From: an uncultured Campylobacterales bacterium
Lineage (GTDB): Bacteria > Campylobacterota > Campylobacteria > Campylobacterales > Arcobacteraceae
DNA: 64,000 bases
Assembly: GCA_947494995.1 (NCBI GenBank)
Contig: CANLWY010000003.1
Coordinates: forward strand, 186,001 to 250,000
Direction: 5' to 3'
Part shown: positions 1 through 64,000 of the stretch, in pieces
Numbering within the stretch: the first letter of the stretch is position 1
Layout of the letters: the number at the start of each line of letters is the position of its first letter
The notes under the pieces: model-generated
What the model saw: only the letters and a program-made list of their open reading frames with translations
The model's database searches: none
Told to the model about the DNA's origin: nothing
Program-made: the position numbers and the translations under genes

Positions 1-376
1 TACGTTTTTTATTTTTTTTACTTAGGCTGACTTTTCCTTTTGATACGTTTATAACTTCACTTTTATATTTTCCATCAATGACTTTTATAGAAAGGCCTTT
101 AAAGATTTTTTTTCCATCTTTTATATATGAAATTATAACTCTATAATCTTTTCTTTCTTTATAGTAAGAAATTGGAACTAGAGCATATAAACCATCTTTT
201 GAAGGTTTTTCAAAAAAATCAATATTGTGTTTATCAATAGTTAATTTTGCATCAGATATGTTTTTTTCACCAAGTGTGATTAAAAAAGTATTTGCATTTT
301 TAATTTCTTTTGTGTTTACTTCAAGAGCTTCCAATGATAGTATAAATGTGATTAGGATAATAATAAACTTTTTCAT
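1..376 (-). CDS. N-terminal part of a probable M23-family metallopeptidase (runs off the window)
   Basis: The frame starts with ATG at 376 and reads leftwards without a stop to base 1, giving about 125 residues. It begins with a signal peptide (MKKFIIILITFILSLEA) followed by a beta-rich stretch ending in SLSKKNKKR. This N-terminal layout resembles the prodomain of Campylobacterota M23 peptidoglycan endopeptidases (Pgp3/Csd type), whose catalytic domain would lie outside the window. The assignment rests on recalled similarity of the prodomain only; no catalytic motif is visible. A periplasmic cell-wall role is inferred. It is divergent from yebC, with which it shares a roughly 90-base promoter region. 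Confidence 0.55.
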   Translation of the reverse strand, partial: MKKFIIILITFILSLEALEVNTKEIKNANTFLITLGEKNISDAKLTIDKHNIDFFEKPSKDGLYALVPISYYKERKDYRVIISYIKDGKKIFKGLSIKVIDGKYKSEVINVSKGKVSLSKKNKKR

Positions 377-404
377 TTTGTTATCATAGCAAATTTTCTT
401 GTTT

Positions 405-433
405 TTGTATCTTAATTACAAACTTGGTATAAT
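405..433 (+). promoter_or_regulatory. yebC promoter (extended -10)
   Basis: A -35-like TTGTAT (405-410), a 17-base spacer and TATAAT (428-433) preceded by TGG (an extended -10 element) sit 34 bases upstream of the yebC start. This is one of the best sigma-70 promoters in the window. Confidence 0.7.
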
Positions 434-466
434 CCCGAAAAACATATGAAATAATTGGAGTTATTT

Positions 467-1177
467 ATGGGTAGAGCCTTTGAGTATAGAAAAGCAGCGA
501 AGATGAAAAGATGGGGAGCAATGTCAAGAGTTTTCCCTAAATTAGCAAAATCAATTGAGATTGCAGCAAAAGCTGGAGGAGCAGATCCTGAAACAAACTC
601 AGCTTTAAGAACAGCAATTCTTAATGCAAAAGCTGAAAATATGCCAAAATCAAATGTTGAAGCGGCAATTAAAAGAGCAACTGGAAAAGATGCAGCAAAC
701 TATACAGATGTAAACTTTGAAGGAAAAGGTCCTCATGGTGTTTTAATCTTTGTTGAAACTGCAACAGATAACAATACGAGAACAGTAGCAAATGTAAAAA
801 TGCACTTTAATAAAAATGGTGGTTCTATGGCACCAACTGGTTCATTAGAGTTTATGTTTGATAGAAAAGCACTTTTTGAATTTAATAAAACTGAAGATAT
901 GGATTTAGAAGAGTTAGAGTTAGAATTAATTGATGCAGGTCTTGAAGAGATTGAAGAAGAAGAGGGGATTGTTTTAGTTACTGCTGATTATAAAGACTTT
1001 GGAGCTTTAAATAAAGCTTTTGAAGATATAGGAATTGAACTTACTAAAGCTAAATTAGAGAGAATCTCAAATAATCCTCAAGAGTTTACAGAAGAACAAC
1101 AAGAAGAGATAGGTAAACTACTTGAAAAGCTTGAAGACGATGATGATGTTCAAGCAGTATTTACAAATATGGCATAA
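467..1177 (+). CDS. yebC: YebC/PmpR (TACO1) family translation or regulatory factor
   Basis: A 236-residue protein of the YebC/TACO1 family, starting MGRAFEYRKAAKMKRWG and keeping family motifs such as ALRTAILNAKAENMPKSN and FEGKGPHGV. Family members were long annotated as transcriptional regulators and more recently linked to translation of difficult (for example proline-rich) stretches. The longest frame opens at a TTG (455), but GGAG at 457-460 sits six bases before ATG 467, which is chosen. Length is normal. The C-terminal end is rich in Glu and Asp (LEDDDD). Single gene with its own promoter and a strong terminator shared with the convergent M48 peptidase gene. Confidence 0.93.
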   Translation: MGRAFEYRKAAKMKRWGAMSRVFPKLAKSIEIAAKAGGADPETNSALRTAILNAKAENMPKSNVEAAIKRATGKDAANYTDVNFEGKGPHGVLIFVETATDNNTRTVANVKMHFNKNGGSMAPTGSLEFMFDRKALFEFNKTEDMDLEELELELIDAGLEEIEEEEGIVLVTADYKDFGALNKAFEDIGIELTKAKLERISNNPQEFTEEQQEEIGKLLEKLEDDDDVQAVFTNMA

Positions 1178-1201
1178 AACAGAGTTTTAAAACTCTGTTT
1201 T
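1176..1201. terminator. Bidirectional terminator between yebC and the M48 peptidase gene
   Basis: A perfect 26-base palindrome: AAAACAGAGTTTT followed directly by AAAACTCTGTTTT. It lies in the 30-base gap between two convergent genes, has A-runs on one flank and T-runs on the other, and so can stop transcription in both directions. Confidence 0.85.
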
Positions 1202-1207
1202 ATCTTC

Positions 1208-2068
1208 TTAATATACTCTTTTCCCTAAACTAGGATTTTTTGTATCTTTAGAAGGAGTTGTTTTTCTATTTAGTGTTTGTCTTTTTGTTTTTTCTATTTT
1301 TGCAATCACTTTTTTAATATCTTTAATTCTTGTATCTGAACTTGGATGAGTTGAGAAAAATTCACTACCTTGTTTTTTACCTTCACTCATATTTTGCCAG
1401 AAGTTTAGAGCTTCATAGACATTGTATCCAGCTTCATGCATAAGATATATTCCTATTTCATCTGCTTCTGTTTCTTGTAGTCTTCCATATGGAAGTAAAA
1501 CTCCATATTGAGCACCTAATCCATAGGCGATATTAAATGTTTTTGAAAGGTGAGGAGCTTTTGAACCTATTAAGATATTTCCTAAAACTTGTGCCCCTTG
1601 GGCAACCATTCCTGTACTTACTCTTTCAGCCCCATGACGTGCAAGAGCATGGGCAATTTCATGGGCAATAACAGTTGCTAATTGATCATCATTTTTTGCA
1701 ACTTCTAAAATTCCTGTATAAACAACTACTTTTCCTCCTGGAAGACAAAAGGCATTTTTGGCTTTATCTTTAACAAGATTGAATTCCCATTTATAGTCGT
1801 TTCTATTTACAACTTTTGCAATTTTATATCCAATGCTTTTAATTCTATTGGCATCTCTTGTCCCTCTTATAACTTTTGCTTTTGATAAGGCTTGTTTATA
1901 TGATTGTTCTCCTAGTGCCATCTCTTGTGAGTGAGACATTAAAATCATTTGGCTTCTATTTGTTACAGGTGCTTTATGGGTACAGCCTATAAAAATAAAT
2001 ATGGTACATAGTGCTAAAATATATTTAGAAAACTTTTTACCTATGAATAGGATTCCTCTTTGTTCCAT
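1208..2068 (-). CDS. M48-family metalloprotease, lipoprotein (LoiP/BepA-like)
   Basis: A 286-residue zinc metalloprotease. The N-terminus has a hydrophobic segment ending in a lipobox (FIGC, Cys29), so it is probably a periplasmic lipoprotein. The catalytic motif HEIAH is at 136-140 and the third zinc-ligand helix is in ETEADEIG near residue 200, both typical of M48 (Oma1/LoiP/BepA) peptidases that handle outer-membrane protein quality control. ATG 2068 is preceded by AGGA at good spacing. The basic C-terminal tail (KTKRQTLNRKT) is likely disordered. It may be co-transcribed with the DUF3108 gene just upstream (13-base gap). Confidence 0.88.
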   Translation of the reverse strand: MEQRGILFIGKKFSKYILALCTIFIFIGCTHKAPVTNRSQMILMSHSQEMALGEQSYKQALSKAKVIRGTRDANRIKSIGYKIAKVVNRNDYKWEFNLVKDKAKNAFCLPGGKVVVYTGILEVAKNDDQLATVIAHEIAHALARHGAERVSTGMVAQGAQVLGNILIGSKAPHLSKTFNIAYGLGAQYGVLLPYGRLQETEADEIGIYLMHEAGYNVYEALNFWQNMSEGKKQGSEFFSTHPSSDTRIKDIKKVIAKIEKTKRQTLNRKTTPSKDTKNPSLGKRVY

Positions 2069-2081
2069 AATCTTTTTCCTT

Positions 2082-2873
2082 TTAAGCTTTTATTTTAAAT
2101 TCAATCAATTCCCCAACAATATCTCCAAAAAGAAGTACATCTCTTAATACTGCATAAGAGCAAAAGCCTTCTTTATTTAAAGATATTAGAAGTTCTCCTC
2201 TTTTACTTTGGAAGATTCTTTGGTTTATAAATGCTGTAAATTTTGATTTGTCATCTGTTTTTAAATAAGTATTTATTTTTTCTAAATCTTTTGTTGATGG
2301 CATTAAAATATTGATTAAACCTTTTGTTTTATTTGCTCCCACCGCATTTAGTGTATGCTCTTTACCATTTTCAAAGTTGATAAGTTTTTTTCTTAAATTA
2401 AAAAATAGTGAAAGAATATCATTTGAAGCATAATATTTTAAATCATAGTTTTTTTCTTTATGGAATTCTTTGAGTTCATGACTTAGTTCAGCATTTAGAA
2501 TTTTTTCATTTCCAGTTTTTAAATCATGAACTAAAACCTTTTTTTCTTTATGTTTAAAAGTATATGTTCTTACTCTTTTTTTATTGTCATCTTTTTTTAT
2601 TTTAATAAATTCTGTTGGAATAAATTCATTATTTATAACTTCACCATGGCTTTCATATATTTCAACTCTATTATTTGTTAAATATTTTGACATACCAGTA
2701 GTCTGTGCTTTCATTATAATAGAGTACTTGTTTTCTTTTACCTCTAATGTAGTTGTAGCAATTCCTAAATCAAGGAAGTCTCCATAGGTAATATTATATT
2801 TTGCTTCTATTGTTTGAGCAAAAATATTTAAACAAAAAAATGGAGTTATTAGCAATATAATTAGTTTATTCAT
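2082..2873 (-). CDS. DUF3108 domain periplasmic protein
   Basis: A 263-residue secreted protein with a clear signal peptide (MNKLIILLITPFFCLNIFA) and the beta-rich pattern of DUF3108 (YNITYGDFLDLGIATTT near the start). The function of the family is unknown; members are predicted periplasmic lipocalin- or beta-barrel-like proteins. The longest frame adds six residues (start at 2891), but ATG 2873 starts exactly at the signal peptide and is preferred. It lies 13 bases upstream of the M48 lipoprotease gene, probably in one transcript, suggesting an envelope role. Confidence 0.72.
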   Translation of the reverse strand: MNKLIILLITPFFCLNIFAQTIEAKYNITYGDFLDLGIATTTLEVKENKYSIIMKAQTTGMSKYLTNNRVEIYESHGEVINNEFIPTEFIKIKKDDNKKRVRTYTFKHKEKKVLVHDLKTGNEKILNAELSHELKEFHKEKNYDLKYYASNDILSLFFNLRKKLINFENGKEHTLNAVGANKTKGLINILMPSTKDLEKINTYLKTDDKSKFTAFINQRIFQSKRGELLISLNKEGFCSYAVLRDVLLFGDIVGELIEFKIKA

Positions 2874-2928
2874 ACTGGGATTATAGCACATTTGTTGTAT
2901 AAAAAAAGTGAAAAATCTATTTATAATA

Positions 2929-3180
2929 TTAGTCTAATCTTATTTCTTCTAATATCTCTAGGATTTGTGAAGCTGCATCTTCATCAAGATTATTGTTTGA
3001 TAGGTCTTTCATTACGTTATCAAAATATGATTTCATTTCTTTTAGTTCTTCAAACTCTTCTTTATCTTCTTCTGTTGCTTTCCAAGATTGTGTGTATTTT
3101 GCAAGTTCACTTAAACTCTCTTCAAGTTCGGGTAAAAACTCTTCTTTTAAAAGTATTGTTAGTTTTTCAATATTTGACAT
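2929..3180 (-). CDS. Small acidic helical protein, function unknown
   Basis: An 83-residue, strongly acidic protein without cysteines, membrane segments or signal peptide; heptad-like spacing of Leu/Ile suggests helices or a short coiled coil (ELEESLSELAKY, ILEILEEIRLD). I do not recognise a named family. It is preferred over the two plus-strand frames covering the same bases because those encode low-complexity Ser/Leu runs, as expected of shadows. It has its own upstream region shared with the divergent diguanylate cyclase gene. Confidence 0.65.
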   Translation of the reverse strand: MSNIEKLTILLKEEFLPELEESLSELAKYTQSWKATEEDKEEFEELKEMKSYFDNVMKDLSNNNLDEDAASQILEILEEIRLD

Positions 3181-3316
3181 TATAAATTCCTAAATTTTTT
3201 TGAAAGTATATCTAAATGTTTTTATAAATATAATTTTGCATTTAAGATATAGTTAATTGAATATATTAAACAGAAATTTATTCCTTTTAGATTATAGTTT
3301 TAATAGAGGTAAAATA

Positions 3317-4345
3317 ATGAATAGTAATCCAACATATGAAGAGTTAGAGTTAAAAATAAAATTATTAGAAGCTGAGCTTGAAATTAAAAAATCTTTGGAA
3401 AAAGATATGAAAGTTAATAATTCTTTTTTAAAAATGCTATTTAATACAATACCAAATCCTATGTTTTATAAAGATATAAATGGAGTTTATCAACACTGTA
3501 ATGATGCATTCTCTAAGATAATTTTAGGAATACCAAAAGAAGAGATAATTGGTAAAACCTTATATGAACTTCCCCATGTTATTCCTAAAAAATATGCAGA
3601 TATCTATTATGAAAAAGATCAAGTCCTTTTTGATAAACCAGGTGAACAGTTTTATGAAGGGAAAGTAAAGTGTTCTGATGGCTTACATAGGGATTATCAC
3701 TTTTATAAGTCTACCTTTGTTTTAGACGGTGAAGTTTTAGGCCTTGTTGGTGTAATGTTAGACGTAAGTGATTATAAAAAAGTTCTAGATGATTTAGATG
3801 AGAAGAATAAAGAATTGAGTGGTTTAAGTATTACTGATTGTTTAACAAACTTATATAATAGAAGATATTTTCAAGAAATATTTGAAAAGAAAATAAGTCT
3901 TTTAGATAGACATAAACATCATTTTTCTTTTGCTTTGTTAGATATAGACTATTTTAAAGATTATAATGATTGTTATGGACATCATGCAGGAGATATTGCA
4001 TTAAAAGAGGTATCTAAATTATTAAAAGAAACACTTCATAGACCAAATGATTATGTCTTTAGATTAGGTGGTGAAGAGTTTGGAGTTTTATTTGATGTAA
4101 ATAATTCCAATGATGCAGTAAGTTTTATAGAAGACCTAAGACAAAAAGTAGAGTCTTTAAAAATTAAAGCGTGTAATAATACAGTCTCAAAATACCTAAC
4201 AATTTCTGTTGGTTTAGGAAATCTTAAAAAAGTAACAAAAGATATAGATAGTACACTTATCTATGATGAAATAGATACTCTTTTATATAGTTCAAAAGAG
4301 AATGGAAGAAATCAAACTATTTCTAAGGATATTGTATTTGAATAA
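3317..4345 (+). CDS. PAS-GGDEF diguanylate cyclase
   Basis: A 342-residue soluble protein: an N-terminal coiled coil (EELELKIKLLEAELEIKK), a PAS domain around 35-150 (MFYKDINGVYQHCNDAF) and a C-terminal GGDEF domain. The active-site loop is intact (RLGGEEFGVLF), and RPND lies five residues before GGEEF, matching the RxxD inhibitory I-site. An active, product-inhibited cyclase making c-di-GMP from GTP is therefore expected, with the signal sensed in the cytoplasm by PAS. The frame is open from 3257, but AGAGGT at 3305-3310 points to ATG 3317. It ends eight bases before the transporter gene. The only c-di-GMP-degrading candidate in the window is the HD-GYP protein at 48178-49692. Confidence 0.9.
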   Translation: MNSNPTYEELELKIKLLEAELEIKKSLEKDMKVNNSFLKMLFNTIPNPMFYKDINGVYQHCNDAFSKIILGIPKEEIIGKTLYELPHVIPKKYADIYYEKDQVLFDKPGEQFYEGKVKCSDGLHRDYHFYKSTFVLDGEVLGLVGVMLDVSDYKKVLDDLDEKNKELSGLSITDCLTNLYNRRYFQEIFEKKISLLDRHKHHFSFALLDIDYFKDYNDCYGHHAGDIALKEVSKLLKETLHRPNDYVFRLGGEEFGVLFDVNNSNDAVSFIEDLRQKVESLKIKACNNTVSKYLTISVGLGNLKKVTKDIDSTLIYDEIDTLLYSSKENGRNQTISKDIVFE

Positions 4346-4352
4346 TACACAT

Positions 4353-5234
4353 ATGAAAGGTAATATTTTTGGACTATTTACTATTTTATTATGGTCGTCC
4401 TTAGCTTTATTTACAGTTTTATCAGGTTCAATACCACCTTTTCAACTTTTAACAATATCATTTTTTATAGCATCATTTATTGGCTTGGTAATGTTAAAAA
4501 AACAAAAGAAGAGTATAAAAGATTTATTTAAAATACCACTAAAAGTCTATTTTATTGGTGTATATGGACTTTTTGGTTATCACTTTTTTTATTTTGTTGC
4601 AATTAAAAATGCTCCTGCTGTTGAGGCAAATCTTCTAAACTATTTATGGCCTTTATTGATTGTTATATTTTCAGCATTTTTGCCAAATGAAAAGTTAAAG
4701 TGGTATCATGTTTTGGGAACTTTTTTAGCTTTGATTGGTGCTTTTTTATTAGTATCTAAAGGTGGAAAATTAGAGTTTGAAGAAGAGTATACTTTTGGTT
4801 ATATATCAGCTTTAATTGCTGCATTTATTTGGTCTTCATATTCAGTTATTTCAAAAACTTTAAAAGCTATTCCTACTTATGCTGTAACAGGCTTTTGTTT
4901 ATTAACTGCTTTTTTATCATTATTAGCTCATTTAGCTTTAGAGCAGACAGTTATTCCAAGTTCAACTCAAGTTTTAGCTTCGATTATGTTAGGTCTTGGA
5001 CCAGTTGGTGGAGCTTTTTATTTATGGGATTTTGCAGTTAAAAATGGAGATATAAAGATACTTGGTTCTTTATCATATTTAGCTCCACTTTTATCAACAC
5101 TTATTTTAGTATTTATGGGTGTTGCATCAATGACAACAGCAATTGCTTTAGCATGTGGATTTATAATTGCAGGTTCAATAATAAGTTCAAAAGAGTATAT
5201 GAAAGTTTTAACAAAGTTCTTTGTTAAATCTTAA
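4353..5234 (+). CDS. EamA/DMT-family transporter (YddG-like)
   Basis: A 293-residue integral membrane protein with about ten transmembrane helices in two EamA halves. Features such as GYHFFYFVAIKNAPAVEAN followed by LLNYLWPLLIVIFSAFLP are typical of drug/metabolite transporters related to the aromatic amino-acid exporter YddG. Substrate cannot be told from sequence. ATG 4353 starts at the first helix; the longer frame from 4302 overlaps the preceding cyclase gene and would add a non-family leader. Probably co-transcribed with the diguanylate cyclase. Its last 11 bases overlap the convergent thioesterase gene. Confidence 0.85.
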   Translation: MKGNIFGLFTILLWSSLALFTVLSGSIPPFQLLTISFFIASFIGLVMLKKQKKSIKDLFKIPLKVYFIGVYGLFGYHFFYFVAIKNAPAVEANLLNYLWPLLIVIFSAFLPNEKLKWYHVLGTFLALIGAFLLVSKGGKLEFEEEYTFGYISALIAAFIWSSYSVISKTLKAIPTYAVTGFCLLTAFLSLLAHLALEQTVIPSSTQVLASIMLGLGPVGGAFYLWDFAVKNGDIKILGSLSYLAPLLSTLILVFMGVASMTTAIALACGFIIAGSIISSKEYMKVLTKFFVKS

Positions 5235-5664
5235 TCACATAAACCCCTTCAAAATCAACACATATTTTTCCATTTTCGATTATTTGTGATTTGATTTTTA
5301 ATGAACCACTACCTTTTTCTTTTAGTTTTTTTTGAAGAGTCTCTATTTGTACTTTAGTAGGTAGAGTTGTTCTACAAGTTAATTCTTTTGTAATAGGTGC
5401 TCTATAAGCTGTATCACTTTTTATAATTGCAATCATACTTTTTTCAAACCCAAGTTTTTTAACTTCTAAATAGCATGAACTCCAGGCAGATATGGTAACA
5501 AGTGTGCTTAAGCTTCCTGCAAAACCTGTCCCTTTGTCATTTATATTTGGTTCTAATGGTGCAGTTGTAATTAAGTACTCTTCATCCATAGAGTCAACTT
5601 TTAGTTGCATATATTTTGTCATAGGTATTTCATTGTGTAGTTTTTCTTCAAGTGCCTTAAGCAT
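5224..5664 (-). CDS. YiiD C-terminal-type (hot-dog) thioesterase
   Basis: A 146-residue hot-dog-fold protein of the YiiD_C thioesterase family, with the characteristic GTGFAGSLSTLVTISAWS helix segment and a C-terminal beta region (GSLKIKSQI). Such proteins are predicted acyl-CoA or acyl-ACP thioesterases. It is the last gene of the fatty-acid operon, 11 bases after the acyltransferase/hydrolase fusion gene, consistent with trimming or recycling of acyl-CoA. A TTG at 5673 gives three more residues, but AAGG near 5675-5678 is correctly spaced for ATG 5664. The tail overlaps the convergent transporter gene. Confidence 0.75.
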   Translation of the reverse strand: MLKALEEKLHNEIPMTKYMQLKVDSMDEEYLITTAPLEPNINDKGTGFAGSLSTLVTISAWSSCYLEVKKLGFEKSMIAIIKSDTAYRAPITKELTCRTTLPTKVQIETLQKKLKEKGSGSLKIKSQIIENGKICVDFEGVYVIKI

Positions 5665-5675
5665 TTTATTCAACC

Positions 5676-7784
5676 TTATTTTTTTAAAAAGTCTAGTATT
5701 TTCTCAAATAGTTCTTTTGTTTTTTCTCCACGTATAATAATATGATTATCTAAATCTAATATTAATATTCTCTTTTTTTCAGATTTAATTTTTTCATATA
5801 TTTCATATGCAGAACTAGGATTTACTACTGGGTCATTTTTTGCTTGAATTATAAAAGTTGGTGTTTGAATTTTTGGAAGATTCTTTCTTGTTTTATTCAT
5901 CAATAGATTTAATTGTTCAATTGAATCTACATAATGTTTATTATAGTTTACTTCTGGGTTTTCTGAATTGTTTTCAATATACTCTTTTACATAACTTTTT
6001 GCATTTACAGCTTCAACAATATCATTCCAAAATGAGACAGCCGGAAGTAGGGTTTTTATTCTTATATCATTTAGGTGTAGTGCTGCATTTATACAAACAA
6101 TTCCTTGAATTTGTGTATAACACTTCTTTGTACTTAAAAGTGCTAATAATCCACCAGTTGAAAATCCAATGATATAAACTTTTTTATATTTTAGTGTTGC
6201 AATTGTAATTGCTCGACTAAGACTTAAATACCAGTCTTGCCATTTTGTATCTTTTAAGTCTTTTGGACTTGTTCCATGTCCACGTAATCTAGGTGCATAA
6301 ACATCAAAATCTTTTTCAAAAAGATAAGTAGATAGTTGTTTTACTTCTTTAGGAGAGGAAGAAAATCCATGGAGTGTTATTATACAAGTGTCATTTCCTT
6401 TTCTTTCATAACTATATGGAATACCAATTTCTCTAGGTTTTATTTCATCATCATTTATATATTTAATGTAGTCATTTTCATATTCATATATTTCTTCTAT
6501 TTTCAATAGTTCAAGAAGTTTTTTATCTATCTCTTTCTTTTTTAAGTCTACAAGAGATTTTACAATCACATAAACTTTTTCAATAATTAAAATTTCATTT
6601 AAAATCACTCTTATAATATTTTTTAATCTTATTGTATGATGAGTATATGAATTTAATAATGCCTCTTTATTTATAATGTAGTTATTCTCTTCATCTTCAA
6701 TGAGACCATCTTTTATTGCAACAGAAAGTATATTTTCAAAGGGTTCATATCTTTCATATGAGACAAGTTTAATAATATCTTTTTCTAAGTCTTCGTCAAA
6801 AAGTAAACAGTTCTTCTTAATTTCATTACAAGCTAGATATAAAACTCTTTTAAAGTAGTTTTTATTAACTTTGTCTTTTGAAAGTAAAAAAAGAGTCAAT
6901 GCAAAAACATGATCAAAGTTTACTGTTAGATGTTCATATATTCTAGTCATAAAGTCATGGGTTAATTCATATCTAAATCTATTGATGACTTTTATATGGT
7001 TTGGCTCTTTTTTATAGCACTCTTTTAAAATCTTTTTAGTACTCATAGGTTTTAATATTTGAATAGTAATTTTAGAGTTTAATACAATATTCCCTTCTAT
7101 TTCTAACTCTTCTAAAAAATGTTCTCCTATATTATCAAGAAATTTTGCCGCCATATCTGTTAAAAAGTTTTTTCCTGTTCGCAAATTGGAATAAGTGATA
7201 TTTATTGGAACAATCATTGTCTCATCTTCTTCTATATCTTTACACTCTTTAATAAAATATTTTCTTTGAAATTTTGTGAGGTTTTTTATTTTTTTTGAAA
7301 AATAATCTTCCCTTAAAAGTTGAGAATTTAGTGCAAAAAAGGAAGATCCTGTATGAACCTTTTGACAAACTCCATCTATCTTAACACAATAGTGATTTCC
7401 TTCTTTACTTATATCTTTTGCTTTTACCATTCTTCCTTCTGGAAATATCATCCAATCTTTACATCCTGTAAGTAGGTCTCCTATCATGATATTGTTTCTA
7501 TGGGGTTGGGATTTTGGCATTGCTCCTATCTCTTCTAAAAAAGAACCAAAGTATGTTTTAAAAAGCCCATCATCAGCAATAACCCCCACTTTTTTTCCTG
7601 TAATTTCATACATAGCATAGGGAACAATCATTGCTTCCATTCTTGTAAAGTGATTTGCTACAAAAATTCTAGGGTTATCTTTTGGAATATTTTCTATTCC
7701 TTTTATTTCAATATTAGCATCTAATACTTTTTCTAAAATATTTAACACTATACCCGTAGAGTTTGTTAACAAATCTTTTCTCAT
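5676..7784 (-). CDS. Acyltransferase (PlsC-like) / alpha-beta hydrolase fusion protein
   Basis: A 702-residue two-enzyme protein. Residues about 1-290 are a PlsC-like glycerolipid acyltransferase with FPEGR (residues 115-119) and the block NHFTRME, where the family normally has NHxxxxD: the catalytic-dyad Asp is Glu here. A helical linker of roughly 170 residues follows. Residues about 465-702 are an alpha/beta hydrolase: HGFSSSPKE oxyanion region, nucleophile elbow GFSTGG, an acid in NDPVVNPSSA, and a His in LDNHIII near the end. The C-terminal half resembles monoacylglycerol-lipase/carboxylesterase proteins. Its place inside the fad operon suggests moving acyl groups between phospholipid, free fatty acid and CoA pools. 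No signal peptide is visible. Confidence 0.82.
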   Translation of the reverse strand: MRKDLLTNSTGIVLNILEKVLDANIEIKGIENIPKDNPRIFVANHFTRMEAMIVPYAMYEITGKKVGVIADDGLFKTYFGSFLEEIGAMPKSQPHRNNIMIGDLLTGCKDWMIFPEGRMVKAKDISKEGNHYCVKIDGVCQKVHTGSSFFALNSQLLREDYFSKKIKNLTKFQRKYFIKECKDIEEDETMIVPINITYSNLRTGKNFLTDMAAKFLDNIGEHFLEELEIEGNIVLNSKITIQILKPMSTKKILKECYKKEPNHIKVINRFRYELTHDFMTRIYEHLTVNFDHVFALTLFLLSKDKVNKNYFKRVLYLACNEIKKNCLLFDEDLEKDIIKLVSYERYEPFENILSVAIKDGLIEDEENNYIINKEALLNSYTHHTIRLKNIIRVILNEILIIEKVYVIVKSLVDLKKKEIDKKLLELLKIEEIYEYENDYIKYINDDEIKPREIGIPYSYERKGNDTCIITLHGFSSSPKEVKQLSTYLFEKDFDVYAPRLRGHGTSPKDLKDTKWQDWYLSLSRAITIATLKYKKVYIIGFSTGGLLALLSTKKCYTQIQGIVCINAALHLNDIRIKTLLPAVSFWNDIVEAVNAKSYVKEYIENNSENPEVNYNKHYVDSIEQLNLLMNKTRKNLPKIQTPTFIIQAKNDPVVNPSSAYEIYEKIKSEKKRILILDLDNHIIIRGEKTKELFEKILDFLKK

Positions 7785-7795
7785 ACCTTATCCTT

Positions 7796-10156
7796 TTAAC
7801 GTAAGTTTTTATATGTTCTTACTTTAAATGAGTCAACTGATATAACTTCTTGTTTTGTTTTATATGCCTTTAGAAGTTTTTTAGATTCAGCCTCATTTAT
7901 AATCTCTTTTTTTAATGCATTTTCAATAATTTGTTCAATACTTCCTTTTTCAATTGTTTTTTCTTTTATTGCAAATTTAATTCTTGAGAAAATAGTTTCA
8001 CATTCTAGGTTTAATCTATTTGCTTCTTGAAGTTTATTAAATTTATCTCGTTTTTTAGTAGATATAAAGATATTTGAGCTTAGTTCTTTTAAGTTATCTA
8101 TATTTTTCAAACTTTTAACAATTTGTGCATTTAGTTTATCTCCTGATTTTATTCCAATAGCATTTAGTTTAATAAAAGGAATAAACATTCTAAGAATTCC
8201 TATATTATTAAAAATATCTTCTCTTGCTATTTGGATTTGATTAAAGCAATAATGGCAAATATAATCAACTAATACTCTATGCTCTTTATTTTGATTTTTT
8301 TCATACTCTCTTAATGTAGCAGTTATTAAATATGAGTATGAAAGAATATCTCCAAATCTTGCACTGATATTCTCTCTTTTTTTAAGAGCTGGACCAATTA
8401 CTGCAAGAGCTAAATTTGTCAAAAAGGTAAAGTCTGCACTTACCCAGACAAGTTTTTGTTTATATCTTTGAAAATCTCCTTTTGTTCGAATAAAGAAACC
8501 TCGTGTTAGATAATAGACAATTGATTTACAAGAAGCAGAGGTAGCAAGTCCTACATGAGAGAAAAAGGCATCATCAAAACCTATTACATTGTTATCTTTT
8601 AGTGCGTTTATCTGTTTTAAGATATATGGGTGAGATTTTATTAATCCTTGTCCAAACTGCATAAGATTACGTGTTAAGATATTTGCACCTTCAACAGTAA
8701 TTGAAATTGGTAATGCAAAGTATGCATGAGCAAGTAAGTTTTTCTCACCTCTTATAATTGCACTTCCTCCTAAGACGTCCATAGAGTCATTTATAACTTC
8801 TCTAAACTTCTCAGTTGCATGATACTTCATAATTGAGTTTACAACACCAGGTTTTTGCCCATTGTCGATTGCATCAAGAGTATAATTTCTACTTGCATTT
8901 AACATATAAGTAAAGGCTGCAACTTTTGCAATTTTCTCTTCTACTCCTTCAAATTTAGAGATAGATAAACCAAATTGTTCTCTAATATTTGAGTATGAAG
9001 ACACAACATTTAGTGCTAATTTACTACCTCCTAGACTTACACTTGGAAGTGAAATACCACGACCAATAGATAAAGACTCAACAAGCATTTGCCAACCATG
9101 TCCAATACCTTCTTTTTCTCCAATAATATCTTCAAGGTCAATAACTACATCTTTTCCATATAAAGGAGAGTTTACAAAAGGAATTCCTAATGGGTCATGT
9201 CTTTTAGAGTTATCAACACCTTTTAATTTTGGGTTTACAAGTCCAAAGGTAATACCCAAGTCCTCTTTTTCTCCTAATAGATGTTCTGGGTCATATAGTC
9301 TAAATGCAAGTCCTATAAGGGTTGCTACATTTCCTAAAGTGATATACCTTTTTTCAAAATTTAATCTTATTTTAGTTTTTCCATCCTCATCTTTAAATAA
9401 AACACCATTTGATGTTAAAGAGGTTGCATCACTACCTGCATTTGGTTCAGTAAGACCAAAGCAAGGAACAAGTTTACCATTTGCTAAATCTTCTAGATAT
9501 TTGTCTTTTTGAGCTGACGTACCATGTTTTAGTATAAGTTCTGCAGGTCCAAGTGAGTTTGGAACCATAACTGTAATAGCTAAAACTTGTGATCTTGATA
9601 CAAGTCTTTCAATAATATGTGAATGAGCAGTTGCCGAAAACCCTAATCCCCCATACTCTTTTGGAATAATCATACCAAAGAATTTTTTCTCTTTTATAAA
9701 CTGCCAAACTTCAGGGCTTAAGTCTCTATCTTGAAAGATTTGCCAATCCGTTGTCATCTCACAAAGTTCATTTACTTCATTATCTAAGAAAGCTTGTTCT
9801 TCTTCTGTAAGTTTAGTTATTTTCTCAGAACTTATTTCATCAAAATCAACTTTTGCCTCAAAGAAGTTTGACTCAACCCAGTTTGTTCCAGCTTGAAGGG
9901 CTGCTTCTTCTGTAGGGGAGATTTTAGGCATTAATCCATTTTTATTTATAAAGTTAACTAACTTAGTAGTTATAAATTTAATTCGCAAGCTTTTTACACT
10001 AAGAATTAGACCAATAGCAATTATTAATGGCCAAAAGAAAAATGATATATCAAAAAACACAAAGGCATAAACAGCTGCTATAATCAAGCCAAATTTAATT
10101 GGGAAGGAATAAAATCCTAATGCTAATAAAAGCATCAAAAATACTAAAGTTTCCAT
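7796..10156 (-). CDS. fadE: Acyl-CoA dehydrogenase, FadE type
   Basis: A 786-residue FAD-dependent acyl-CoA dehydrogenase of the large FadE type, catalysing the first beta-oxidation step (acyl-CoA to trans-2-enoyl-CoA). Residues 1-70 form hydrophobic segments, suggesting membrane attachment as in E. coli FadE. The central dehydrogenase core has CFGLTEPNAGSDA (substrate/FAD region) and SIGRGISLPS, and a long C-terminal domain of the FadE (DUF1974) type follows. The start overlaps the end of fadJ by 13 bases, so translation is probably coupled. Electron acceptor would be an ETF or the quinone pool; no ETF genes are in the window. Confidence 0.92.
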   Translation of the reverse strand: METLVFLMLLLALGFYSFPIKFGLIIAAVYAFVFFDISFFFWPLIIAIGLILSVKSLRIKFITTKLVNFINKNGLMPKISPTEEAALQAGTNWVESNFFEAKVDFDEISSEKITKLTEEEQAFLDNEVNELCEMTTDWQIFQDRDLSPEVWQFIKEKKFFGMIIPKEYGGLGFSATAHSHIIERLVSRSQVLAITVMVPNSLGPAELILKHGTSAQKDKYLEDLANGKLVPCFGLTEPNAGSDATSLTSNGVLFKDEDGKTKIRLNFEKRYITLGNVATLIGLAFRLYDPEHLLGEKEDLGITFGLVNPKLKGVDNSKRHDPLGIPFVNSPLYGKDVVIDLEDIIGEKEGIGHGWQMLVESLSIGRGISLPSVSLGGSKLALNVVSSYSNIREQFGLSISKFEGVEEKIAKVAAFTYMLNASRNYTLDAIDNGQKPGVVNSIMKYHATEKFREVINDSMDVLGGSAIIRGEKNLLAHAYFALPISITVEGANILTRNLMQFGQGLIKSHPYILKQINALKDNNVIGFDDAFFSHVGLATSASCKSIVYYLTRGFFIRTKGDFQRYKQKLVWVSADFTFLTNLALAVIGPALKKRENISARFGDILSYSYLITATLREYEKNQNKEHRVLVDYICHYCFNQIQIAREDIFNNIGILRMFIPFIKLNAIGIKSGDKLNAQIVKSLKNIDNLKELSSNIFISTKKRDKFNKLQEANRLNLECETIFSRIKFAIKEKTIEKGSIEQIIENALKKEIINEAESKKLLKAYKTKQEVISVDSFKVRTYKNLR

Positions 10157-12261
10157 AATTCTTCTCCTGTTTTAAAATCTTTTTTCTCTTTTACTAATTT
10201 TTTTAATAAATCACTTGGTTCAAAACGTTTTCCATATCTTGCTTTTAAGTTATTTAAATTATTTAAGACATTCTCTAATCCAACATCATTTGCATAATTT
10301 AAAATACCTCCTTTATAAGGAGGGAATCCTGCACCTGCAATAAGTGCAAAGTTGATGACTTGTGCATCTTCGACAACCCCTTCTTCTAAACATCTAGAAG
10401 CTTCATTTATCATAATATAGATACACCTTTGGATAATCTGCTCATCACTAAACTGTCTATTCATATTAAAAGGTTCAGAAACTTCATAGTTTACTTTTTT
10501 TAATTTTCCTTTATGTATATAAAAACCTTTACCACTTTTTACGCCAAGTAGTTTTAAGTCTTCGTAAACTCTTTTTACAATAGGTGCTATAGGCATTCTA
10601 TCTCCATATGCATCATTTAATATTTTTGATACCTTGTATCCTATATCAATACCTACAGTATCAGCAAGGGTAAATGGTCCCATAGGCATACCAAATTCTT
10701 TTAATACTTTATCAATTTTTTTGACATGTGAGCCTTCTTCTAAAATAAATGCAGCTTCATTTAAATAAGGAAGTAAAATTCTATTTACAATAAATCCTGC
10801 ACAGTCTCCTACAACTATTGGAGTTTTACCACATGAAACAAGAAGCTCTGTGACTCTATTGATAGTTTTTTTACTTGTTTTAGAAGCTGGTATAATCTCA
10901 ACAAGAGGCATCATATTTACAGGATTAAAAAAGTGAACTCCAACAAAGTTTTTTTTGTTTACAAGTTCAGAAGAAAGTTTTTCTATAGAAATTGATGAGG
11001 TATTAGTTGCAATTATTGAGTCTTTGTCTAAAACTTTTTCAAGTTCTGAAAAAGTATCTTTTTTTGCTTTTTCATCTTCTATAATTGCTTCTAATGCTAA
11101 TTCAATATTTTGCATTCCATTATACTTATCTGTATAAGAGATTTTATTTAGTTTAAACTCAACTTGGTTTTTAGTCATTGACCTTCTTCTAAGACTTGAA
11201 TCATAAAGTTTTGCAACACTTTTTATAATTGAGCTTACTTGTTCTAATTTTCGTACCTTTACTCTAACTTCATTTAAAAACTTTGTAAATAACCAAATAA
11301 TACCTTTTCCCATAACTCCATTACCAATAACAGTGACATTTGAAATAGGTTTATCTGTTTTTGTAAAAGCTTTATTAAATTTTTCAAACATAAAGAAAAG
11401 TTCAATCATATATTTTGATTCTTTTGTTGAAGCAAGTTTAGAAAATGCTCTTGCTTCTATTTCAATACCCTCTTCATACTCTTTGTCAAATGTTTGTTTG
11501 ATTACTTCTAAAGCCATATATGGTGCATTGAAATCTCTATTAACTTTTTTTTCAATAGTTTTTAAAGTTTTATAATAAACAATCTCTTTTGTAAGCCAAT
11601 TACTTTGTAAAAGATTGTTAATAAAGCCTAGTTTTTTTCTTTTTATTTTCTTATCAATAGCTTTTTGAATAAATGCTAATAGTTTAAACTTCTTTTGTCC
11701 ATTATCAAATATTTCATCTACTAATCCAACTCTTAAAGCTTTTTTAGCATCTAGATTTTTTCCTGTAAGTATCATATCAAGGCTATTAATAAGACCAATT
11801 ACTTTAGGGGCTCGTTGTGTTCCTCCAAGACCTGGGAAAAAACCAAGTTTAATTTCTGGAAAAGCAAGTTTTGTTTTTACATTTGTTGTTGCTACTCTAT
11901 AATCACAAGCTAGGGCTAACTCCAATCCTCCACCCATGCATGCTCCGTTAATGTATGCAATTGTAGGAAAAGGAAGATTTTCAAGCTTCTCAAAAATTTT
12001 ATCACCTTTAATTATTTGTGAATAGACTTCTTCTTCTGTTTTAAAAGCTTCAATCTCTTTGATATCAGCTCCAGCAATAAAGATATTCTCTTTTGAACTA
12101 TCAATTACAAGGGCTTCTATAGAGTTAATCTCTTTTATTTCATTTAAAGTTTTATCTAATTCATTTAAGACTTTAAAAGATAGTTTATTTACTTTTTCTT
12201 TTACTAGATTAAATGTAATTGTTGCAATACCGTTTTCTATTTGTAAATCTAAATTTGCCAT
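10144..12261 (-). CDS. fadJ: Beta-oxidation multifunctional protein (enoyl-CoA hydratase / 3-hydroxyacyl-CoA dehydrogenase)
   Basis: A 705-residue FadJ/FadB-type fusion. The N-terminal crotonase domain has the oxyanion-hole block IAGADIKEIEAF and GACMGGGLELALACDY, and the family Glu pair region FPEIKLGFFPGLGGTQR. The NAD-binding hydroxyacyl-CoA dehydrogenase part starts near 325 (VIGNGVMGKGI), contains FVGVHFFNPVNMMPLVEI, and has a C-terminal domain with GFIVNRILLPY. The length fits FadJ. GGAGGTG sits directly upstream of ATG 12261, so the upstream in-frame ATG at 12318 inside fadI is rejected. It lies one base after the fadI stop region. Confidence 0.93.
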   Translation of the reverse strand: MANLDLQIENGIATITFNLVKEKVNKLSFKVLNELDKTLNEIKEINSIEALVIDSSKENIFIAGADIKEIEAFKTEEEVYSQIIKGDKIFEKLENLPFPTIAYINGACMGGGLELALACDYRVATTNVKTKLAFPEIKLGFFPGLGGTQRAPKVIGLINSLDMILTGKNLDAKKALRVGLVDEIFDNGQKKFKLLAFIQKAIDKKIKRKKLGFINNLLQSNWLTKEIVYYKTLKTIEKKVNRDFNAPYMALEVIKQTFDKEYEEGIEIEARAFSKLASTKESKYMIELFFMFEKFNKAFTKTDKPISNVTVIGNGVMGKGIIWLFTKFLNEVRVKVRKLEQVSSIIKSVAKLYDSSLRRRSMTKNQVEFKLNKISYTDKYNGMQNIELALEAIIEDEKAKKDTFSELEKVLDKDSIIATNTSSISIEKLSSELVNKKNFVGVHFFNPVNMMPLVEIIPASKTSKKTINRVTELLVSCGKTPIVVGDCAGFIVNRILLPYLNEAAFILEEGSHVKKIDKVLKEFGMPMGPFTLADTVGIDIGYKVSKILNDAYGDRMPIAPIVKRVYEDLKLLGVKSGKGFYIHKGKLKKVNYEVSEPFNMNRQFSDEQIIQRCIYIMINEASRCLEEGVVEDAQVINFALIAGAGFPPYKGGILNYANDVGLENVLNNLNNLKARYGKRFEPSDLLKKLVKEKKDFKTGEELWKL

Positions 12262-12262
12262 T

Positions 12263-13534
12263 TTACACCTCCAATAAAAATGAAGCACCTTGTCCACCAC
12301 CAATACATAGTGTGGCAAGTCCCGTTTTTAAATTTCTTCTTTTTAGCTCTTTAAGTGTATGAAGAACAATTCTTGCTCCACTCATACCTACTGGATGACC
12401 TAAAGCAATAGCTCCTCCATTTACATTTAATATATCTGTATTAATCTCTCCTAAAGCAGAAGTACCAAACTCTTTTTTGAAGAATTTTTCTGATTTAAAA
12501 GCTTCTAGATTTGCTATTACTTGTGCTGAGAAAGCTTCATTTAATTCAATTAAATCAATATCGTCTAAGACTAAACCTGTTTTATCAAATAGTTTTTTTG
12601 TAGCAAATACTGGACCTAAACCCATTCTTGAAGCTTCAAGACCTGCATAGGAGTAGTTACTTATAAAACCTAGTGGTTCAATTCCCATCTGTTTTGCTTT
12701 CTCTTCTGTTGTTAAAATCATTATTGCCGCACCATCTGATACTTGTGATGAATTACCTGCTGTAACAGTTCCATTTCTATCAAATATTGTTCGTAATTTT
12801 TCTAAGGCTTGAATTGTTTGATCAAATCTAACTCCATCATCATCAATGATTGAAGACTCCTTTGTCATAATAGGATGAATTTCCTCTTTAAATATTCCAC
12901 TTTCAATTGCTTTTTGTGCTTTTAGATGAGAATTTAAAGCGTATTCATCTTGTGCTTTTCTAGATATATTAAACTCATTTGCAAGATTCTCAGCTGTTAT
13001 TCCCATGATCTTTCCAGAAATAGGATCTGTAAGTCCAGCAAGAAGACCAATTATAGGTTTTAGAAAGTTTGGTCTAAAACTTGCAAGAATTTTTATTTTC
13101 TCACTTGTGGATTTTGCATAGGTAAGTTTTGTTAAAAAGTTTTTAAATTGATCATTATAAAATAGGGGAATATTACTCATGGATTCAACTCCTCCTGCTA
13201 GATAAAGCTCTCCTTGATTAGTTTCTATTTTCTCAATAGAAGAAGAGAGAGCTTGCATCCCAGAGGCACAGTTTCTATGAACAGTGTATGCTATTGTACT
13301 TTGTGGAAAACCAGCTTTTATTGCAAGAACTCTTGCAATGTTTGCCGCATTTCCAGGTTGAGCTACATTTCCAATTATAACTTCATCAAATTCTTCATAG
13401 TCAAATTTATTTCTAAGTACCAACTCTTTTGCAATTATTGCACCTAAGTTATCTGCACTTACACTATTTAGTTTACCATTAGCCTTTGCAATAGGACTTC
13501 TTAATCCATCAATTACAGCGATTCTTCTTTTCAT
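12263..13534 (-). CDS. fadI: Acetyl-CoA C-acyltransferase (3-ketoacyl-CoA thiolase)
   Basis: A 423-residue thiolase that cleaves 3-ketoacyl-CoA to acetyl-CoA and a shortened acyl-CoA. The acylated Cys is in NCASGMQALSSSI, the catalytic His in NGGAIALGHPVGMSG, and the second Cys in LCIGGGQGASFLLEV at the C-terminus, all intact. Length and pairing with the downstream fadJ gene match the FadI-FadJ arrangement. It follows fadD by nine bases within the same minus-strand operon. Confidence 0.93.
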   Translation of the reverse strand: MKRRIAVIDGLRSPIAKANGKLNSVSADNLGAIIAKELVLRNKFDYEEFDEVIIGNVAQPGNAANIARVLAIKAGFPQSTIAYTVHRNCASGMQALSSSIEKIETNQGELYLAGGVESMSNIPLFYNDQFKNFLTKLTYAKSTSEKIKILASFRPNFLKPIIGLLAGLTDPISGKIMGITAENLANEFNISRKAQDEYALNSHLKAQKAIESGIFKEEIHPIMTKESSIIDDDGVRFDQTIQALEKLRTIFDRNGTVTAGNSSQVSDGAAIMILTTEEKAKQMGIEPLGFISNYSYAGLEASRMGLGPVFATKKLFDKTGLVLDDIDLIELNEAFSAQVIANLEAFKSEKFFKKEFGTSALGEINTDILNVNGGAIALGHPVGMSGARIVLHTLKELKRRNLKTGLATLCIGGGQGASFLLEV

Positions 13535-13543
13535 GATAAACTC

Positions 13544-15262
13544 CTAGTACATTTTATTAATTAATTCTTCATATTTTTTTTCAATAACACTTCGACAGAT
13601 TTTCATTGAAGGGGTTAATTCTCCTCCTTCAATGGAGATATCTGTTGTTATAATTGTATATTGAACAACTTTTTCCCATTCATTTAATTTTTCATTTATT
13701 TTTTCTATATCTTTTTTAATTGAGTCATGAACTCTTTTTTGATTGTAGTACTCTTCAAGTGTAAAGTTTTTATTCTCATTGTCATTATTATAAATATCTT
13801 TATCTACAAAAAGAAGAGTAGTTACATATTTTTGATTATTTGCAATAACTGTTGCAAACTCTACAAATCTATTTTTTGATAATTCTTGTTCTATTGGAAT
13901 TGTAGATACATAGTTTCCTGTAGATAGTTTATATATATCTTTTTTTCTTGATTTTATAAATATATATCCATCATCATCTATGCAAGCTAGATCTCCTGTA
14001 TGAAGCCAACCATCTTTATCTATCGTTTGAAAAGTAAGTTCTTTGTTGTTTAAATATCCTTTCATAATTGATGGGCCACGTGCAAGAAGTTCATCATTTA
14101 CTATTTTTACTTCTACACTAGGAATAGTTTTCCCACTTGAACCTATTTTATTGTTTTGTGGATAATTAGTTGAAATTACAGGAGAACTTTCTGTGAGTCC
14201 ATATCCTTGAAAAATAGGAATCCCAATATTTACAAAAAATTGTGCGATCTCCTTGTTTAATGGTGCTCCACCACTAACAAGAGTATCCAATCTTCCTCCA
14301 AAAATATCTCTTAGTTTACTGTATACTATTTTGTCATATATTTTAAAAAATATTGAATCTTTTTTCATCTCTTTATTTTGTGCATATTCAAATGCTTTTT
14401 TTGCAATAAATTTAGATATAAAAGGTTTATTATCAATATTAATTTTAATTTTAAAATATATCTTTTCTAATAGTCTTGGAACTGCTGTCATCATAGTTGG
14501 TTGAACTACTTTAAGAAGATTACTAACATTTGTTATTTCATCTACGAAATAGATTGATACTCCACGATTAAGATAAAAACTCATTACCATTCTCTCAAAA
14601 ATATGAGCTAGAGGAAGTAAAGATAATATCACTTCACTTTGAGGTAAAGGGAAAAAAGAGTTTACATCATGTATTTGATTTATGATATTCTTATGTGTTA
14701 GCATAACTCCTTTTGGAGTCCCTGTATTTCCACTTGTATATATGATTGAGAATATGTCATTTTCATTAGGAACATTTTGTTCTAAGTCTAAAATATCACA
14801 TTTTACAGCTTCCATCATAAATATGTCATCAAGGTTATAAAAACCTTCTTCTTTGATACAAAAGTTGTGGGTAATAAATGTCACATGATTTTTTATATCA
14901 TCAATTCTTTCTTGGGAATCAATAAAAACATATCTTATTCTTGAGTCTTGAATTTGAAAGTTTAAGTTTTGTGTTGAAATATTATCAAAAATTGGAACAG
15001 AGATTGCACCTATTTTATGAATTGCAAAATCAAATATCAACCAAAAAGGAGATGATTTTGCAAAAATTGCAACTGTATCATGTTTTTTTATACCCATTTT
15101 TTTTAGGGTAATTGCAAGACAAATTACTTTTTGATTAAACTCATCTACACTAATAGATTTATATTCACCATTTTGTAAATAGTTTAAAAAAGTTTTATTT
15201 GTATAGTTACCAACTATAAAGTCAAACAATTCATTATAAGTTTTAAAGTTATATGAGAACAT
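13544..15262 (-). CDS. fadD: Long-chain fatty-acid-CoA ligase
   Basis: A 572-residue AMP-forming acyl-CoA synthetase of the long-chain (FAA1/FadD15-like) type. The P-loop is IYTSGNTGTPKGVMLTHKN, the A5 motif is QGYGLTESSPV, the A7/A8 region is WLHTGDLACIDDDGYIFI, and KKDIYKLSTGNYVS follows. It activates free fatty acids with ATP and CoA and is the first gene of the beta-oxidation operon. GGAGG lies upstream of ATG 15262; an alternative in-frame ATG at 15283 would add seven residues and lacks a ribosome site. Being the entry gene, its upstream region (15263-15475) should hold the operon control sites. Confidence 0.92.
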   Translation of the reverse strand: MFSYNFKTYNELFDFIVGNYTNKTFLNYLQNGEYKSISVDEFNQKVICLAITLKKMGIKKHDTVAIFAKSSPFWLIFDFAIHKIGAISVPIFDNISTQNLNFQIQDSRIRYVFIDSQERIDDIKNHVTFITHNFCIKEEGFYNLDDIFMMEAVKCDILDLEQNVPNENDIFSIIYTSGNTGTPKGVMLTHKNIINQIHDVNSFFPLPQSEVILSLLPLAHIFERMVMSFYLNRGVSIYFVDEITNVSNLLKVVQPTMMTAVPRLLEKIYFKIKINIDNKPFISKFIAKKAFEYAQNKEMKKDSIFFKIYDKIVYSKLRDIFGGRLDTLVSGGAPLNKEIAQFFVNIGIPIFQGYGLTESSPVISTNYPQNNKIGSSGKTIPSVEVKIVNDELLARGPSIMKGYLNNKELTFQTIDKDGWLHTGDLACIDDDGYIFIKSRKKDIYKLSTGNYVSTIPIEQELSKNRFVEFATVIANNQKYVTTLLFVDKDIYNNDNENKNFTLEEYYNQKRVHDSIKKDIEKINEKLNEWEKVVQYTIITTDISIEGGELTPSMKICRSVIEKKYEELINKMY

Positions 15263-15298
15263 TATTTCCTCCTTTATAACCATCTATGTAATTTTAAC

Positions 15299-15304
15299 AT
15301 TATA
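15299..15304 (-). promoter_or_regulatory. Possible -10 element of the fad operon
   Basis: On the minus strand TATAAT occurs about 37 bases upstream of the fadD ATG (15262). No convincing -35 hexamer is seen, which is common in Campylobacterota. The rest of the 15305-15475 divergent gap is very AT-rich; I see no clear operator in it. Confidence 0.4.
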
Positions 15305-15487
15305 ATAAAATCTAAAAAGAAATAATTTTATTACGTTCAAAATTTAAGTTTAAAATTATAATATTTATACTTATAACATAAAATTAAAGGATTTCATAAT
15401 TATAAAAAGATAAAAGCTTATCTTAGTAATGAAATAAAAGTATATTATGATAAAATAATCAATATATTATTAATAATGAGGTTTTTA

Positions 15488-16363
15488 GTGAAATATATAA
15501 TTTTTTTTATTTTATCTACTTTTTTATATGCAAATGAAAACTATACATATAATGTAAAATTTGGTTTTCTGTATAAAGGAACAATTCTTTCAAACTTTAA
15601 GGATGCACGTAGTTATTTAACTAAATGGCTAAATGAAATAGCAATTATTGATAATGGAAAAGTTGATGTTAAATATTATCCTGATTCTAAATCATTATAT
15701 AAAGACTATAAAGAAAATGATCTAGATATGATAGTTTTAAATTTAGATTTTTTCTTTGAAAATAAAGAAGAAATAGACTCTATTTCAACAAATTATTGGA
15801 CCTTGTTATACAATGATGTTAAATTAAAACAATTATATTTGATTTCACACAAGTCTTTAAACATTAAAGATTTTAAAGATTTAAAAGGTAAAAATTTAAC
15901 TTTAAAGGCTGAGGATATTGCATCATTAAATTGGCTTAATAAAAATTCATTATTATCTAGTAGAAAAACATATTTGGATTTATTAAAAGATGTATCGTAT
16001 ACTGATAAGGAATCAAGAAATGTACTTAATGTTTATTTTAAAAAAACAGATGCCTCTATTGTATCTAAAGGTGTTTGGGATAATATGATAGAACTAAACC
16101 CTTCTATAAAGAAAAAAGTTGAAGTAATTAAAAAATCAAAAAAAATTCATCTTCCATTTATTGGTGTATTCTCAAAAAATGCAAATAAAATAGGGAAAGA
16201 GTCTTTTATTCGTTTAAGTAAAGATATTCAACAACTTGAAGGAGGAGATCAAATATCAAAACTTTTAAAATTTGATAAACTTACCTGGCTTGAAAATAAG
16301 GACTTAGAAGAGTTAAAAAAATATTATGATGAATATTTTAAATTAAAGAATAAATATAAATAA
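15488..16363 (+). CDS. PhnD-like periplasmic substrate-binding protein
   Basis: A secreted binding protein of about 291 residues with a signal peptide (VKYIIFFILSTFLYA) and the PhnD/SsuA-type type-2 periplasmic-binding fold: strand VKFGFLYKGT at the start, DLDMIVLNLDFFF in lobe 1 and LKGKNLTLKAEDIAS at the crossover. No permease or ATPase gene lies next to it, so it may serve as a stand-alone sensor rather than a transporter part. ATG 15476 is the longest start, but GAGG at 15478-15481 is correctly spaced for GTG 15488. Single gene; ligand unknown. Confidence 0.65.
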   Translation: MKYIIFFILSTFLYANENYTYNVKFGFLYKGTILSNFKDARSYLTKWLNEIAIIDNGKVDVKYYPDSKSLYKDYKENDLDMIVLNLDFFFENKEEIDSISTNYWTLLYNDVKLKQLYLISHKSLNIKDFKDLKGKNLTLKAEDIASLNWLNKNSLLSSRKTYLDLLKDVSYTDKESRNVLNVYFKKTDASIVSKGVWDNMIELNPSIKKKVEVIKKSKKIHLPFIGVFSKNANKIGKESFIRLSKDIQQLEGGDQISKLLKFDKLTWLENKDLEELKKYYDEYFKLKNKYK

Positions 16364-16408
16364 TAAACTCTTCAATTAATTTAATAATTTAAGCTAAAAA
16401 TTATAATG

Positions 16409-16622
16409 TGTACATTTTTGAAATTAATGTACTAAAATTGTACATTTTGAAAATGAAAAATCTATATAGACTTTTAAAGTATTAGTTCTCTTTAATCCTT
16501 CAAAATATAAAAAAATGCAGAGAACACAGACCTTTTGTCTGATATAAGGAAGTTTTTTATTACTTTTTGTAACTTTTATTATCATAATAAAAAATTGTAT
16601 ACTACTTTACAAAAACTGTACA
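16409..16622 (+). repeat. Three TGTACATTT repeats upstream of acnB
   Basis: In the 315-base gap before acnB, TGTACATTT occurs at 16409, 16439 and 16617; the first two are exactly 30 bases apart and share TGTACATTTT followed by a GAAA-containing tail. The second also forms an inverted repeat, AATGTAC / GTACATT (16426-16446). The third overlaps the likely -35 region of the acnB promoter. This is the pattern of a regulator-binding region. The gap also holds a small stem CAGAC/GTCTG (16527-16541). No gene is visible in it. Confidence 0.55.
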
Positions 16623-16650
16623 TTTACCATTAAGAACATTATGCTATACT
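16622..16650 (+). promoter_or_regulatory. acnB promoter
   Basis: TATACT (16645-16650), preceded by TGC as an extended -10, lies 28 bases upstream of the acnB ATG. A weak -35 (TTTACC, 16623-16628) is immediately adjacent to the third TGTACA repeat, so a protein bound there would touch RNA polymerase. Confidence 0.55.
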
Positions 16651-16678
16651 AAAGCTACAAATTTATTAGGAGATGTAT

Positions 16679-19255
16679 ATGAGTCTATTAGCTACTTATA
16701 AAGCACATACTGAAGAAAGACAAAACGAAGGTGGTTTACCACCGTTAGCATTAACTGCTGAGCAAACTGCCCAGCTAGTTGAGTTATTAAAAGCAGATTC
16801 TGTAGAAGAAGCAGATTATTGTTTAGAATTATTCAAAAATAAAATCAACCCAGGTGTTGATGATGCTGCATATGTAAAAGCTGCATTCTTAAATGACGTT
16901 GTTCAAGGAAATGTTGCATGTTCAGTTATTACTAAAACTGAAGCTGTAGAGATTTTAGGAACAATGATGGGTGGATTCAATGTTACTCCACTTATTGATG
17001 CATTAAAAGTTGAAGAAGTTGCTGAAGTTGCATCTACTCAATTAAAGAATACTATTCTTATCTATGATGCATTCAATGATGTAAAAGATTTAGCTGATGG
17101 TGGAAATGCAAAAGCTAAAGAAATTATTGAGTCTTGGGCAAATGCTGAGTGGTTTACAAATAAGCCAGCTTTAGAAGAAGAAATCAAATTAACTGTTTAC
17201 AAAATTCCTGGTGAAACAAATACAGATGATTTATCTCCTGCAACTGTTGCATTTACTAGACCAGACATTCCATTACATGCTACTGCAATGTTACAATCAA
17301 GAATGGAAAAACCTCTTGAAACAATGGAAGAGTTAAGAAAGAAAGGTAATCCATTAGCATACGTTGGTGATGTTGTTGGTACTGGTTCTTCAAGAAAATC
17401 AGGTATTAACTCTGTTCAATGGCACATGGGTAGAGATATTCCAGGTGTTCCAAATAAAAGAACAGGTGGTGTTGTAATTGGTCCAATTATTGCTCCAATT
17501 TTCTTCAATACTGCAGAAGATTCAGGATGTTTACCAATCCAAGCTCCAGTTGACAACTTAGAGACTGGTGATGAAATTGTTGTTAAACCATATGCAGGAC
17601 AAATTACTAAAAATGGTGAAGTTGTATCTGAATTCAACTTAGCTCCAAACACATTAACAGATGAAATGAGAGCTGGTGGTAGAATACCATTAATTATTGG
17701 TAAAGCATTAACTACAAAAGCTAGAGAAGCATTAGGATTAGGTGCATCTGATATGTTCGTTGCTCCTGAGCAACCAGCAGATAATGGTAAAGGATTTACT
17801 CAAGCACAAAAAATGGTTGGTAGAGCTTGTGGAGTTGAAGGTATTAAACCTGGTATGTATGTTGAACCAATCGCTACAACTGTTGGATCACAAGATACAA
17901 CTGGACCAATGACAAGAGATGAGATTAAAGAACTTGCGGCATTATCTTTTGGTGCTGATATGGTTATGCAATCATTTTGTCACACAGCTGCTTACCCAAA
18001 ACCAGCAGATATTAAATTAAGACATACTTTACCTGATTTCATCAACTCTAGAGGTGGTGTTACACTTAAGCCAGGTGATGGTGTTATTCACTCTTGGTTA
18101 AATAGATTATGTTTACCAGATACAGTAGGTACTGGTGGAGATTCTCATACTAGATTCCCAATTGGTATTTCATTCCCAGCTGGTTCTGGTCTTATTGCAT
18201 TCGCAGGTGTTACTGGTGCAATGCCATTAACTATGCCTGAGTCTGTTTTAGTTAAATTCAAAGGTGAAATGCAACCAGGAATCACTTTAAGAGATTTAGT
18301 AAATGCTATTCCTTACCAAGCAATTCAAGATGGATTATTAACTGTTCCTAAGAAAAATAAACAGAATGTTTTTGCTGGTACAATTATTGAAATCGCAGGT
18401 TTACCAGATCTTAAAGTTGAGCAAGCATTTGAGTTATCAGATTCAGCAGCAGAAAGATCAGCAGCAGCTTGTTCTGTTCAATTAGATAAAGAACCAATTA
18501 TTGAGTACTTATCTTCAAATATCGCTTTAATTGAAAAAATGATTGAAGAAGGTTATGAAGATGCTAGAACTCTTCAAAGAAGAGCTGATAAAATGAAAGA
18601 ATGGTTAAAGAATCCTGAGTTATTACAACCAGATGCAGATGCTGAATATAAAGCAGTTATCGAAATCGACTTAAATACAATCACTGAGCCAATCTTAGCT
18701 TGTCCTAATGATCCAGATGATGTTGATACTTTAACAAACATCTTAGCTGATGATAACCGAATTCACAAAATTGACGAAGTATTCGTTGGTTCTTGTATGA
18801 CTAACATTGGATTATTCAGAGCTTTAGGTGAAGTTCTTAAAGGTGAGGGTGAAGTTCCTACTAAATTATGGGTTGCACCACCAACAAAAATGGATGAAGC
18901 TCAATTAACTGAAGAAGGATACTATGCTACATTTGCAGCAGCAGGTGCTAGATTAGAGATCCCTGGTTGTTCTTTATGTATGGGTAACCAAGCGCAAGTA
19001 TCTGAAGGTGCAGCAGTATTCTCAACTTCAACTAGAAACTTTGATAATAGACTTGGAAAAGGTTCTCAAGTTTATTTAGGTTCAGCAGAGGTTGCAGCAG
19101 TAACAGCACTTCTTGGAAGACTTCCAACTAAAGAAGAGTATATGGAAATTGTACCTAAGAAAATTACTGAAGATAATAAAGATGGAGTTTATAAATACTT
19201 AAACTTCCACCAAGTATCTACAGATCATTTAACTACTCTAGTTACTTCTAGATAG
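16679..19255 (+). CDS. acnB: Aconitate hydratase B (bifunctional aconitase / 2-methylisocitrate dehydratase type)
   Basis: An 858-residue AcnB converting citrate to isocitrate in the TCA cycle. The N-terminal HEAT-like domain is followed by the swivelling domain and the catalytic core. The [4Fe-4S] ligands are visible as Cys in [10 protein letters not shown], and the CxxC pair in [22 protein letters not shown] and [12 protein letters not shown] are also present. Length matches the family. AGGAG at 16668-16672 selects ATG 16679 over ATG 16673. Codon usage is notably clean (many GTT, CCA, GCA), as in highly expressed genes. It is monocistronic, with its own promoter and terminator. Confidence 0.96.
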
Positions 19256-19262
19256 TTTCTTT

Positions 19263-19288
19263 AAACAAAGAGGTTTTCCTCTTTGTTT
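19263..19288. terminator. Bidirectional terminator between acnB and a sensor kinase gene
   Basis: A perfect 11-base stem, AAACAAAGAGG / CCTCTTTGTTT, with a TTTT loop, lies between the convergent acnB and sensor-kinase genes, with T-rich flanks on either strand. Confidence 0.85.
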
Positions 19289-21414
19289 TATTCTATTGGA
19301 AAGTTTATTGTAAAAGTTACTCCTTTCCCTTCTTCACTTCGACAAACAATTGTTCCATTTAGTTTTTTTACAAGAATATTATAAATAACATTCAATCCAA
19401 GCCCACTTCCTCCACCTTCTCTATTAGTAGTAAAAAACGGTTCAAATATTTTATGTATATTCTTTTTTGATATTCCTTGTCCATTATCTTTATAATTAAT
19501 TTGGATTTTGTTTTTTATAGTTTGTATCTCTATTCTAATTGTGCCTTTTTTTAAATCTTTAAATCCATGTTTAATAGAGTTTATTACAAGATTTGTAATG
19601 ATTTGATTTAAGTCACCTGGGTATGTATTTATCTCTAGTTTTTCATCACATAAAACATGAATCTCTAAATCTAGTTTTTTTGTAATACTTCCAAGAGAAT
19701 AGATAATTTCATGTATATACTCTTTTAAATTGATTTTTCTTTTAATTTCACTTGTTTGGTCAACTGCAATTTGTTTAAAACTTCTTACAAGATGGGCAGT
19801 TTTATTTAAGTTTGAGTTAATAAGTGTAGCTAAATCTTTTGCACTCTCTAAGTACTCTTCAAATACATCTTGAGACATGGTATCTTCTTCATAAGATTTT
19901 TTGATTTCTCTTGTAATATCCAAAAAGTGTGTAGCACTAGTAAGACCTATTCCTACAGGGGTATTTATTTCATGGGCAACACCAGCAACCAAGCCACCAA
20001 GACTTGCCATTTTTTCTGATTCTATAAGTTTATCTTGAGTATGTTTTAAGTTGTATATAGATGTTTGAAGTTCTTCATTAGCTTCTTCAAGTTCTTCTGT
20101 TCTTTCATATACTCTTTGCTCTAGATCTTCATTAAGCTTCTGTATTTCATACATATTTTTAGATATTGTTTTTGTTAATACATTAAAAGCCATTGATAGT
20201 TGAGTAAATTCATCATTATAATTTATTTGAAGTTTTTGTTCTAAACCTTTTTTATTAATTTTTAGATTCTTTAAAAATTCCGTAATATTTTCTAATGGAG
20301 TATTAATTCTTGAGAGTAGAGTTTTTACAACTATAAAAATAAGAACAGCAAAAATTATACTTGTTAGTAAAACTATGACTATAGATCTTTTCATAACCTT
20401 TTCAGAGTTTTCAATAAGATTAAATTGTATTTTTTCAGCAATACTAATTATATTTCTATTTTTTTGATGAAGTTGTTTATTAATAATTTCTCTTTGATTT
20501 CTTAGTTTATTTAATTCTTTCTCTAATAAAAACATATTTCCCTTTGCATCTAAAAGGTAGGAAATTATATTTTTTATTTCAAGAAACTTTAGACTGATTT
20601 CTTCATAGGACTTTTTGTTTTTTAAGTCTTTTCTTCTTAGCAGGTCAAGAGTGTTATCAAAGTTTCTAATTGTTTGAAAGAGTTTATTTGCTCTAATATC
20701 ATTAAGTTCATCAATATTTTTAACAAAAAGGATTTCTTTTGGTAGATTATAAAGTCTTAATATCCCTTTATCCATCTGATTAGATAAGGTTAGAACTCTT
20801 TCATTTTTTAAAGAGAAAAGTTTTTTGATTCGTTCAATAGTTAAATCATCAACCCTATGCATTTGACTATTTATTTCAAGCTTTAATCTTTTGTTTGATA
20901 AAGATAGTTTACCTGAAATACTATTAGTAATTTTTATTATAGTATCAGTTTTTTCATTTATTAAAGATATATCTTTTTTCATTTCTTTTTTATAAAAAAT
21001 ATTTTGTTTTGATATTTGGTATATTTGTTTTTGTATATGAGTTTGTTTGTTAACAAGATTATTTATATTACGGATATTCTTATTATATTTTTTTTGAAGT
21101 TCCCCTTTTATATTAATTAAACTTTTTTCTTCTCTACTCTTTTTTTCAAAAAGCAAAGGTTCTAGTTTTCTTAAATTTTCTTCATTTTTAGATAATAAAA
21201 TCCTGTAATTAATATAGTTTAATTCTTCTATTGTATTTACGACACTTTTATTATGTTCTTCAAGTTTAATTACTTGTTTGATTGTTTGTTGATCTAGATT
21301 TAGAATATTAATTAAATAAAAGGTTGCAATAATGAAAGATATTACAGCAATAGAAACAATAAGAACACCAAGTTTTACAATTTGTTTAATACTTAGCTTA
21401 TCTAGAAATTTCAT
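19288..21414 (-). CDS. Membrane sensor histidine kinase with long coiled-coil sensor region
   Basis: A 708-residue GHKL kinase. A first membrane helix lies at about 13-35, a long Lys/Glu-rich helical extracytoplasmic region of about 300 residues follows, a second helix (IVIVLLTSIIFAVLIFIVV) is near 347-367, then HAMP, a coiled coil, and the kinase core. The phosphorylated His is in GVAHEINTPVG (about 481), with N-box NLVINSIKHGF, DNGQGI and GLGLNVIYNI all intact. It lies five bases after the binding-protein gene and is probably partnered with it. No response regulator is adjacent. GTG 21417 is an alternative start with better spacing to AAAGG; ATG 21414 differs by one residue. Confidence 0.88.
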   Translation of the reverse strand: MKFLDKLSIKQIVKLGVLIVSIAVISFIIATFYLINILNLDQQTIKQVIKLEEHNKSVVNTIEELNYINYRILLSKNEENLRKLEPLLFEKKSREEKSLINIKGELQKKYNKNIRNINNLVNKQTHIQKQIYQISKQNIFYKKEMKKDISLINEKTDTIIKITNSISGKLSLSNKRLKLEINSQMHRVDDLTIERIKKLFSLKNERVLTLSNQMDKGILRLYNLPKEILFVKNIDELNDIRANKLFQTIRNFDNTLDLLRRKDLKNKKSYEEISLKFLEIKNIISYLLDAKGNMFLLEKELNKLRNQREIINKQLHQKNRNIISIAEKIQFNLIENSEKVMKRSIVIVLLTSIIFAVLIFIVVKTLLSRINTPLENITEFLKNLKINKKGLEQKLQINYNDEFTQLSMAFNVLTKTISKNMYEIQKLNEDLEQRVYERTEELEEANEELQTSIYNLKHTQDKLIESEKMASLGGLVAGVAHEINTPVGIGLTSATHFLDITREIKKSYEEDTMSQDVFEEYLESAKDLATLINSNLNKTAHLVRSFKQIAVDQTSEIKRKINLKEYIHEIIYSLGSITKKLDLEIHVLCDEKLEINTYPGDLNQIITNLVINSIKHGFKDLKKGTIRIEIQTIKNKIQINYKDNGQGISKKNIHKIFEPFFTTNREGGGSGLGLNVIYNILVKKLNGTIVCRSEEGKGVTFTINFPIE

Positions 21415-21419
21415 CACTT

Positions 21420-22559
21420 TTACCTTTGGATTTCATTCCAAGAAAAAGGAGAAAATTTATTCTCTTCTATTTTCGTTACCCATATATTATTGCTATATTG
21501 ATGATTTTCTTTGTCGTATGAAGACATAAAGTTTAGTCCAATATCAAATTTGTCAATGTTATTAAAACTATTAATAAGAGTATTTGAATTAATACTTGAG
21601 TTTTTTATTTTATTTATTTGACGTATAAAAAGTTTTCCTACAATATATCCTTCTAAAGATATAAAACTTGGTTTTAATTCTTTTGAAAATTTTTTAAGAC
21701 TTGAATTATATTGTTTAACAATAGGTAGTTCTGAAGTGTAGTTTGGTACAACTTGAGTAATTATTACATTTTTACTGTCTTTCCCAAGCTCTTTTTTTAA
21801 AGCAGTACTTCCTACAAAAGATACATTTAAAAAAAGTGTATTTGGAAAATCTTTTCTTGCAAGTTTTATAAACTTTGCAACAGGTTTATATGCTCCTACA
21901 ATTATAATTGCTTTTGGTTTAATTATTGAATCCAAAATTGAGATATAGCCTTCTTCAATATTTAGTGTATTTCTTTCGTATCTTCCATGAGCTAAATTAA
22001 ATATTTTAAAAAAGCCTCTTTTTTTTAATTCATTAGTTGCTCCAAAAAAGCCTTCATCTCCATAACTATCATTTTGGGTAAAAAAAGCAATCTCTTCGGG
22101 TTTTATGCCATTTTCTAAAAGTCCTTGAATCATAAAAGCAGTCTCTTGTGCATAGGAAGCTCTATAATTAAATATAAAACTATTTTTTTCTCTTAAAATA
22201 GAAGCTCCTGTTAAAGCACCAAAAAAAAGTTTTTTCTTTTCATTTATTATAGGAATAGTAACATTTGCTGTTGGTGTACCTACATTTCCAATAATAGCAA
22301 GTACATTCTCTTTATCTATTAAATCTCTAACATTTTTGGCTGCTTTAAGTGGTTCATAACTATCATCACGTAATAAAATTTTATATTTGAAATTATTATT
22401 TTTATTGTTTTCTTCTTTAAATGCTAGATTTAAACCTGAATACATATTGAAACCCAGACATTCTGCTGGTCCACTAAGTGCAGTACTCATGCCTATTTTT
22501 ATATCTTTAGAGTTTAAAATTGTAAGAAAGAGTATTAAAAAGAGAAAAACCTTCTTCAT
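21420..22559 (-). CDS. LivK-type periplasmic binding protein
   Basis: A 379-residue secreted protein with signal peptide MKKVFLFLILFLTILNS and the type-1 periplasmic binding fold of branched-chain amino-acid/amide receptors: IKIGMSTALSGPAECLG at the start, VLAIIGNVGTPTANVTIPI in the middle and FFTQNDSYGDEGFFGA at the hinge. No ABC permease genes accompany it. Instead it sits directly in front of a sensor kinase, so a role as the ligand-capturing partner of that kinase is inferred. The ligand cannot be told. Confidence 0.8.
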   Translation of the reverse strand: MKKVFLFLILFLTILNSKDIKIGMSTALSGPAECLGFNMYSGLNLAFKEENNKNNNFKYKILLRDDSYEPLKAAKNVRDLIDKENVLAIIGNVGTPTANVTIPIINEKKKLFFGALTGASILREKNSFIFNYRASYAQETAFMIQGLLENGIKPEEIAFFTQNDSYGDEGFFGATNELKKRGFFKIFNLAHGRYERNTLNIEEGYISILDSIIKPKAIIIVGAYKPVAKFIKLARKDFPNTLFLNVSFVGSTALKKELGKDSKNVIITQVVPNYTSELPIVKQYNSSLKKFSKELKPSFISLEGYIVGKLFIRQINKIKNSSINSNTLINSFNNIDKFDIGLNFMSSYDKENHQYSNNIWVTKIEENKFSPFSWNEIQR

Positions 22560-22640
22560 TTTTAATCCTTTGAATATTAAGAATTATACAGTTATTTTTT
22601 TTTTAAATCAAGTAAAAAAGAGTTTATTTTTTATGTGGGT

Positions 22641-22655
22641 ATGAATATTCATTTA
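22641..22655. promoter_or_regulatory. Candidate TetR operator at the tetR promoter
   Basis: ATGAATATTCAT (22641-22652) is a perfect palindrome continuing into TTCATTTA (22648-22655). It overlaps the -35 of the TetR-gene promoter, where binding would repress. The half TTCATTTA recurs in front of hydA1 and hydA2. Confidence 0.6.
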
Positions 22656-22680
22656 CAATTAACTTTCATAATACTATAAT
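22652..22680 (+). promoter_or_regulatory. Promoter of the tetR-hydrogenase small subunit operon
   Basis: TTTACA (22652-22657), a 17-base spacer and a perfect TATAAT (22675-22680) lie 32 bases upstream of the TetR-family gene. Confidence 0.7.
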
Positions 22681-22711
22681 TAATTATTAAAACATCTATG
22701 AAGGATAGAAG

Positions 22712-23302
22712 ATGTCTGCAAAAGAAGAAAAGAAAAATACGATAATAGAAAATTCACTGAAACTTTTTTCAAAAAATGGTTTTTATAATACAACTATCCC
22801 TGATATTGCAAAATCGATGAAGATGAGTGTTGGTAATATGTATAACTATTTTAAATCAAAAGAAGAACTAGCAAAATATGCTATAAAATACTCAACAAAT
22901 GTTTTAGCTGTAGAGTTAAGAGAAATAAATCAAATGGAAATTTCATCAAAAGAGAAAATATTTGTTTTTACCAGAAAATATATGGAAAGTGTAAAGAAGT
23001 CTCCTGAAGTTATTGAATATTTTTTAAGAGTTTATTTGTCAAATAGAGAAGTTTTTCAAGAAGGTTGTGAAGGTTTCTTATGTGTAAGTGAATTTGTAAC
23101 TGAAGTAATGATTTTACTTGATGATGGTGCATCAAAAAAAGAGTTTAGACAACAAGATTTTTTCCCAGCCTTTGCTATGTTTATGGGGGCTTTAGGAGGT
23201 TTTGCTTTCTTAAGTGGAGAAAAAGTTCTTGAAAAAGATATTTTAGAGTATAGTGATGATGTTGCTGATAACATTTATAGAGCTTTAAAGTATGATGGGT
23301 AA
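22712..23302 (+). CDS. TetR/AcrR-family transcriptional regulator
   Basis: A 196-residue regulator with an N-terminal helix-turn-helix of the TetR family (TIPDIAKSMKMSVGNMYNYF, about residues 28-47) and a C-terminal ligand domain rich in Phe and Gly (FAMFMGALGGFAFL). It is the first gene of the hydrogenase supercluster and overlaps the small-subunit gene by 11 bases, so the two are translationally coupled. A palindrome covers its own promoter, implying autoregulation. The likely targets are the hydrogenase operons, since similar palindromes precede hydA1 and hydA2; effector unknown. Confidence 0.85.
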   Translation: MSAKEEKKNTIIENSLKLFSKNGFYNTTIPDIAKSMKMSVGNMYNYFKSKEELAKYAIKYSTNVLAVELREINQMEISSKEKIFVFTRKYMESVKKSPEVIEYFLRVYLSNREVFQEGCEGFLCVSEFVTEVMILLDDGASKKEFRQQDFFPAFAMFMGALGGFAFLSGEKVLEKDILEYSDDVADNIYRALKYDG

Positions 23303-24188
23303 TAAAAAACCAACAATAGTTTGGTTTCAAGCTATTACTTGTAACGGGAATACTCATTCCCTTTTAAGTGCAAATGATAATAGAATGAAGCTATTTTTAA
23401 ATAGCTTCGATTTAATATATCATCCCTCTTTAACTACTGATATCACTTTAGAAGAGATACTAAAAACAAATAAAAAAATAGATTTTTTACTAGTTGAAGG
23501 TGCAATCACTTCAAATGAAAGGTTTTATTCACTTTCTAATCAATCTATTCATAAACTATTTAATAAATTAGTAAAAAAAACAAATTATTTAATTGCTGTT
23601 GGTTCTTGTGCTTCATATGGAGGACTTCATGCTAGGTTTGAACAGAATGAGGATATTAGAGGTATTCAAGATTCATTAGATAGTGAGAATTTATACATTT
23701 TAAAACATCCTATTGTAAATCTTACTGGTTGTCCAGTACATCCTGAGTGGATTTTTCAAACTCTTTTTTCTTTAAAAGAGTATGGAAAAATGCAATTAGA
23801 TGATGAGGGACGACCAAAAGAGTTATATTATGATTTAGCACATCATGGATGTACTAGAAATGAGTATTTTGAATGGAAAGTTGAAGCTCATAGTTTTGGA
23901 GAAAAAGAAGGATGTCTATTTTATTCTCAAGGCTGTAGAGGTCCTATGACTCATTCTAGTTGTAATAGAATACTTTGGAATGAAGTAAATACAAAAACAA
24001 GAGTAGGCATGCCTTGTATTGGATGTACAGAGTTTGATTTTCCAAGGGATAATATGTTTGAAACTAAGAAAAATATAGGTATTCCTGATGAAGTTCCTTT
24101 AGCCGTTCCTAAAAGAGCATATCTCTCTTTAACTGGAATTGCGAAAACTTTTAAAATAGATAGATTAAATAAAAAACTAATTGACTGA
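23292..24188 (+). CDS. Cytoplasmic [NiFe]-hydrogenase small subunit, sensor-like (HupU/HoxB or group 2 type)
   Basis: A 298-residue small subunit without Tat signal or membrane anchor. Cluster ligands are visible: GSCASYGG and GCPVHP (proximal), HGCTRNEYF with GCLFYSQGCRGP (distal), SSCNRILWN and CIGCTEFDF (medial). The first proximal motif, normally CxxC, is CNGN: Cys17 is kept but Asn20 replaces the second Cys, and the following Glu is replaced (TH instead of SE). The protein pairs with the large subunit at 24888-26243. With TetR in the same operon and no export signal, an H2-sensing or soluble group-2 role is inferred rather than periplasmic respiration. ATG 23295 is an equally possible start. 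Confidence 0.85.
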   Translation: MMGNKKPTIVWFQAITCNGNTHSLLSANDNRMKLFLNSFDLIYHPSLTTDITLEEILKTNKKIDFLLVEGAITSNERFYSLSNQSIHKLFNKLVKKTNYLIAVGSCASYGGLHARFEQNEDIRGIQDSLDSENLYILKHPIVNLTGCPVHPEWIFQTLFSLKEYGKMQLDDEGRPKELYYDLAHHGCTRNEYFEWKVEAHSFGEKEGCLFYSQGCRGPMTHSSCNRILWNEVNTKTRVGMPCIGCTEFDFPRDNMFETKKNIGIPDEVPLAVPKRAYLSLTGIAKTFKIDRLNKKLID

Positions 24189-24812
24189 TTCTTTAGACTT
24201 CAAATATATTTCTGTCCATTTATAGTTACTTAAATATTGTATATCTGTTTTTTCATATGCGCTATTTTTTAAATCAATTGTTTCAAGTGTATAAAGTGTT
24301 AAGAAATCATTTCTTACAGTTAAGGGTAAAATTCTCTTATTTATACTATCAAGAATAAATACATCAGAAAAAGAGTCTTCTTGATAAGCTAATACTAAAT
24401 GGTAAATATTATTATGAATTCCATGTAGAATAGATAGTTTTGATTCTTCAATACCAAGTTCTAAAAGAGTAAAAAATTTAGCAATTACAAAATCTTCACA
24501 ATCCCCAGCACCTTTAAATATAAACTCTTTTCTAGTTGCCCAGTAATCAGCCTTGTTATATATTTTTTTATCATCTACATATTCATATTCATTAAAAAAA
24601 TCATTTACAGAGTTTAGTTTTGTAAAATCATCATCTACATTTTTTAAAGATTTTTTTAAAAGCATTAGTTCATTTATTCTATCAAATACAAAGTTTTTTT
24701 GAGAAGAGTGGGATATTTTTATAAAGTCTTCATCTGTGATTTTTAGGTCATTTAAAGTTGATGCATAAATTAGATTACTTAAAAGAAAGCTTGCAAATAG
24801 TATTTTTTTCAT
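24177..24812 (-). CDS. Bacterial transglutaminase-like cysteine protease (LapG-like)
   Basis: A 211-residue secreted protein with signal peptide MKKILFASFLLSNLIYA and the BTLCP/LapG fold: catalytic Cys in FKGAGDCEDFVIAKF, His in YHLVLAYQ and Asp in VFILDSINKRI. LapG relatives are periplasmic proteases that cut adhesins under c-di-GMP control; no LapD or adhesin gene is nearby. It is oriented against the hydrogenase genes, sits between the two subunit genes of the sensor-like hydrogenase, and its 3' end overlaps the small-subunit gene by 12 bases. Confidence 0.82.
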   Translation of the reverse strand: MKKILFASFLLSNLIYASTLNDLKITDEDFIKISHSSQKNFVFDRINELMLLKKSLKNVDDDFTKLNSVNDFFNEYEYVDDKKIYNKADYWATRKEFIFKGAGDCEDFVIAKFFTLLELGIEESKLSILHGIHNNIYHLVLAYQEDSFSDVFILDSINKRILPLTVRNDFLTLYTLETIDLKNSAYEKTDIQYLSNYKWTEIYLKSKESVN

Positions 24813-24887
24813 TCTTAAATTATAATAGAAAATATTGATAACAATCTTAAAGGATTTATGATAGAATCTCTGCCATGAGAGGTAAAT

Positions 24888-26243
24888 ATGAAAACAGTTG
24901 ATTTGGTTGAGAGAATAGAAGGGGAAGCAAAACTTGTTTGCTCTTGGAAAGATAAAATAATAGATGATGCAAGAATTGAATTTTTAAATTTTAGAGGTTT
25001 TGAGTATATGTTAGAGGGAAAATCTGCTTTAGATACTTTAGTTTATACACCGAGAATTTGTGGAATTTGTGGTCAAGCTCATCTTAAAGCAACTGTTGAT
25101 GCCTTAGAGAATATATATAAGAATATTGGTGAAGAGTTAGAAGTTACTAATAAGGCTAAACTTTTAAGAGAAATAGGCTTAAATATTGAGATAATTGACT
25201 CTCATATAAAATGGTTTTATATGTTTATAATGCCAGATATTGTTAAACTATCAAGTGATGATCTTCAAGAGTATGCACCTTTAAAAGGTAAAAATTGGTT
25301 AAGAGCGTCAAGTGTAGCTAGTGAAACTATTAAATCTCTTGCCATAATTGGTGGTCAATGGCCACATACTTCCTATATGCTTCCCGGAGGAGTTGTAAGT
25401 GACCCAACTCTACTTGATTTAGCTTCAATGCAAAACTACTTAGATACTGCAATTGATTTTTTTGAAAATGATTTTGCAGGGATAGATTTTGAAAACTATT
25501 TATCTTTTTCTTCTGTTGATGATTTAGAGAAAGTAGGTTCAAATTTAAAGGATTTTATAGAACTCTCTTTTGAACATAAACTAGAAGATATTGGAAAAGG
25601 TCATAACCAACATATTGTTTTAGGGGAATCAACTCTTTTTAAGTCTGGAAAAAGTAAAAAAAGATTAACCCATAAACTTGATTTTGAAAGAATTTGTGAA
25701 AATACAGAATATACTTATAATATAGATAAGCAAAAAGATACAAAAGATGCTTTCGGTTGGGCAAAAACTGTTTCTTATGCAGATAACTTTTATGAAGTAG
25801 GTCCTCTTTCAAGAGCGATTATCTCAAATAGGAAATTTGTAAGAGATATACATAAAAAGTATGATGATTCTGTTTTTACAAGAGTTATTGCTAGAATGGA
25901 TGAATTAGCATATCTTTTATATGAGACAAAAGACTTAATAAAAGATATAGATATAGGAGAAGACTCTTTTATCAAACCTAAAATAGCTTTATCTGAAATC
26001 AAAGATGCCCAAGGAACAGCTGTTGTTGAAGCTTGTCGAGGTTCTTTATATCATAAGCTTTCACTAAAAGATGGGAAAATCAATTCTTATAATATAATTA
26101 CTCCTACAGTTTGGAATTTAGGTCCAGGAAATAAATTAAATCCATCAATAGCGCAAAAAGCAATTATTGGAACTTCTTCAATAGAAAAAGCAAAAATAGT
26201 TCTTAGAAGTTTTGATGTTTGTTCTGTCTGTACAACCCATTAA
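24888..26243 (+). CDS. Cytoplasmic [NiFe]-hydrogenase large subunit, no maturation peptide (HupV/HoxC-like)
   Basis: A 451-residue catalytic subunit. The N-terminal nickel motif is RICGICGQAH (Cys58, Cys61). The C-terminal motif is DVCSVCTTH (Cys445, Cys448), and the protein stops at that His451. Ordinary large subunits continue for 15-30 residues that a protease removes after Ni insertion; here none exists, as in regulatory hydrogenases (HoxC/HupV). The usual Pro after Asp in DPCxxC is Val. GAGAGG precedes ATG 24888. It is separated from its small-subunit gene by an opposing protease gene, so it needs its own promoter; TAGAAT with TGA before it (24859-24867) is a candidate -10. Confidence 0.88.
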   Translation: MKTVDLVERIEGEAKLVCSWKDKIIDDARIEFLNFRGFEYMLEGKSALDTLVYTPRICGICGQAHLKATVDALENIYKNIGEELEVTNKAKLLREIGLNIEIIDSHIKWFYMFIMPDIVKLSSDDLQEYAPLKGKNWLRASSVASETIKSLAIIGGQWPHTSYMLPGGVVSDPTLLDLASMQNYLDTAIDFFENDFAGIDFENYLSFSSVDDLEKVGSNLKDFIELSFEHKLEDIGKGHNQHIVLGESTLFKSGKSKKRLTHKLDFERICENTEYTYNIDKQKDTKDAFGWAKTVSYADNFYEVGPLSRAIISNRKFVRDIHKKYDDSVFTRVIARMDELAYLLYETKDLIKDIDIGEDSFIKPKIALSEIKDAQGTAVVEACRGSLYHKLSLKDGKINSYNIITPTVWNLGPGNKLNPSIAQKAIIGTSSIEKAKIVLRSFDVCSVCTTH

Positions 26244-26289
26244 TTAATATTTGTTTCACTTTGTAACAACTAAAAAATTTAAAAATAAT

Positions 26290-26319
26290 CTAAAAAAAGA
26301 GATTTCCCTCTTTTTTTAG
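26290..26319 (+). terminator. Rho-independent terminator after the sensor-like large subunit gene
   Basis: CTAAAAAAAGAG and CTCTTTTTTTAG form a perfect 12-base stem with a six-base loop (ATTTCC), 46 bases after the stop codon. It isolates the sensor-hydrogenase transcript from the hydA1 operon. Confidence 0.85.
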
Positions 26320-26476
26320 TAAAAAATATTTTACCAAAAAACTTTCAATGCCCATAAAAATGTAACTATAAATTACAATGCTATTTTACTGCTACCTTAC
26401 TGCTGCTAAGTCCGAAAGGTTAGTTCTTTAATGTAAGTTTTACTTAAGTGCTCAAAGGATAATTTTCCATTATTAA

Positions 26477-26494
26477 TAAATGAATGTTCATTTA
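26477..26494. promoter_or_regulatory. Candidate TetR operator upstream of hydA1
   Basis: TAAATGAA-TG-TTCATTTA is an 18-base palindrome with perfect eight-base arms, ending 25 bases before the hydA1 ATG. It shares ATGAA and TTCATTTA with the site over the TetR promoter. The remaining gap (26320-26476) shows no gene; I see no convincing -35/-10 pair there. Confidence 0.6.
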
Positions 26495-26518
26495 ATAAAA
26501 ATAGGGAAGGAGATATGC

Positions 26519-27760
26519 ATGGTTGATTCTCAAGATATGGTAAAAAAGTTTTTTACTCAAAATTCTGCAAGAGTTGATACAAATAAAGGTGATGCTTACT
26601 ATAACAATCTTTTTGAAAAGTCAAAAGAGAGGTTAGCTGCATTAAGAAAACAACCCGCACTAAAAGATATTGATTTGATGGCGGTAGTTGAAAGTGAAGG
26701 TGTAAATAGAAGAGATTTCATGAAGTGGGCTAGTGCTACAACTGCAACACTTATGTTACCTCCTATTTTTACTCCTCTTGTTGCAGAGGCAACAGAGCTT
26801 ATGAATAGAGTTCCTGTAATTTGGATTGAGTTACAAGATTGTGCAGGTAACTCTGAAGCTTTACTTAGATCTTCAACACCAACAGTTGATGATTTACTTT
26901 TTGATGTTTTAAGTTTAGAGTTCCATCATACTTTACAAGCAGCTTCTGGTCATCAGGCTGAAGAACAACTTGAAGATGCAATACATCACTTTAAAAATAA
27001 GTACTTACTATTTGTAGAAGGTGCAATACCAACTGGTATGAATGGTGGATATGGAACAATTGGTGCAAGTGGAGAGACTTTTCAAGAAAACTTAGAAAGA
27101 CTTTCTAAAGATGCAGCTGCAGTTGTAGCTGTTGGAACATGTGCTACATTTGGTGGTATTCCTGCTGCTGCTCCAAATCCAACAGGTGCAGTTGGTGTTA
27201 TGGATTTAGTAAAAGGTAAGCCAATTGTTAATATTCCTGCCTGTCCAGCAAATCCAGCAAATATGGTTGGTGTAGTTTTACACTATGTTTTAACAGGACA
27301 GATTCCTGAGCTAGATTCTTTATTAAGACCAAAGTTTGCATTTGGTTATAGAATTCATGATAACTGTGAAAGAAGAGCTCACTTTGATGCAGGTGAGTTT
27401 GTAGAAGAGTGGGGTGATGTTGGAGCAGAAAATAACTTTTGTCTATATAAGGTAGGATGTAAAGGTCCTATGACATTTAATAACTGTTCAATTGTAAGAT
27501 ATAACGATGGAGCAAACTGGCCTATTGGTGTTGGTCGTGGTTGTATTGGATGTTCAGAGCCAGATTTTTGGGATAAATATGCTTATGAAAGACCAATGGC
27601 GGATGCAAATATCAAAGCTCCAACTGGTGGAGTTGAAAAAACAGTTGATGAGTTTGGACTTGGATTATTAACTGCAACAGCAATTGGTATTGGTGTACAT
27701 GCAGTTGCAAGTGCGGCAGTAGGAAAAAGAACAGTACATAAAGAGGATGGAGAAGAGTAA
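26519..27760 (+). CDS. hydA: Membrane-bound [NiFe]-hydrogenase small subunit 1, with Asn in the proximal cluster motif
   Basis: A 413-residue group-1 hydrogenase small subunit: Tat signal NRRDFMKW (Arg64-Arg65) followed by a hydrophobic stretch, cluster-binding core, and a C-terminal membrane anchor (LGLLTATAIGIGVHAV). Distal and medial ligands are intact (IHDNCERR, KVGCKGPMTFNNC, GCIGCSEPDFWD), as are GTCATFGG and PACPANP. The first proximal motif reads DCAGNSE: Cys108 is present but Asn111 (codon at 26849) replaces the second Cys, unlike HydA2 (ECTGCSE). GGAAGGAG sits six bases before ATG 26519; the frame is open from 26480 but that ATG lies inside the palindrome. Its stop overlaps the hydB1 start (TAATG). 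Confidence 0.9.
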   Translation: MVDSQDMVKKFFTQNSARVDTNKGDAYYNNLFEKSKERLAALRKQPALKDIDLMAVVESEGVNRRDFMKWASATTATLMLPPIFTPLVAEATELMNRVPVIWIELQDCAGNSEALLRSSTPTVDDLLFDVLSLEFHHTLQAASGHQAEEQLEDAIHHFKNKYLLFVEGAIPTGMNGGYGTIGASGETFQENLERLSKDAAAVVAVGTCATFGGIPAAAPNPTGAVGVMDLVKGKPIVNIPACPANPANMVGVVLHYVLTGQIPELDSLLRPKFAFGYRIHDNCERRAHFDAGEFVEEWGDVGAENNFCLYKVGCKGPMTFNNCSIVRYNDGANWPIGVGRGCIGCSEPDFWDKYAYERPMADANIKAPTGGVEKTVDEFGLGLLTATAIGIGVHAVASAAVGKRTVHKEDGEE

Positions 27761-29496
27761 TGAGTAAACATGTAGTAATAGATCCAATCACAAGAATTGA
27801 AGGACATCTTAGAATTGAAGCAGTAATTGATGATAATAATGTTATTCAAGAAGCTTACAGTTCTTCAACAATGTTTAGAGGTATTGAAGAGATTTTAAAA
27901 GGTAGAGACCCTAGAGACTGTGGTCTTTTAGCTATGAGAATTTGTGGTGTTTGTACTGGTACTCATTATCAAAGGTCAATTGAGGCTGTTGAACATGCAT
28001 TTAATGTGACAATTCCAAAAAATGCAAGACTAGTTAGAAATTTAATGCAAGGTGCTTTATATCTACATGACCACATTGTACATTTTTATCATCTTCATGC
28101 GCTTGACTTTGTTGATATTACAAAGGCACTAGAAGCTGATCCAAAAAAGACTGTTGAAGAAGCACAAAAATGGGCAAGAGTTCATGGACAAAGAGCATGG
28201 AAAGCTAGTGAAGATGAATTTGCAGCAGTACAAGAGAGAGTTACAAAATATGTAAAACAAGGAAGACTTGGTATTTTTGGAAATGCTTACTGGGGAAGTA
28301 AAGCATATAAATTAACTCCTGAGCAAAATTTAATAGGTCTTCATCACTATTTAGAAGCATTAGAATTACAAAGAAAAGTTGCTAAAGCACAAGCGATCTT
28401 TGGTGGTAAAAATCCTCATCCTCAATCAATTGTTGTTGGCGGTGTAACATGTGTTCAAGATTTAAAAAATCCAGCAAGAATTGCTGAGTTTAAAGATATC
28501 ATCGAAATGGCTGAAAAGTTTACAAAACAAGCTTATCTTCCTGATATTTATATGGCAGGAACAATGTATTCTGATGAAGCTTTAGCTGGAATTGGTGGAG
28601 GTTTAGGAAACTTCATGTCTTATGGTGATTTTAATCTTGATGATTTACCATTTTATGATTCTGCAAAACTTTTCCCAAGTGGAGTTGTATTAAATAAAGA
28701 TATTACAAAAGTGTTTGACCTAGACCAATCTAAAATTACTGAAGATGTAACTCATGCTTGGTATGATGGTAATACAAATCTTCACCCATATGATGGTGTA
28801 ACGCATCCAAACTATACTGGGTTTGCTAAAAAAGAAGATAATATCGCTTATCTTGATACAAAGAAAAAATACTCTTGGATTAAATCTCCTTTATATGATG
28901 ATGAGAGAATGGAAGTTGGTCCATTAGCTAGAATGGTAATAGGTGTAGCAAAAGGTGATAAAAGAATTACTAAATATGTAACTGAGTTTTTAAAGAAAGG
29001 TAATTTACCAATTGAAGTATTGTTCTCAACTGTAGGTAGAACAGCAGCTCGTGCGATTGAAACAGAATTAATGTGTGAAGTAATCATTGAGTGGTGTGAC
29101 GAGTTAGCATCAAATGTTGCCCATGGAGATTTATCGACTTGGACAGAGTTTGATTTTGATAAAGTTTCAAAAGATGCTAAAGGTTATGGTATGGCTGAAG
29201 CTCCAAGAGGTAGTTTAGGTCACTGGGTTAAGATTAAAGATGGAAAAGTGGAAAACTATCAAGCCGTTGTTCCATCAACTTGGAATGCAGCTCCAAAAGA
29301 CTACAAAGAGAGAATGGGAGCTTATGAGGCTTCTTTAGTTGGAACACCTGTAGTTGATCCTGACCAACCATTAGAGATTATTAGAACAGTACATAGTTTT
29401 GACCCTTGTATTGCCTGTGCAGTTCATATTATAGATACAAGAGGTAAAGAACTGGCAGTTTATAAAGTAGACCCAGTAGGAGGAAGCCGTGCCTAA
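27760..29496 (+). CDS. hydB: Membrane-bound [NiFe]-hydrogenase large subunit 1
   Basis: A 578-residue catalytic subunit of a Wolinella/Helicobacter-type (group 1b-like) uptake hydrogenase. Nickel ligands are RICGVCTGTH (Cys62, Cys65) and DPCIACAVH (Cys550, Cys553, His556). A 22-residue tail (IIDTRGKEL...SRA) after His556 is the peptide removed by the maturation protease, presumably HydD1. It has no signal of its own and is co-exported with Tat-dependent HydA1. Translation is coupled to hydA1 by an ATGA/TAATG-type overlap. The active site shows no unusual residue, so the Asn change in HydA1 is the only visible departure. Confidence 0.94.
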   Translation: MSKHVVIDPITRIEGHLRIEAVIDDNNVIQEAYSSSTMFRGIEEILKGRDPRDCGLLAMRICGVCTGTHYQRSIEAVEHAFNVTIPKNARLVRNLMQGALYLHDHIVHFYHLHALDFVDITKALEADPKKTVEEAQKWARVHGQRAWKASEDEFAAVQERVTKYVKQGRLGIFGNAYWGSKAYKLTPEQNLIGLHHYLEALELQRKVAKAQAIFGGKNPHPQSIVVGGVTCVQDLKNPARIAEFKDIIEMAEKFTKQAYLPDIYMAGTMYSDEALAGIGGGLGNFMSYGDFNLDDLPFYDSAKLFPSGVVLNKDITKVFDLDQSKITEDVTHAWYDGNTNLHPYDGVTHPNYTGFAKKEDNIAYLDTKKKYSWIKSPLYDDERMEVGPLARMVIGVAKGDKRITKYVTEFLKKGNLPIEVLFSTVGRTAARAIETELMCEVIIEWCDELASNVAHGDLSTWTEFDFDKVSKDAKGYGMAEAPRGSLGHWVKIKDGKVENYQAVVPSTWNAAPKDYKERMGAYEASLVGTPVVDPDQPLEIIRTVHSFDPCIACAVHIIDTRGKELAVYKVDPVGGSRA

Positions 29497-30223
29497 AATG
29501 AAGCGGGTTGAGAGAATGACTCCAATCATGCGAACCATTCACTGGACGAATGCGATTTGTATGATTGTAGCAGTTGCAACCGGGCTATATATAGGACATC
29601 CATATTATCAAACATTTATTGCAGATCCTGCAGTAGATAAGTATGTGATGGCATGGAATAGATGGGGACATTTTATTGCTGCAATAATTTTTGATGTATC
29701 AGCAATTTTAATTGGTTATTTATATCTATTTTCTAGATTTGAAAAACCATATAAGAAAATATTGCCAACAAAGAAAAATTTTATTGAGTTTTGTGAAGTA
29801 TTTTTTAATTTGATTACTTTTAATAGAAGAAAGAAATTTGATAGTGAACACTCTGATTCTTATAACATCATGTTCTTTACATTATTTCATGTTCTATTAG
29901 TGTTTATGTTATTAACAGGCCTTCAACTTTATGTACATGGTTTAGCATCTGGTACTAGTTCAATTGGTGATTGGTGGCCTTGGATGTTACATTTAATGAC
30001 TGATTGGACTTTAGATGTATTTGGTGGAAATATGGGAGTTAGAATTGCTCACCATACAGCAATGTATTTACTTCTTATGTGGGTTATGTGTCATATTTAT
30101 TATCAAATATGGAGAACTGTCTTCTGGAGAGAGGGAGACATTAATATTGTATTTGGTGGAACTAAATTTGTTAATAAAGAGATTGTTGAATCAAAAGGTG
30201 AAGTGGAAAAGAACGAAAAATAG
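29489..30223 (+). CDS. hydC: Hydrogenase cytochrome b subunit 1
   Basis: A 244-residue di-haem b protein with four main membrane helices, anchoring the hydrogenase and passing electrons to menaquinone. Candidate haem-ligand histidines are in TIHWTNA (helix 1), HFIAAIIF (helix 2), FHVLLVFMLLTG (helix 3) and AHHTAMYLLLMW plus CHIYYQIW (helix 4). GTG 29489 fits AGGAGG at 29478-29483 and overlaps hydB1 by eight bases; ATG 29498 would be too far from that site. The gene ends this operon segment: a strong terminator follows, so hydD1-hydE1 may depend on read-through or their own promoter. Confidence 0.9.
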   Translation: MPKMKRVERMTPIMRTIHWTNAICMIVAVATGLYIGHPYYQTFIADPAVDKYVMAWNRWGHFIAAIIFDVSAILIGYLYLFSRFEKPYKKILPTKKNFIEFCEVFFNLITFNRRKKFDSEHSDSYNIMFFTLFHVLLVFMLLTGLQLYVHGLASGTSSIGDWWPWMLHLMTDWTLDVFGGNMGVRIAHHTAMYLLLMWVMCHIYYQIWRTVFWREGDINIVFGGTKFVNKEIVESKGEVEKNEK

Positions 30224-30244
30224 TCGTTTGGTTACATTTTAGTG

Positions 30245-30278
30245 TAGGCTATAGCTTTTAGTTATAGCCTATTTTTTT
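30245..30278 (+). terminator. Terminator after hydC1
   Basis: TAGGCTATA / TATAGCCTA (nine-base perfect stem, nine-base loop) is followed by seven T residues. It lies between hydC1 and hydD1 and may lower expression of the maturation genes relative to the structural genes. Confidence 0.85.
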
Positions 30279-30346
30279 ATAAAAGTTTATTTAAGTTAGA
30301 ATATTAGTTTAAATAAGTTTTTATTTAATAAGTTTTAGGAATTTTA

Positions 30347-30922
30347 ATGAAAAATATTGTTGTTGGTGTTGGAAATCTTCTTTTTAAAGATGAGAGTGTA
30401 GGTATTTTGGCATCAAAATATATGGAAGCAAACTATGAGTTTGAAGGTGATTTAGAGATTATTGAAGGTGGAACATTAGGTTTCAAACTAATGACATATT
30501 TTCAAGAGTATGATAATGTGATTATAATGGATACGGTTTCAATAGAGGATGAAGTAGGAAGTTTATATAGACTTCCCTCAGATGTTCTTTTAGGTATGGG
30601 ACAATATAGGAAAACAGCCCATGAAGTTGAAATAGTTGAGATGTTAGAGATAGTATCTGTTTTAGACTCTCATGCAAATGTTGTAATTATTGGTATTGTT
30701 CCAGAAGATATTGTATCTGTAGAAATTGGACTTACACAAACTATTGAAGATAAATTTGAAGATTTTATTACACAAGGGATTAAAGAGATTGTATCAATTG
30801 GTGTAAAGGCAAAAAGAGTTGATAATAAAAGTGTAAAACAGGTTGCACAAGAACTTATTGGAAGTTATAACGGTGAGCATTTAAGCAGAATCCCAAATGA
30901 GGAAGATACGACATGGAATTAA
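30347..30922 (+). CDS. hydD: Hydrogenase maturation endopeptidase 1
   Basis: A 191-residue HybD/HyaD-family protease that removes the C-terminal peptide of a hydrogenase large subunit once Ni is inserted. The nickel-recognition residues match HybD: Glu16 in GNLLFKDESVG, Asp62 in IIMDTVS and His92 in TAHEVEI. Position after hydABC1 suggests HydB1 is its substrate. The C-terminal 25 residues (about 165-191) are polar and extend past the typical fold. It overlaps hydE1 by ten bases. A long AT-rich leader (30279-30346) could contain a promoter, but none is clear. Confidence 0.9.
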   Translation: MKNIVVGVGNLLFKDESVGILASKYMEANYEFEGDLEIIEGGTLGFKLMTYFQEYDNVIIMDTVSIEDEVGSLYRLPSDVLLGMGQYRKTAHEVEIVEMLEIVSVLDSHANVVIIGIVPEDIVSVEIGLTQTIEDKFEDFITQGIKEIVSIGVKAKRVDNKSVKQVAQELIGSYNGEHLSRIPNEEDTTWN

Positions 30923-32448
30923 TATATAAAATAGATTTTAATAGTACGAACTTTTATTTTAAACATATAATTGATGATTTAATTGAAGAGTCACAAGTGA
31001 AAGCAAATACAGCAATGTATAAAGGGTTTATATTAATCATCTGTAATGATGAACAAGAAAAATTAGAAGAGTTTTTTACTCTTTTAGAACAAAACCTTCC
31101 TTTATCTATTTTTTTGTCAGGTGCAAAAGTTATTGAGAACTTTGATTTTGATGCTTATGAAGAGATTGAAGATAAAGATGTAAAAATAAACTTATCTTTA
31201 CTTACAAATAAAGAGATTAGAAAAATATTAAAAGAGAATAATATAGATTTTTCAAATGATTTAAATAAGATAAAAGAGGGAGGAATCTCTCGATTTGAAA
31301 CTCATAATGGTTTAAAAGATTTCTTTTTACCGAATAAAAAGTTAAGAGAAGAGTTTGAATTTAAAGGACATGAAGTAAAACTTTTAATTACAAATATAAA
31401 TGTTATTTCAGATTTAGTTGAAATTTCACAAAAAGATTTGCAACTTCTTTGTTCAATAGAAAGACCTCTTGTAAAATTAAGATTTAAATTGCTTCAAAAT
31501 GTAAATAATGAGTTTTCAAATACAAAATTTATTTATGCAAAGATTGCAGACGATAAAGAGACCGTTCTTTTCGCAAATGCGCTAAAAGATGAAGGTATTA
31601 ATTATCTTCTTTATGTTAATGATGAAGTTTATCAAGATGGTTTAAAAGTTACATATAATAATAATCAAAATATTGTAGTTCATGGAGAAAAAGGTTTATT
31701 TCCTAAATATGATTATACCTTAGATAGAAAAGTAAATTCTAGTGCAGATTATTTTGAAGAGTATGGTTCTGTGTTTAAATCTGTAATTGCACAATATAAT
31801 AAAAGACTTGTTCCTACTATAGGAGTATATTTCTCTTATGAAAGTGATGAATCTTCTATAAAAGTAAATCTTCCTACTGTTGGAGAAAAAGAGATTATTC
31901 ATATACCAAATGTAATTAATAGTATTGATAATTGTTTAGAAGACATAAAATCAATTGATGAAAATACTCAAAGGTTAATTGATAATTATAAAACAAAATT
32001 CCCAGAATATTTTAAGAAAGAGTTTCATGACAAAGATGCGGATGGCTTTGAATCAATTCTAAATCTTTTGGCATATGTCTTAGGAATGAAGGATCATAAA
32101 GAGTTTGAAGATATTGCACTTTTATCAAATGCAAAGAGTGGACTTCAAATTGATATGAATGTTGTAAAAATTGATAATAAAAATTATTTAGATTATAGAA
32201 GAATAATTCAAAGTTCTATGAGTTACAAGATGGCAGGCGTTGAAGATACTATGATTGCATACTCTTTTTATGAGAGTTTAGTTGACTTTATTTCTAATAG
32301 GGTTAATGATATAAATAAAGAGTTAAAATCTTTTGACCTAATACTATGTGGGAATATGTTTTCTAACTCAATTATGCTTCAAAAAGTAACAAAAGAACTA
32401 AAAAATTTAAATATTTTAATACCTAAAGAATATCCTCTGGATTATTAA
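30913..32448 (+). CDS. hydE: HydE hydrogenase accessory protein 1 (HypF-related, no zinc finger)
   Basis: A 511-residue accessory protein of the Wolinella/Helicobacter HydE type, required for active hydrogenase in those bacteria. Its C-terminal part resembles the Kae1-like carbamoyl-transferase end of HypF: SGLQIDM matches GLQIEM of HypF (42.4 kb), and ILCGNMFSNSIMLQKVTKEL matches the HypF ILTGGVFQNKTLLELTLKKL. Metal-binding His residues of the HypF domain are not evident, so it is probably a non-enzymatic relative. Unlike HydE2, it has no CxxC zinc-finger pair. It overlaps hydD1. Role in the cytoplasm, perhaps holding the small subunit or HypF product, is inferred. Confidence 0.82.
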   Translation: MELIYKIDFNSTNFYFKHIIDDLIEESQVKANTAMYKGFILIICNDEQEKLEEFFTLLEQNLPLSIFLSGAKVIENFDFDAYEEIEDKDVKINLSLLTNKEIRKILKENNIDFSNDLNKIKEGGISRFETHNGLKDFFLPNKKLREEFEFKGHEVKLLITNINVISDLVEISQKDLQLLCSIERPLVKLRFKLLQNVNNEFSNTKFIYAKIADDKETVLFANALKDEGINYLLYVNDEVYQDGLKVTYNNNQNIVVHGEKGLFPKYDYTLDRKVNSSADYFEEYGSVFKSVIAQYNKRLVPTIGVYFSYESDESSIKVNLPTVGEKEIIHIPNVINSIDNCLEDIKSIDENTQRLIDNYKTKFPEYFKKEFHDKDADGFESILNLLAYVLGMKDHKEFEDIALLSNAKSGLQIDMNVVKIDNKNYLDYRRIIQSSMSYKMAGVEDTMIAYSFYESLVDFISNRVNDINKELKSFDLILCGNMFSNSIMLQKVTKELKNLNILIPKEYPLDY

Positions 32449-32513
32449 TTTTTTTAATAAAACACTACTTTTTAAATTGTGTATAAAGTATGTATTTGAG
32501 TTTCGATAGAATC

Positions 32514-32543
32514 TCGGAAACATGCTTTATGTCACATTTCCGA
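32514..32543. repeat. Inverted repeat TCGGAAA/TTTCCGA downstream of hydE1
   Basis: Seven-base perfect arms at 32514-32520 and 32537-32543 enclose a 16-base loop that can itself pair (CAT/ATG). It lies in the 334-base hydE1-hydA2 gap. No T-run follows, so it is either a structured leader, a weak terminator or an operator. No gene is seen in the gap. Confidence 0.4.
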
Positions 32544-32637
32544 CACATTATATTAATAAGTAATATTAATATCTCAAAATAAGCAAATATTTATATTCGA
32601 TTAAGCTTTACTCTTGTATTATTTTATCAAGAAGGAC

Positions 32638-32649
32638 GAACATATGTTC
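32638..32649. promoter_or_regulatory. Palindrome GAACATATGTTC upstream of hydA2
   Basis: A perfect 12-base palindrome followed by ATTCAC; its right half ATGTTCATTCA resembles ATGTTCATTTA at the hydA1 operator. A candidate regulator site about 135 bases before hydA2. Confidence 0.45.
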
Positions 32650-32655
32650 ATTCAC

Positions 32656-32669
32656 TTGAGCTAGGTCAA
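32656..32669. promoter_or_regulatory. FNR/CRP-type box upstream of hydA2
   Basis: TTGAGCTAGGTCAA fits TTGA-N6-TCAA, the half-site spacing of FNR/CRP-family sites. It lies about 114 bases before the hydA2 start, a position suited to activation from upstream. No FNR-family gene is in the window. Confidence 0.45.
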
Positions 32670-32709
32670 GAAAATGTGACCAAGTTTGTATTAGAATACA
32701 ATTAGAAAG

Positions 32710-32727
32710 TGAATATGTATTCATTTA
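32710..32727. promoter_or_regulatory. Candidate TetR operator upstream of hydA2
   Basis: TGAATA-TG-TATTCA is a perfect 14-base palindrome, and TTCATTTA (32720-32727) repeats exactly the half seen at the tetR and hydA1 sites. The half-sites are four bases further apart than at tetR, so binding geometry could differ. Confidence 0.5.
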
Positions 32728-32782
32728 TATATGTAGTTTTATATAAATGGGTACATATTCTATAATTAAGAAAGGAAATAGT

Positions 32783-33946
32783 GTGAAAGATTTAAGTTTA
32801 TTTGAACGGCTCTCTCAAAGATTAGAAAAGCTTGAAAAACTTCCAAGGATGGATGAGAAAAAATCTATCCCGTCGCTTTTAGAAGAGAAAGGTGTAAGTA
32901 GAAGAGATTTTATGAAGTGGGCGACTGCTGTAACTGCAATGTTAGCATTACCAGGTAACTTTACTCCATTAGTTGCGAAAGCAGCAGAATTAAGTGACAG
33001 GTTACCAATTATTTGGTTACATATGGCAGAGTGTACAGGATGTTCTGAATCATTATTAAGAACTGATGCTCCTACAATTGATTCTTTAATTTTTGATTAT
33101 ATCTCTTTAGAGTATCATGAAACTTTAATGGCAGCAGCAGGTTGGCAAGCAGAGAATAATCTTGAGCATGCTATTGAAAAGTATAAAGGTAACTATATAT
33201 TAATGGTTGAGGGTGGTATTCCTCAAGGTGAAAATAGTTTCTACCTTACAATTGGTGGACATGGACATACAGGTGAACACAGTGCTAAGTTAGCATCTGA
33301 GCATGCAAAAGCAATTTTTGCTATTGGTACCTGTTCTTCTTTTGGTGGAGTACAAGCTGCAATGCCAAACCCAACAGGAGCTGTGGCATTAAGTAAAGTA
33401 ACTGATAAACCAGTTATCAATGTACCAGGTTGTCCTCCAAGTGAAAAGAATATTGTTGGTACTTTATTACATTATATTCTTTATGGAACTCTTCCATCTC
33501 TTGATGCATACAATAGACCAAAATGGGCATATGGACTTAGAATTCACGATTTATGTGAAAGAAGAGGTAGATTTGATGCTGGTGAGTTCGTAGAAGAGTT
33601 TGGTGATGAAGGTGCAAAAAAAGGTTACTGTTTATATAAAGTAGGTTGTAAAGGACCATATACTTTTAGTAACTGTTCTAAAAATAAATTTAATCAACAT
33701 ATGTCTTGGCCAATTCAGGCAGGTCATGGTTGTATTGGTTGTACTGAACCAGATTTCTGGGATACTATGGGACCATTTGAAGAACCTGTTGCTGATAGAT
33801 TATATAATACTGTATTTGGTGGCTTAGGTGCAGATGCAACAGCAGATAGAGTTGGTGTAGGATTATTAGCTGTTACAGGTATCGGTATAGCAGCACACGC
33901 AGCAATTTCAAAATTTAAAAACCCAAAAGAAGACGAGGAGCACTAA
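32783..33946 (+). CDS. hydA: Membrane-bound [NiFe]-hydrogenase small subunit 2 (canonical ligands)
   Basis: A 387-residue Tat-exported small subunit (SRRDFMKW, Arg40-Arg41) with an N-terminal pre-Tat extension and a C-terminal anchor (VGLLAVTGIGIAAHAAI). The proximal motif is the standard ECTGCSES (Cys84, Cys87), with GTCSSFGG and PGCPPSE; distal and medial ligands are intact (IHDLCERR, KVGCKGPYTFSNC, GCIGCTEPDFWD). The two extra cysteines of O2-tolerant six-Cys enzymes are absent (Gly and Ser at those places), so a standard O2-sensitive enzyme is predicted. AAAGGAA at 32771-32777 selects GTG 32783; ATG 32747 has no ribosome site. Confidence 0.9.
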   Translation: MKDLSLFERLSQRLEKLEKLPRMDEKKSIPSLLEEKGVSRRDFMKWATAVTAMLALPGNFTPLVAKAAELSDRLPIIWLHMAECTGCSESLLRTDAPTIDSLIFDYISLEYHETLMAAAGWQAENNLEHAIEKYKGNYILMVEGGIPQGENSFYLTIGGHGHTGEHSAKLASEHAKAIFAIGTCSSFGGVQAAMPNPTGAVALSKVTDKPVINVPGCPPSEKNIVGTLLHYILYGTLPSLDAYNRPKWAYGLRIHDLCERRGRFDAGEFVEEFGDEGAKKGYCLYKVGCKGPYTFSNCSKNKFNQHMSWPIQAGHGCIGCTEPDFWDTMGPFEEPVADRLYNTVFGGLGADATADRVGVGLLAVTGIGIAAHAAISKFKNPKEDEEH

Positions 33947-33947
33947 A

Positions 33948-35678
33948 ATGGCAAATAAAAGAGTAATCGTAGACCCAATTACTAGAATTGAAGGACACTT
34001 AAGAATTGAGGTTGAGGTTGATGAAAACAACGTAATTCAAAATGCCTTCTCTTCATCTACACTTTGGAGAGGATTAGAGACTATTGTTAAAAATAGAGAT
34101 CCTAGAGATGCAGGTTTTTTAATGCAAAGAATTTGTGGTGTTTGTACTTATTCACACTATAGAGCAGGAATTGAAGCTGTTGAAGATGCTCTTGGTATTG
34201 TTCCTCCTTTAAATGCAAAGTTAACAAGAGGATTAATGAATCAAGCTTTATTTATGCATGATCATCCTGTTCACTTTTATCATTTACATGGATTAGATTG
34301 GTGTGATATTACTGCTGCATTAAAAGCAGATCCAGCACTAGCAGCAAAAGAAGCTTTCAAGTATGCTAAGTATCCAGTAGCTGCAGGTGAAGCAGATTTA
34401 CTTAAAGTTAAAGATAAGTTAAAAGCTTTTGTTGATAAGGGACAATTAGGACCTTTTGCAAATGCTTATTGGGGACATTCTACATTTAGACTAACTCCTG
34501 AGCAGAATCTTATTGTTGCTTCTCACTACTTAAAAGCATTAGAAGTACAAAGAACAGCTGCACAACTTATGGCAATGTTTGGTGGTAAACAACCACACCC
34601 TCAAAGTTTAACTGTTGGTGGTGTAACTTGTGTTATGGATCTTTTAGATCCTTCAAGAATGGGTGAGTATTTAGTTAAGTATAAAGAAGTTGCAGATTTC
34701 ATTGAAAATGCATATATTGCAGATATTAAAATGGCTGGTGGAGCATATATTCATGAACCAAGCGTTACTGCACAAGCTGGAACAATGAACTTTATGGCAC
34801 ATCAAGATATGCCATTAAATAGAACTGAGTACCTTTTTGATTCAGGGATTATTTTAAATGGTGACCTTACAAAAGTTCATGAAATTAATGAAGACTTAAT
34901 TACTGAAGAAGCAACTCACTCTTGGTATAAAGATGATGAGCCTTTACATCCATATGATGGTAAAACAAATCCTAACTATACAGGAATGACTGATATGATG
35001 ACTGTTGGTCCTGATGGAAATGATATTAAATCAAAAGTTATTGATACAAAAGGTAAATACTCTTGGATTAAGTCACCAAGATATGATGGTAAAGCAATGG
35101 AGGTTGGACCTCTTGCAGCTGTATTAGTATCATATGCTAAAGGTAACAAGAGAATTGTTAAGATTGTTGATGAGTTCTTAGCTGAAACTGGTTTACCTGT
35201 AGGGGCATTATTTACAACTTTAGGAAGAACTGCTGCAAGAGCACTTCAAACTAAAGCTATTATAGATAATGGACTAGAAGCATTTAATACATTAATTGAG
35301 AATTTAAAAGTAGATCAAGATACTTGTGCTCCTTATAAAATTGATAAAAATAAAGAGTATAAAGGAAGATTTATTGGTGATGTTCCAAGAGGTATGTTAT
35401 CTCACTGGGTTAGAATTAAAAATGGTGTTATTGAGAATTATCAAGCTGTAGTTCCTTCAACATGGAATGCTGGTCCAGAAGATGCAAAAGGATTAAAAGG
35501 TCCATATGAATCAAATTTAGTTGGTATGAAAGTTCAAGATATTTCTCAACCACTTGAAATTATTAGAGTTATTCACTCATTTGACCCTTGTATTGCTTGT
35601 GCAGTTCATGTTATGGATACTAAAGGGAATGATTTAGGTACGTATAAAGTAGATCCTATTTATGGAAGCAGCTGTTAG
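33948..35678 (+). CDS. hydB: Membrane-bound [NiFe]-hydrogenase large subunit 2
   Basis: A 576-residue catalytic subunit paralogous to HydB1. Nickel ligands: RICGVCTYSH (Cys63, Cys66) and DPCIACAVH (Cys548, Cys551, His554), with a 22-residue C-terminal maturation peptide ending SSC. The ligand-carrying regions are nearly the same as in HydB1, while the middle (residues about 330-470) differs and carries an insertion (TDMMTVGPDGND). It starts two bases after hydA2 and forms a periplasmic H2-oxidising pair with it. Confidence 0.94.
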   Translation: MANKRVIVDPITRIEGHLRIEVEVDENNVIQNAFSSSTLWRGLETIVKNRDPRDAGFLMQRICGVCTYSHYRAGIEAVEDALGIVPPLNAKLTRGLMNQALFMHDHPVHFYHLHGLDWCDITAALKADPALAAKEAFKYAKYPVAAGEADLLKVKDKLKAFVDKGQLGPFANAYWGHSTFRLTPEQNLIVASHYLKALEVQRTAAQLMAMFGGKQPHPQSLTVGGVTCVMDLLDPSRMGEYLVKYKEVADFIENAYIADIKMAGGAYIHEPSVTAQAGTMNFMAHQDMPLNRTEYLFDSGIILNGDLTKVHEINEDLITEEATHSWYKDDEPLHPYDGKTNPNYTGMTDMMTVGPDGNDIKSKVIDTKGKYSWIKSPRYDGKAMEVGPLAAVLVSYAKGNKRIVKIVDEFLAETGLPVGALFTTLGRTAARALQTKAIIDNGLEAFNTLIENLKVDQDTCAPYKIDKNKEYKGRFIGDVPRGMLSHWVRIKNGVIENYQAVVPSTWNAGPEDAKGLKGPYESNLVGMKVQDISQPLEIIRVIHSFDPCIACAVHVMDTKGNDLGTYKVDPIYGSSC

Positions 35679-35687
35679 GAGCATATT

Positions 35688-36368
35688 ATGATTAAAAAAC
35701 ATTATGAGTTTTCTGTTTGGCTTAGAATTACTCACTGGGTAAGAGCTTTAGCAATTGTTATATTAACCGCAACAGGGTTTTATATTGCATTTCCATTTAT
35801 AGCTCCTGCTCATAGTGGTGGTGAGCCAGTTAATTTTCTAAACGCATTGTTTAGATCATGGCACATTATTTTTGGATTTTTACTAATTGCTGTAACAATA
35901 GGAAAAGCTTATTTGTTTATCTTTGATAAACAAAGTAAATTAGAAAGAAACTCTTTTTGGGATTTTATTAATCCAAAAATATGGATTCAACAAATAGGGT
36001 ATTATCTATTAATTAGTAAACACCCTCATGGAAAAGGTGTATATAATCCACTGCAATTTGTTGCATACTTAGGTGTATATATTTCTATTTTTATGATTTC
36101 ATTAACTGGATTAATCCTTTATATTCATGTATATCATGAAGGATTGGGTGGTCTTTTATTTGATATTTTAAGACCAATTGAAGTTATGTTAGGTGGACTT
36201 GCTTGGGTTAGAGAATTACACCATATTTTTATGTGGGTATTCATTATTTTCTTACCAGTTCATATCTATCTTGCAGTATTCAACTCTGTATATGGAAAAA
36301 GTGGAGCAATGGATTCTATTATTTCTGGATATAGATGGATTAAAAAAAGTAAAAAGAATAAAGATTAA
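35688..36368 (+). CDS. hydC: Hydrogenase cytochrome b subunit 2
   Basis: A 226-residue di-haem cytochrome b with four main membrane helices. Candidate haem ligands: ITHWVRAL (helix 1), WHIIFGFLLI (helix 2), YIHVYHEG after helix 3, and LHHIFMW with PVHIYLAV in helix 4. It is the menaquinone-reactive anchor of hydrogenase 2 and is clearly diverged from HydC1. AGGAG is seen just before ATG 35688. Its stop overlaps the hydD2 start (TAATG), so unlike set 1 no terminator separates structural from maturation genes. Confidence 0.9.
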   Translation: MIKKHYEFSVWLRITHWVRALAIVILTATGFYIAFPFIAPAHSGGEPVNFLNALFRSWHIIFGFLLIAVTIGKAYLFIFDKQSKLERNSFWDFINPKIWIQQIGYYLLISKHPHGKGVYNPLQFVAYLGVYISIFMISLTGLILYIHVYHEGLGGLLFDILRPIEVMLGGLAWVRELHHIFMWVFIIFLPVHIYLAVFNSVYGKSGAMDSIISGYRWIKKSKKNKD

Positions 36369-36931
36369 TGAATATTTTAATATTAGGAATAGGAAATATC
36401 CTATTCCAAGATGAAGGAATTGGAGCTCATTTTATTCATTATATGGATGAAAAATATGAGTTTAATTCAAAAGAACATACTATTAGTATTGTAGATGGTG
36501 GAACTTTAGCCCAAAGGCTAATTCCACTTATCGTTAAATATGATAAAGTTTTTGTTATAGATTGTATAGATGCTCTTAACTCTAAACCTGGTGATGTTTA
36601 TTTCTTTGATTACTTAAATGCACCAGCTGAAGTTGACTGGCAAGGAAGCGCCCATGAGGTTGAAATGCTTCAAACTCTTAATATGATTAAGATGAATGGA
36701 GATCTACCAAGTACAGATGTTTTAGGAATTATTCCTAAAAGAGTAGCTGATGATACTACTTTTGAATTAAGTAGTGAAATAATAAAGGCTATACCTACAA
36801 TGGAACATACATTATTAAATGCAATTAAAGATTTAGGTGTAGAAGTAGAAATAAAAAATGCAGAAATGACCATTGAAAAGATGGCACAAATATCATTTAA
36901 AAGGGATATTATAAATGGTCCTAGAGTATAA
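36368..36931 (+). CDS. hydD: Hydrogenase maturation endopeptidase 2
   Basis: A 187-residue HybD/HyaD-family protease with Glu16 in GNILFQDEGIG, an Asp in FVIDCIDAL and a His in SAHEVEM, the three nickel-sensing ligands of the family. HydB2 is its presumed substrate. Translation is coupled both to hydC2 (one-base overlap) and to hydE2 (17-base overlap). Confidence 0.91.
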   Translation: MNILILGIGNILFQDEGIGAHFIHYMDEKYEFNSKEHTISIVDGGTLAQRLIPLIVKYDKVFVIDCIDALNSKPGDVYFFDYLNAPAEVDWQGSAHEVEMLQTLNMIKMNGDLPSTDVLGIIPKRVADDTTFELSSEIIKAIPTMEHTLLNAIKDLGVEVEIKNAEMTIEKMAQISFKRDIINGPRV

Positions 36932-38528
36932 ATTTGACTATAGTTCAAGTAATAGTAAGTTTGAAACTATTATAGATAATATTTTAAAAGAAAAAAATAT
37001 TGTTTATAAAATAAATAGAGAAGAGAATTATATCTTCTTATATATTGAAGATGAAGACGATAGACTTATAAAAGTATCAAATGAGTTATCTCAAGAGATT
37101 CCTATGTCTATCTTTTTGAAAGATTTCACAGTAGAAGTTGTACCACAGATTCCTGAAATAGACTATCAGTTTGCTCCTAATAGTTTAAAGAAATCATATT
37201 GTACAAAATGTTTAACCCTTATAGAAGAGGAAGGATCGAGTCACCTTTATGATCCTTTTTTAAATTGTAGTATATGTGGTACAACTTGTAGTGTCAACAA
37301 TCTTGAAGTTTTTGATGGAAAAGAACTTTTAGAATACAAAAACTATGAAGAACTTTTTAAAGTTCTAGCTTCAAAAATTGCGCAAAATAAAAAAATTAGA
37401 ATAAATGATTATGTTTTTTCAAAGCTTGATAAAATAAAAAAAGAGAATGAAAAAATACTTTGTACAAATTTAGAAAAACTTTCAACTTTAGTTGTTGGTT
37501 CAAAACAGAAGTCAGCTTTTTTATTAAGTCTAGAAAAACCATCATTAGATTTTAATGTAAATACAATATATCAATCACAAAATAACTGTAGTGTTAATAA
37601 AATAAATGTTAGTTCAGCATGGAACAGTTTTTTATATCTTTTATCAAAAGAGTTACAAAAGCTTGAAATAGATTTTCTAGTTTATGAAAAGTCTGATAGT
37701 TTTGATCTTGAATTAGATTTCGAAGAAGAAACACAAAGTGTAAAAATATCTTTGACTGAAAATAAGATTTTCTTATTAGAAAATGGGGATTACGATAAGA
37801 GACTTGATGATGTATATAATAAGTTTGATGAAAAGTCTAAATCACAATTTTTAGTTTTAGTAGATGAAAATGAATTATATGAAGAATCAATTTTAAATAT
37901 TTTTATTTCATCAAAATATGATGATACAATTACTTTATACTCTCCAAAACTAGATGGAATGTTAGATGTTTTAACATTTAAACTTCCAGAAAGTGTAAAT
38001 ACAATTTTCGATGAAATTATGCAATCAGATAGTGGAAAAAGACTTATAGAAAACTATAAAGAGAAGTTCCCTGAAGATTTTGAAAAAGCAATTAACTTTG
38101 ATATGTCAACATTAAAAGCAAACTCTATTGATTCTTTATGGAAAATTGCTTCAGCAGTTTTAGGAATAGATAATATTTTTGAAAAAGCAAGTGGTGCATT
38201 ACTTCAAAAAGGTCCTAGAATAGATTATAAACTAGAAGAGAATGAAAAAATCTTCAATAAAGAGTTTCTTCTTACAAAATTTATTAGAAGTGGAATTAGT
38301 TTTAAATTAGCTGGTGTTGATGAAAAAACTTTATCTTTAGGTTATGTAGAGAGTCTTATATATTTCCTGAGTGATTTATGTGATGAAGTTAATGAATCTT
38401 TTTCATTAGATGGAATTTCATTTAGTGGTGATTTAATTGCAGATGAATTTTTTAATAAACAAGTGACAAAAACTTTTAATAAAAATTTAAAACAATACTA
38501 TAATAAAGATTTTCCTATTCAAAAATAA
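36915..38528 (+). CDS. hydE: HydE hydrogenase accessory protein 2 (HypF-related, with zinc finger)
   Basis: A 537-residue HydE paralogue. Residues about 90-125 hold a CxxC...CxxC pair (YCTKC and NCSICGTTC) resembling one HypF zinc finger, which HydE1 lacks. The C-terminus again looks like a degenerate HypF Kae1-like domain (GPRIDYKL, then ISFSGDLIADEFFNKQV). The middle part (about 160-360) is poorly conserved with HydE1. It overlaps hydD2 by 17 bases, so is made in step with it. A chaperone- or HypF-assisting role in hydrogenase assembly is inferred. Confidence 0.82.
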   Translation: MVLEYKFDYSSSNSKFETIIDNILKEKNIVYKINREENYIFLYIEDEDDRLIKVSNELSQEIPMSIFLKDFTVEVVPQIPEIDYQFAPNSLKKSYCTKCLTLIEEEGSSHLYDPFLNCSICGTTCSVNNLEVFDGKELLEYKNYEELFKVLASKIAQNKKIRINDYVFSKLDKIKKENEKILCTNLEKLSTLVVGSKQKSAFLLSLEKPSLDFNVNTIYQSQNNCSVNKINVSSAWNSFLYLLSKELQKLEIDFLVYEKSDSFDLELDFEEETQSVKISLTENKIFLLENGDYDKRLDDVYNKFDEKSKSQFLVLVDENELYEESILNIFISSKYDDTITLYSPKLDGMLDVLTFKLPESVNTIFDEIMQSDSGKRLIENYKEKFPEDFEKAINFDMSTLKANSIDSLWKIASAVLGIDNIFEKASGALLQKGPRIDYKLEENEKIFNKEFLLTKFIRSGISFKLAGVDEKTLSLGYVESLIYFLSDLCDEVNESFSLDGISFSGDLIADEFFNKQVTKTFNKNLKQYYNKDFPIQK

Positions 38529-38598
38529 TATTTTTAATTTTAAGTAATTAAGATATGTTTCTATATACTTTTGAAATGATTGATGAAAAGGACTTTTT

Positions 38599-40491
38599 TT
38601 GTATCAAAAAGTATATTTACTAAGAAATAAAAAGCTTGAAAATAAAGAAGAAATATCAAGTTACTTAAAAGAGAAATATAGTATAGATTTTATTGAAGCT
38701 AATTACTTAGAAAGCTTCAATGATTTAGATGCTCTTTATTTACTCTATTTAAATGACAGTGAAATAAGAACTTTTTTCAAAAAACATTTAAATTCAAATA
38801 TAAAAATTGGGATTCTTCCTAATAAAGATTGTTCTTCTGCTATATCTAATTATTCTATATCTAAAAATTTAAATGAAGCAATAGATGATGCTTTTGATAA
38901 AGAGTTATTCTCTTGTATTGATGTTTTACTTTGCAATGAAACGGTAGCTTTTAATAAAGTAGAGATAGGTGACATGCATGGCATTGATTGTTGTGTAGAA
39001 AAGAGCTATATAAATAGTTTAAAAAATTTTGTAAAAAATTTAAAAAACATAAGTTTCAAGCCTTATACCTTAACTACTTCAAAAGATCACAGTTTAAAAA
39101 CAGTAGCTTCAGGAATTGTTATAGTTGAACATTCTGTAAAAAATGATAAATCTGCTTTAAAAGATGATTTATCTTTACATGATGGTAAGTTAAATGCATT
39201 TATTCTTTCTCCAAGTTCCCTAATATCTTATATTTGGTATCTGTTGATAATCTTTTTTTATCATAGAATAACACTTTTTTCTTTGCCTAATAGTTTAGGT
39301 TTTATAAAAAGTTCATCTTTAAATATAAAATCTGAAGAGCCTTTTGATTGTATAGTTGATTCTATTCATATTGAAAAAACGAATGATTTAGATATTGAAG
39401 TTTTAAAAGATAGTATATGTTTGCATTTAGGTAGAGGTTTAAAACAAAAACTACAAAATGATACAAATAAAAATGAAGGAAAAGATAGTATAAAAATTAA
39501 CTCTTTACCAAAAGGAGAATTGAATGATCTACTTTTAACAGAAAAGTTACCTTTATTTAAAAAAGCTAGTGAAGAAGACTTTAAAGAACTATTTTTGAGT
39601 TTGAAAAATAGTGCAAAGTTTTCATCGATATTTTTGACTTTAATGATTTTAAGTACACTTGTTGCTACAACAGGACTTTTTGCAAATTCAAGTCCTGTAA
39701 TTATTGGAGCAATGATATTAGCTCCTTTAATGTCTCCTATTATCTCCCTTTCTATGGGATTAATTAGAGCAAATGACTTTTTGATAATACAAAGTATTAA
39801 GACATTAGCAATTGGTGTTTTGATGGCTTTATTTGTATCTGCTATATTTACTAATTTGATACCTTTACATGATATAACAAATGAAATGCAAAGTAGACTT
39901 CATCCAAATCTACTTGATCTTTTTGTAGCTATATTTTCTGGTATTGCTGGTGCATATGCTAGTTCAAAAGAAGAGATTGCTAAATCACTTGCTGGAGTTG
40001 CTATTGCTGTTGCATTAGTTCCTCCTTTAAGTGTTACAGGTATTGGGATTGGATTTGGTGATTTTGAGATGATTTATGGATCATTTTTACTTTTTATTAC
40101 TAACTTAGTTGGAATAACTCTTAGTGCAGCTATTACTTTTATTGTATTAGGTTACTCTCCTATTAAAAAAGCTAAAAAGGGACTTTTTTATACGGCTATT
40201 ATGCTTATATTAATCACTATACCTTTACTTTCATCTTTTGATAAACTAGTTACTAAAAAAGAATATTTGAATAAATTAGATAAAATAACATATGTAAAAC
40301 TTGAAGACAAGATAGTATATTTAAATATAATTGATTTAAAAAATGAAGATAATATTTTGAAAATAGATTTACAAGTAATAAGTGATAAAAAAGTAAGTCA
40401 AATTGAGTATAAAAAGATTAAAAAGATTATTGATAGTAAACTTGATAAAAAGACAGAATTAAGTATCACTCAAAAAACTGTAATTAAGTAG
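38599..40491 (+). CDS. Lipid-kinase-like / DUF389 (TIGR00341) membrane protein
   Basis: A 630-residue protein in two parts. Residues about 1-300 look like a diacylglycerol-kinase-type fold (KVYLLRNKKL, HDGKLNAFILSP, then EEPFDCIVDS in the C-terminal beta sandwich), but without the GGDGT nucleotide loop. Residues about 330-560 form the DUF389 membrane domain with conserved NSSPVIIGAMILAPLMSPI and VPPLSVTGIGIGFG. A polar C-terminal tail follows. The TTG start at 38599 is supported by AAGGA at 38588-38592. It sits between hydE2 and hypF, five bases before hypF, so is probably co-transcribed with maturation genes. Function unknown. Confidence 0.78.
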   Translation: MYQKVYLLRNKKLENKEEISSYLKEKYSIDFIEANYLESFNDLDALYLLYLNDSEIRTFFKKHLNSNIKIGILPNKDCSSAISNYSISKNLNEAIDDAFDKELFSCIDVLLCNETVAFNKVEIGDMHGIDCCVEKSYINSLKNFVKNLKNISFKPYTLTTSKDHSLKTVASGIVIVEHSVKNDKSALKDDLSLHDGKLNAFILSPSSLISYIWYLLIIFFYHRITLFSLPNSLGFIKSSSLNIKSEEPFDCIVDSIHIEKTNDLDIEVLKDSICLHLGRGLKQKLQNDTNKNEGKDSIKINSLPKGELNDLLLTEKLPLFKKASEEDFKELFLSLKNSAKFSSIFLTLMILSTLVATTGLFANSSPVIIGAMILAPLMSPIISLSMGLIRANDFLIIQSIKTLAIGVLMALFVSAIFTNLIPLHDITNEMQSRLHPNLLDLFVAIFSGIAGAYASSKEEIAKSLAGVAIAVALVPPLSVTGIGIGFGDFEMIYGSFLLFITNLVGITLSAAITFIVLGYSPIKKAKKGLFYTAIMLILITIPLLSSFDKLVTKKEYLNKLDKITYVKLEDKIVYLNIIDLKNEDNILKIDLQVISDKKVSQIEYKKIKKIIDSKLDKKTELSITQKTVIK

Positions 40492-40496
40492 AGAAT

Positions 40497-42713
40497 ATGA
40501 ATAGCTGTAAAATAGAAGTAAAAGGTATAGTTCAAGGTGTAGGATTTAGACCATATGTATATAATCTTGCATTGTCAAATGATCTTAATGGATGGGTAAA
40601 TAATGATGACAGAGGTGTTAATATAGTTTTAGAAGGGAAGATTTCCTCTATTGAAACTTTTATTAATACATTAAGAAACTCTCCTCCTCCTCTTGCAAAG
40701 ATTGATTCAATAGATATAGAGGAAAAAGAAGAGGAAGGGTTTCTATCTTTTGAAATAATCGAGAGCCAAAACACTTCAAATAAATCAACTATTATTAGTC
40801 CTGATATGGCTATATGTAAAGATTGTATTGATGATATTAATGATGAAGAGAATTTTAGATTTGAGTATGCTTTAACAAACTGCACAAACTGTGGACCTAG
40901 ATATTCAATTATTGAAACAGTTCCTTATGATAGATGTAATACTTCTATGAAAAATTTTATTATGTGTGAAAAATGTGAAAGTGAGTATAAAAACCCTCTT
41001 GATAGAAGATATCATGCTCAACCTGTTTCATGCGAAGTATGTGGTCCAAAAATTGCTTTATATGATATTAACAATAAAGAATTAAGCACTGATATTAAAG
41101 CAATAAAAGAGTTAGCTAATAAAATTAAAATGGGTGAAATAGTTGTCCTTAAAGGTTTAGGTGGATTTCATTTAGTTTGTGATGCTACAAATGATGAAGC
41201 TATTAAAAAATTAAGACAGAGAAAAAATAGACCTACAAAACCTTTTGCTGTAATGTTTAAAGATTTAGCAGAGGTAAAAAAATTTACTGTTTTAAGTAAA
41301 GAAGAAGAGAAAATAGTAAATTCTAAAGAGAAACCTATAACTCTTATAAAGTCTAAAAAGAGTGGATTAAGTAAGTTTGTAGCTCCAAATATTGATCGCT
41401 TAGGGTGTTTTATTGCTTATACTCCTTTACATATGATTTTATTTAAGTATCTTGACAATCCAATAGTTGCAACAAGTGCAAATCTCTCAGATGAACCAAT
41501 AATAAGATTTAAAGATGAATTAATAGATAAACTTGGAAATGTAGTAGATTATGTATTAGATTTTAATAGAGATATTGTAAATGCTTGTGATGACTCAGTT
41601 GTACAAGTTGTAGATAAAAATATTTCTGTATTAAGAAATGCAAGAGGTTATGCTCCTACATCTTTAAAATTAAATAAAAAGAGTGATAAAAAAATACTTG
41701 CTCTAGGGGCTAATCAAAAATCAACTATAAGTTTGTGTTTTGATGATAATTTGATTTTATCTCCTTATATAGGCGATTTAGGAAGTATAACTTCTGTTGA
41801 GTACTTTACAAGAACAATAGAGACTTTTAAAAGATTTTATGATTTTGTTCCTGATTTAATTGTTTGTGATAAACACCCTTCATATGAGAGCACTAAATGG
41901 GCAAAAATGCAAAATATTGAATTAGTGCAAATACAACATCATTATGCTCATATGCTTTCTTGCATGGCAGAATATAATTTAGATAAAAAAGTATTAGCTT
42001 TTTGTTTTGATGGAACAGGTTATGGCGATGATGGTAATATTTGGGGTGGTGAAGTTTTTGTAGGAGATAAAAACTCTTATGAAAGGGTAAATCATTTTAA
42101 ATATTTTAAACTATTAGGTGGGGAAAAAGCAGTAAAAGAGCCTAAAAGAGTTGCACTATCTCTTCTTTTTGATATATTTTCATTAGAAGAGGTTTTATCT
42201 TTAAATAGTGAAACAGTTAAGGCTTTTACGCAAAATGAAATTAAACTAATGCATACAATGTGGAGTAAAGGATTAAACTCTCCACTTACAAGTTCTGCTG
42301 GACGTATATTTGATGCAATTGCATCACTTTCTGGAATTGCTCATACTCAAAGTTATGAAGGAGAAACAGGACTTCAAATAGAAATGGCTTATGATAAGGA
42401 AATAAAAGATAGTTATTCTTTTGAAATAGTAGATAAAGAGATTGATTTTGCAAATATAATAAGAGAAATAGTTAAAGAAGAAGATTTAACACTTATTTCA
42501 AGTAAGTTTATAAATACTCTTGTAGAGATTATACTTCAGATATCAAAAGAATATAAAGATTTACCAATTATCCTAACTGGTGGAGTATTTCAAAATAAAA
42601 CCTTGCTAGAATTAACGCTTAAAAAACTTGAAAAAAAAGAGGTATATTTTAGTAGAAAAGTACCATTAAATGATTCAGGAATATCTTTAGGTCAAGCTTA
42701 TTTTAATATTTAG
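40497..42713 (+). CDS. hypF: Carbamoyltransferase HypF
   Basis: A 738-residue HypF that uses carbamoyl phosphate and ATP to make the cyanide precursor, transferred to HypE. Domains in order: acylphosphatase (VQGVGFRPYVYNLA), two zinc fingers (CKDC ... CTNCGPRYS; CEKC ... CEVCGPK), YrdC-like (KRLRQRKNRPTKPFAVM region, KGLGGFHLVCDA) and a Kae1-like domain with QHHYAHMLSCMAEY metal histidines, FDGTGYGDDGNIWGGE and TGGVFQNKTL. Everything is intact. It lies with the hyd genes while the other hyp genes are 13 kb away beyond a block of sensor kinases. Confidence 0.95.
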   Translation: MNSCKIEVKGIVQGVGFRPYVYNLALSNDLNGWVNNDDRGVNIVLEGKISSIETFINTLRNSPPPLAKIDSIDIEEKEEEGFLSFEIIESQNTSNKSTIISPDMAICKDCIDDINDEENFRFEYALTNCTNCGPRYSIIETVPYDRCNTSMKNFIMCEKCESEYKNPLDRRYHAQPVSCEVCGPKIALYDINNKELSTDIKAIKELANKIKMGEIVVLKGLGGFHLVCDATNDEAIKKLRQRKNRPTKPFAVMFKDLAEVKKFTVLSKEEEKIVNSKEKPITLIKSKKSGLSKFVAPNIDRLGCFIAYTPLHMILFKYLDNPIVATSANLSDEPIIRFKDELIDKLGNVVDYVLDFNRDIVNACDDSVVQVVDKNISVLRNARGYAPTSLKLNKKSDKKILALGANQKSTISLCFDDNLILSPYIGDLGSITSVEYFTRTIETFKRFYDFVPDLIVCDKHPSYESTKWAKMQNIELVQIQHHYAHMLSCMAEYNLDKKVLAFCFDGTGYGDDGNIWGGEVFVGDKNSYERVNHFKYFKLLGGEKAVKEPKRVALSLLFDIFSLEEVLSLNSETVKAFTQNEIKLMHTMWSKGLNSPLTSSAGRIFDAIASLSGIAHTQSYEGETGLQIEMAYDKEIKDSYSFEIVDKEIDFANIIREIVKEEDLTLISSKFINTLVEIILQISKEYKDLPIILTGGVFQNKTLLELTLKKLEKKEVYFSRKVPLNDSGISLGQAYFNI

Positions 42714-42781
42714 TTTTTATATTTATTATTTAATAAGTTCTAAATAGTATATAATTATATAAAAATGTCTAGGAGTTTATT

Positions 42782-43693
42782 TTGAAAAACTCACTAAATG
42801 ATACACCATGGAGAGATGGAACACTTAAAAAATCAAAAGATATAGTTTCTCTTTTAGAAGAGAGAGTAAAAACTTCAATACCTATTGAAGGTTTTGATTT
42901 GTCTTCAACAAATCTTGAAAATATAAATTTAGTAAACCATGGTTCTTCAACTGGATATAAACTAAATAATAGCGACTTCTATAAAGCAAATTTAAAAAAT
43001 TCACACTGTTTTAAAGTAGATTTCTCAGGCTCATCTTTAATGAAAGTAAATTTTGAAAATGCAAATTTACATTTTGCTAATTTAACAAACTGTAATCTTC
43101 TAGGCTGTAATTTTAAACATGCAAAATTAGAAAATGTAATTTGGGACAAAGAGGTTATTCAAGAAAGAAAAGCTAAAGAAGCAAAATCAAGAGAGGAAAT
43201 GATAGATTATTATCAGCAAGCAGAAGAAATCTATAGAAGTTTAAGACGTACTATGGAAGCTGACGGTTTATTTGAAACAGCAGGTTTGTTTTTTCAAAAA
43301 GAGATGAAAATGAGAAGAAAACAGATGCCAGCATATTCTTTAAAAAGATTACTGTCAAAGATAGTTGAAATATCATGTGGTTATGGAGAAAGACCATTAA
43401 GAATTGTATCAATAAGTATGCTTGTAATTCTGCTTTTTTCTTTTCTTTTCTTCTTTTCAGGAATTAGTTATTTAGGAAATACTATTTCTTTTTCAATAGA
43501 TAATAGTTTGTCTGAAAATATAAATGTTTTTTTTAATTCATTATATTTTAGTATTGTTACATTTACTACTTTGGGGTATGGAGATATAACACCCGTTGGA
43601 ATATCCAAAGTATTTACCTCAATAGAAGCTTTATTAGGAGGTTTTATATTAGCTTTATTTGTTGTTGTTTTTGTTAAAAAAATGACAAGATAG
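42782..43693 (+). CDS. Pentapeptide-repeat potassium channel-like protein
   Basis: A 303-residue membrane protein. Residues about 42-120 contain pentapeptide repeats of A(N/D)LxN type (NLKNSHCFKVDFSGS, NFENANLHFANLTNCNL). Two membrane helices follow (about 211-232 and 277-297) flanking a pore loop with the potassium selectivity filter TTLGYGD (near residue 260). This two-helix channel topology with a cytoplasmic pentapeptide domain is found in proteobacterial putative K+ channels. TTG 42782 is preceded by TAGGAG. Not obviously linked to hydrogenase; it closes the plus-strand cluster. Confidence 0.85.
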   Translation: MKNSLNDTPWRDGTLKKSKDIVSLLEERVKTSIPIEGFDLSSTNLENINLVNHGSSTGYKLNNSDFYKANLKNSHCFKVDFSGSSLMKVNFENANLHFANLTNCNLLGCNFKHAKLENVIWDKEVIQERKAKEAKSREEMIDYYQQAEEIYRSLRRTMEADGLFETAGLFFQKEMKMRRKQMPAYSLKRLLSKIVEISCGYGERPLRIVSISMLVILLFSFLFFFSGISYLGNTISFSIDNSLSENINVFFNSLYFSIVTFTTLGYGDITPVGISKVFTSIEALLGGFILALFVVVFVKKMTR

Positions 43694-43722
43694 TTTAGTT
43701 TTATGAAATAGAAAACTAGTTT

Positions 43723-44028
43723 CTATTTCACAACGTTATATTTTTGAGGAGTAACTTTTTTTTCTATTATAAATGCTCCAAAAGGTATTAGTGAAAGTAC
43801 AAAAAGTTGGAACATAAAACCTGTATCCCAAGACTCTTTTCTTTTTGTTTCAAATAGTGAAATCATAAAAATTATAAATAAAACTCCATGAGCCATACCA
43901 ACATATTTTACATAAATTGGATTATCCCCTAGGTATTTAATAGGCATTGCAATAAAAACTAAAATTAAATAAGACAGTCCTTCCATTGCTGAAATAACTC
44001 TAAATCTTCCTAATGCATTACTGAACAT
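43723..44028 (-). CDS. DUF3817 small membrane protein
   Basis: A 101-residue protein with three membrane helices and the DUF3817 signature near the N-terminus (GRFRVISAMEGLSYLILVF) and GMAHGVLFIIF in the middle. Function of the family is unknown. AAGGAAAAAG precedes ATG 44028. It is convergent with the channel gene; the 30-base gap allows no large terminator. Confidence 0.8.
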   Translation of the reverse strand: MFSNALGRFRVISAMEGLSYLILVFIAMPIKYLGDNPIYVKYVGMAHGVLFIIFMISLFETKRKESWDTGFMFQLFVLSLIPFGAFIIEKKVTPQKYNVVK

Positions 44029-44092
44029 TCTTTTTCCTTAAAAATTTTGTGAAATTATAGTCTATTTTATTTATAGTTTCATTAGATAAAAA

Positions 44093-44118
44093 TTTTAATA
44101 TTATATAGAATATTAAAA
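44093..44118 (-). terminator. Terminator downstream of a sensor kinase gene
   Basis: TTTTAATATT / AATATTAAAA, ten-base perfect arms with a six-base loop, followed on the minus strand by TTTTTA. It ends the minus-strand kinase transcript that stops at 44173. Confidence 0.6.
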
Positions 44119-44172
44119 TGATTTTTTTTAGCTAGTTAGACTAGATCTGAAATTAAAATTTATTTAATGCTC

Positions 44173-45711
44173 TTATGCTTTAAATGAGATAATAAATTCT
44201 ACACCTTTATTTTCTTCACTATTACACTCAATAGTCCCTTGTAAAGTTGTAGTAATTATATTGTAAATTATATTTAAGCCTAATCCTGTTCCACCTTCTT
44301 CCCTATTTGTAGTAAAGAAAGGGTCAAAGATTTTATTTAGATTTTCTTTTTTTATTCCTCTTCCAGAATCAGTATATATTAATCTGATTTTTTCATTTTC
44401 ATAGGTAATTTCTATATTGATTATGCCTTTCTCTTTTTCCTTAAAACCATGCCTAATAGAGTTTATTATTAGATTTGTAATAATTTGAGAGATGGAACCA
44501 GGATATGTTTCAATTACTATATCCTCATTGCTAACTATACTTATATCAATATTTGTTTTTTTTGTAATATTATTTAAACTAAATAAAACTTCTGAAATAT
44601 ACTCTTTTAGATTTACTTCTCTTTTAATATCACTTGTTTGGTCAACTGCAACTTGTTTAAAGCTTTTTACTAATTGCGCAGTTCTTTCAAGGTTCTTTTT
44701 AATTAATTGTGATAATTCATCTGTGTTTTCTAAGAATTTATTAAACTTTTCTTCTGTCATTTCTTCGTTTTTATAAGCATTATTAAGCTTTGAGGATTCT
44801 TCTATAAAGTGAGTTATACCTGTAAGTCCAATGCCAATAGGAGTATTGATTTCATGGGCAACTCCTGCAACTAGAGAGCCTAAAGATGCCATTTTTTCTG
44901 ATTCAATAAGTTTATCTTGAGTTGTCTTTAGGTTATAAACCATTGTTTGTAGTTCTTCATTTGAGTCTTCTAATTCTTCGTTTGCTCTTTTTAGTTCTAC
45001 TGTTCTATTTTCAACTTTTTTTTCAAGATTTTTATTTAATAAATCAAGTTTTTGAGATTGTTTTTCATTTACTTCTATTCTATCTTTCAAGGATGTTCTC
45101 ATAATTTCAAACTTATTTGATAATTGACCAATTTCATCGTTTGATTGAATAATAATCTTTTGAGATAAATCACCAGAAGAGATTTTATCAGCAGCATTTG
45201 TTAATAAAGCAAGTGACTCTGTAAATTTTTTTATAAAAATATATAGTGTAATTAATAGAATTAAAATTAGAAGAATAGAGAAAAGTAAAATACTGTTTCT
45301 ATACTCATCTATATGTTCATTAACAAATTTTTTTGTATAAAATATATTAAGGGTACCTAGACTTTGTTCATTATAAATTAGTTGAATTTCACTTTTTAGG
45401 ATATCAGGTGTTTTAATGTATTTTTTATCTAAAGTAATATTTACTATATCACTTTTATCTTTTAATTCAATTTTAACAATCTCTTTGTCTGTATATATAG
45501 ATTTTATAATTATGTCTAATGTCTCTTTGTTAAATTCAAATAAAAGTGCAGAAACTGAAGAGAGATAGACCTTTTCATTATATTCTATTTTTTCTGTTAG
45601 ATTTTTTTCAGTTCTTTGTTTCTCTTTTTCAATTATTGTTGAAGCATAAATTATAAAAGATATGATAATTGTAATAAATAAAATTAACAATATCTTAAAA
45701 AAAAGTCTCAT
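44173..45711 (-). CDS. Sensor histidine kinase with HAMP domain
   Basis: A 512-residue kinase: helix at about 5-25, a short extracytoplasmic sensor (about 27-137), a second helix (ILLFSILLILILLITLYIFI, about 139-158), HAMP, a coiled coil, then the GHKL core. The phospho-acceptor His286 lies in GVAHEINTPIG; N-box NLIINSIRHGF, DSGRGI and GLGLNIIYNI are intact. Its last roughly 250 residues are almost identical to those of the next kinase, also at DNA level. No response regulator overlaps it; the REC-HD-GYP protein two genes upstream is the nearest candidate partner. Confidence 0.87.
   Translation of the reverse strand: MRLFFKILLILFITIIISFIIYASTIIEKEKQRTEKNLTEKIEYNEKVYLSSVSALLFEFNKETLDIIIKSIYTDKEIVKIELKDKSDIVNITLDKKYIKTPDILKSEIQLIYNEQSLGTLNIFYTKKFVNEHIDEYRNSILLFSILLILILLITLYIFIKKFTESLALLTNAADKISSGDLSQKIIIQSNDEIGQLSNKFEIMRTSLKDRIEVNEKQSQKLDLLNKNLEKKVENRTVELKRANEELEDSNEELQTMVYNLKTTQDKLIESEKMASLGSLVAGVAHEINTPIGIGLTGITHFIEESSKLNNAYKNEEMTEEKFNKFLENTDELSQLIKKNLERTAQLVKSFKQVAVDQTSDIKREVNLKEYISEVLFSLNNITKKTNIDISIVSNEDIVIETYPGSISQIITNLIINSIRHGFKEKEKGIINIEITYENEKIRLIYTDSGRGIKKENLNKIFDPFFTTNREEGGTGLGLNIIYNIITTTLQGTIECNSEENKGVEFIISFKA
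44183..44940 (-). repeat. Direct repeat copy 1: duplicated kinase core
   Basis: This stretch matches 45823-46580 at an offset of 1640 bases, with long identical runs broken by a cluster of differences around 44510-44560 and scattered ones near 44765-44820. It covers the H-box to C-terminus of two adjacent kinase genes. Confidence 0.8.
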
Positions 45712-45800
45712 ATACTACCTTTTATAAAAACATATGTAATATTATCTTACATATTCACTCTTAATTTCCTTAAAGATTATTTAGTATTAGTTGCTTATAG

Positions 45801-48176
45801 TTATGATAAGTTTTTTGCATTGAATGAGATAATAAATTCTACACCTTTATTTTCTTCACTATTACACTCAATAGTCCCTTGTAAAGTTGTAGTAATTATA
45901 TTGTAAATTATATTTAAGCCTAATCCTGTTCCACCTTCTTCCCTATTTGTAGTAAAGAAAGGGTCAAAGATTTTATTTAGATTTTCTTTTTTTATTCCTC
46001 TTCCAGAATCAGTATATATTAATCTGATTTTTTCATTTTCATAGGTAATTTCTATATTGATTATGCCTTTCTCTTTTTCCTTAAAACCATGCCTAATAGA
46101 GTTTATTATTAGATTTGTAATAATTTGAGAGATAGAACCAGGATATGTTTCAATTTTTATATTATCATTACCCATTACATTTATATCAATATTAGTTTTT
46201 TTAGTAATATTATTTAAACTAAATAAAACTTCTGAAATATACTCTTTTAGATTTACTTCTCTTTTAATATCACTTGTTTGGTCAACTGCAACTTGTTTAA
46301 AGCTTTTTACTAATTGCGCAGTTCTTTCAAGGTTCTTTTTAATTAATTGTGATAATTCATCTGTGTTTTCTAAGAATTTATTAAACTTTTCTTCTGTCAT
46401 TTCTTCATTTTTATAATCATTATTAAGTGTTGAAGACTCTTCTATAAAGTGTGTAATTCCAGTAAGTCCAATGCCAATAGGAGTATTGATTTCATGGGCA
46501 ACTCCTGCAACTAGAGAGCCTAAAGATGCCATTTTTTCTGATTCAATAAGTTTATCTTGAGTTGTCTTTAGATTATGAATCATCGTTTGAAGTTCTTCAT
46601 TTGAGTCTTCTAACTCTTCATTTGTTCTTTTAAGTTCAATTGTTCGTAATTTCACTTCTTCTTCAAGATTTCTATTTAATTCTTCTAAATCATTTGATAC
46701 TTTTTTAAGTTCAGTAATATCAAAAATCACTCCAATTATACCAACGACTTCCCCTTCATCAAAAAAGACATTTTTATATAATATTGCATCCATAGATACT
46801 CTATCTTCAAATTCATAACTAGTTTCAAATTTTTGTAATGATTGATTTTTCAATAGCTTATCATCCATTTTTGTAAAGAAATCAGCATTCTTTTTAGAGA
46901 ATAAGTTATATGTAGTATTACCTATAATTTCTTTACTTTTTTTATTAATCAATTTTTCAAATGCTTTATTACAGCCTATAAAAACTTTTTCTTTATTTTT
47001 ATAATATATTGGAGTGTTTACATTATCAATTAATTCTTGTTGAAATTTTAGTTGTTTTTTTATCCTTATCTCTGCTTTTTTTCTTTTTGTTATATTTATT
47101 AAAAGAAGGATAATAAAGATAATTAGTATTATAAATATGACTATTATAGATATTATTTCTGTTTTGTAGTTTTCATAAAAAGATATTTTTTTATTTATGA
47201 TATAACTATTTTTTGGAATAAGTTTTTCATTTATTTTATATCTTTTAATTTGTTTATAGTCAAACATATAGTTATTTGGGCTTTTATATTGATTTGGAAT
47301 ATCTTTTATATTTGTACCTTCAAGAATTTTTTTTGCTTTTTTTGCAGCACTGATTCCTTGAAAATATGCACTAATTAAATAACCTCCAATTATTCCATTG
47401 TCTAAGTTAAAATCCCATAGTCCATAAAGAGGAGCCATTGAGTTTTTACTTATCATCCTTGAAATATCATAATATGTAAAAAAATTGCCATCTTTATCTC
47501 TGAAATATATTGTTAACAAAATAACACTATCTTTAGGTAGGTTTTTTACAAAAGATTTTAAATCATTATAGTTTTTATCATCAATAATCTCAAATTCAAT
47601 ATTTTTATTTTTATAATTTTTAATTACTCTTCTAGCTTCTTGCTTTATAGTTTCACCTGTAGTAGTAGTCTCTATAATAGTATATATTTTTTTTACATTT
47701 GGGTGTAGTTTTATGATTAAGTCATAATTTTCTTTTATGTCCGATTGTTCATTTATACCAATGAAATTATTTAAATGTTCAATATCTTCTTTTTTTAAAT
47801 AGTTTATGCCAGATATTATAATAGGAACATCCGAAAATAGACTATCTTTATATTTTTTTAAAAAATTAAAAGCATGATGATCAGAAGCAATTATTAAATC
47901 AAGATTCATTATTTGATATTTATTAGAGTAAAGATTAAAAAGATTTTCAAAATGTCTTTTATCTACAAATCTTTTTGTATCCATATATTCATAATAAAAC
48001 TCATATTGTTTATCTTCATTTGTTAAAATAGAGTTTATTCCTTTATTTATATCCGTAGACCATTTTAAAGATTGATGGTATGAATGAAGTATTAATATCT
48101 TTTTTTTATCTTTTGCAAAAAGATATAAATTAAAAAATAAAAAGAATATAACAAAGATTTTTAATACTCTATACAT
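45801..48176 (-). CDS. Hybrid sensor kinase with ABC-type substrate-binding sensor, PAS and GHKL core
   Basis: A 791-residue kinase. Signal/anchor helix at the N-terminus, then an extracytoplasmic substrate-binding-like domain (PF04392-like: ILILHSYHQSLKWSTDINKGI, VPIIISGINYL), a membrane helix near 362-382 (IIVIFIILIIFIILLLI), a PAS domain (YYKNKEKVFIGCNKAFE), coiled coil and kinase core with His561 in GVAHEINTPIG. It probably senses a periplasmic small ligand directly. ATG 48176 is chosen at the signal sequence; the frame open from 48221 would overlap the upstream regulator gene. Its kinase core is nearly identical to that of the 44173-45711 gene. Confidence 0.87.
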   Translation of the reverse strand: MYRVLKIFVIFFLFFNLYLFAKDKKKILILHSYHQSLKWSTDINKGINSILTNEDKQYEFYYEYMDTKRFVDKRHFENLFNLYSNKYQIMNLDLIIASDHHAFNFLKKYKDSLFSDVPIIISGINYLKKEDIEHLNNFIGINEQSDIKENYDLIIKLHPNVKKIYTIIETTTTGETIKQEARRVIKNYKNKNIEFEIIDDKNYNDLKSFVKNLPKDSVILLTIYFRDKDGNFFTYYDISRMISKNSMAPLYGLWDFNLDNGIIGGYLISAYFQGISAAKKAKKILEGTNIKDIPNQYKSPNNYMFDYKQIKRYKINEKLIPKNSYIINKKISFYENYKTEIISIIVIFIILIIFIILLLINITKRKKAEIRIKKQLKFQQELIDNVNTPIYYKNKEKVFIGCNKAFEKLINKKSKEIIGNTTYNLFSKKNADFFTKMDDKLLKNQSLQKFETSYEFEDRVSMDAILYKNVFFDEGEVVGIIGVIFDITELKKVSNDLEELNRNLEEEVKLRTIELKRTNEELEDSNEELQTMIHNLKTTQDKLIESEKMASLGSLVAGVAHEINTPIGIGLTGITHFIEESSTLNNDYKNEEMTEEKFNKFLENTDELSQLIKKNLERTAQLVKSFKQVAVDQTSDIKREVNLKEYISEVLFSLNNITKKTNIDINVMGNDNIKIETYPGSISQIITNLIINSIRHGFKEKEKGIINIEITYENEKIRLIYTDSGRGIKKENLNKIFDPFFTTNREEGGTGLGLNIIYNIITTTLQGTIECNSEENKGVEFIISFNAKNLS
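45823..46580 (-). repeat. Direct repeat copy 2: duplicated kinase core
   Basis: Partner of 44183-44940. Bases 45823-46120 appear identical to copy 1 over long runs, differences concentrate at 46150-46205, and identity resumes, a mosaic pattern suggesting gene conversion. Confidence 0.8.
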
Positions 48177-48177
48177 T

Positions 48178-49692
48178 TTAATATTTATCTTGAATCTCAA
48201 TATATGAATCAAAGTTCTCAATCATTTTTTCAACTAGATTTGGATCAAATTGCGTTCCTGACATTTCAGTTATATAGTTTTTGATATCTTCTGCAACCCA
48301 AGCATCTTTATAACAACGTTTATTTGCAAGTGCATCAAGAACATCTACAATTGCAGTTATTCTTCCATATATTGATATCTCTTCCCCTTTTAATCCTCTT
48401 GGATAACCTGTGCCATCCCATTTTTCATGATGTTCATATGCAACAGTAGCAGCTATATTTAGAGTCTCTTTTTGAGTGTCTTTTAAAATGTTATATCCAA
48501 TAGTTGTATGCTCTTTCATCTCTTCAAACTCTTCTTTTGTAAGCTTACCTGGTTTCAATAAAATTGCATCAGAAATTCCAATTTTACCTACATCATGCAT
48601 TGGAGAAACAATTTTCAATGTTTTTGCTTGTTCTTCATCTAGTTCAATATGTTTAGCCAAAAGATATGACATTTCAGCAACTCTTTTAATGTGATTTGGA
48701 TCATCAACATATCTTTTTTCTACAACTTGTCCTAACACTTCTATTAGTTTTTTTTGTGTTGTAAACATCTCTTCATTTAATTTTAAATTGTTTAATGAAA
48801 TAGTTGTATGTTTAAAAAATACTTCTATTAGGTTTTTGTCTATTTGTTTTAATTTTTCATAGTTTGAGATGTATATTATATTTGAACGATTAGGTTCTAA
48901 TTCTAAATATCCTAAACAAATATTATCTTTAAAGATACTCTTTCCTGTTTTTATAGCTTGAGCAATTAAGTTTTGTATATCTTCACTAAGCTGTTCAAAT
49001 TTATCAATACCTTCAAATGTACCAGCACTATTAATAATAGAGAACTCTTCATTATCCTTTTGAATTGTAAGACTATCAATATGTTCAACTAAGACTGCAT
49101 CATGGTTTAGTTTTAAAAGGGAAATAATTTGGGTTAATATTCCTTGGGTAAAAAGTTTACTTGAAGAGTCATCAAAAAGATTTTCTGAAGCATCAATTAT
49201 TTGTTGAAGACCTCTTTTACTTGCTTCAAGAGATTTTAGTGTTTTATATGATCTTAATGCTGTAATAATAGTTGTAATAAGTTTTTTAGAAGTAAGTTCT
49301 GTTTTCTCTTTATAATCATTTATTGAATAGTTCACTACAACATCACTTTCAGGAGCTGATCCAGGTTGTCCTGTTCTTAAAATAATTTGAATAAAGTTGT
49401 TTTTTAATTCTTCTCTAATTCTTTTTGCAACTTTTAATCCGCTATCATCACTATCCATTACTACGTCTAATAAAATCATTGCTATATCTTTATTCTCTTT
49501 TAGAGTTGTAATAGTGTCTTCTTCATTATATGTACTAATAAACTCAATACCTTTACCTTTATATTCAAACTCTTTTAATACAGTTTTTGTAAGAGTATGT
49601 ACATCTTGTTCATCATCAGCTATAAGTACTTTCCATTTGTTATTACTAATATTTTTATCTTTTTTATTTTTAAAAAAATTCATATTTGCCAT
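48178..49692 (-). CDS. Response regulator with DUF3369 and HD-GYP c-di-GMP phosphodiesterase domains
   Basis: A 504-residue regulator. REC domain at about 20-150 with acidic pair Asp26/Asp27 and phospho-acceptor Asp76 (ILLDVVMD); DUF3369 in the middle (about 170-310); HD-GYP at about 320-500 with HDVGKIGI, HHEKWDGTGYPRGLKGEEI and ALANKRCYKDAW, all catalytic residues present. It should break down c-di-GMP when phosphorylated by a neighbouring kinase. It overlaps the upstream kinase gene by 13 bases and is followed within one base by the next kinase gene, so one of these two is its likely partner. It is the only REC protein in the window against five kinases. Confidence 0.92.
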   Translation of the reverse strand: MANMNFFKNKKDKNISNNKWKVLIADDEQDVHTLTKTVLKEFEYKGKGIEFISTYNEEDTITTLKENKDIAMILLDVVMDSDDSGLKVAKRIREELKNNFIQIILRTGQPGSAPESDVVVNYSINDYKEKTELTSKKLITTIITALRSYKTLKSLEASKRGLQQIIDASENLFDDSSSKLFTQGILTQIISLLKLNHDAVLVEHIDSLTIQKDNEEFSIINSAGTFEGIDKFEQLSEDIQNLIAQAIKTGKSIFKDNICLGYLELEPNRSNIIYISNYEKLKQIDKNLIEVFFKHTTISLNNLKLNEEMFTTQKKLIEVLGQVVEKRYVDDPNHIKRVAEMSYLLAKHIELDEEQAKTLKIVSPMHDVGKIGISDAILLKPGKLTKEEFEEMKEHTTIGYNILKDTQKETLNIAATVAYEHHEKWDGTGYPRGLKGEEISIYGRITAIVDVLDALANKRCYKDAWVAEDIKNYITEMSGTQFDPNLVEKMIENFDSYIEIQDKY

Positions 49693-51602
49693 AAAGTTTC
49701 CTTTTCTATTTTGTCATTCTTTTCATTTTCTTGGAATAAAATAATAAACTCTACACCATTATTCTTTTCACTATTACATTTTATTGTACCATGTAGAGTA
49801 TTTGATATGATATTGTATATGATATTTAATCCAAGTCCTGTTCCACCTTTTTCTCTGTTTGTAGTGAAAAAAGGATCAAATATTTTTGGTAGAATATCTT
49901 TTTCTATCCCTTTCCCACTATCTTTATAAACTAATCGTATTATTTGCTCTTCTTGTGTTGCAAAGATTGTTATTGTTCCTTCTTGATTTTTCTCAAAACC
50001 ATGTCTTATTGAATTAATTATTAAGTTTGTAATAATTTGAGAAATTGCACCTGGATAAGTATTTATATTTATATTCTCTTCACATAGATTTTCTATTTTT
50101 AACTTAGTTTTTTTAGTAATGTTATTTATACTAAAGAGTATTTCATCTATATAAGCTTTTAACTCTATCTTTCTTATCTCTTCACTCGATTGATCAAATG
50201 ATATTTTTTTGAAGTTTTTAATAAGTTGCGCTGTTTTTTGTAAGTTTGAGTTAATTAAGAGTGCAACCTCTTTTGCAGTGGAAATGTAGGTTTCAAATTC
50301 ATCTTGCGACATATTCTGTTTTTCATAATCTTCATTTATTTTTTTTGTTAGTTCTAAGAAGTGAGTTATTCCTGTAAGTCCAATTCCTACAGGAGTATTT
50401 ATTTCATGAGCTATTCCAGATACAAGAACTCCTAAACTTGACATTTTTTCTGCTTCAATAAGTTTATTTTGTGTAATTTTTAGATTTCTTATTGCTGCTT
50501 CAAGCTCTTCTTTTTGTGCTTGCTCTTTTGTAAAGTTTCTTCCTACTCCTAATACCCCTAAAATAGTACCTTCTTGATCTTTTACAACAGTTTTAATTGT
50601 TTGAGTATACTCCTCATGACCGTCAGATGCAAAAGGTATAATCTCATAATTCATTAAAGGAGTATTTGCTTTCATAGCTTTATTATCATGCATTCTAAAA
50701 AAGTCTGCAAGTTTCTTTTCTACAAAATGATAATCAGTCTTTCCAACTATTTCTTCTCTACTTGCTCCATAGAATTCCGTAAATCTTTTATTACAATGTA
50801 AAAAGATTCCTTCTTCATCTTTCATCCATACTAAATCAGGAATAGCATTTACCAAGGTTTCAAACATATTTGTTTGTTCAACTAACTCTTTTGTTCTTTG
50901 TGTTACTTGAACTTCAAGCTTTTTATTAAAATCTCTCATCTTATGGTTTTGAGAATCAATTGTTTGGATTCTCTCTTTTAAAGTATTTCTCATAATATCA
51001 AACTGTTTTGCAAGTTCTCCAATCTCATCATCAGTTTTTATAGGAATATCTTTTTCTAAATCTCCATTAGCTATTTTAGTAGCTTGAATACGTAGTTGTG
51101 AAATAGGAGTTAGAAGTTTTTTCATAAAAAAGTATAAGGCTAAAGATACAAAAATAGTTGCAATAAGATAGAAAATAGCAATTTGTAAGAATGCATTTGA
51201 GATCTCATTTTCAATAGCTTTTTTTGAATAGTATACAGTTATAATTCCAATTTTTTTATTTTCATAAATTACATTTGTTACTTTTGATATATGAGCATTT
51301 TTTTCAATTTTTTTATTTCCTAGGTCTATATTAATATTTCCATTAGTTTCTTTAAGATGGATATAGACTATTTCTGGAGTATTTAAAAAAAAGTTTAAAT
51401 TTCTTTTGAGTTTTGATATATCTTTTTCATATAAAGGAGTAGGGGTAACCTTTTTTAAAATATGATGAATATTTTCAGTTTTTTTATTTAATTTTTCTGT
51501 GGAACTTTTTTCAATACCCGAGGTGTAGTAAAATGCAAAGATAATGTTTACAAAAAGATAAATGAATATTACTATAAAAATAATTTTTGCTTTAAGTTTC
51601 AT
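49680..51602 (-). CDS. Sensor histidine kinase with HAMP and PAS domains
   Basis: A 640-residue kinase: N-terminal helix (about 5-24), extracytoplasmic sensor to about 138, second helix (IAIFYLIATIFVSLALYFF), HAMP, coiled coil, a PAS domain with PDLVWMKDEEGIFLHCNKRF and a PAC-like end (TILGVLGVGRNFT), then GHKL core with His399 in GIAHEINTPVG, NLIINSIRHGF and GLGLNIIYNI. Immediately upstream of, and overlapping, the REC-HD-GYP gene, which makes that protein its most likely phosphate acceptor. Confidence 0.88.
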   Translation of the reverse strand: MKLKAKIIFIVIFIYLFVNIIFAFYYTSGIEKSSTEKLNKKTENIHHILKKVTPTPLYEKDISKLKRNLNFFLNTPEIVYIHLKETNGNINIDLGNKKIEKNAHISKVTNVIYENKKIGIITVYYSKKAIENEISNAFLQIAIFYLIATIFVSLALYFFMKKLLTPISQLRIQATKIANGDLEKDIPIKTDDEIGELAKQFDIMRNTLKERIQTIDSQNHKMRDFNKKLEVQVTQRTKELVEQTNMFETLVNAIPDLVWMKDEEGIFLHCNKRFTEFYGASREEIVGKTDYHFVEKKLADFFRMHDNKAMKANTPLMNYEIIPFASDGHEEYTQTIKTVVKDQEGTILGVLGVGRNFTKEQAQKEELEAAIRNLKITQNKLIEAEKMSSLGVLVSGIAHEINTPVGIGLTGITHFLELTKKINEDYEKQNMSQDEFETYISTAKEVALLINSNLQKTAQLIKNFKKISFDQSSEEIRKIELKAYIDEILFSINNITKKTKLKIENLCEENININTYPGAISQIITNLIINSIRHGFEKNQEGTITIFATQEEQIIRLVYKDSGKGIEKDILPKIFDPFFTTNREKGGTGLGLNIIYNIISNTLHGTIKCNSEKNNGVEFIILFQENEKNDKIEKETLWQI

Positions 51603-51659
51603 AGTCTTTTAGTTCCTTTTATTTATTTTAACATAATACATAATAAAATAAAAATTATT

Positions 51660-53678
51660 TTAAATGTTTTTTGGTATTTCAATAAGAAATGTAACTCCCT
51701 CTTTTTTATCTTTAGAAAGTTTAATTTTTCCATTTAACTTTTCAGTTACAATTTTCTTTATAATATGAAGTCCTAGTCCTGTTCCACCGTTCCCTTTTTT
51801 TGTTGTAAAGTATTCTCTAAAAATTTCATCTTGAATATCTTCTGGTATACCTTTGCCATTATCAGAATAACAGATTTTTACAAAATTATCTTTTTCATTA
51901 ATACTTATATTTATTATTCCTTTTTTGTCTTTTTCAAAACCATGCATTATTGAGTTATTTATAAGATTGGTAAAAATTTGAAAAATATAATTTGGATAAG
52001 AGTTAAGTATTATCTCTTTTTCAATCTTTATATTTATCTCTAAGTCTAGTTTTTTTGTTTTACTTTTAAGTGCTAAAAGAATTTCATTTAAGTAGCTATT
52101 TAGTTTAAACTTTTTTTTCTCTTCTAGGGCTTGGTCAACTGCAATATCTTTAAAATTTTTTACTTGTTTTACACAATTTTCTAAGTTGATTTCAATGATT
52201 CTTGATAACTCTTTTAAATCACTTATACATGATTTAAAATCATCTTCCGTCATATTATTAGCTAAATATAATTTTTCAGTTTTTTTAGTTATCTCTGCTA
52301 TATGTGAGTTTGAAGTTATACTTATACCTAAGGGAGTGTTGATTTCATGAGTTATTGAAGACACAAGTTCACCCAATGTTGCCATTTTTTGAGATAGAAT
52401 TAAATCTTTTTTTGTTTTACTTAAATCTTTTATTGTATCTTGGAGTTTTTGATTTATACTTTCTAACTCTTTTGTTCTTTCAAGAACTTTAGTTTCAAGA
52501 TTTTCATTTAAAGTTTTTAATTGTGCAGTTTGTTTTTTTACTGTATTTTTATATCCCAAAAATCTTTTTTTAATTATATTTGTAAAATATATTGAAGCAA
52601 TAATAAAAATACTAAATAGTAATAAACTAAATAATATTATTTGCATTAATTGAGTATTATTGTTTTTTATTAAAGTCACTCTTTTTTTGTTTATTTCATC
52701 TTCAAGGTCATTAATATATACTCCTGCACCAATTGTCCATCCCCAGGGGCTATACTTCTTTACATAAGAGATTTTATTTGTAATTTTATTTGTACTTGGA
52801 TTTGTATTTTTATATGTGGTATAACTAGCTTCTTTGTTTGCTAAGTCAATTAATTTTTTTATACGATTAATTCTATCTTTATCATTTTCTTTTAGACTCA
52901 TTCCTAGATATTTTCTATTGATATGTGCTAATGTTGTACCTTTATTATCAAGAATAAAAATATAACCATTTTTACCAAACTTAATTTTATTAATCTTTTG
53001 AAGAAGCTCTTTTTGTAGGGATTCTTCAAAATCTGCTACATATTCTCCTGTCCCAATATACCAATTATATGGTTCAAAAAGTTTTGCAAAACCTATTTTT
53101 TCAAACTCTTCTTTTTTATTTTTTGGTTTTGTCCACCACCAAGTAAGAAATCCTTCTTTGTTTTTAACTACTATATCTCTTAGTTCTTGTGCTATATATG
53201 TGCCTTTTTTATCTTGAATATTCCAAAGTGAAGTACCTTCAAGTTTAGGTAGGACAGGATGCATGATATTTGTGCCATTAAGTTCATATATAAAAAAATA
53301 ACCTCTTTCATTGTTAAAACGTATTTTTCTAAGTGCATTAGAAACAAGCTTTTTAACTTCATCTTTTGATTTATCTAAATTATTTTCATATATAGATTGA
53401 ACAATTGCATAGGCTTCATAAACTCTTTGTTTTAGATTTGCTTTGATTTTACTTCTAGTTTGAACATTATCTAAATCAATATAGTTATATGCTCGTTCAA
53501 CTTCTCTTTTTATAAGATGTTTTTTTTCACTTATCAGTTCTTGTTCAATCTCTTTAATAAATCTATCAAAGTTTTTATTTGTAATACTGATAATAAGATA
53601 TGTAGTAATAATAGTAATAAAAATAATTAGAGATGGTGCAAGTTTTATAAGATTTAAAATTTTATTTTCATTAGACAT
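51660..53678 (-). CDS. Double-Cache sensor histidine kinase
   Basis: A 672-residue kinase. After an N-terminal helix (about 13-33) there are two Cache repeats: RGYFFIYELNGTNIMHP with WYIGTGEYVADFE, then GYIFILDNKGTTLAHIN with WGWTIGAGVYINDLEDE. The helix MQIILFSLLLFSIFIIASIYF (about 342-362) leads into a coiled coil and the kinase core (SITHEINTPLGI, NLINNSIMHGF, GLGLHIIKKI). Cache sensors of this kind bind small organic acids or amino acids outside the membrane. First gene of the minus-strand signalling block; AAAGGA precedes ATG 53678. Confidence 0.88.
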   Translation of the reverse strand: MSNENKILNLIKLAPSLIIFITIITTYLIISITNKNFDRFIKEIEQELISEKKHLIKREVERAYNYIDLDNVQTRSKIKANLKQRVYEAYAIVQSIYENNLDKSKDEVKKLVSNALRKIRFNNERGYFFIYELNGTNIMHPVLPKLEGTSLWNIQDKKGTYIAQELRDIVVKNKEGFLTWWWTKPKNKKEEFEKIGFAKLFEPYNWYIGTGEYVADFEESLQKELLQKINKIKFGKNGYIFILDNKGTTLAHINRKYLGMSLKENDKDRINRIKKLIDLANKEASYTTYKNTNPSTNKITNKISYVKKYSPWGWTIGAGVYINDLEDEINKKRVTLIKNNNTQLMQIILFSLLLFSIFIIASIYFTNIIKKRFLGYKNTVKKQTAQLKTLNENLETKVLERTKELESINQKLQDTIKDLSKTKKDLILSQKMATLGELVSSITHEINTPLGISITSNSHIAEITKKTEKLYLANNMTEDDFKSCISDLKELSRIIEINLENCVKQVKNFKDIAVDQALEEKKKFKLNSYLNEILLALKSKTKKLDLEINIKIEKEIILNSYPNYIFQIFTNLINNSIMHGFEKDKKGIINISINEKDNFVKICYSDNGKGIPEDIQDEIFREYFTTKKGNGGTGLGLHIIKKIVTEKLNGKIKLSKDKKEGVTFLIEIPKNI

Positions 53679-53825
53679 GCAAAATCCTTTAAATAAGGGA
53701 AAATATATATTTTAATTATAAAGTAACATTGTTTAAAAGTGATATAACCACTAAATAAATTATAAGAATAGTTTATTAAATAAAACTTGTGTAATTAAAT
53801 TATATAAAATATAACAAAAAAACTT

Positions 53826-54479
53826 TTATTTATAGTAAATTTCTTTTAATATCTCAATTTGTTTATTTTGCAAATAATTAAATTTAAATTCACACTCTTT
53901 TAAGTAAAAAAAGAAGTTTTCTTTATCTACCCCTTTATATTTTTTAAGGTTTTCTTCTAAATATTTCCAAAAAACGTATAAGGGAGTAGTATATGAGTTT
54001 TGTGAATGAATTTTGTGCCATTTTAAATATTTTTCAAAGCTTTTTGAATCTTCTTCATTATCATATGTTGGTAGTTTTGGCATTAGTAAAGTAAAAATTC
54101 TTCTATTTGAATAAAAACCTAAGATATTAATGGCATCATAAAGTGATTTTTTCTTATTCTTTTTTTCTCTATTTGTAAAGTAGTAATACTCTTCATAAGA
54201 GCTATTATCTTGAATTGAAGCATAATGCTCTTCTTCTAGAAAATTTGTAATAAGTTTTCTAAAAAGAGTATATCTATTTTGAACAGTTCTATAGTTGATA
54301 TCTAGTATTTTTGCACATTTGTTTGCATTTATATTGTTACAAAAAAACTCTATAATAGTATAGTCTGTTTCTATTTTTTTAGGTGAGAATTTTTTATTAC
54401 AGAAACTGCATTTTTTGTAATTGTTTTTTAGAGTATAGAGTCGTTTACTTTTACAATAGGGACATAGTTTTATTTCCAT
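53826..54479 (-). CDS. Zinc-ribbon protein related to IS1595/ISXO2 transposases, catalytic residues lost
   Basis: A 217-residue protein beginning with a zinc ribbon (CPYCKSKRLY ... CSFCNKKF, residues 6-33) and a helix-turn-helix-like segment (NANKCAKILDINYRTVQNRY), as in IS1595-group transposases. The C-terminal block FWKYLEENLKKY ... KENFFFYLKECEFKFN also matches that group. However, the DDE residues are not recognisable: the usual DE(S/T)YF looks like EEYYY and the usual IExFW reads LYVFW. No terminal inverted repeats are evident. It may be a domesticated DNA-binding protein, perhaps linked to the DUF808 gene 14 bases upstream. Confidence 0.62.
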   Translation of the reverse strand: MEIKLCPYCKSKRLYTLKNNYKKCSFCNKKFSPKKIETDYTIIEFFCNNINANKCAKILDINYRTVQNRYTLFRKLITNFLEEEHYASIQDNSSYEEYYYFTNREKKNKKKSLYDAINILGFYSNRRIFTLLMPKLPTYDNEEDSKSFEKYLKWHKIHSQNSYTTPLYVFWKYLEENLKKYKGVDKENFFFYLKECEFKFNYLQNKQIEILKEIYYK

Positions 54480-54493
54480 GCCCTTATTATATA

Positions 54494-55609
54494 CTATTTT
54501 TTAAATTTTTTAATAATAGGAGTTAAAAAAGGTAGAACTTTAACTGCAATAAATCCAATAATCATACCAAATAAAATTTCTGATATAAAAGAAGCTATCC
54601 ATGAAATACTTCCAAGGGATTGAATAGTTTCATCTAAAAATTGTAAAGCATGAGTTTCATGGGCAATTATTCCTCCTCCAACTGCTAACATGGCAACTGT
54701 TCCAATAACTGAAATTGTTTTTATAACAATAGGCATAGAGCTTACTAAAGCTGTTCCAAAAGCTTGAGATGAGCTTGATTGTTTTTCTTGTAGATAAAAA
54801 CCTATGTCATCGAGTTTTATAATAAGTGCTACAATTCCATATACTCCAATTGTTGTTAATATGGCAACTACAACTAAAACAGAAAGTTTTAAAACAAAAT
54901 CAGACTGAGCTAAAAGACTTAGAGTTATAACAATAATTTCAAAAGATAAAATAAAATCAGTTTTTATAGCACTTTTTATTTTTTGTTCTTCAAATTCTTC
55001 ATTTGTTAGAGGTTTTTCTTCTTTATCTCTTTTATTTTCATGTTTATGATGAAAAAACTTTTCCAAGATAACTTCAACACCTTCATATGCTAAATAGATA
55101 CCTCCTAATATAAGAGCAGGAGCAATTAGCCATGGAGCAATTACACTTAAAATTAATACAACAGGAACAATTATAAACTTATTTTTGAAACTTCCTTTTG
55201 CAATTTTATAAACAATTGGAAGCTCTCTTTTTGCGGCATTTTTTTGTGCAGTTTTAATTGCATTTTCTTTGATTGATTCAAGTTCATTTAAAATCTCTTG
55301 TTGAGATTTTTCATCAAGGTTTTTAATATTTTGTTTTAATTCTTCTAAAGAGTTTGCTTTTTCAAGCTCTTTTTTAAGTATATCTGAGGTAGTTTCATTT
55401 GTAAAAGATGCAATAGCTGCAAGATCATCAACTAAGATACCTGAGGACTTTACTCCTGCAAGTTTTGTATATGTTACAATATCATCAAATAAAATACCTA
55501 TGTCATCAAGTGAAACTGCAAGTGATTTTGAAGCACTTGCAACAGTTTTACCTGCCAAAGTAGAAATATCATCTGCTAAAACAGTTAAATACCCTAAAAT
55601 ACCAGCCAT
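54494..55609 (-). CDS. DUF808 (YedI-like) inner-membrane protein
   Basis: A 371-residue protein. The N-terminus has the DUF808 pattern of repeated acidic segments (LADDISTLAGKTV, LDDIGILFDDIVTYTKLAGVK, LVDDLAAIASF), followed by AKRELPIVYKIAKGSFKNK and about six membrane helices, including IAPWLIAPALILGGIYLAYEG. A His-rich cytoplasmic patch (HHKHENKRDKEE) lies near 190. Function unknown. It probably shares a transcript with the transposase-like gene downstream. Confidence 0.82.
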   Translation of the reverse strand: MAGILGYLTVLADDISTLAGKTVASASKSLAVSLDDIGILFDDIVTYTKLAGVKSSGILVDDLAAIASFTNETTSDILKKELEKANSLEELKQNIKNLDEKSQQEILNELESIKENAIKTAQKNAAKRELPIVYKIAKGSFKNKFIIVPVVLILSVIAPWLIAPALILGGIYLAYEGVEVILEKFFHHKHENKRDKEEKPLTNEEFEEQKIKSAIKTDFILSFEIIVITLSLLAQSDFVLKLSVLVVVAILTTIGVYGIVALIIKLDDIGFYLQEKQSSSSQAFGTALVSSMPIVIKTISVIGTVAMLAVGGGIIAHETHALQFLDETIQSLGSISWIASFISEILFGMIIGFIAVKVLPFLTPIIKKFKK

Positions 55610-55709
55610 AATAAACGTCCTAATAGTTTTTTTGACATTTTATTAAAAGTAAAATTATAAGTGTGTTAATTATCTCTGTGCAAATATATTTTAAATTATG
55701 GGGCAAAGG

Positions 55710-55753
55710 GCACTAGGAAAATATTTTAGTGCTAAAGATACATAAGTGCACTT
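55710..55753. repeat. Inverted repeats upstream of hypB
   Basis: GCACTA (55710-55715) and TAGTGC (55727-55732) form a six-base inverted repeat, and AAGTGCACTT (55744-55753) is a perfect ten-base palindrome. Both lie in the 235-base gap upstream of hypB (55610-55844), which otherwise shows no gene. A sequence AAGTGCTCAAAG resembling this region occurs upstream of hydA1 at 26446. Confidence 0.4.
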
Positions 55754-55844
55754 CATTATTAGGTTTAATTCAGTTTTTATTGAATAGACTCTATTAAAAT
55801 GAATAATAATTCAGAATAATACAAATTGAATAGGAGATATAAAT

Positions 55845-56615
55845 ATGTGTACAGATTGCGGATGTAGTATAACAGATCATCATCACGACCATGACCATTC
55901 TCATGGAGACTCTGCTTCTCACCAAGCAGCTCATGATACTTTACATCATAACCCACAGTTAAATGATAGTAAGACAATTTCAGTAATTAAAAAAATATTA
56001 GACAAAAATGATCATGAGGCAGCTCACAATAGGGCTCACTTTGATAAAAATAAGGTTTTAGGTATTAATTTAATGTCAAGCCCAGGAAGTGGAAAGACAA
56101 CGTTATTAGAACATATGTCTGATATTGCAGATTTTAAATATGGTGTAGTAGAAGGTGACTTAGAAACAAATAGAGATGCAGATAGATTAATTGCTAAAGA
56201 TATAAAAGCTGTACAGATTCAAACAGGGTCTGCCTGTCACTTAGATGCATTTATGGTTCATAAGGGTTTACATGATATGCCTTTAGATGATTTAGATGTA
56301 TGTTTTGTTGAAAATGTAGGGAATCTAGTTTGTCCTGCTTCATATGATGTTGGGACACATTTAAATGTTGTATTAGTTTCAATTCCTGAAGGTGAAGATA
56401 AAATCGCTAAATACCCAGTTATGTTTAGAGCAGCTGATTTAATTCTGTTTACAAAAACAGATTTACTTCCATATTTTGAGTATGATATTGAAAAAGAGAA
56501 AGAGACTGCAAGAAAACTAAAACCAAATGTAGATATTTTAGAAGTATCAACTAAAGATGAAGATAGCATAAAAGCTGTTGTTGATTGGATAAATTTTAAA
56601 AGAAAGATGAGATAG
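55845..56615 (+). CDS. hypB: Hydrogenase nickel-incorporation GTPase HypB
   Basis: A 256-residue G3E GTPase delivering nickel to hydrogenase precursors. The N-terminus has the high-affinity CxxCGC nickel site (CTDCGC, residues 2-7) followed by a His-rich stretch (HHHDHDHSHGD) for nickel storage. The GTPase motifs are SSPGSGKTT (Walker A), EGDLETNRDADR, and FTKTDLLPY; the metal Cys-His is in GSACHLD. Start of the hypBCDEXA operon; TAGGAG precedes the ATG. Confidence 0.96.
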   Translation: MCTDCGCSITDHHHDHDHSHGDSASHQAAHDTLHHNPQLNDSKTISVIKKILDKNDHEAAHNRAHFDKNKVLGINLMSSPGSGKTTLLEHMSDIADFKYGVVEGDLETNRDADRLIAKDIKAVQIQTGSACHLDAFMVHKGLHDMPLDDLDVCFVENVGNLVCPASYDVGTHLNVVLVSIPEGEDKIAKYPVMFRAADLILFTKTDLLPYFEYDIEKEKETARKLKPNVDILEVSTKDEDSIKAVVDWINFKRKMR

Positions 56616-56619
56616 AAGT

Positions 56620-56904
56620 ATGTGTTTATCAATACCTTCAAAAATCACTCATATAGATGAAGAGAATAATGTAGCTACAGTTGATACTATGGGTGTAGAA
56701 AGAAAAGCAAATCTTGATTTAATAGATCAACCTGTTGTCGTTGGAGATTATGTCCTTATTCATATTGGTTTTGCAATGAATAAGATTGATGAAGAGGATG
56801 CTTTAGAAAGTCTAAAAATTTATGCTGAAATAATTGAAAAAATGGAAGAAGAAGACAGGCGCCAAGCTATACTTGAAGATGATGCCTGTCCAAATAGAGG
56901 TTAG
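56620..56904 (+). CDS. hypC: Hydrogenase assembly chaperone HypC
   Basis: A 94-residue HypC/HybG-family chaperone with the essential N-terminal Cys2 (MCLSIPSKI) that binds Fe(CN)2CO with HypD and carries it to the large subunit. GDYVLIHIGFAMNKIDEEDA is the typical second block. Four bases after hypB, four before hypD. The window has only one hypC, which must therefore serve all three large subunits unless another exists elsewhere. Confidence 0.95.
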   Translation: MCLSIPSKITHIDEENNVATVDTMGVERKANLDLIDQPVVVGDYVLIHIGFAMNKIDEEDALESLKIYAEIIEKMEEEDRRQAILEDDACPNRG

Positions 56905-56908
56905 GAAA

Positions 56909-58054
56909 ATGTCTGAATTACAATTAAAGGATTTATATGATGGGTTTAGAGACCCTGATACAATAAAAGCCTTTAAAAAAATTATTGATGAAGATGCAAA
57001 AAGCCTTGAAAGACCAATAAATATTATGGAAGTTTGTGGAGGTCATACGCATACTATTATGAAGTATGGTATTCCACAACTTTTACCTGAAAACATAAAC
57101 TTTATTCATGGTCCAGGATGTCCTGTTTGTATTATGCCTAAAGAGAGAATTGACCATGCTTATGTTTTAAGTATGCAAGAAGATGTTATTTTAGTAACAC
57201 TTGGAGATATGATTAAAGTTCCAGGTTCAAATGGAAGTTTACAAGATGCAAGGTCTAAAGGTGCAGATGTAAGATTTGTTTACTCTCCAATGGATTGTCT
57301 AAAAATTGCAAAAGAGAACCCAAGTAAGAAGATTATCTTCTTTGCAATAGGATTTGAAACAACTACTCCTATGACAGCAGCTTTAATAGATGTTGTTAAA
57401 AAAACAAATATTGAAAATATCTTATTTCATATAAATCACGTAACAGTTCCAGAAGTTATGAAAGAACTTATTGATAGTAGAGATGAACATGTTGATTCAT
57501 ATAATCATCAAATTGATGCCTTTTTAGGACCTTCTCATGTATCTGTTATTAGTGGAAGTAAGATTTATGAAGAGTTTCCTAGAGATTATAATAAACCAGT
57601 GGTTGTAGCTGGATTTGAACCTGTTGATGTAATGCAATCAATCTCTATGATAGTAAAACAGTTTATTGAAAATAGATGTGAACTGGAAATTGAGTATAAA
57701 AGATTAGTTTCATATGATGGAAATAAAAAAGCACAAGAGCTTATAGATACTTATTTTGAAAAAATATCTCTGTTTAAATGGAGAGGTTTAGGAAATATAA
57801 AAGATTCTGGATTGAAACTAAGAAATGACTATGCTAAATATGATGCAGAAGTTATTTACAAAGATATATTACCAATAGCTGAAATAGAAGACCACAAACT
57901 ATGTATTTGTGGAGATATTTTAAGAGGAATGGCAAGTCCTCCTGAGTGTACAATCTTTGGAACAGCATGTAAACCTAGCACTCCTATAGGATCTTGTATG
58001 GTGTCAAGTGAAGGTGCATGTGCAGCTTATTATAAATATGGTAATCTCTTATAA
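56909..58054 (+). CDS. hypD: Hydrogenase formation protein HypD
   Basis: A 381-residue iron-sulfur scaffold on which Fe(CN)2CO is assembled with HypC. Visible motifs: MEVCGGHTHTIMKYG, HGPGCPVCIMPK, FAIGFETTTP, FLGPSHVSVISG, and the C-terminal [4Fe-4S] cysteines in CICGDILRG, CTIFGTACKP and GSCMVSSEGAC. The ORF is open from 56834 inside hypC, but TAGGA and the family start MSELQ fix ATG 56909. Confidence 0.96.
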   Translation: MSELQLKDLYDGFRDPDTIKAFKKIIDEDAKSLERPINIMEVCGGHTHTIMKYGIPQLLPENINFIHGPGCPVCIMPKERIDHAYVLSMQEDVILVTLGDMIKVPGSNGSLQDARSKGADVRFVYSPMDCLKIAKENPSKKIIFFAIGFETTTPMTAALIDVVKKTNIENILFHINHVTVPEVMKELIDSRDEHVDSYNHQIDAFLGPSHVSVISGSKIYEEFPRDYNKPVVVAGFEPVDVMQSISMIVKQFIENRCELEIEYKRLVSYDGNKKAQELIDTYFEKISLFKWRGLGNIKDSGLKLRNDYAKYDAEVIYKDILPIAEIEDHKLCICGDILRGMASPPECTIFGTACKPSTPIGSCMVSSEGACAAYYKYGNLL

Positions 58055-58084
58055 ATTTAAGAGAATTAAAATTGAAAGAAAAAA

Positions 58085-59074
58085 ATGAAAACAATAACAT
58101 TAGCCCATGGAAATGGGGGACAAGAGAATAATGAACTTATATCAAAAGTTTTTTATAAAGCCTTTAAAAATGATATTTTAGAAAAGAGTGAAGATGCAGC
58201 TGTTATTCATAATGGACAGTTAGCATTTTCTACTGATAGTTTTACAGTAAGTCCACTTTTTTTTAATGGTGCAGACATTGGAAAACTAGCAGTTTGTGGA
58301 ACTTGTAATGACCTTGCAATGATGGGTGCAAAACCTAAGTATCTTACTTGTTCAGTAATTATTGAAGAAGGGCTTGATAGAAGAACTTTAGATAAGATTG
58401 TAAAAAGTATGAAACAAGAGCTTGAAGTAAATGGTGCAGTTGTAGTTAGTGGTGATACGAAGGTAGTTCCAAGAGGAAGTGTTGATAAAATCTTTATAAA
58501 TACAACGGGTGTTGGTGAGATAGAATATAAAGGTATTAGTTCAAACTCTATTACTAGTGAGGATGTGATTTTAGTTAGTAGAGATGTTGGGGCACATGGT
58601 GCAACTATTTTTGCTGCAAGGGAAGGTATTGATATGAATACTAACCTAAAATCTGATTGTGCTTCTTTATATCCACAAGTAAAAGCTTTAATTGAATCGG
58701 GTGTTAAGATTACTGCACTTAGAGATGCCACAAGAGGTGGAGTAAGTGCTGTATTGAATGAGTGGGCGAAACAATCAAATATTTGTGTTGAAGTAGAAGA
58801 AGCTAGTGTTCCTATTTCAGATGAGGTAAATGGTATTTGTGAACTACTTGGATTTGAAGCAATGTCTTTAGCAAATGAAGGTACATTTGTTCTTGCAATT
58901 GCAAAAGAGGATGCCAATAAAGCTTTAGAAGTTTTAAAGCAGACAAATGAAACAGCTGCAATTATTGGAAAAGTAAGCCAAGAACATATTGGAAGAGTTG
59001 TTTTAAACTCTGCTTGGGGAACAAAAAGGTTTTTAGAGTTACCAACAGGTGAATTACTTCCAAGAATTTGTTAA
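58085..59074 (+). CDS. hypE: Hydrogenase maturation protein HypE
   Basis: A 329-residue ATP-dependent dehydratase converting the carbamoyl group on its C-terminal Cys (ending PRIC) to the cyanide ligand. The N-terminal AHGNGGQENNELI motif, FSTDSFTVSPLFFNGADIG and GDTKVVP nucleotide-binding blocks are intact. It receives carbamoyl from HypF and gives cyanide to HypC-HypD. A 236-residue reverse frame inside it is only a shadow. Confidence 0.96.
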   Translation: MKTITLAHGNGGQENNELISKVFYKAFKNDILEKSEDAAVIHNGQLAFSTDSFTVSPLFFNGADIGKLAVCGTCNDLAMMGAKPKYLTCSVIIEEGLDRRTLDKIVKSMKQELEVNGAVVVSGDTKVVPRGSVDKIFINTTGVGEIEYKGISSNSITSEDVILVSRDVGAHGATIFAAREGIDMNTNLKSDCASLYPQVKALIESGVKITALRDATRGGVSAVLNEWAKQSNICVEVEEASVPISDEVNGICELLGFEAMSLANEGTFVLAIAKEDANKALEVLKQTNETAAIIGKVSQEHIGRVVLNSAWGTKRFLELPTGELLPRIC

Positions 59075-59082
59075 TTAAAAAA

Positions 59083-60726
59083 ATGAAAGTCTTACTTCTA
59101 ATCTCTTCTTTTAATTCTTTATCTCAAAGAGTATATTGTGAATTAAAAGAGTTAGAACATGAAGTAAGCATTTGTCTGTCAAGGGAAGAAAATTTATTAG
59201 AGGATATAAAAAATATTAATCCAGATATTATTTTCTGTCCCTTTTTAAAAGAGTATCTTTCAAAAGATATATATGAAAACTATCCAACTTTTATACTTCA
59301 TCCAGGAATTATTGGAGATAGAGGACATCAATCTTTAGACCATGCTATAAACAATAAAGTAAAAGAGTGGGGTGTTGTTATTCTAAAAGCTAATGAAGAG
59401 CTTGATGGTGGAGATATTTACGCTTCTTCAAATTTTATTATGAGAAATGCTAGCAAAGGTTCGCACTATAGAAATGAAGTTTGCGATACAAGCTCTATTG
59501 CTTTAAAGCTCTTACTTAAAAATCTAGAAAATAAAAATTTTGAACCAATACCTCAAATCTTAAACGATATTCATCCAAGATTGACTCAAGATGATAGAAA
59601 AATAGATTGGCAAAAAGATAATACTGACACAATAATCAAAAAAATTAATATGAGTGATTCTTATCCTGGTATAAAAGAGAATTTTTTTGGAATAGAGTGC
59701 CTTATGTATGGAGTTACGAAAGAAGATTTTTTTAAAGGTAATCCAAAAGATATTTTAGCAAAAAGAGATGGAGCTATTTGTATAGGTACAATTGATGGTG
59801 CAGTATGGATTAGTCATTTAAAAGAAGAGGGTCGATTTAAACTTCCAGCAACTTATGTTTTAAAAGATAAAATAAAAGGTATAAAAGAAGAGAGAATATC
59901 ACTTATCCATGAAGATGAAAAAAATACTTTCCATGAAATATATGTAGATAGATGTGATGATATTGCATATTTACATTTTGATTTTCATAATGGAGCTATG
60001 AACTCAGAACAAGCAATAAGACTTAAATATGCAATTGATTATCTAAAAGAAGAGTGCAAAGTTTTAGTTTTGATGGGTGGAGAAGAGTTTTTTTCAAATG
60101 GTATACATCTAAATATACTAGAAGATTCAAAGAAACAAGGTGAAGATGGTTGGAGTAATATTAATGCAATGAATGATGTCGTAAAATCAATAATATATGC
60201 AGAAGATATTATAACAGTAGCTTCTTTTAGTAAAAATGCAGGAGCAGGTGGAGTTTTTTTAGGTTTGGCTTGTGATTATGTTGTTGCAAGAAGTGGCGTG
60301 GTTTTAAATCCACATTATAAAACTATGGGATTAAGTGGAAGTGAATATCATACATACTCTTTTTATAAAAGAGTAGAAAAGAATATTGCTGATGAAATAT
60401 TAAACAAATGTATTCCTATAGGAAGTAATAAAGCAAAAAGAATTGGAATGCTTAATGAGGTATTTGAAGATAGCACTTATGCAGAAGATTTAGAAAATTT
60501 TTGTAAAAAATTGATACTAGATGAAGATAAGTATGAGGACTTCATTGATGATAAAAAAGATTTTATTTTTGATAATGAAGAAAAGATAGAGAGTTTAAAA
60601 GAAGAAGAATTAAAAAGAATGTATCCTGAGTTTTGGGATGAGAAAAGTTCTTTTCATACTTTAAGAAATGAATTTATATACAAAAAAGAGCATGAAGAGA
60701 GTTTAAAAAGATTAAAGGAATTATAA
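59083..60726 (+). CDS. hypX: HypX/HoxX, CO-supplying hydrogenase maturation factor
   Basis: A 547-residue two-domain enzyme. Residues about 1-270 resemble formyl-tetrahydrofolate transferases (LHPGIIGDRGHQSLDHAI; GGDIYASSNF), and about 290-547 resemble enoyl-CoA hydratases (NAGAGGVFLGLACDYVVAR; LNPHYKTMGLSGSEYHTYSF). HypX makes CO from the formyl group of N10-formyl-THF through formyl-CoA, providing the Fe-CO ligand, particularly under oxic conditions. ATG 59083 gives the family start MKVLLL; the frame opening at TTG 59068 overlaps hypE. It points to hydrogenase assembly while O2 is present. Confidence 0.93.
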   Translation: MKVLLLISSFNSLSQRVYCELKELEHEVSICLSREENLLEDIKNINPDIIFCPFLKEYLSKDIYENYPTFILHPGIIGDRGHQSLDHAINNKVKEWGVVILKANEELDGGDIYASSNFIMRNASKGSHYRNEVCDTSSIALKLLLKNLENKNFEPIPQILNDIHPRLTQDDRKIDWQKDNTDTIIKKINMSDSYPGIKENFFGIECLMYGVTKEDFFKGNPKDILAKRDGAICIGTIDGAVWISHLKEEGRFKLPATYVLKDKIKGIKEERISLIHEDEKNTFHEIYVDRCDDIAYLHFDFHNGAMNSEQAIRLKYAIDYLKEECKVLVLMGGEEFFSNGIHLNILEDSKKQGEDGWSNINAMNDVVKSIIYAEDIITVASFSKNAGAGGVFLGLACDYVVARSGVVLNPHYKTMGLSGSEYHTYSFYKRVEKNIADEILNKCIPIGSNKAKRIGMLNEVFEDSTYAEDLENFCKKLILDEDKYEDFIDDKKDFIFDNEEKIESLKEEELKRMYPEFWDEKSSFHTLRNEFIYKKEHEESLKRLKEL

Positions 60727-60727
60727 A

Positions 60728-61069
60728 ATGCATGAGTATTCAATTGTTCAATCATTATTAGAAAGTTGTGAAGAACATGTTAAACAAAATAATGCAAGTA
60801 GAGTTAAAAAATTAGTAGTAAAAATTGGTATCTTATCAGGGGTTGAACCAGATTTATTACAAACAGCTTTTGATACTTTTAAAGAGAAAACGGTTTGTGA
60901 TGGAGCAGAGTTTATAGTAAATCACCAAAAAATTGTCGTAGCCTGTCTATCCTGTGATGAAGAGTCTACTTTAGAGAATCATGAATTTGTATGTCCTAAA
61001 TGTGAATCAAATCAATTAAAAGTGATTGATGGTGAGGATATGTACTTAATGTCCCTTGAAATGGAATAG
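60728..61069 (+). CDS. hypA: Hydrogenase nickel metallochaperone HypA
   Basis: A 113-residue HypA. The nickel-binding N-terminus MHEYSIV (His2, Glu3) and zinc site of two CxxC pairs (CLSCDEE, CPKCESN) are intact. It works with HypB to load Ni. One base after hypX; last gene of the hyp operon. Confidence 0.95.
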   Translation: MHEYSIVQSLLESCEEHVKQNNASRVKKLVVKIGILSGVEPDLLQTAFDTFKEKTVCDGAEFIVNHQKIVVACLSCDEESTLENHEFVCPKCESNQLKVIDGEDMYLMSLEME

Positions 61070-61074
61070 CCTAC

Positions 61075-61094
61075 AAGCCCTTAAAATAGGGCTT
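61075..61094 (+). terminator. Probable terminator of the hyp operon
   Basis: AAGCCCT / AGGGCTT (seven-base stem, six-base loop) directly after the hypA stop. The following T-run is weak (TGTTG), so termination strength is uncertain. Confidence 0.55.
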
Positions 61095-61127
61095 TGTTGA
61101 AACTAAAAGTGAAAAATATCTTTAAAA

Positions 61128-61165
61128 TGTAGTATATTTTTACTATATTTGTAGTATATTTTTTT
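61128..61165 (+). repeat. TGTAGTATATTTT direct repeats, left copies
   Basis: TGTAGTATATTTT (61128-61140) and TGTAGTATATTTTTTT (61150-61165), 22 bases apart, with an inverted TACTATA between them. The same sequence recurs at 63964 and a variant at 63986, on the far side of two unknown genes. The rest of 61166-61274 is AT-rich and shows no gene. Confidence 0.6.
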
Positions 61166-61274
61166 AATTACCTTGTATTTCTTACTTCTAAACTTTTAAA
61201 AACATACATATAATATTTTTTTATATCATAATTTTAATATATATAATTATGGTAAAATTATCATTAAAAATAAA

Positions 61275-62516
61275 ATGAGCCAAATGAAAGACAAACAAAA
61301 CAACATTTTAGAAAAAGTAGGCATTTTTATTGCCAGTCTTATTTACAAGTATTTTAAAAAAATTGAAGAAAAGTATTTAGAAGCAACCCATCGAAAATGC
61401 TATTTAGAAAGTATAAAACTGTTTCCTAAAATGAAGTTATCAAAAAGTAATGAGCTTGCTTCAAATATAGCGTGCAAATTGATTTTTAATTTAGAATATG
61501 AAAAAGAAAATGTTAATTTAAAAAAATTACAAAAGTTAGAAGAAGTTATTTTAAATGATGAATGGATAAAAAAGACATTATCTGATTTAAATAGATTGAA
61601 GGCTTATTTTAGATTTAACAATAAGGAAAAACAGAAAGAGCATTTAGAAAAAGCGATGGAATATGTTTCTGATGTTAAAGAAATTGAAGATTTTAAAGAA
61701 GTTAGAAAAATATACAATAAAATTAAAACGGATACAAAAATATTTTTGAAAGAGTCAAGAAAACTAAATAACATTATATTTGAAAAAGAAAAGTTAAAAA
61801 TAATAAAACCAATTGAAATATCTTCATCTATAGTTATATTGTTACTAACATTATTTTCAACATTTTTTCTTATAAGTGGAATATTACATAACAAAATTTT
61901 GTTTTATTCTTTAGGTTTAAATATAACTGACTTTTATTCAATAAGCGATTACATTGCAACAAGTATAGAAGTTATTATGTATACTTTGTTTTTTTCTCTA
62001 ATTGGTACATTATCTTATTTTTTAGGTTATATAGATAGTTTAAAACAATCTATTTTTGAAAAGCAGTTTAATATAGAAGGAAAAACATTAATTAGTAAGT
62101 TTAAAGAGATTGCCATTTTCTCTTTAGTGATTTTATTTGTAGACTATTTATTATTTGGAAAATTTAGTTATTTAAGTCTTTTTCCCTTAAGTTTTGCTCT
62201 TTTTATTTTTATATTGAATCAGTTGCCATTCTGGAAGTACATAAAAAATAAATCTCTAGTTATGAATTTTCTAATAGTATCGGTTATATATCTAACTGTA
62301 CTATTATATAATGTTTTTTCTATAGTAGATAATATAAGAAGTGATGATTATAAGAATCCTTATAACTTAGTATTCAATGATGCTTCCATTGATTATAGTA
62401 AATATAAATATATTACATCAAATTCAAATTTTGTATTTTTATTGGACAAAGATACAAATATATTTAAAATTATTCCAATATATGAAATTAAGGAATTTGA
62501 ACAAACGGTTGAATAA
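61275..62516 (+). CDS. Unrecognised membrane protein
   Basis: A 413-residue protein I do not recognise. Residues 1-185 are charged and helical (KLQKLEEVILND, RKIYNKIKTDTK). About five membrane helices lie between 186 and 350 (SSIVILLLTLFSTFFLISG, YTLFFSLIGTLSYFLGYI, IFSLVILFVDYLLF, LFPLSFALFIFILNQ, FLIVSVIYLTVLLYNVF), followed by a short soluble domain of about 60 residues. Base composition is even more AT-rich than the surroundings and no ribosome site is clear. It is flanked by TGTAGTATATTT repeats, suggesting acquired DNA. Confidence 0.6.
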   Translation: MSQMKDKQNNILEKVGIFIASLIYKYFKKIEEKYLEATHRKCYLESIKLFPKMKLSKSNELASNIACKLIFNLEYEKENVNLKKLQKLEEVILNDEWIKKTLSDLNRLKAYFRFNNKEKQKEHLEKAMEYVSDVKEIEDFKEVRKIYNKIKTDTKIFLKESRKLNNIIFEKEKLKIIKPIEISSSIVILLLTLFSTFFLISGILHNKILFYSLGLNITDFYSISDYIATSIEVIMYTLFFSLIGTLSYFLGYIDSLKQSIFEKQFNIEGKTLISKFKEIAIFSLVILFVDYLLFGKFSYLSLFPLSFALFIFILNQLPFWKYIKNKSLVMNFLIVSVIYLTVLLYNVFSIVDNIRSDDYKNPYNLVFNDASIDYSKYKYITSNSNFVFLLDKDTNIFKIIPIYEIKEFEQTVE

Positions 62517-62656
62517 CAATTTTTACAAATAGATTTAGTGTTTAGAAAATTCTTATTCGTTATGAAGTGTCATTATAAAAAAGCTAGAATATTTATATAT
62601 AGTATATATTTTTTACTTACTAGAATTGGTAAAAAAGGTTTAAGATTTAATTTTTA

Positions 62657-63787
62657 TTAATTCCAATTAATATCTTTTAGACTTGTATCTAATTCTTCCA
62701 TATATTTACTGATTTCAGTATTTGTTTCAGTATATTTTTCTCTTTCTTTTAATACTTCTTTTAATTCGGTAAGTGCATTATTTATTTCTTCTTCTTGATA
62801 ATATTTATTCACAAGTTTAAGAAACTTTCTATCATTTTCTAATACTTCAATTGATTCTTCTAAATAAACTAAACCACCTGCAAAATGTCTTTCTTTTAAA
62901 ACCTTTTCAAGTTTTTTATAATCAATTTTATTTAGTTTTAAATTACACAACAATTCAAAATGATATATAACTGAATAGTGGTGTCTAAGTTTTTTATTCT
63001 CATTGAATCTTTTTTTGATAACTTTTTTACATTCTTTATATTTCTCTGTATTATAGAGATATTTTATATTTTGAAAAAGTGCAACATTGTAATTATCATA
63101 ATAATCATTCTTAAATGTGATTTCATTAAGTTCTTTATATAATTCATATAAATCATAAAATCTTTGATACTTAGAACATAAGTTTGAAATAGTAGGACGA
63201 TTACCATTTTCTATATCTATGATATGATAGTTTATTATTTTCTCATTTATATAACATATTTTTATTTTATGGCTTATTTCATTCAATAATAAAAGTTCTT
63301 CTGCTTCAACAAATTCATTGTATATTAATATTTTATTAATTATATTATTTGCGTTTTCAAATTTCTCTGCAAGTTTTAAACCTATAATTTCATAATGGCT
63401 TGATACATTAGTATCATATAAGTCATACTCTGTTAAACATTTGTTTTGTAAAGCTATATAAAAATCTTTTTTAGTTAAATTCCCACTATATATATTTTCG
63501 TCAAAATAAGGACTCTTCCCTATAATAGTTTGAAATATATTTGTTAAAGCTTGATTTAAACACACTAAATCAAATTCAATAATGGGTCTTAATTTTTTCT
63601 TTCTTTTATTTGTTGGTAAATAGGAAAATATAAACCAAAATATCACTGCTGCTATAACAGAAAGAATAATTGGAAAAATAATCTTACTCTCTTTTGCAAA
63701 ATCTTCTATTGTGTTAATTAAATCATAAAAAAACATTAAAACCTTTAAAGTATAAACAACTATGTTTATTATTATATCTATTATCAT
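62657..63787 (-). CDS. Unrecognised membrane-anchored helical protein
   Basis: A 376-residue protein without a family I can name. It has two N-terminal hydrophobic helices (about 3-22 and 37-57, IIFPIILSVIAAVIFWFIF), then a long cytoplasmic-type helical region that resembles TPR-like repeats in spacing (KYLYNTEKYKECKKVIKKRF; YYQEEEINNALTELKEV). Facing the preceding unknown gene across a 140-base gap that holds TAGTATATATTTTTT (62600-62614), similar to the flanking repeats. Very AT-rich; likely part of the same acquired segment. Confidence 0.6.
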   Translation of the reverse strand: MIIDIIINIVVYTLKVLMFFYDLINTIEDFAKESKIIFPIILSVIAAVIFWFIFSYLPTNKRKKKLRPIIEFDLVCLNQALTNIFQTIIGKSPYFDENIYSGNLTKKDFYIALQNKCLTEYDLYDTNVSSHYEIIGLKLAEKFENANNIINKILIYNEFVEAEELLLLNEISHKIKICYINEKIINYHIIDIENGNRPTISNLCSKYQRFYDLYELYKELNEITFKNDYYDNYNVALFQNIKYLYNTEKYKECKKVIKKRFNENKKLRHHYSVIYHFELLCNLKLNKIDYKKLEKVLKERHFAGGLVYLEESIEVLENDRKFLKLVNKYYQEEEINNALTELKEVLKEREKYTETNTEISKYMEELDTSLKDINWN

Positions 63788-63963
63788 TAAATCTCTTATA
63801 TCGGAAATGAATATATAATTATTACAATTTTATAATTAAAAATTCTTATTATTTTAATCATAAAATGGTACTTTCTAAATTGAAATCACTTTTCAATGAA
63901 GCAATTTTAATAGAGGGAATAATAAGAATTGCAATTAAATTAAAATCATATATAAAAACACAT

Positions 63964-63998
63964 TGTAGTATATTTTTTTTATAAATGTAGTATAAAAT
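63964..63998 (+). repeat. TGTAGTATATTTT direct repeats, right copies
   Basis: TGTAGTATATTTTTTTT (63964-63980) and the variant TGTAGTATAAAAT (63986-63998), 22 bases apart, the same spacing as the left pair at 61128/61150. The 63788-63963 stretch shows no gene. Confidence 0.6.
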
Positions 63999-64000
63999 GT

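Follow-up and report, generated by a model that had tools for sequence, protein, structure and literature searches.

The window, the whole stretch of 64,000 nucleotides analysed here (contig CANLWY010000003.1 of assembly GCA_947494995.1, positions 186,001 to 250,000), comes from an uncultured bacterium of the Arcobacteraceae (Campylobacterales). It carries two successive sets of [NiFe] hydrogenase genes, HydA1 to HydD1 and HydA2 to HydD2, downstream of a regulatory-type pair (Table 1).

Table 1. Hydrogenase genes and features of the window, in window coordinates.
Feature	Coordinates	Strand	Basis
Regulatory-type (group-2-like) small subunit, proximal motif CNGN	23292..24188	+	sequence; no Tat signal found with Pfam
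Regulatory-type large subunit, Pro before R-I-C-G-I-C	24888..26243	+	translation, family matches
HydA1, small subunit of Asn-type membrane-bound [NiFe] hydrogenase	26480..27760	+	ORF, translation, 426 aa
Proximal-cluster motif DCAGNSE	26837..26857	+	sequence and alignment to PDB chains
HydB1, large subunit, Ni-Fe ligand motifs intact	27760..29496	+	sequence, family matches
HydC1, probable b-type cytochrome subunit	29489..30223	+	TIGR02125, 94 bits, below cut-off 121.5
HydD1, probable maturation endopeptidase	30347..30922	+	operon position
ORF, probable accessory protein	30913..32448	+	weak HypF_C_2 (Kae1-like) match, Pfam PF22521, 33.1 bits, cut-off 27
HydA2, Cys-type (CTGC) paralogous small subunit	32747..33946	+	ORF, motif, family match
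HydB2, large subunit, Gln before R-I-C-G-V-C	33948..35678	+	ORF, family match, alignment
HydC2, probable b-type cytochrome of HydA2B2 enzyme	35688..36368	+	ORF and operon position only
HydD2, probable maturation endopeptidase	36368..36931	+	ORF and operon position only

HydA1 belongs to the small-subunit family by its score of 446 bits against NCBIfam TIGR00391 (hydA; cut-off 179.5). Its proximal-cluster motif reads Asp120-Cys121-Ala122-Gly123-Asn124-Ser125-Glu126, with the AAC codon of Asn124 at 26849-26851. In the alignments shown to solved hydrogenases, which have no gap at this place, Asn124 is matched with the second Cys of C-x-G-C, a ligand of the proximal cluster, and HydA1 thus departs from the standard form with four proximal Cys residues. 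HydA2 has E-C-T-G-C at the aligned place. The preliminary description had set DCAGNSE of HydA1 against ECTGCSE of HydA2, and both the sequence and the gap-free PDB alignments bear out this contrast and the position assigned to it. The other scored ligand columns of HydA1 are occupied (Cys121, 221, 255; His293, Cys296, 321, 327; Cys336, 355, 358); the assignment of each column to a given cluster is presumed from the usual pattern of the family.

A Tat-like R-R-D-F-M-K is situated at residues 77-82 of HydA1 (Pfam TAT_signal, 22.2 bits, just short of the cut-off of 22.7), and a C-terminal hydrophobic stretch, read from the translation, is a probable anchor. HydB1 carries RICGVC and DPCIACA, and Met59 (codon 27934-27936) immediately precedes R-I-C-G-V-C, where HydB2 has Gln. 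The earlier judgement that the gene looks functional is upheld by the occupied ligands, the Tat-like motif and the two HydB1 motifs. HydC1 is presumably the electron exit to quinone. HydD1 is a probable endopeptidase by its operon position and by comparison with Sulfurovum mangrovi, in which the gene following the cytochrome b gene is annotated as a HyaD/HybD endopeptidase. The AlphaFold model of the HydA1 core has a mean pLDDT of 65, falling below 50 in the C-terminal cluster domain, and is too weak for any geometry to be taken from it; the 50 Foldseek matches listed for this model are hydrogenases.

Other genes of the neighborhood complete the picture. A 537-aa ORF at 36915-38528, with no Pfam match, follows the HydA2 set, whereas the matching place after the HydA1 set is occupied by the ORF with a weak HypF_C_2 match only. 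The regulatory-type large subunit stops at the second metal-ligand motif, with no extension beyond it at the C-terminus, and a 211-aa ORF lies on the opposite strand between the two regulatory-type genes (23292-26243). The regulatory-type small subunit has Asn (C-N-G-N) at the proximal place, aligned with the Asn of the solved Huc enzyme, so the residue is not peculiar to the HydA1 gene as the preliminary description had implied. Among 59 homologues of this subunit, Asn is found in all 57 that are readable, the two others being truncated rows without a residue at the position. A fourth small-subunit-like gene in the genome of the window (G000:C1:962887-963669, L003) is 35% identical to HydA1 and has Cys (CSGC). 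A similar three-hydrogenase cluster, consisting of hupSL, hydABCDF and hyaABCD, has been described in Arcobacter butzleri (PMC2147049).

To follow position 124, HydA1-type sequences were defined as ORFs of 402 aa or longer scoring at least 660 bits with HydA1, from loci collected by family, phylum and named-genome searches. Asn is present in 139 of 139 distinct sequences (that of the window and 138 others), as D-C-A-G-N-S in 114 and D-C-A-G-N-T in 25, and nine other scored ligands (CCHCCCCCC) are kept in all 139. Beneath the unchanged residue the codon turns over, with 92 AAC and 47 AAT. Rows scoring 400-660 bits with HydA1 (n = 26) comprise 22 with Cys, three with Asn and one with Glu. When all rows of at least 400 bits are sorted by the better score, those closer to HydA1 have Asn in 142 cases and Glu in one (n = 143), and those closer to HydA2 have Cys in 22 of 22.

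An even draw of 397 Campylobacterota genomes yielded 96 HydA1-like places (at least 62% identity); the 91 genomes that carry them fall under six family codes (f1 34, f8 27, f5 14, f9 11, f12 4, f10 1). The CAGNxE pattern occurs in 95 of the 96, and the sole exception, with Glu, comes second in a tandem pair of small subunits in genome G069. Such a tandem is seen at L064:3965-6445, where a CAGN and then a CAGE (Glu) subunit precede one large subunit; the CAGE subunit is apparently without a C-terminal anchor. In 43 of the 91 genomes HydA1 is the only small subunit among the matches listed at E <= 1e-60 (at most four candidates scored per genome), and it is therefore likely to be the working uptake enzyme there. 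Named carriers include Arcobacter, Aliarcobacter, Poseidonibacter, Sulfurimonas indica, Sulfuricurvum, Sulfurovum, Nitratifractor and Sulfurovum mangrovi. Conservation of CxGN, which had been proposed as a check, is thus found in Arcobacter-like genomes and beyond them, and a change singular to one strain is ruled out by the Asn across HydA1-type sequences and genomes. A 3252-base contig labelled Thiotrichales (L060) has a HydA1-type gene 77% identical to that of the window; it is possibly a mis-binned Campylobacterota contig.

The pattern itself was cross-checked with 111 CAGNxE places entered and 33 left out (families f3, f4 and f5, many reading CAGNGE); the latter cannot change the count of 95 of 96, because it asks only whether each hydrogenase place holds a match. 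Sixteen entered places lay outside the listed hydrogenase places. Of the 12 inspected, two were hydrogenases (L171, a 57%-identical Asn homologue, and L237, a HydA1-type fragment), nine were ORFs of 180-200 aa that form a single different family, and L239 was a further protein. None of five inspected places among the 33 was a hydrogenase.

The surroundings of the substituted ligand have also changed. Besides position 124, 20 positions are fixed differently in the HydA1 and HydA2 types (95% in 139, 90% in 22 sequences). Nine of these are at most four residues from a proximal ligand, a zone of 29 out of 265 positions (hypergeometric p = 4.8e-5; p = 0.0011 when the background is restricted to positions equally conserved in both types), although these p-values are only a guide since related sequences are non-independent. 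Of the remaining differences, three fall in the 48 positions no more than four residues from one of the seven other ligands and eight fall in the other 188; this count supersedes a contrast with four other-cluster ligands only (one in 30 positions).

The large subunits differ likewise, with 18 positions fixed differently between HydB1 and HydB2. The residue before R-I-C-G-V-C is Met in 133 of 133 deduplicated HydB1 sequences and Gln in 16 of 16 HydB2 sequences. When small and large subunits are paired, C-A-G-N occurs with Met in 169 of 169 pairs (where one gene may be counted twice if two loci cut it differently; deduplicated, 133) and C-A-G-E with Met in the single case. C-T-G-C occurs with Gln in 22 of 23 pairs and Gly once, C-T-C-C with Glu in two of three and Gly once, C-D-G-D with Ser in both, fusion forms with Gly twice and Gln once (L201), and group-2 forms with Pro in 52 of 52, including 49 of 49 CNGN pairs. 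Residue 73 of E. coli Hyd-1 is described as lying between the active site and the proximal cluster; it is Gln in enzymes sensitive to O2 and Glu in most that tolerate it, and its replacement affects catalytic bias (PMC5040170, Chem. Commun.). By our own mapping this residue corresponds to the one before R-I-C-G-V-C, which is consistent with the Glu in the Hyd-1 row (L219). The pairing suggests, but does not show, that Asn124 and the large-subunit Met are coupled: each changes once in the branch, so that the coupling rests on one evolutionary event, and with 18 large-subunit positions differing in the same manner the difference at the Met place could be due to chance.

In a tree of 73 small-subunit rows that includes position 124, the HydA1 branch and a fusion form group with support of 98/89; of these 21 rows, 20 have Asn and one has Glu. 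The 18 rows of the sister branch, that of HydA2, all have Cys, and the two branches join at 96/82. The other group-1 rows nearest to them have Cys. A second tree was built with position 124 masked and with the long-branch rows L222 and L003, both kept in the first, left out. It requires three state changes, and the fitting reading is a single origin each for the Asn of group 1, the Asn of group 2 and the Glu. In both trees, which are unrooted and for which the tool gave a warning that long branches of groups 1 and 2 may be drawn together, HydA1 is placed with group-1 rows and not with the group-2-like sequences. Huc is also the lowest of the 43 PDB matches of HydA1. Asn arose once within the sampled group-1 enzymes, and by parsimony Cys would be the older state within group 1.

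The fusion form (L226:1008-3425; also L227 and L200-L203) is found in some genomes of the family to which the window belongs; none was among the matches in the genome of the window itself. In this form an FAD/NAD(P) oxidoreductase and a BFD-like [2Fe-2S] domain precede a HydA-like small subunit (CSGN or CTGN) in one polypeptide, of 806 aa in L226, the locus in which the domains were examined, and no Tat signal was found. Its own large subunit follows, in L226 together with a membrane-protein ORF resembling a putative proton-pump subunit. The fusion form is likely to be a cytoplasmic, pyridine-nucleotide-linked relative. Because fusion L201 keeps Gln and Thr122, it suggests that the Asn state came before the other pocket changes.

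We favor, with moderate confidence, the reading that HydA1B1C1 is a working respiratory H2-uptake hydrogenase with a 3Cys:Asn124 proximal cluster, poised for H2 oxidation beside the Cys-type HydA2. The fixation of Asn throughout one group-1 branch in Campylobacterota, in an altered pocket and with a fixed large-subunit Met, is an observation; the functional steps are conditional. The enzyme would be membrane-bound, face the periplasm and oxidize H2. The chances seem slightly better than even that the side chain of Asn124 serves as a weak ligand to a [4Fe-4S] cluster; somewhat less probably, it leaves a [3Fe-4S] cluster instead. Either form would be expected to raise the potential or to alter electron release. 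Electrons would then leave the tuned proximal cluster for the medial and distal ones and reach quinone by way of cytochrome b, and the enzyme may be biased to feeding electrons from H2 to quinones when the potential is moderate to high (O2, nitrate). HydA2 may cover low-potential, more reversible work. Nostoc HupS and Huc, both described below, serve as natural precedents for the Asn; an engineered C81N variant of A. macleodii HynS is reported to be functional (PMC4070099), and the membrane fraction of Sulfurimonas denitrificans, whose small-subunit sequence is outside this comparison, is reported to take up H2 by a periplasmic hydrogenase (PMC4149538). A changed redox bias of the HydA1 enzyme is plausible; its direction is uncertain, since a change of the Nostoc proximal [4Fe-4S] to [3Fe-4S] is reported to give more, not less, H2 production in cells (PMC5040170).

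Other explanations of the Asn must be weighed against this reading. A sequencing error at 26849-26851, raised in the preliminary description, or a decaying gene has a practically negligible probability: Asn recurs in 138 further distinct homologues with codon turnover, and the operon and ligands are intact, by which error and pseudogene are ruled out. Neutral drift, in which the enzyme could do without the fourth Cys and the tolerated Asn would have no effect on function, would be in line with the C81N and C81D variants of A. macleodii HynS, both reported to keep measurable activity (PMC4070099). Drift should however leave mixed residues, and the Asn in 139 of 139 sequences, with its changing codon and co-fixed pocket residues, makes it very improbable. 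The fourth iron might also be bound by another residue or by solvent (for example, large-subunit Met59, Asp120 or water), with Asn124 merely packing beside it. Met59 (133/133) and Asp120 (139/139) are indeed as invariant in the clade as Asn124. However, position 120 is Glu in Cys-type rows, so that an acid there is not new, and L201 has Asn with Gln at the Met59 place, so that Met is not needed for the Asn state; we consider such a ligand doubtful.

Adaptation to O2, in which an Asn-held cluster would allow work in, or recovery from, O2 in the way proposed for the cluster with an Asp ligand in the group 1h enzyme, has ecological points in its favor and is nevertheless unlikely. Sulfurimonas pluma, described from plumes saturated with O2, has a group 1b enzyme as its sole hydrogenase, and none of its catabolic genes is more highly expressed (PMC10066037); Thiomicrolovo, with two group I enzymes, is reported to grow on H2 at 40% O2 (PMC12943458); and the named HydA1 carriers are Arcobacter, Sulfurimonas, Sulfurovum and their kin. 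The small-subunit sequences of S. pluma and Thiomicrolovo are, however, outside this comparison, HydA1 is without the CTCC form of group-1d-like rows, and group 1b itself is called oxygen-sensitive (PMC10066037). The Asn-bearing, group-1b-related enzyme of Methylacidimicrobium is described as losing activity, in preliminary tests, once dissolved O2 exceeded 0.01% (PMC5364354), and Nostoc HupSL is called O2-sensitive (PMC6616624). With these two Asn enzymes reported as O2-sensitive, the different O2 response anticipated in the preliminary description finds no support.

The respiratory-uptake reading can be taken further. The Asn-type may be a distinct kind of group-1 enzyme whose Ni-Fe site and proximal cluster meet at an interface rebuilt from both subunits, with Asn124 on one side and Met59 on the other, where the other sampled kinds have Gln, Glu, Gly, Ser or Pro. 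Taken furthest, the idea is that the thioether of the Met, or an open iron beside it, would give the cluster a ligation so far without precedent among hydrogenases (3Cys:Asn plus a trans-subunit contact to Met). This proposal is speculative and we think it rather improbable; if true, it would be a third way of tuning the first electron step, beside [4Fe-3S] and 3Cys:Asp.

Asn at the proximal cluster is already in print for groups 1f and 2a (PMC5364354, 2016), so that the substitution as such is not new, and what had been presented as a singular change is instead an old, clade-wide state with these printed parallels. What is new is the clade-wide Asn/Cys split inside 1b-like Campylobacterota enzymes, with a co-fixed pocket and a co-fixed large-subunit Met. 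In the open-licence literature, where group 1b is mentioned in passing (PMC5364354), no printed account of Asn in Campylobacterota HydA, of the split or of the co-fixed pocket was found, and none of the Met was met in searches not aimed at it. Group 1b is treated as one oxygen-sensitive class when Campylobacterota hydrogen use is interpreted (e.g., PMC10066037). Since the Asn and Cys branches have different proximal-cluster surroundings, it may be better to keep the two apart when potential, bias and O2 response are predicted from genomes. HydA1B1 and HydA2B2, side by side in one cell, are a natural pair for probing the role of the proximal ligand.

Among known enzymes, the group 2a HupSL of Nostoc punctiforme likewise has Asn at the second proximal position (PMC4070099), and its HupS is described as holding the proximal [4Fe-4S] on Asn and three Cys (PMC6616624, citing Raleiras 2016). 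It differs in being a group 2 enzyme on the cytoplasmic side with no signal peptide (PMC6616624); Nostoc HupSL itself is outside the trees, where group-2-like rows lie apart from HydA1. Huc of Mycobacterium smegmatis (7utd, 7uur) shares the Asn at the aligned place (CSGN) and is likewise described as an uptake enzyme with a raised onset potential, but differs in having three [3Fe-4S] clusters (PMC10017518), in being oligomeric and in oxidizing atmospheric H2. The rows sharing its motif CSGNTMSFL (L221, L225) have Pro before R-x-C-G-I-C, in contrast to Met in HydB1.

In group 1f and in HupS of Methylacidimicrobium, Asn (Asp in some 1f enzymes) is reported in place of one proximal Cys; the latter is called closely related to 1b and highly O2-sensitive, and the passage leaves unstated which of the four Cys is replaced (PMC5364354). 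These enzymes belong to other phyla and are compared here by description only. The group 1h/5 enzyme of Ralstonia eutropha (5aa5) likewise has a non-Cys fourth proximal ligand, Asp (PMC5364354). It differs from HydA1 in this Asp, in its O2 insensitivity and in its distance (126 bits against 296 for the best match); CDGD is seen in rows L222 and L223, and Asp at position 124 in 0 of 139 HydA1-type sequences. The six-Cys form of group 1d (CTCC, [4Fe-3S] cluster) is present in L215, L216, L217 and L219, and HydA1 has CAGN there.

The closest likeness in gene content is to group 1b, the HydDB class of the Wolinella/Helicobacter type, with a probably Tat-exported small subunit, a large subunit, a probable cytochrome b and a probable endopeptidase in Campylobacterota (the Tat and cytochrome b scores of the HydA1 set are both below cut-off). 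Groups 1b, f and g are described as enzymes with only three Cys for the proximal cluster (PMC5364354), and HydB of S. pluma is assigned to group 1b (PMC10066037). Unlike enzymes of this three-Cys description, the branch containing HydA2, the sister of HydA1, has Cys (22/22). With Cys in the one branch and Asn in the other, group 1b as now named may hold two kinds of enzyme.
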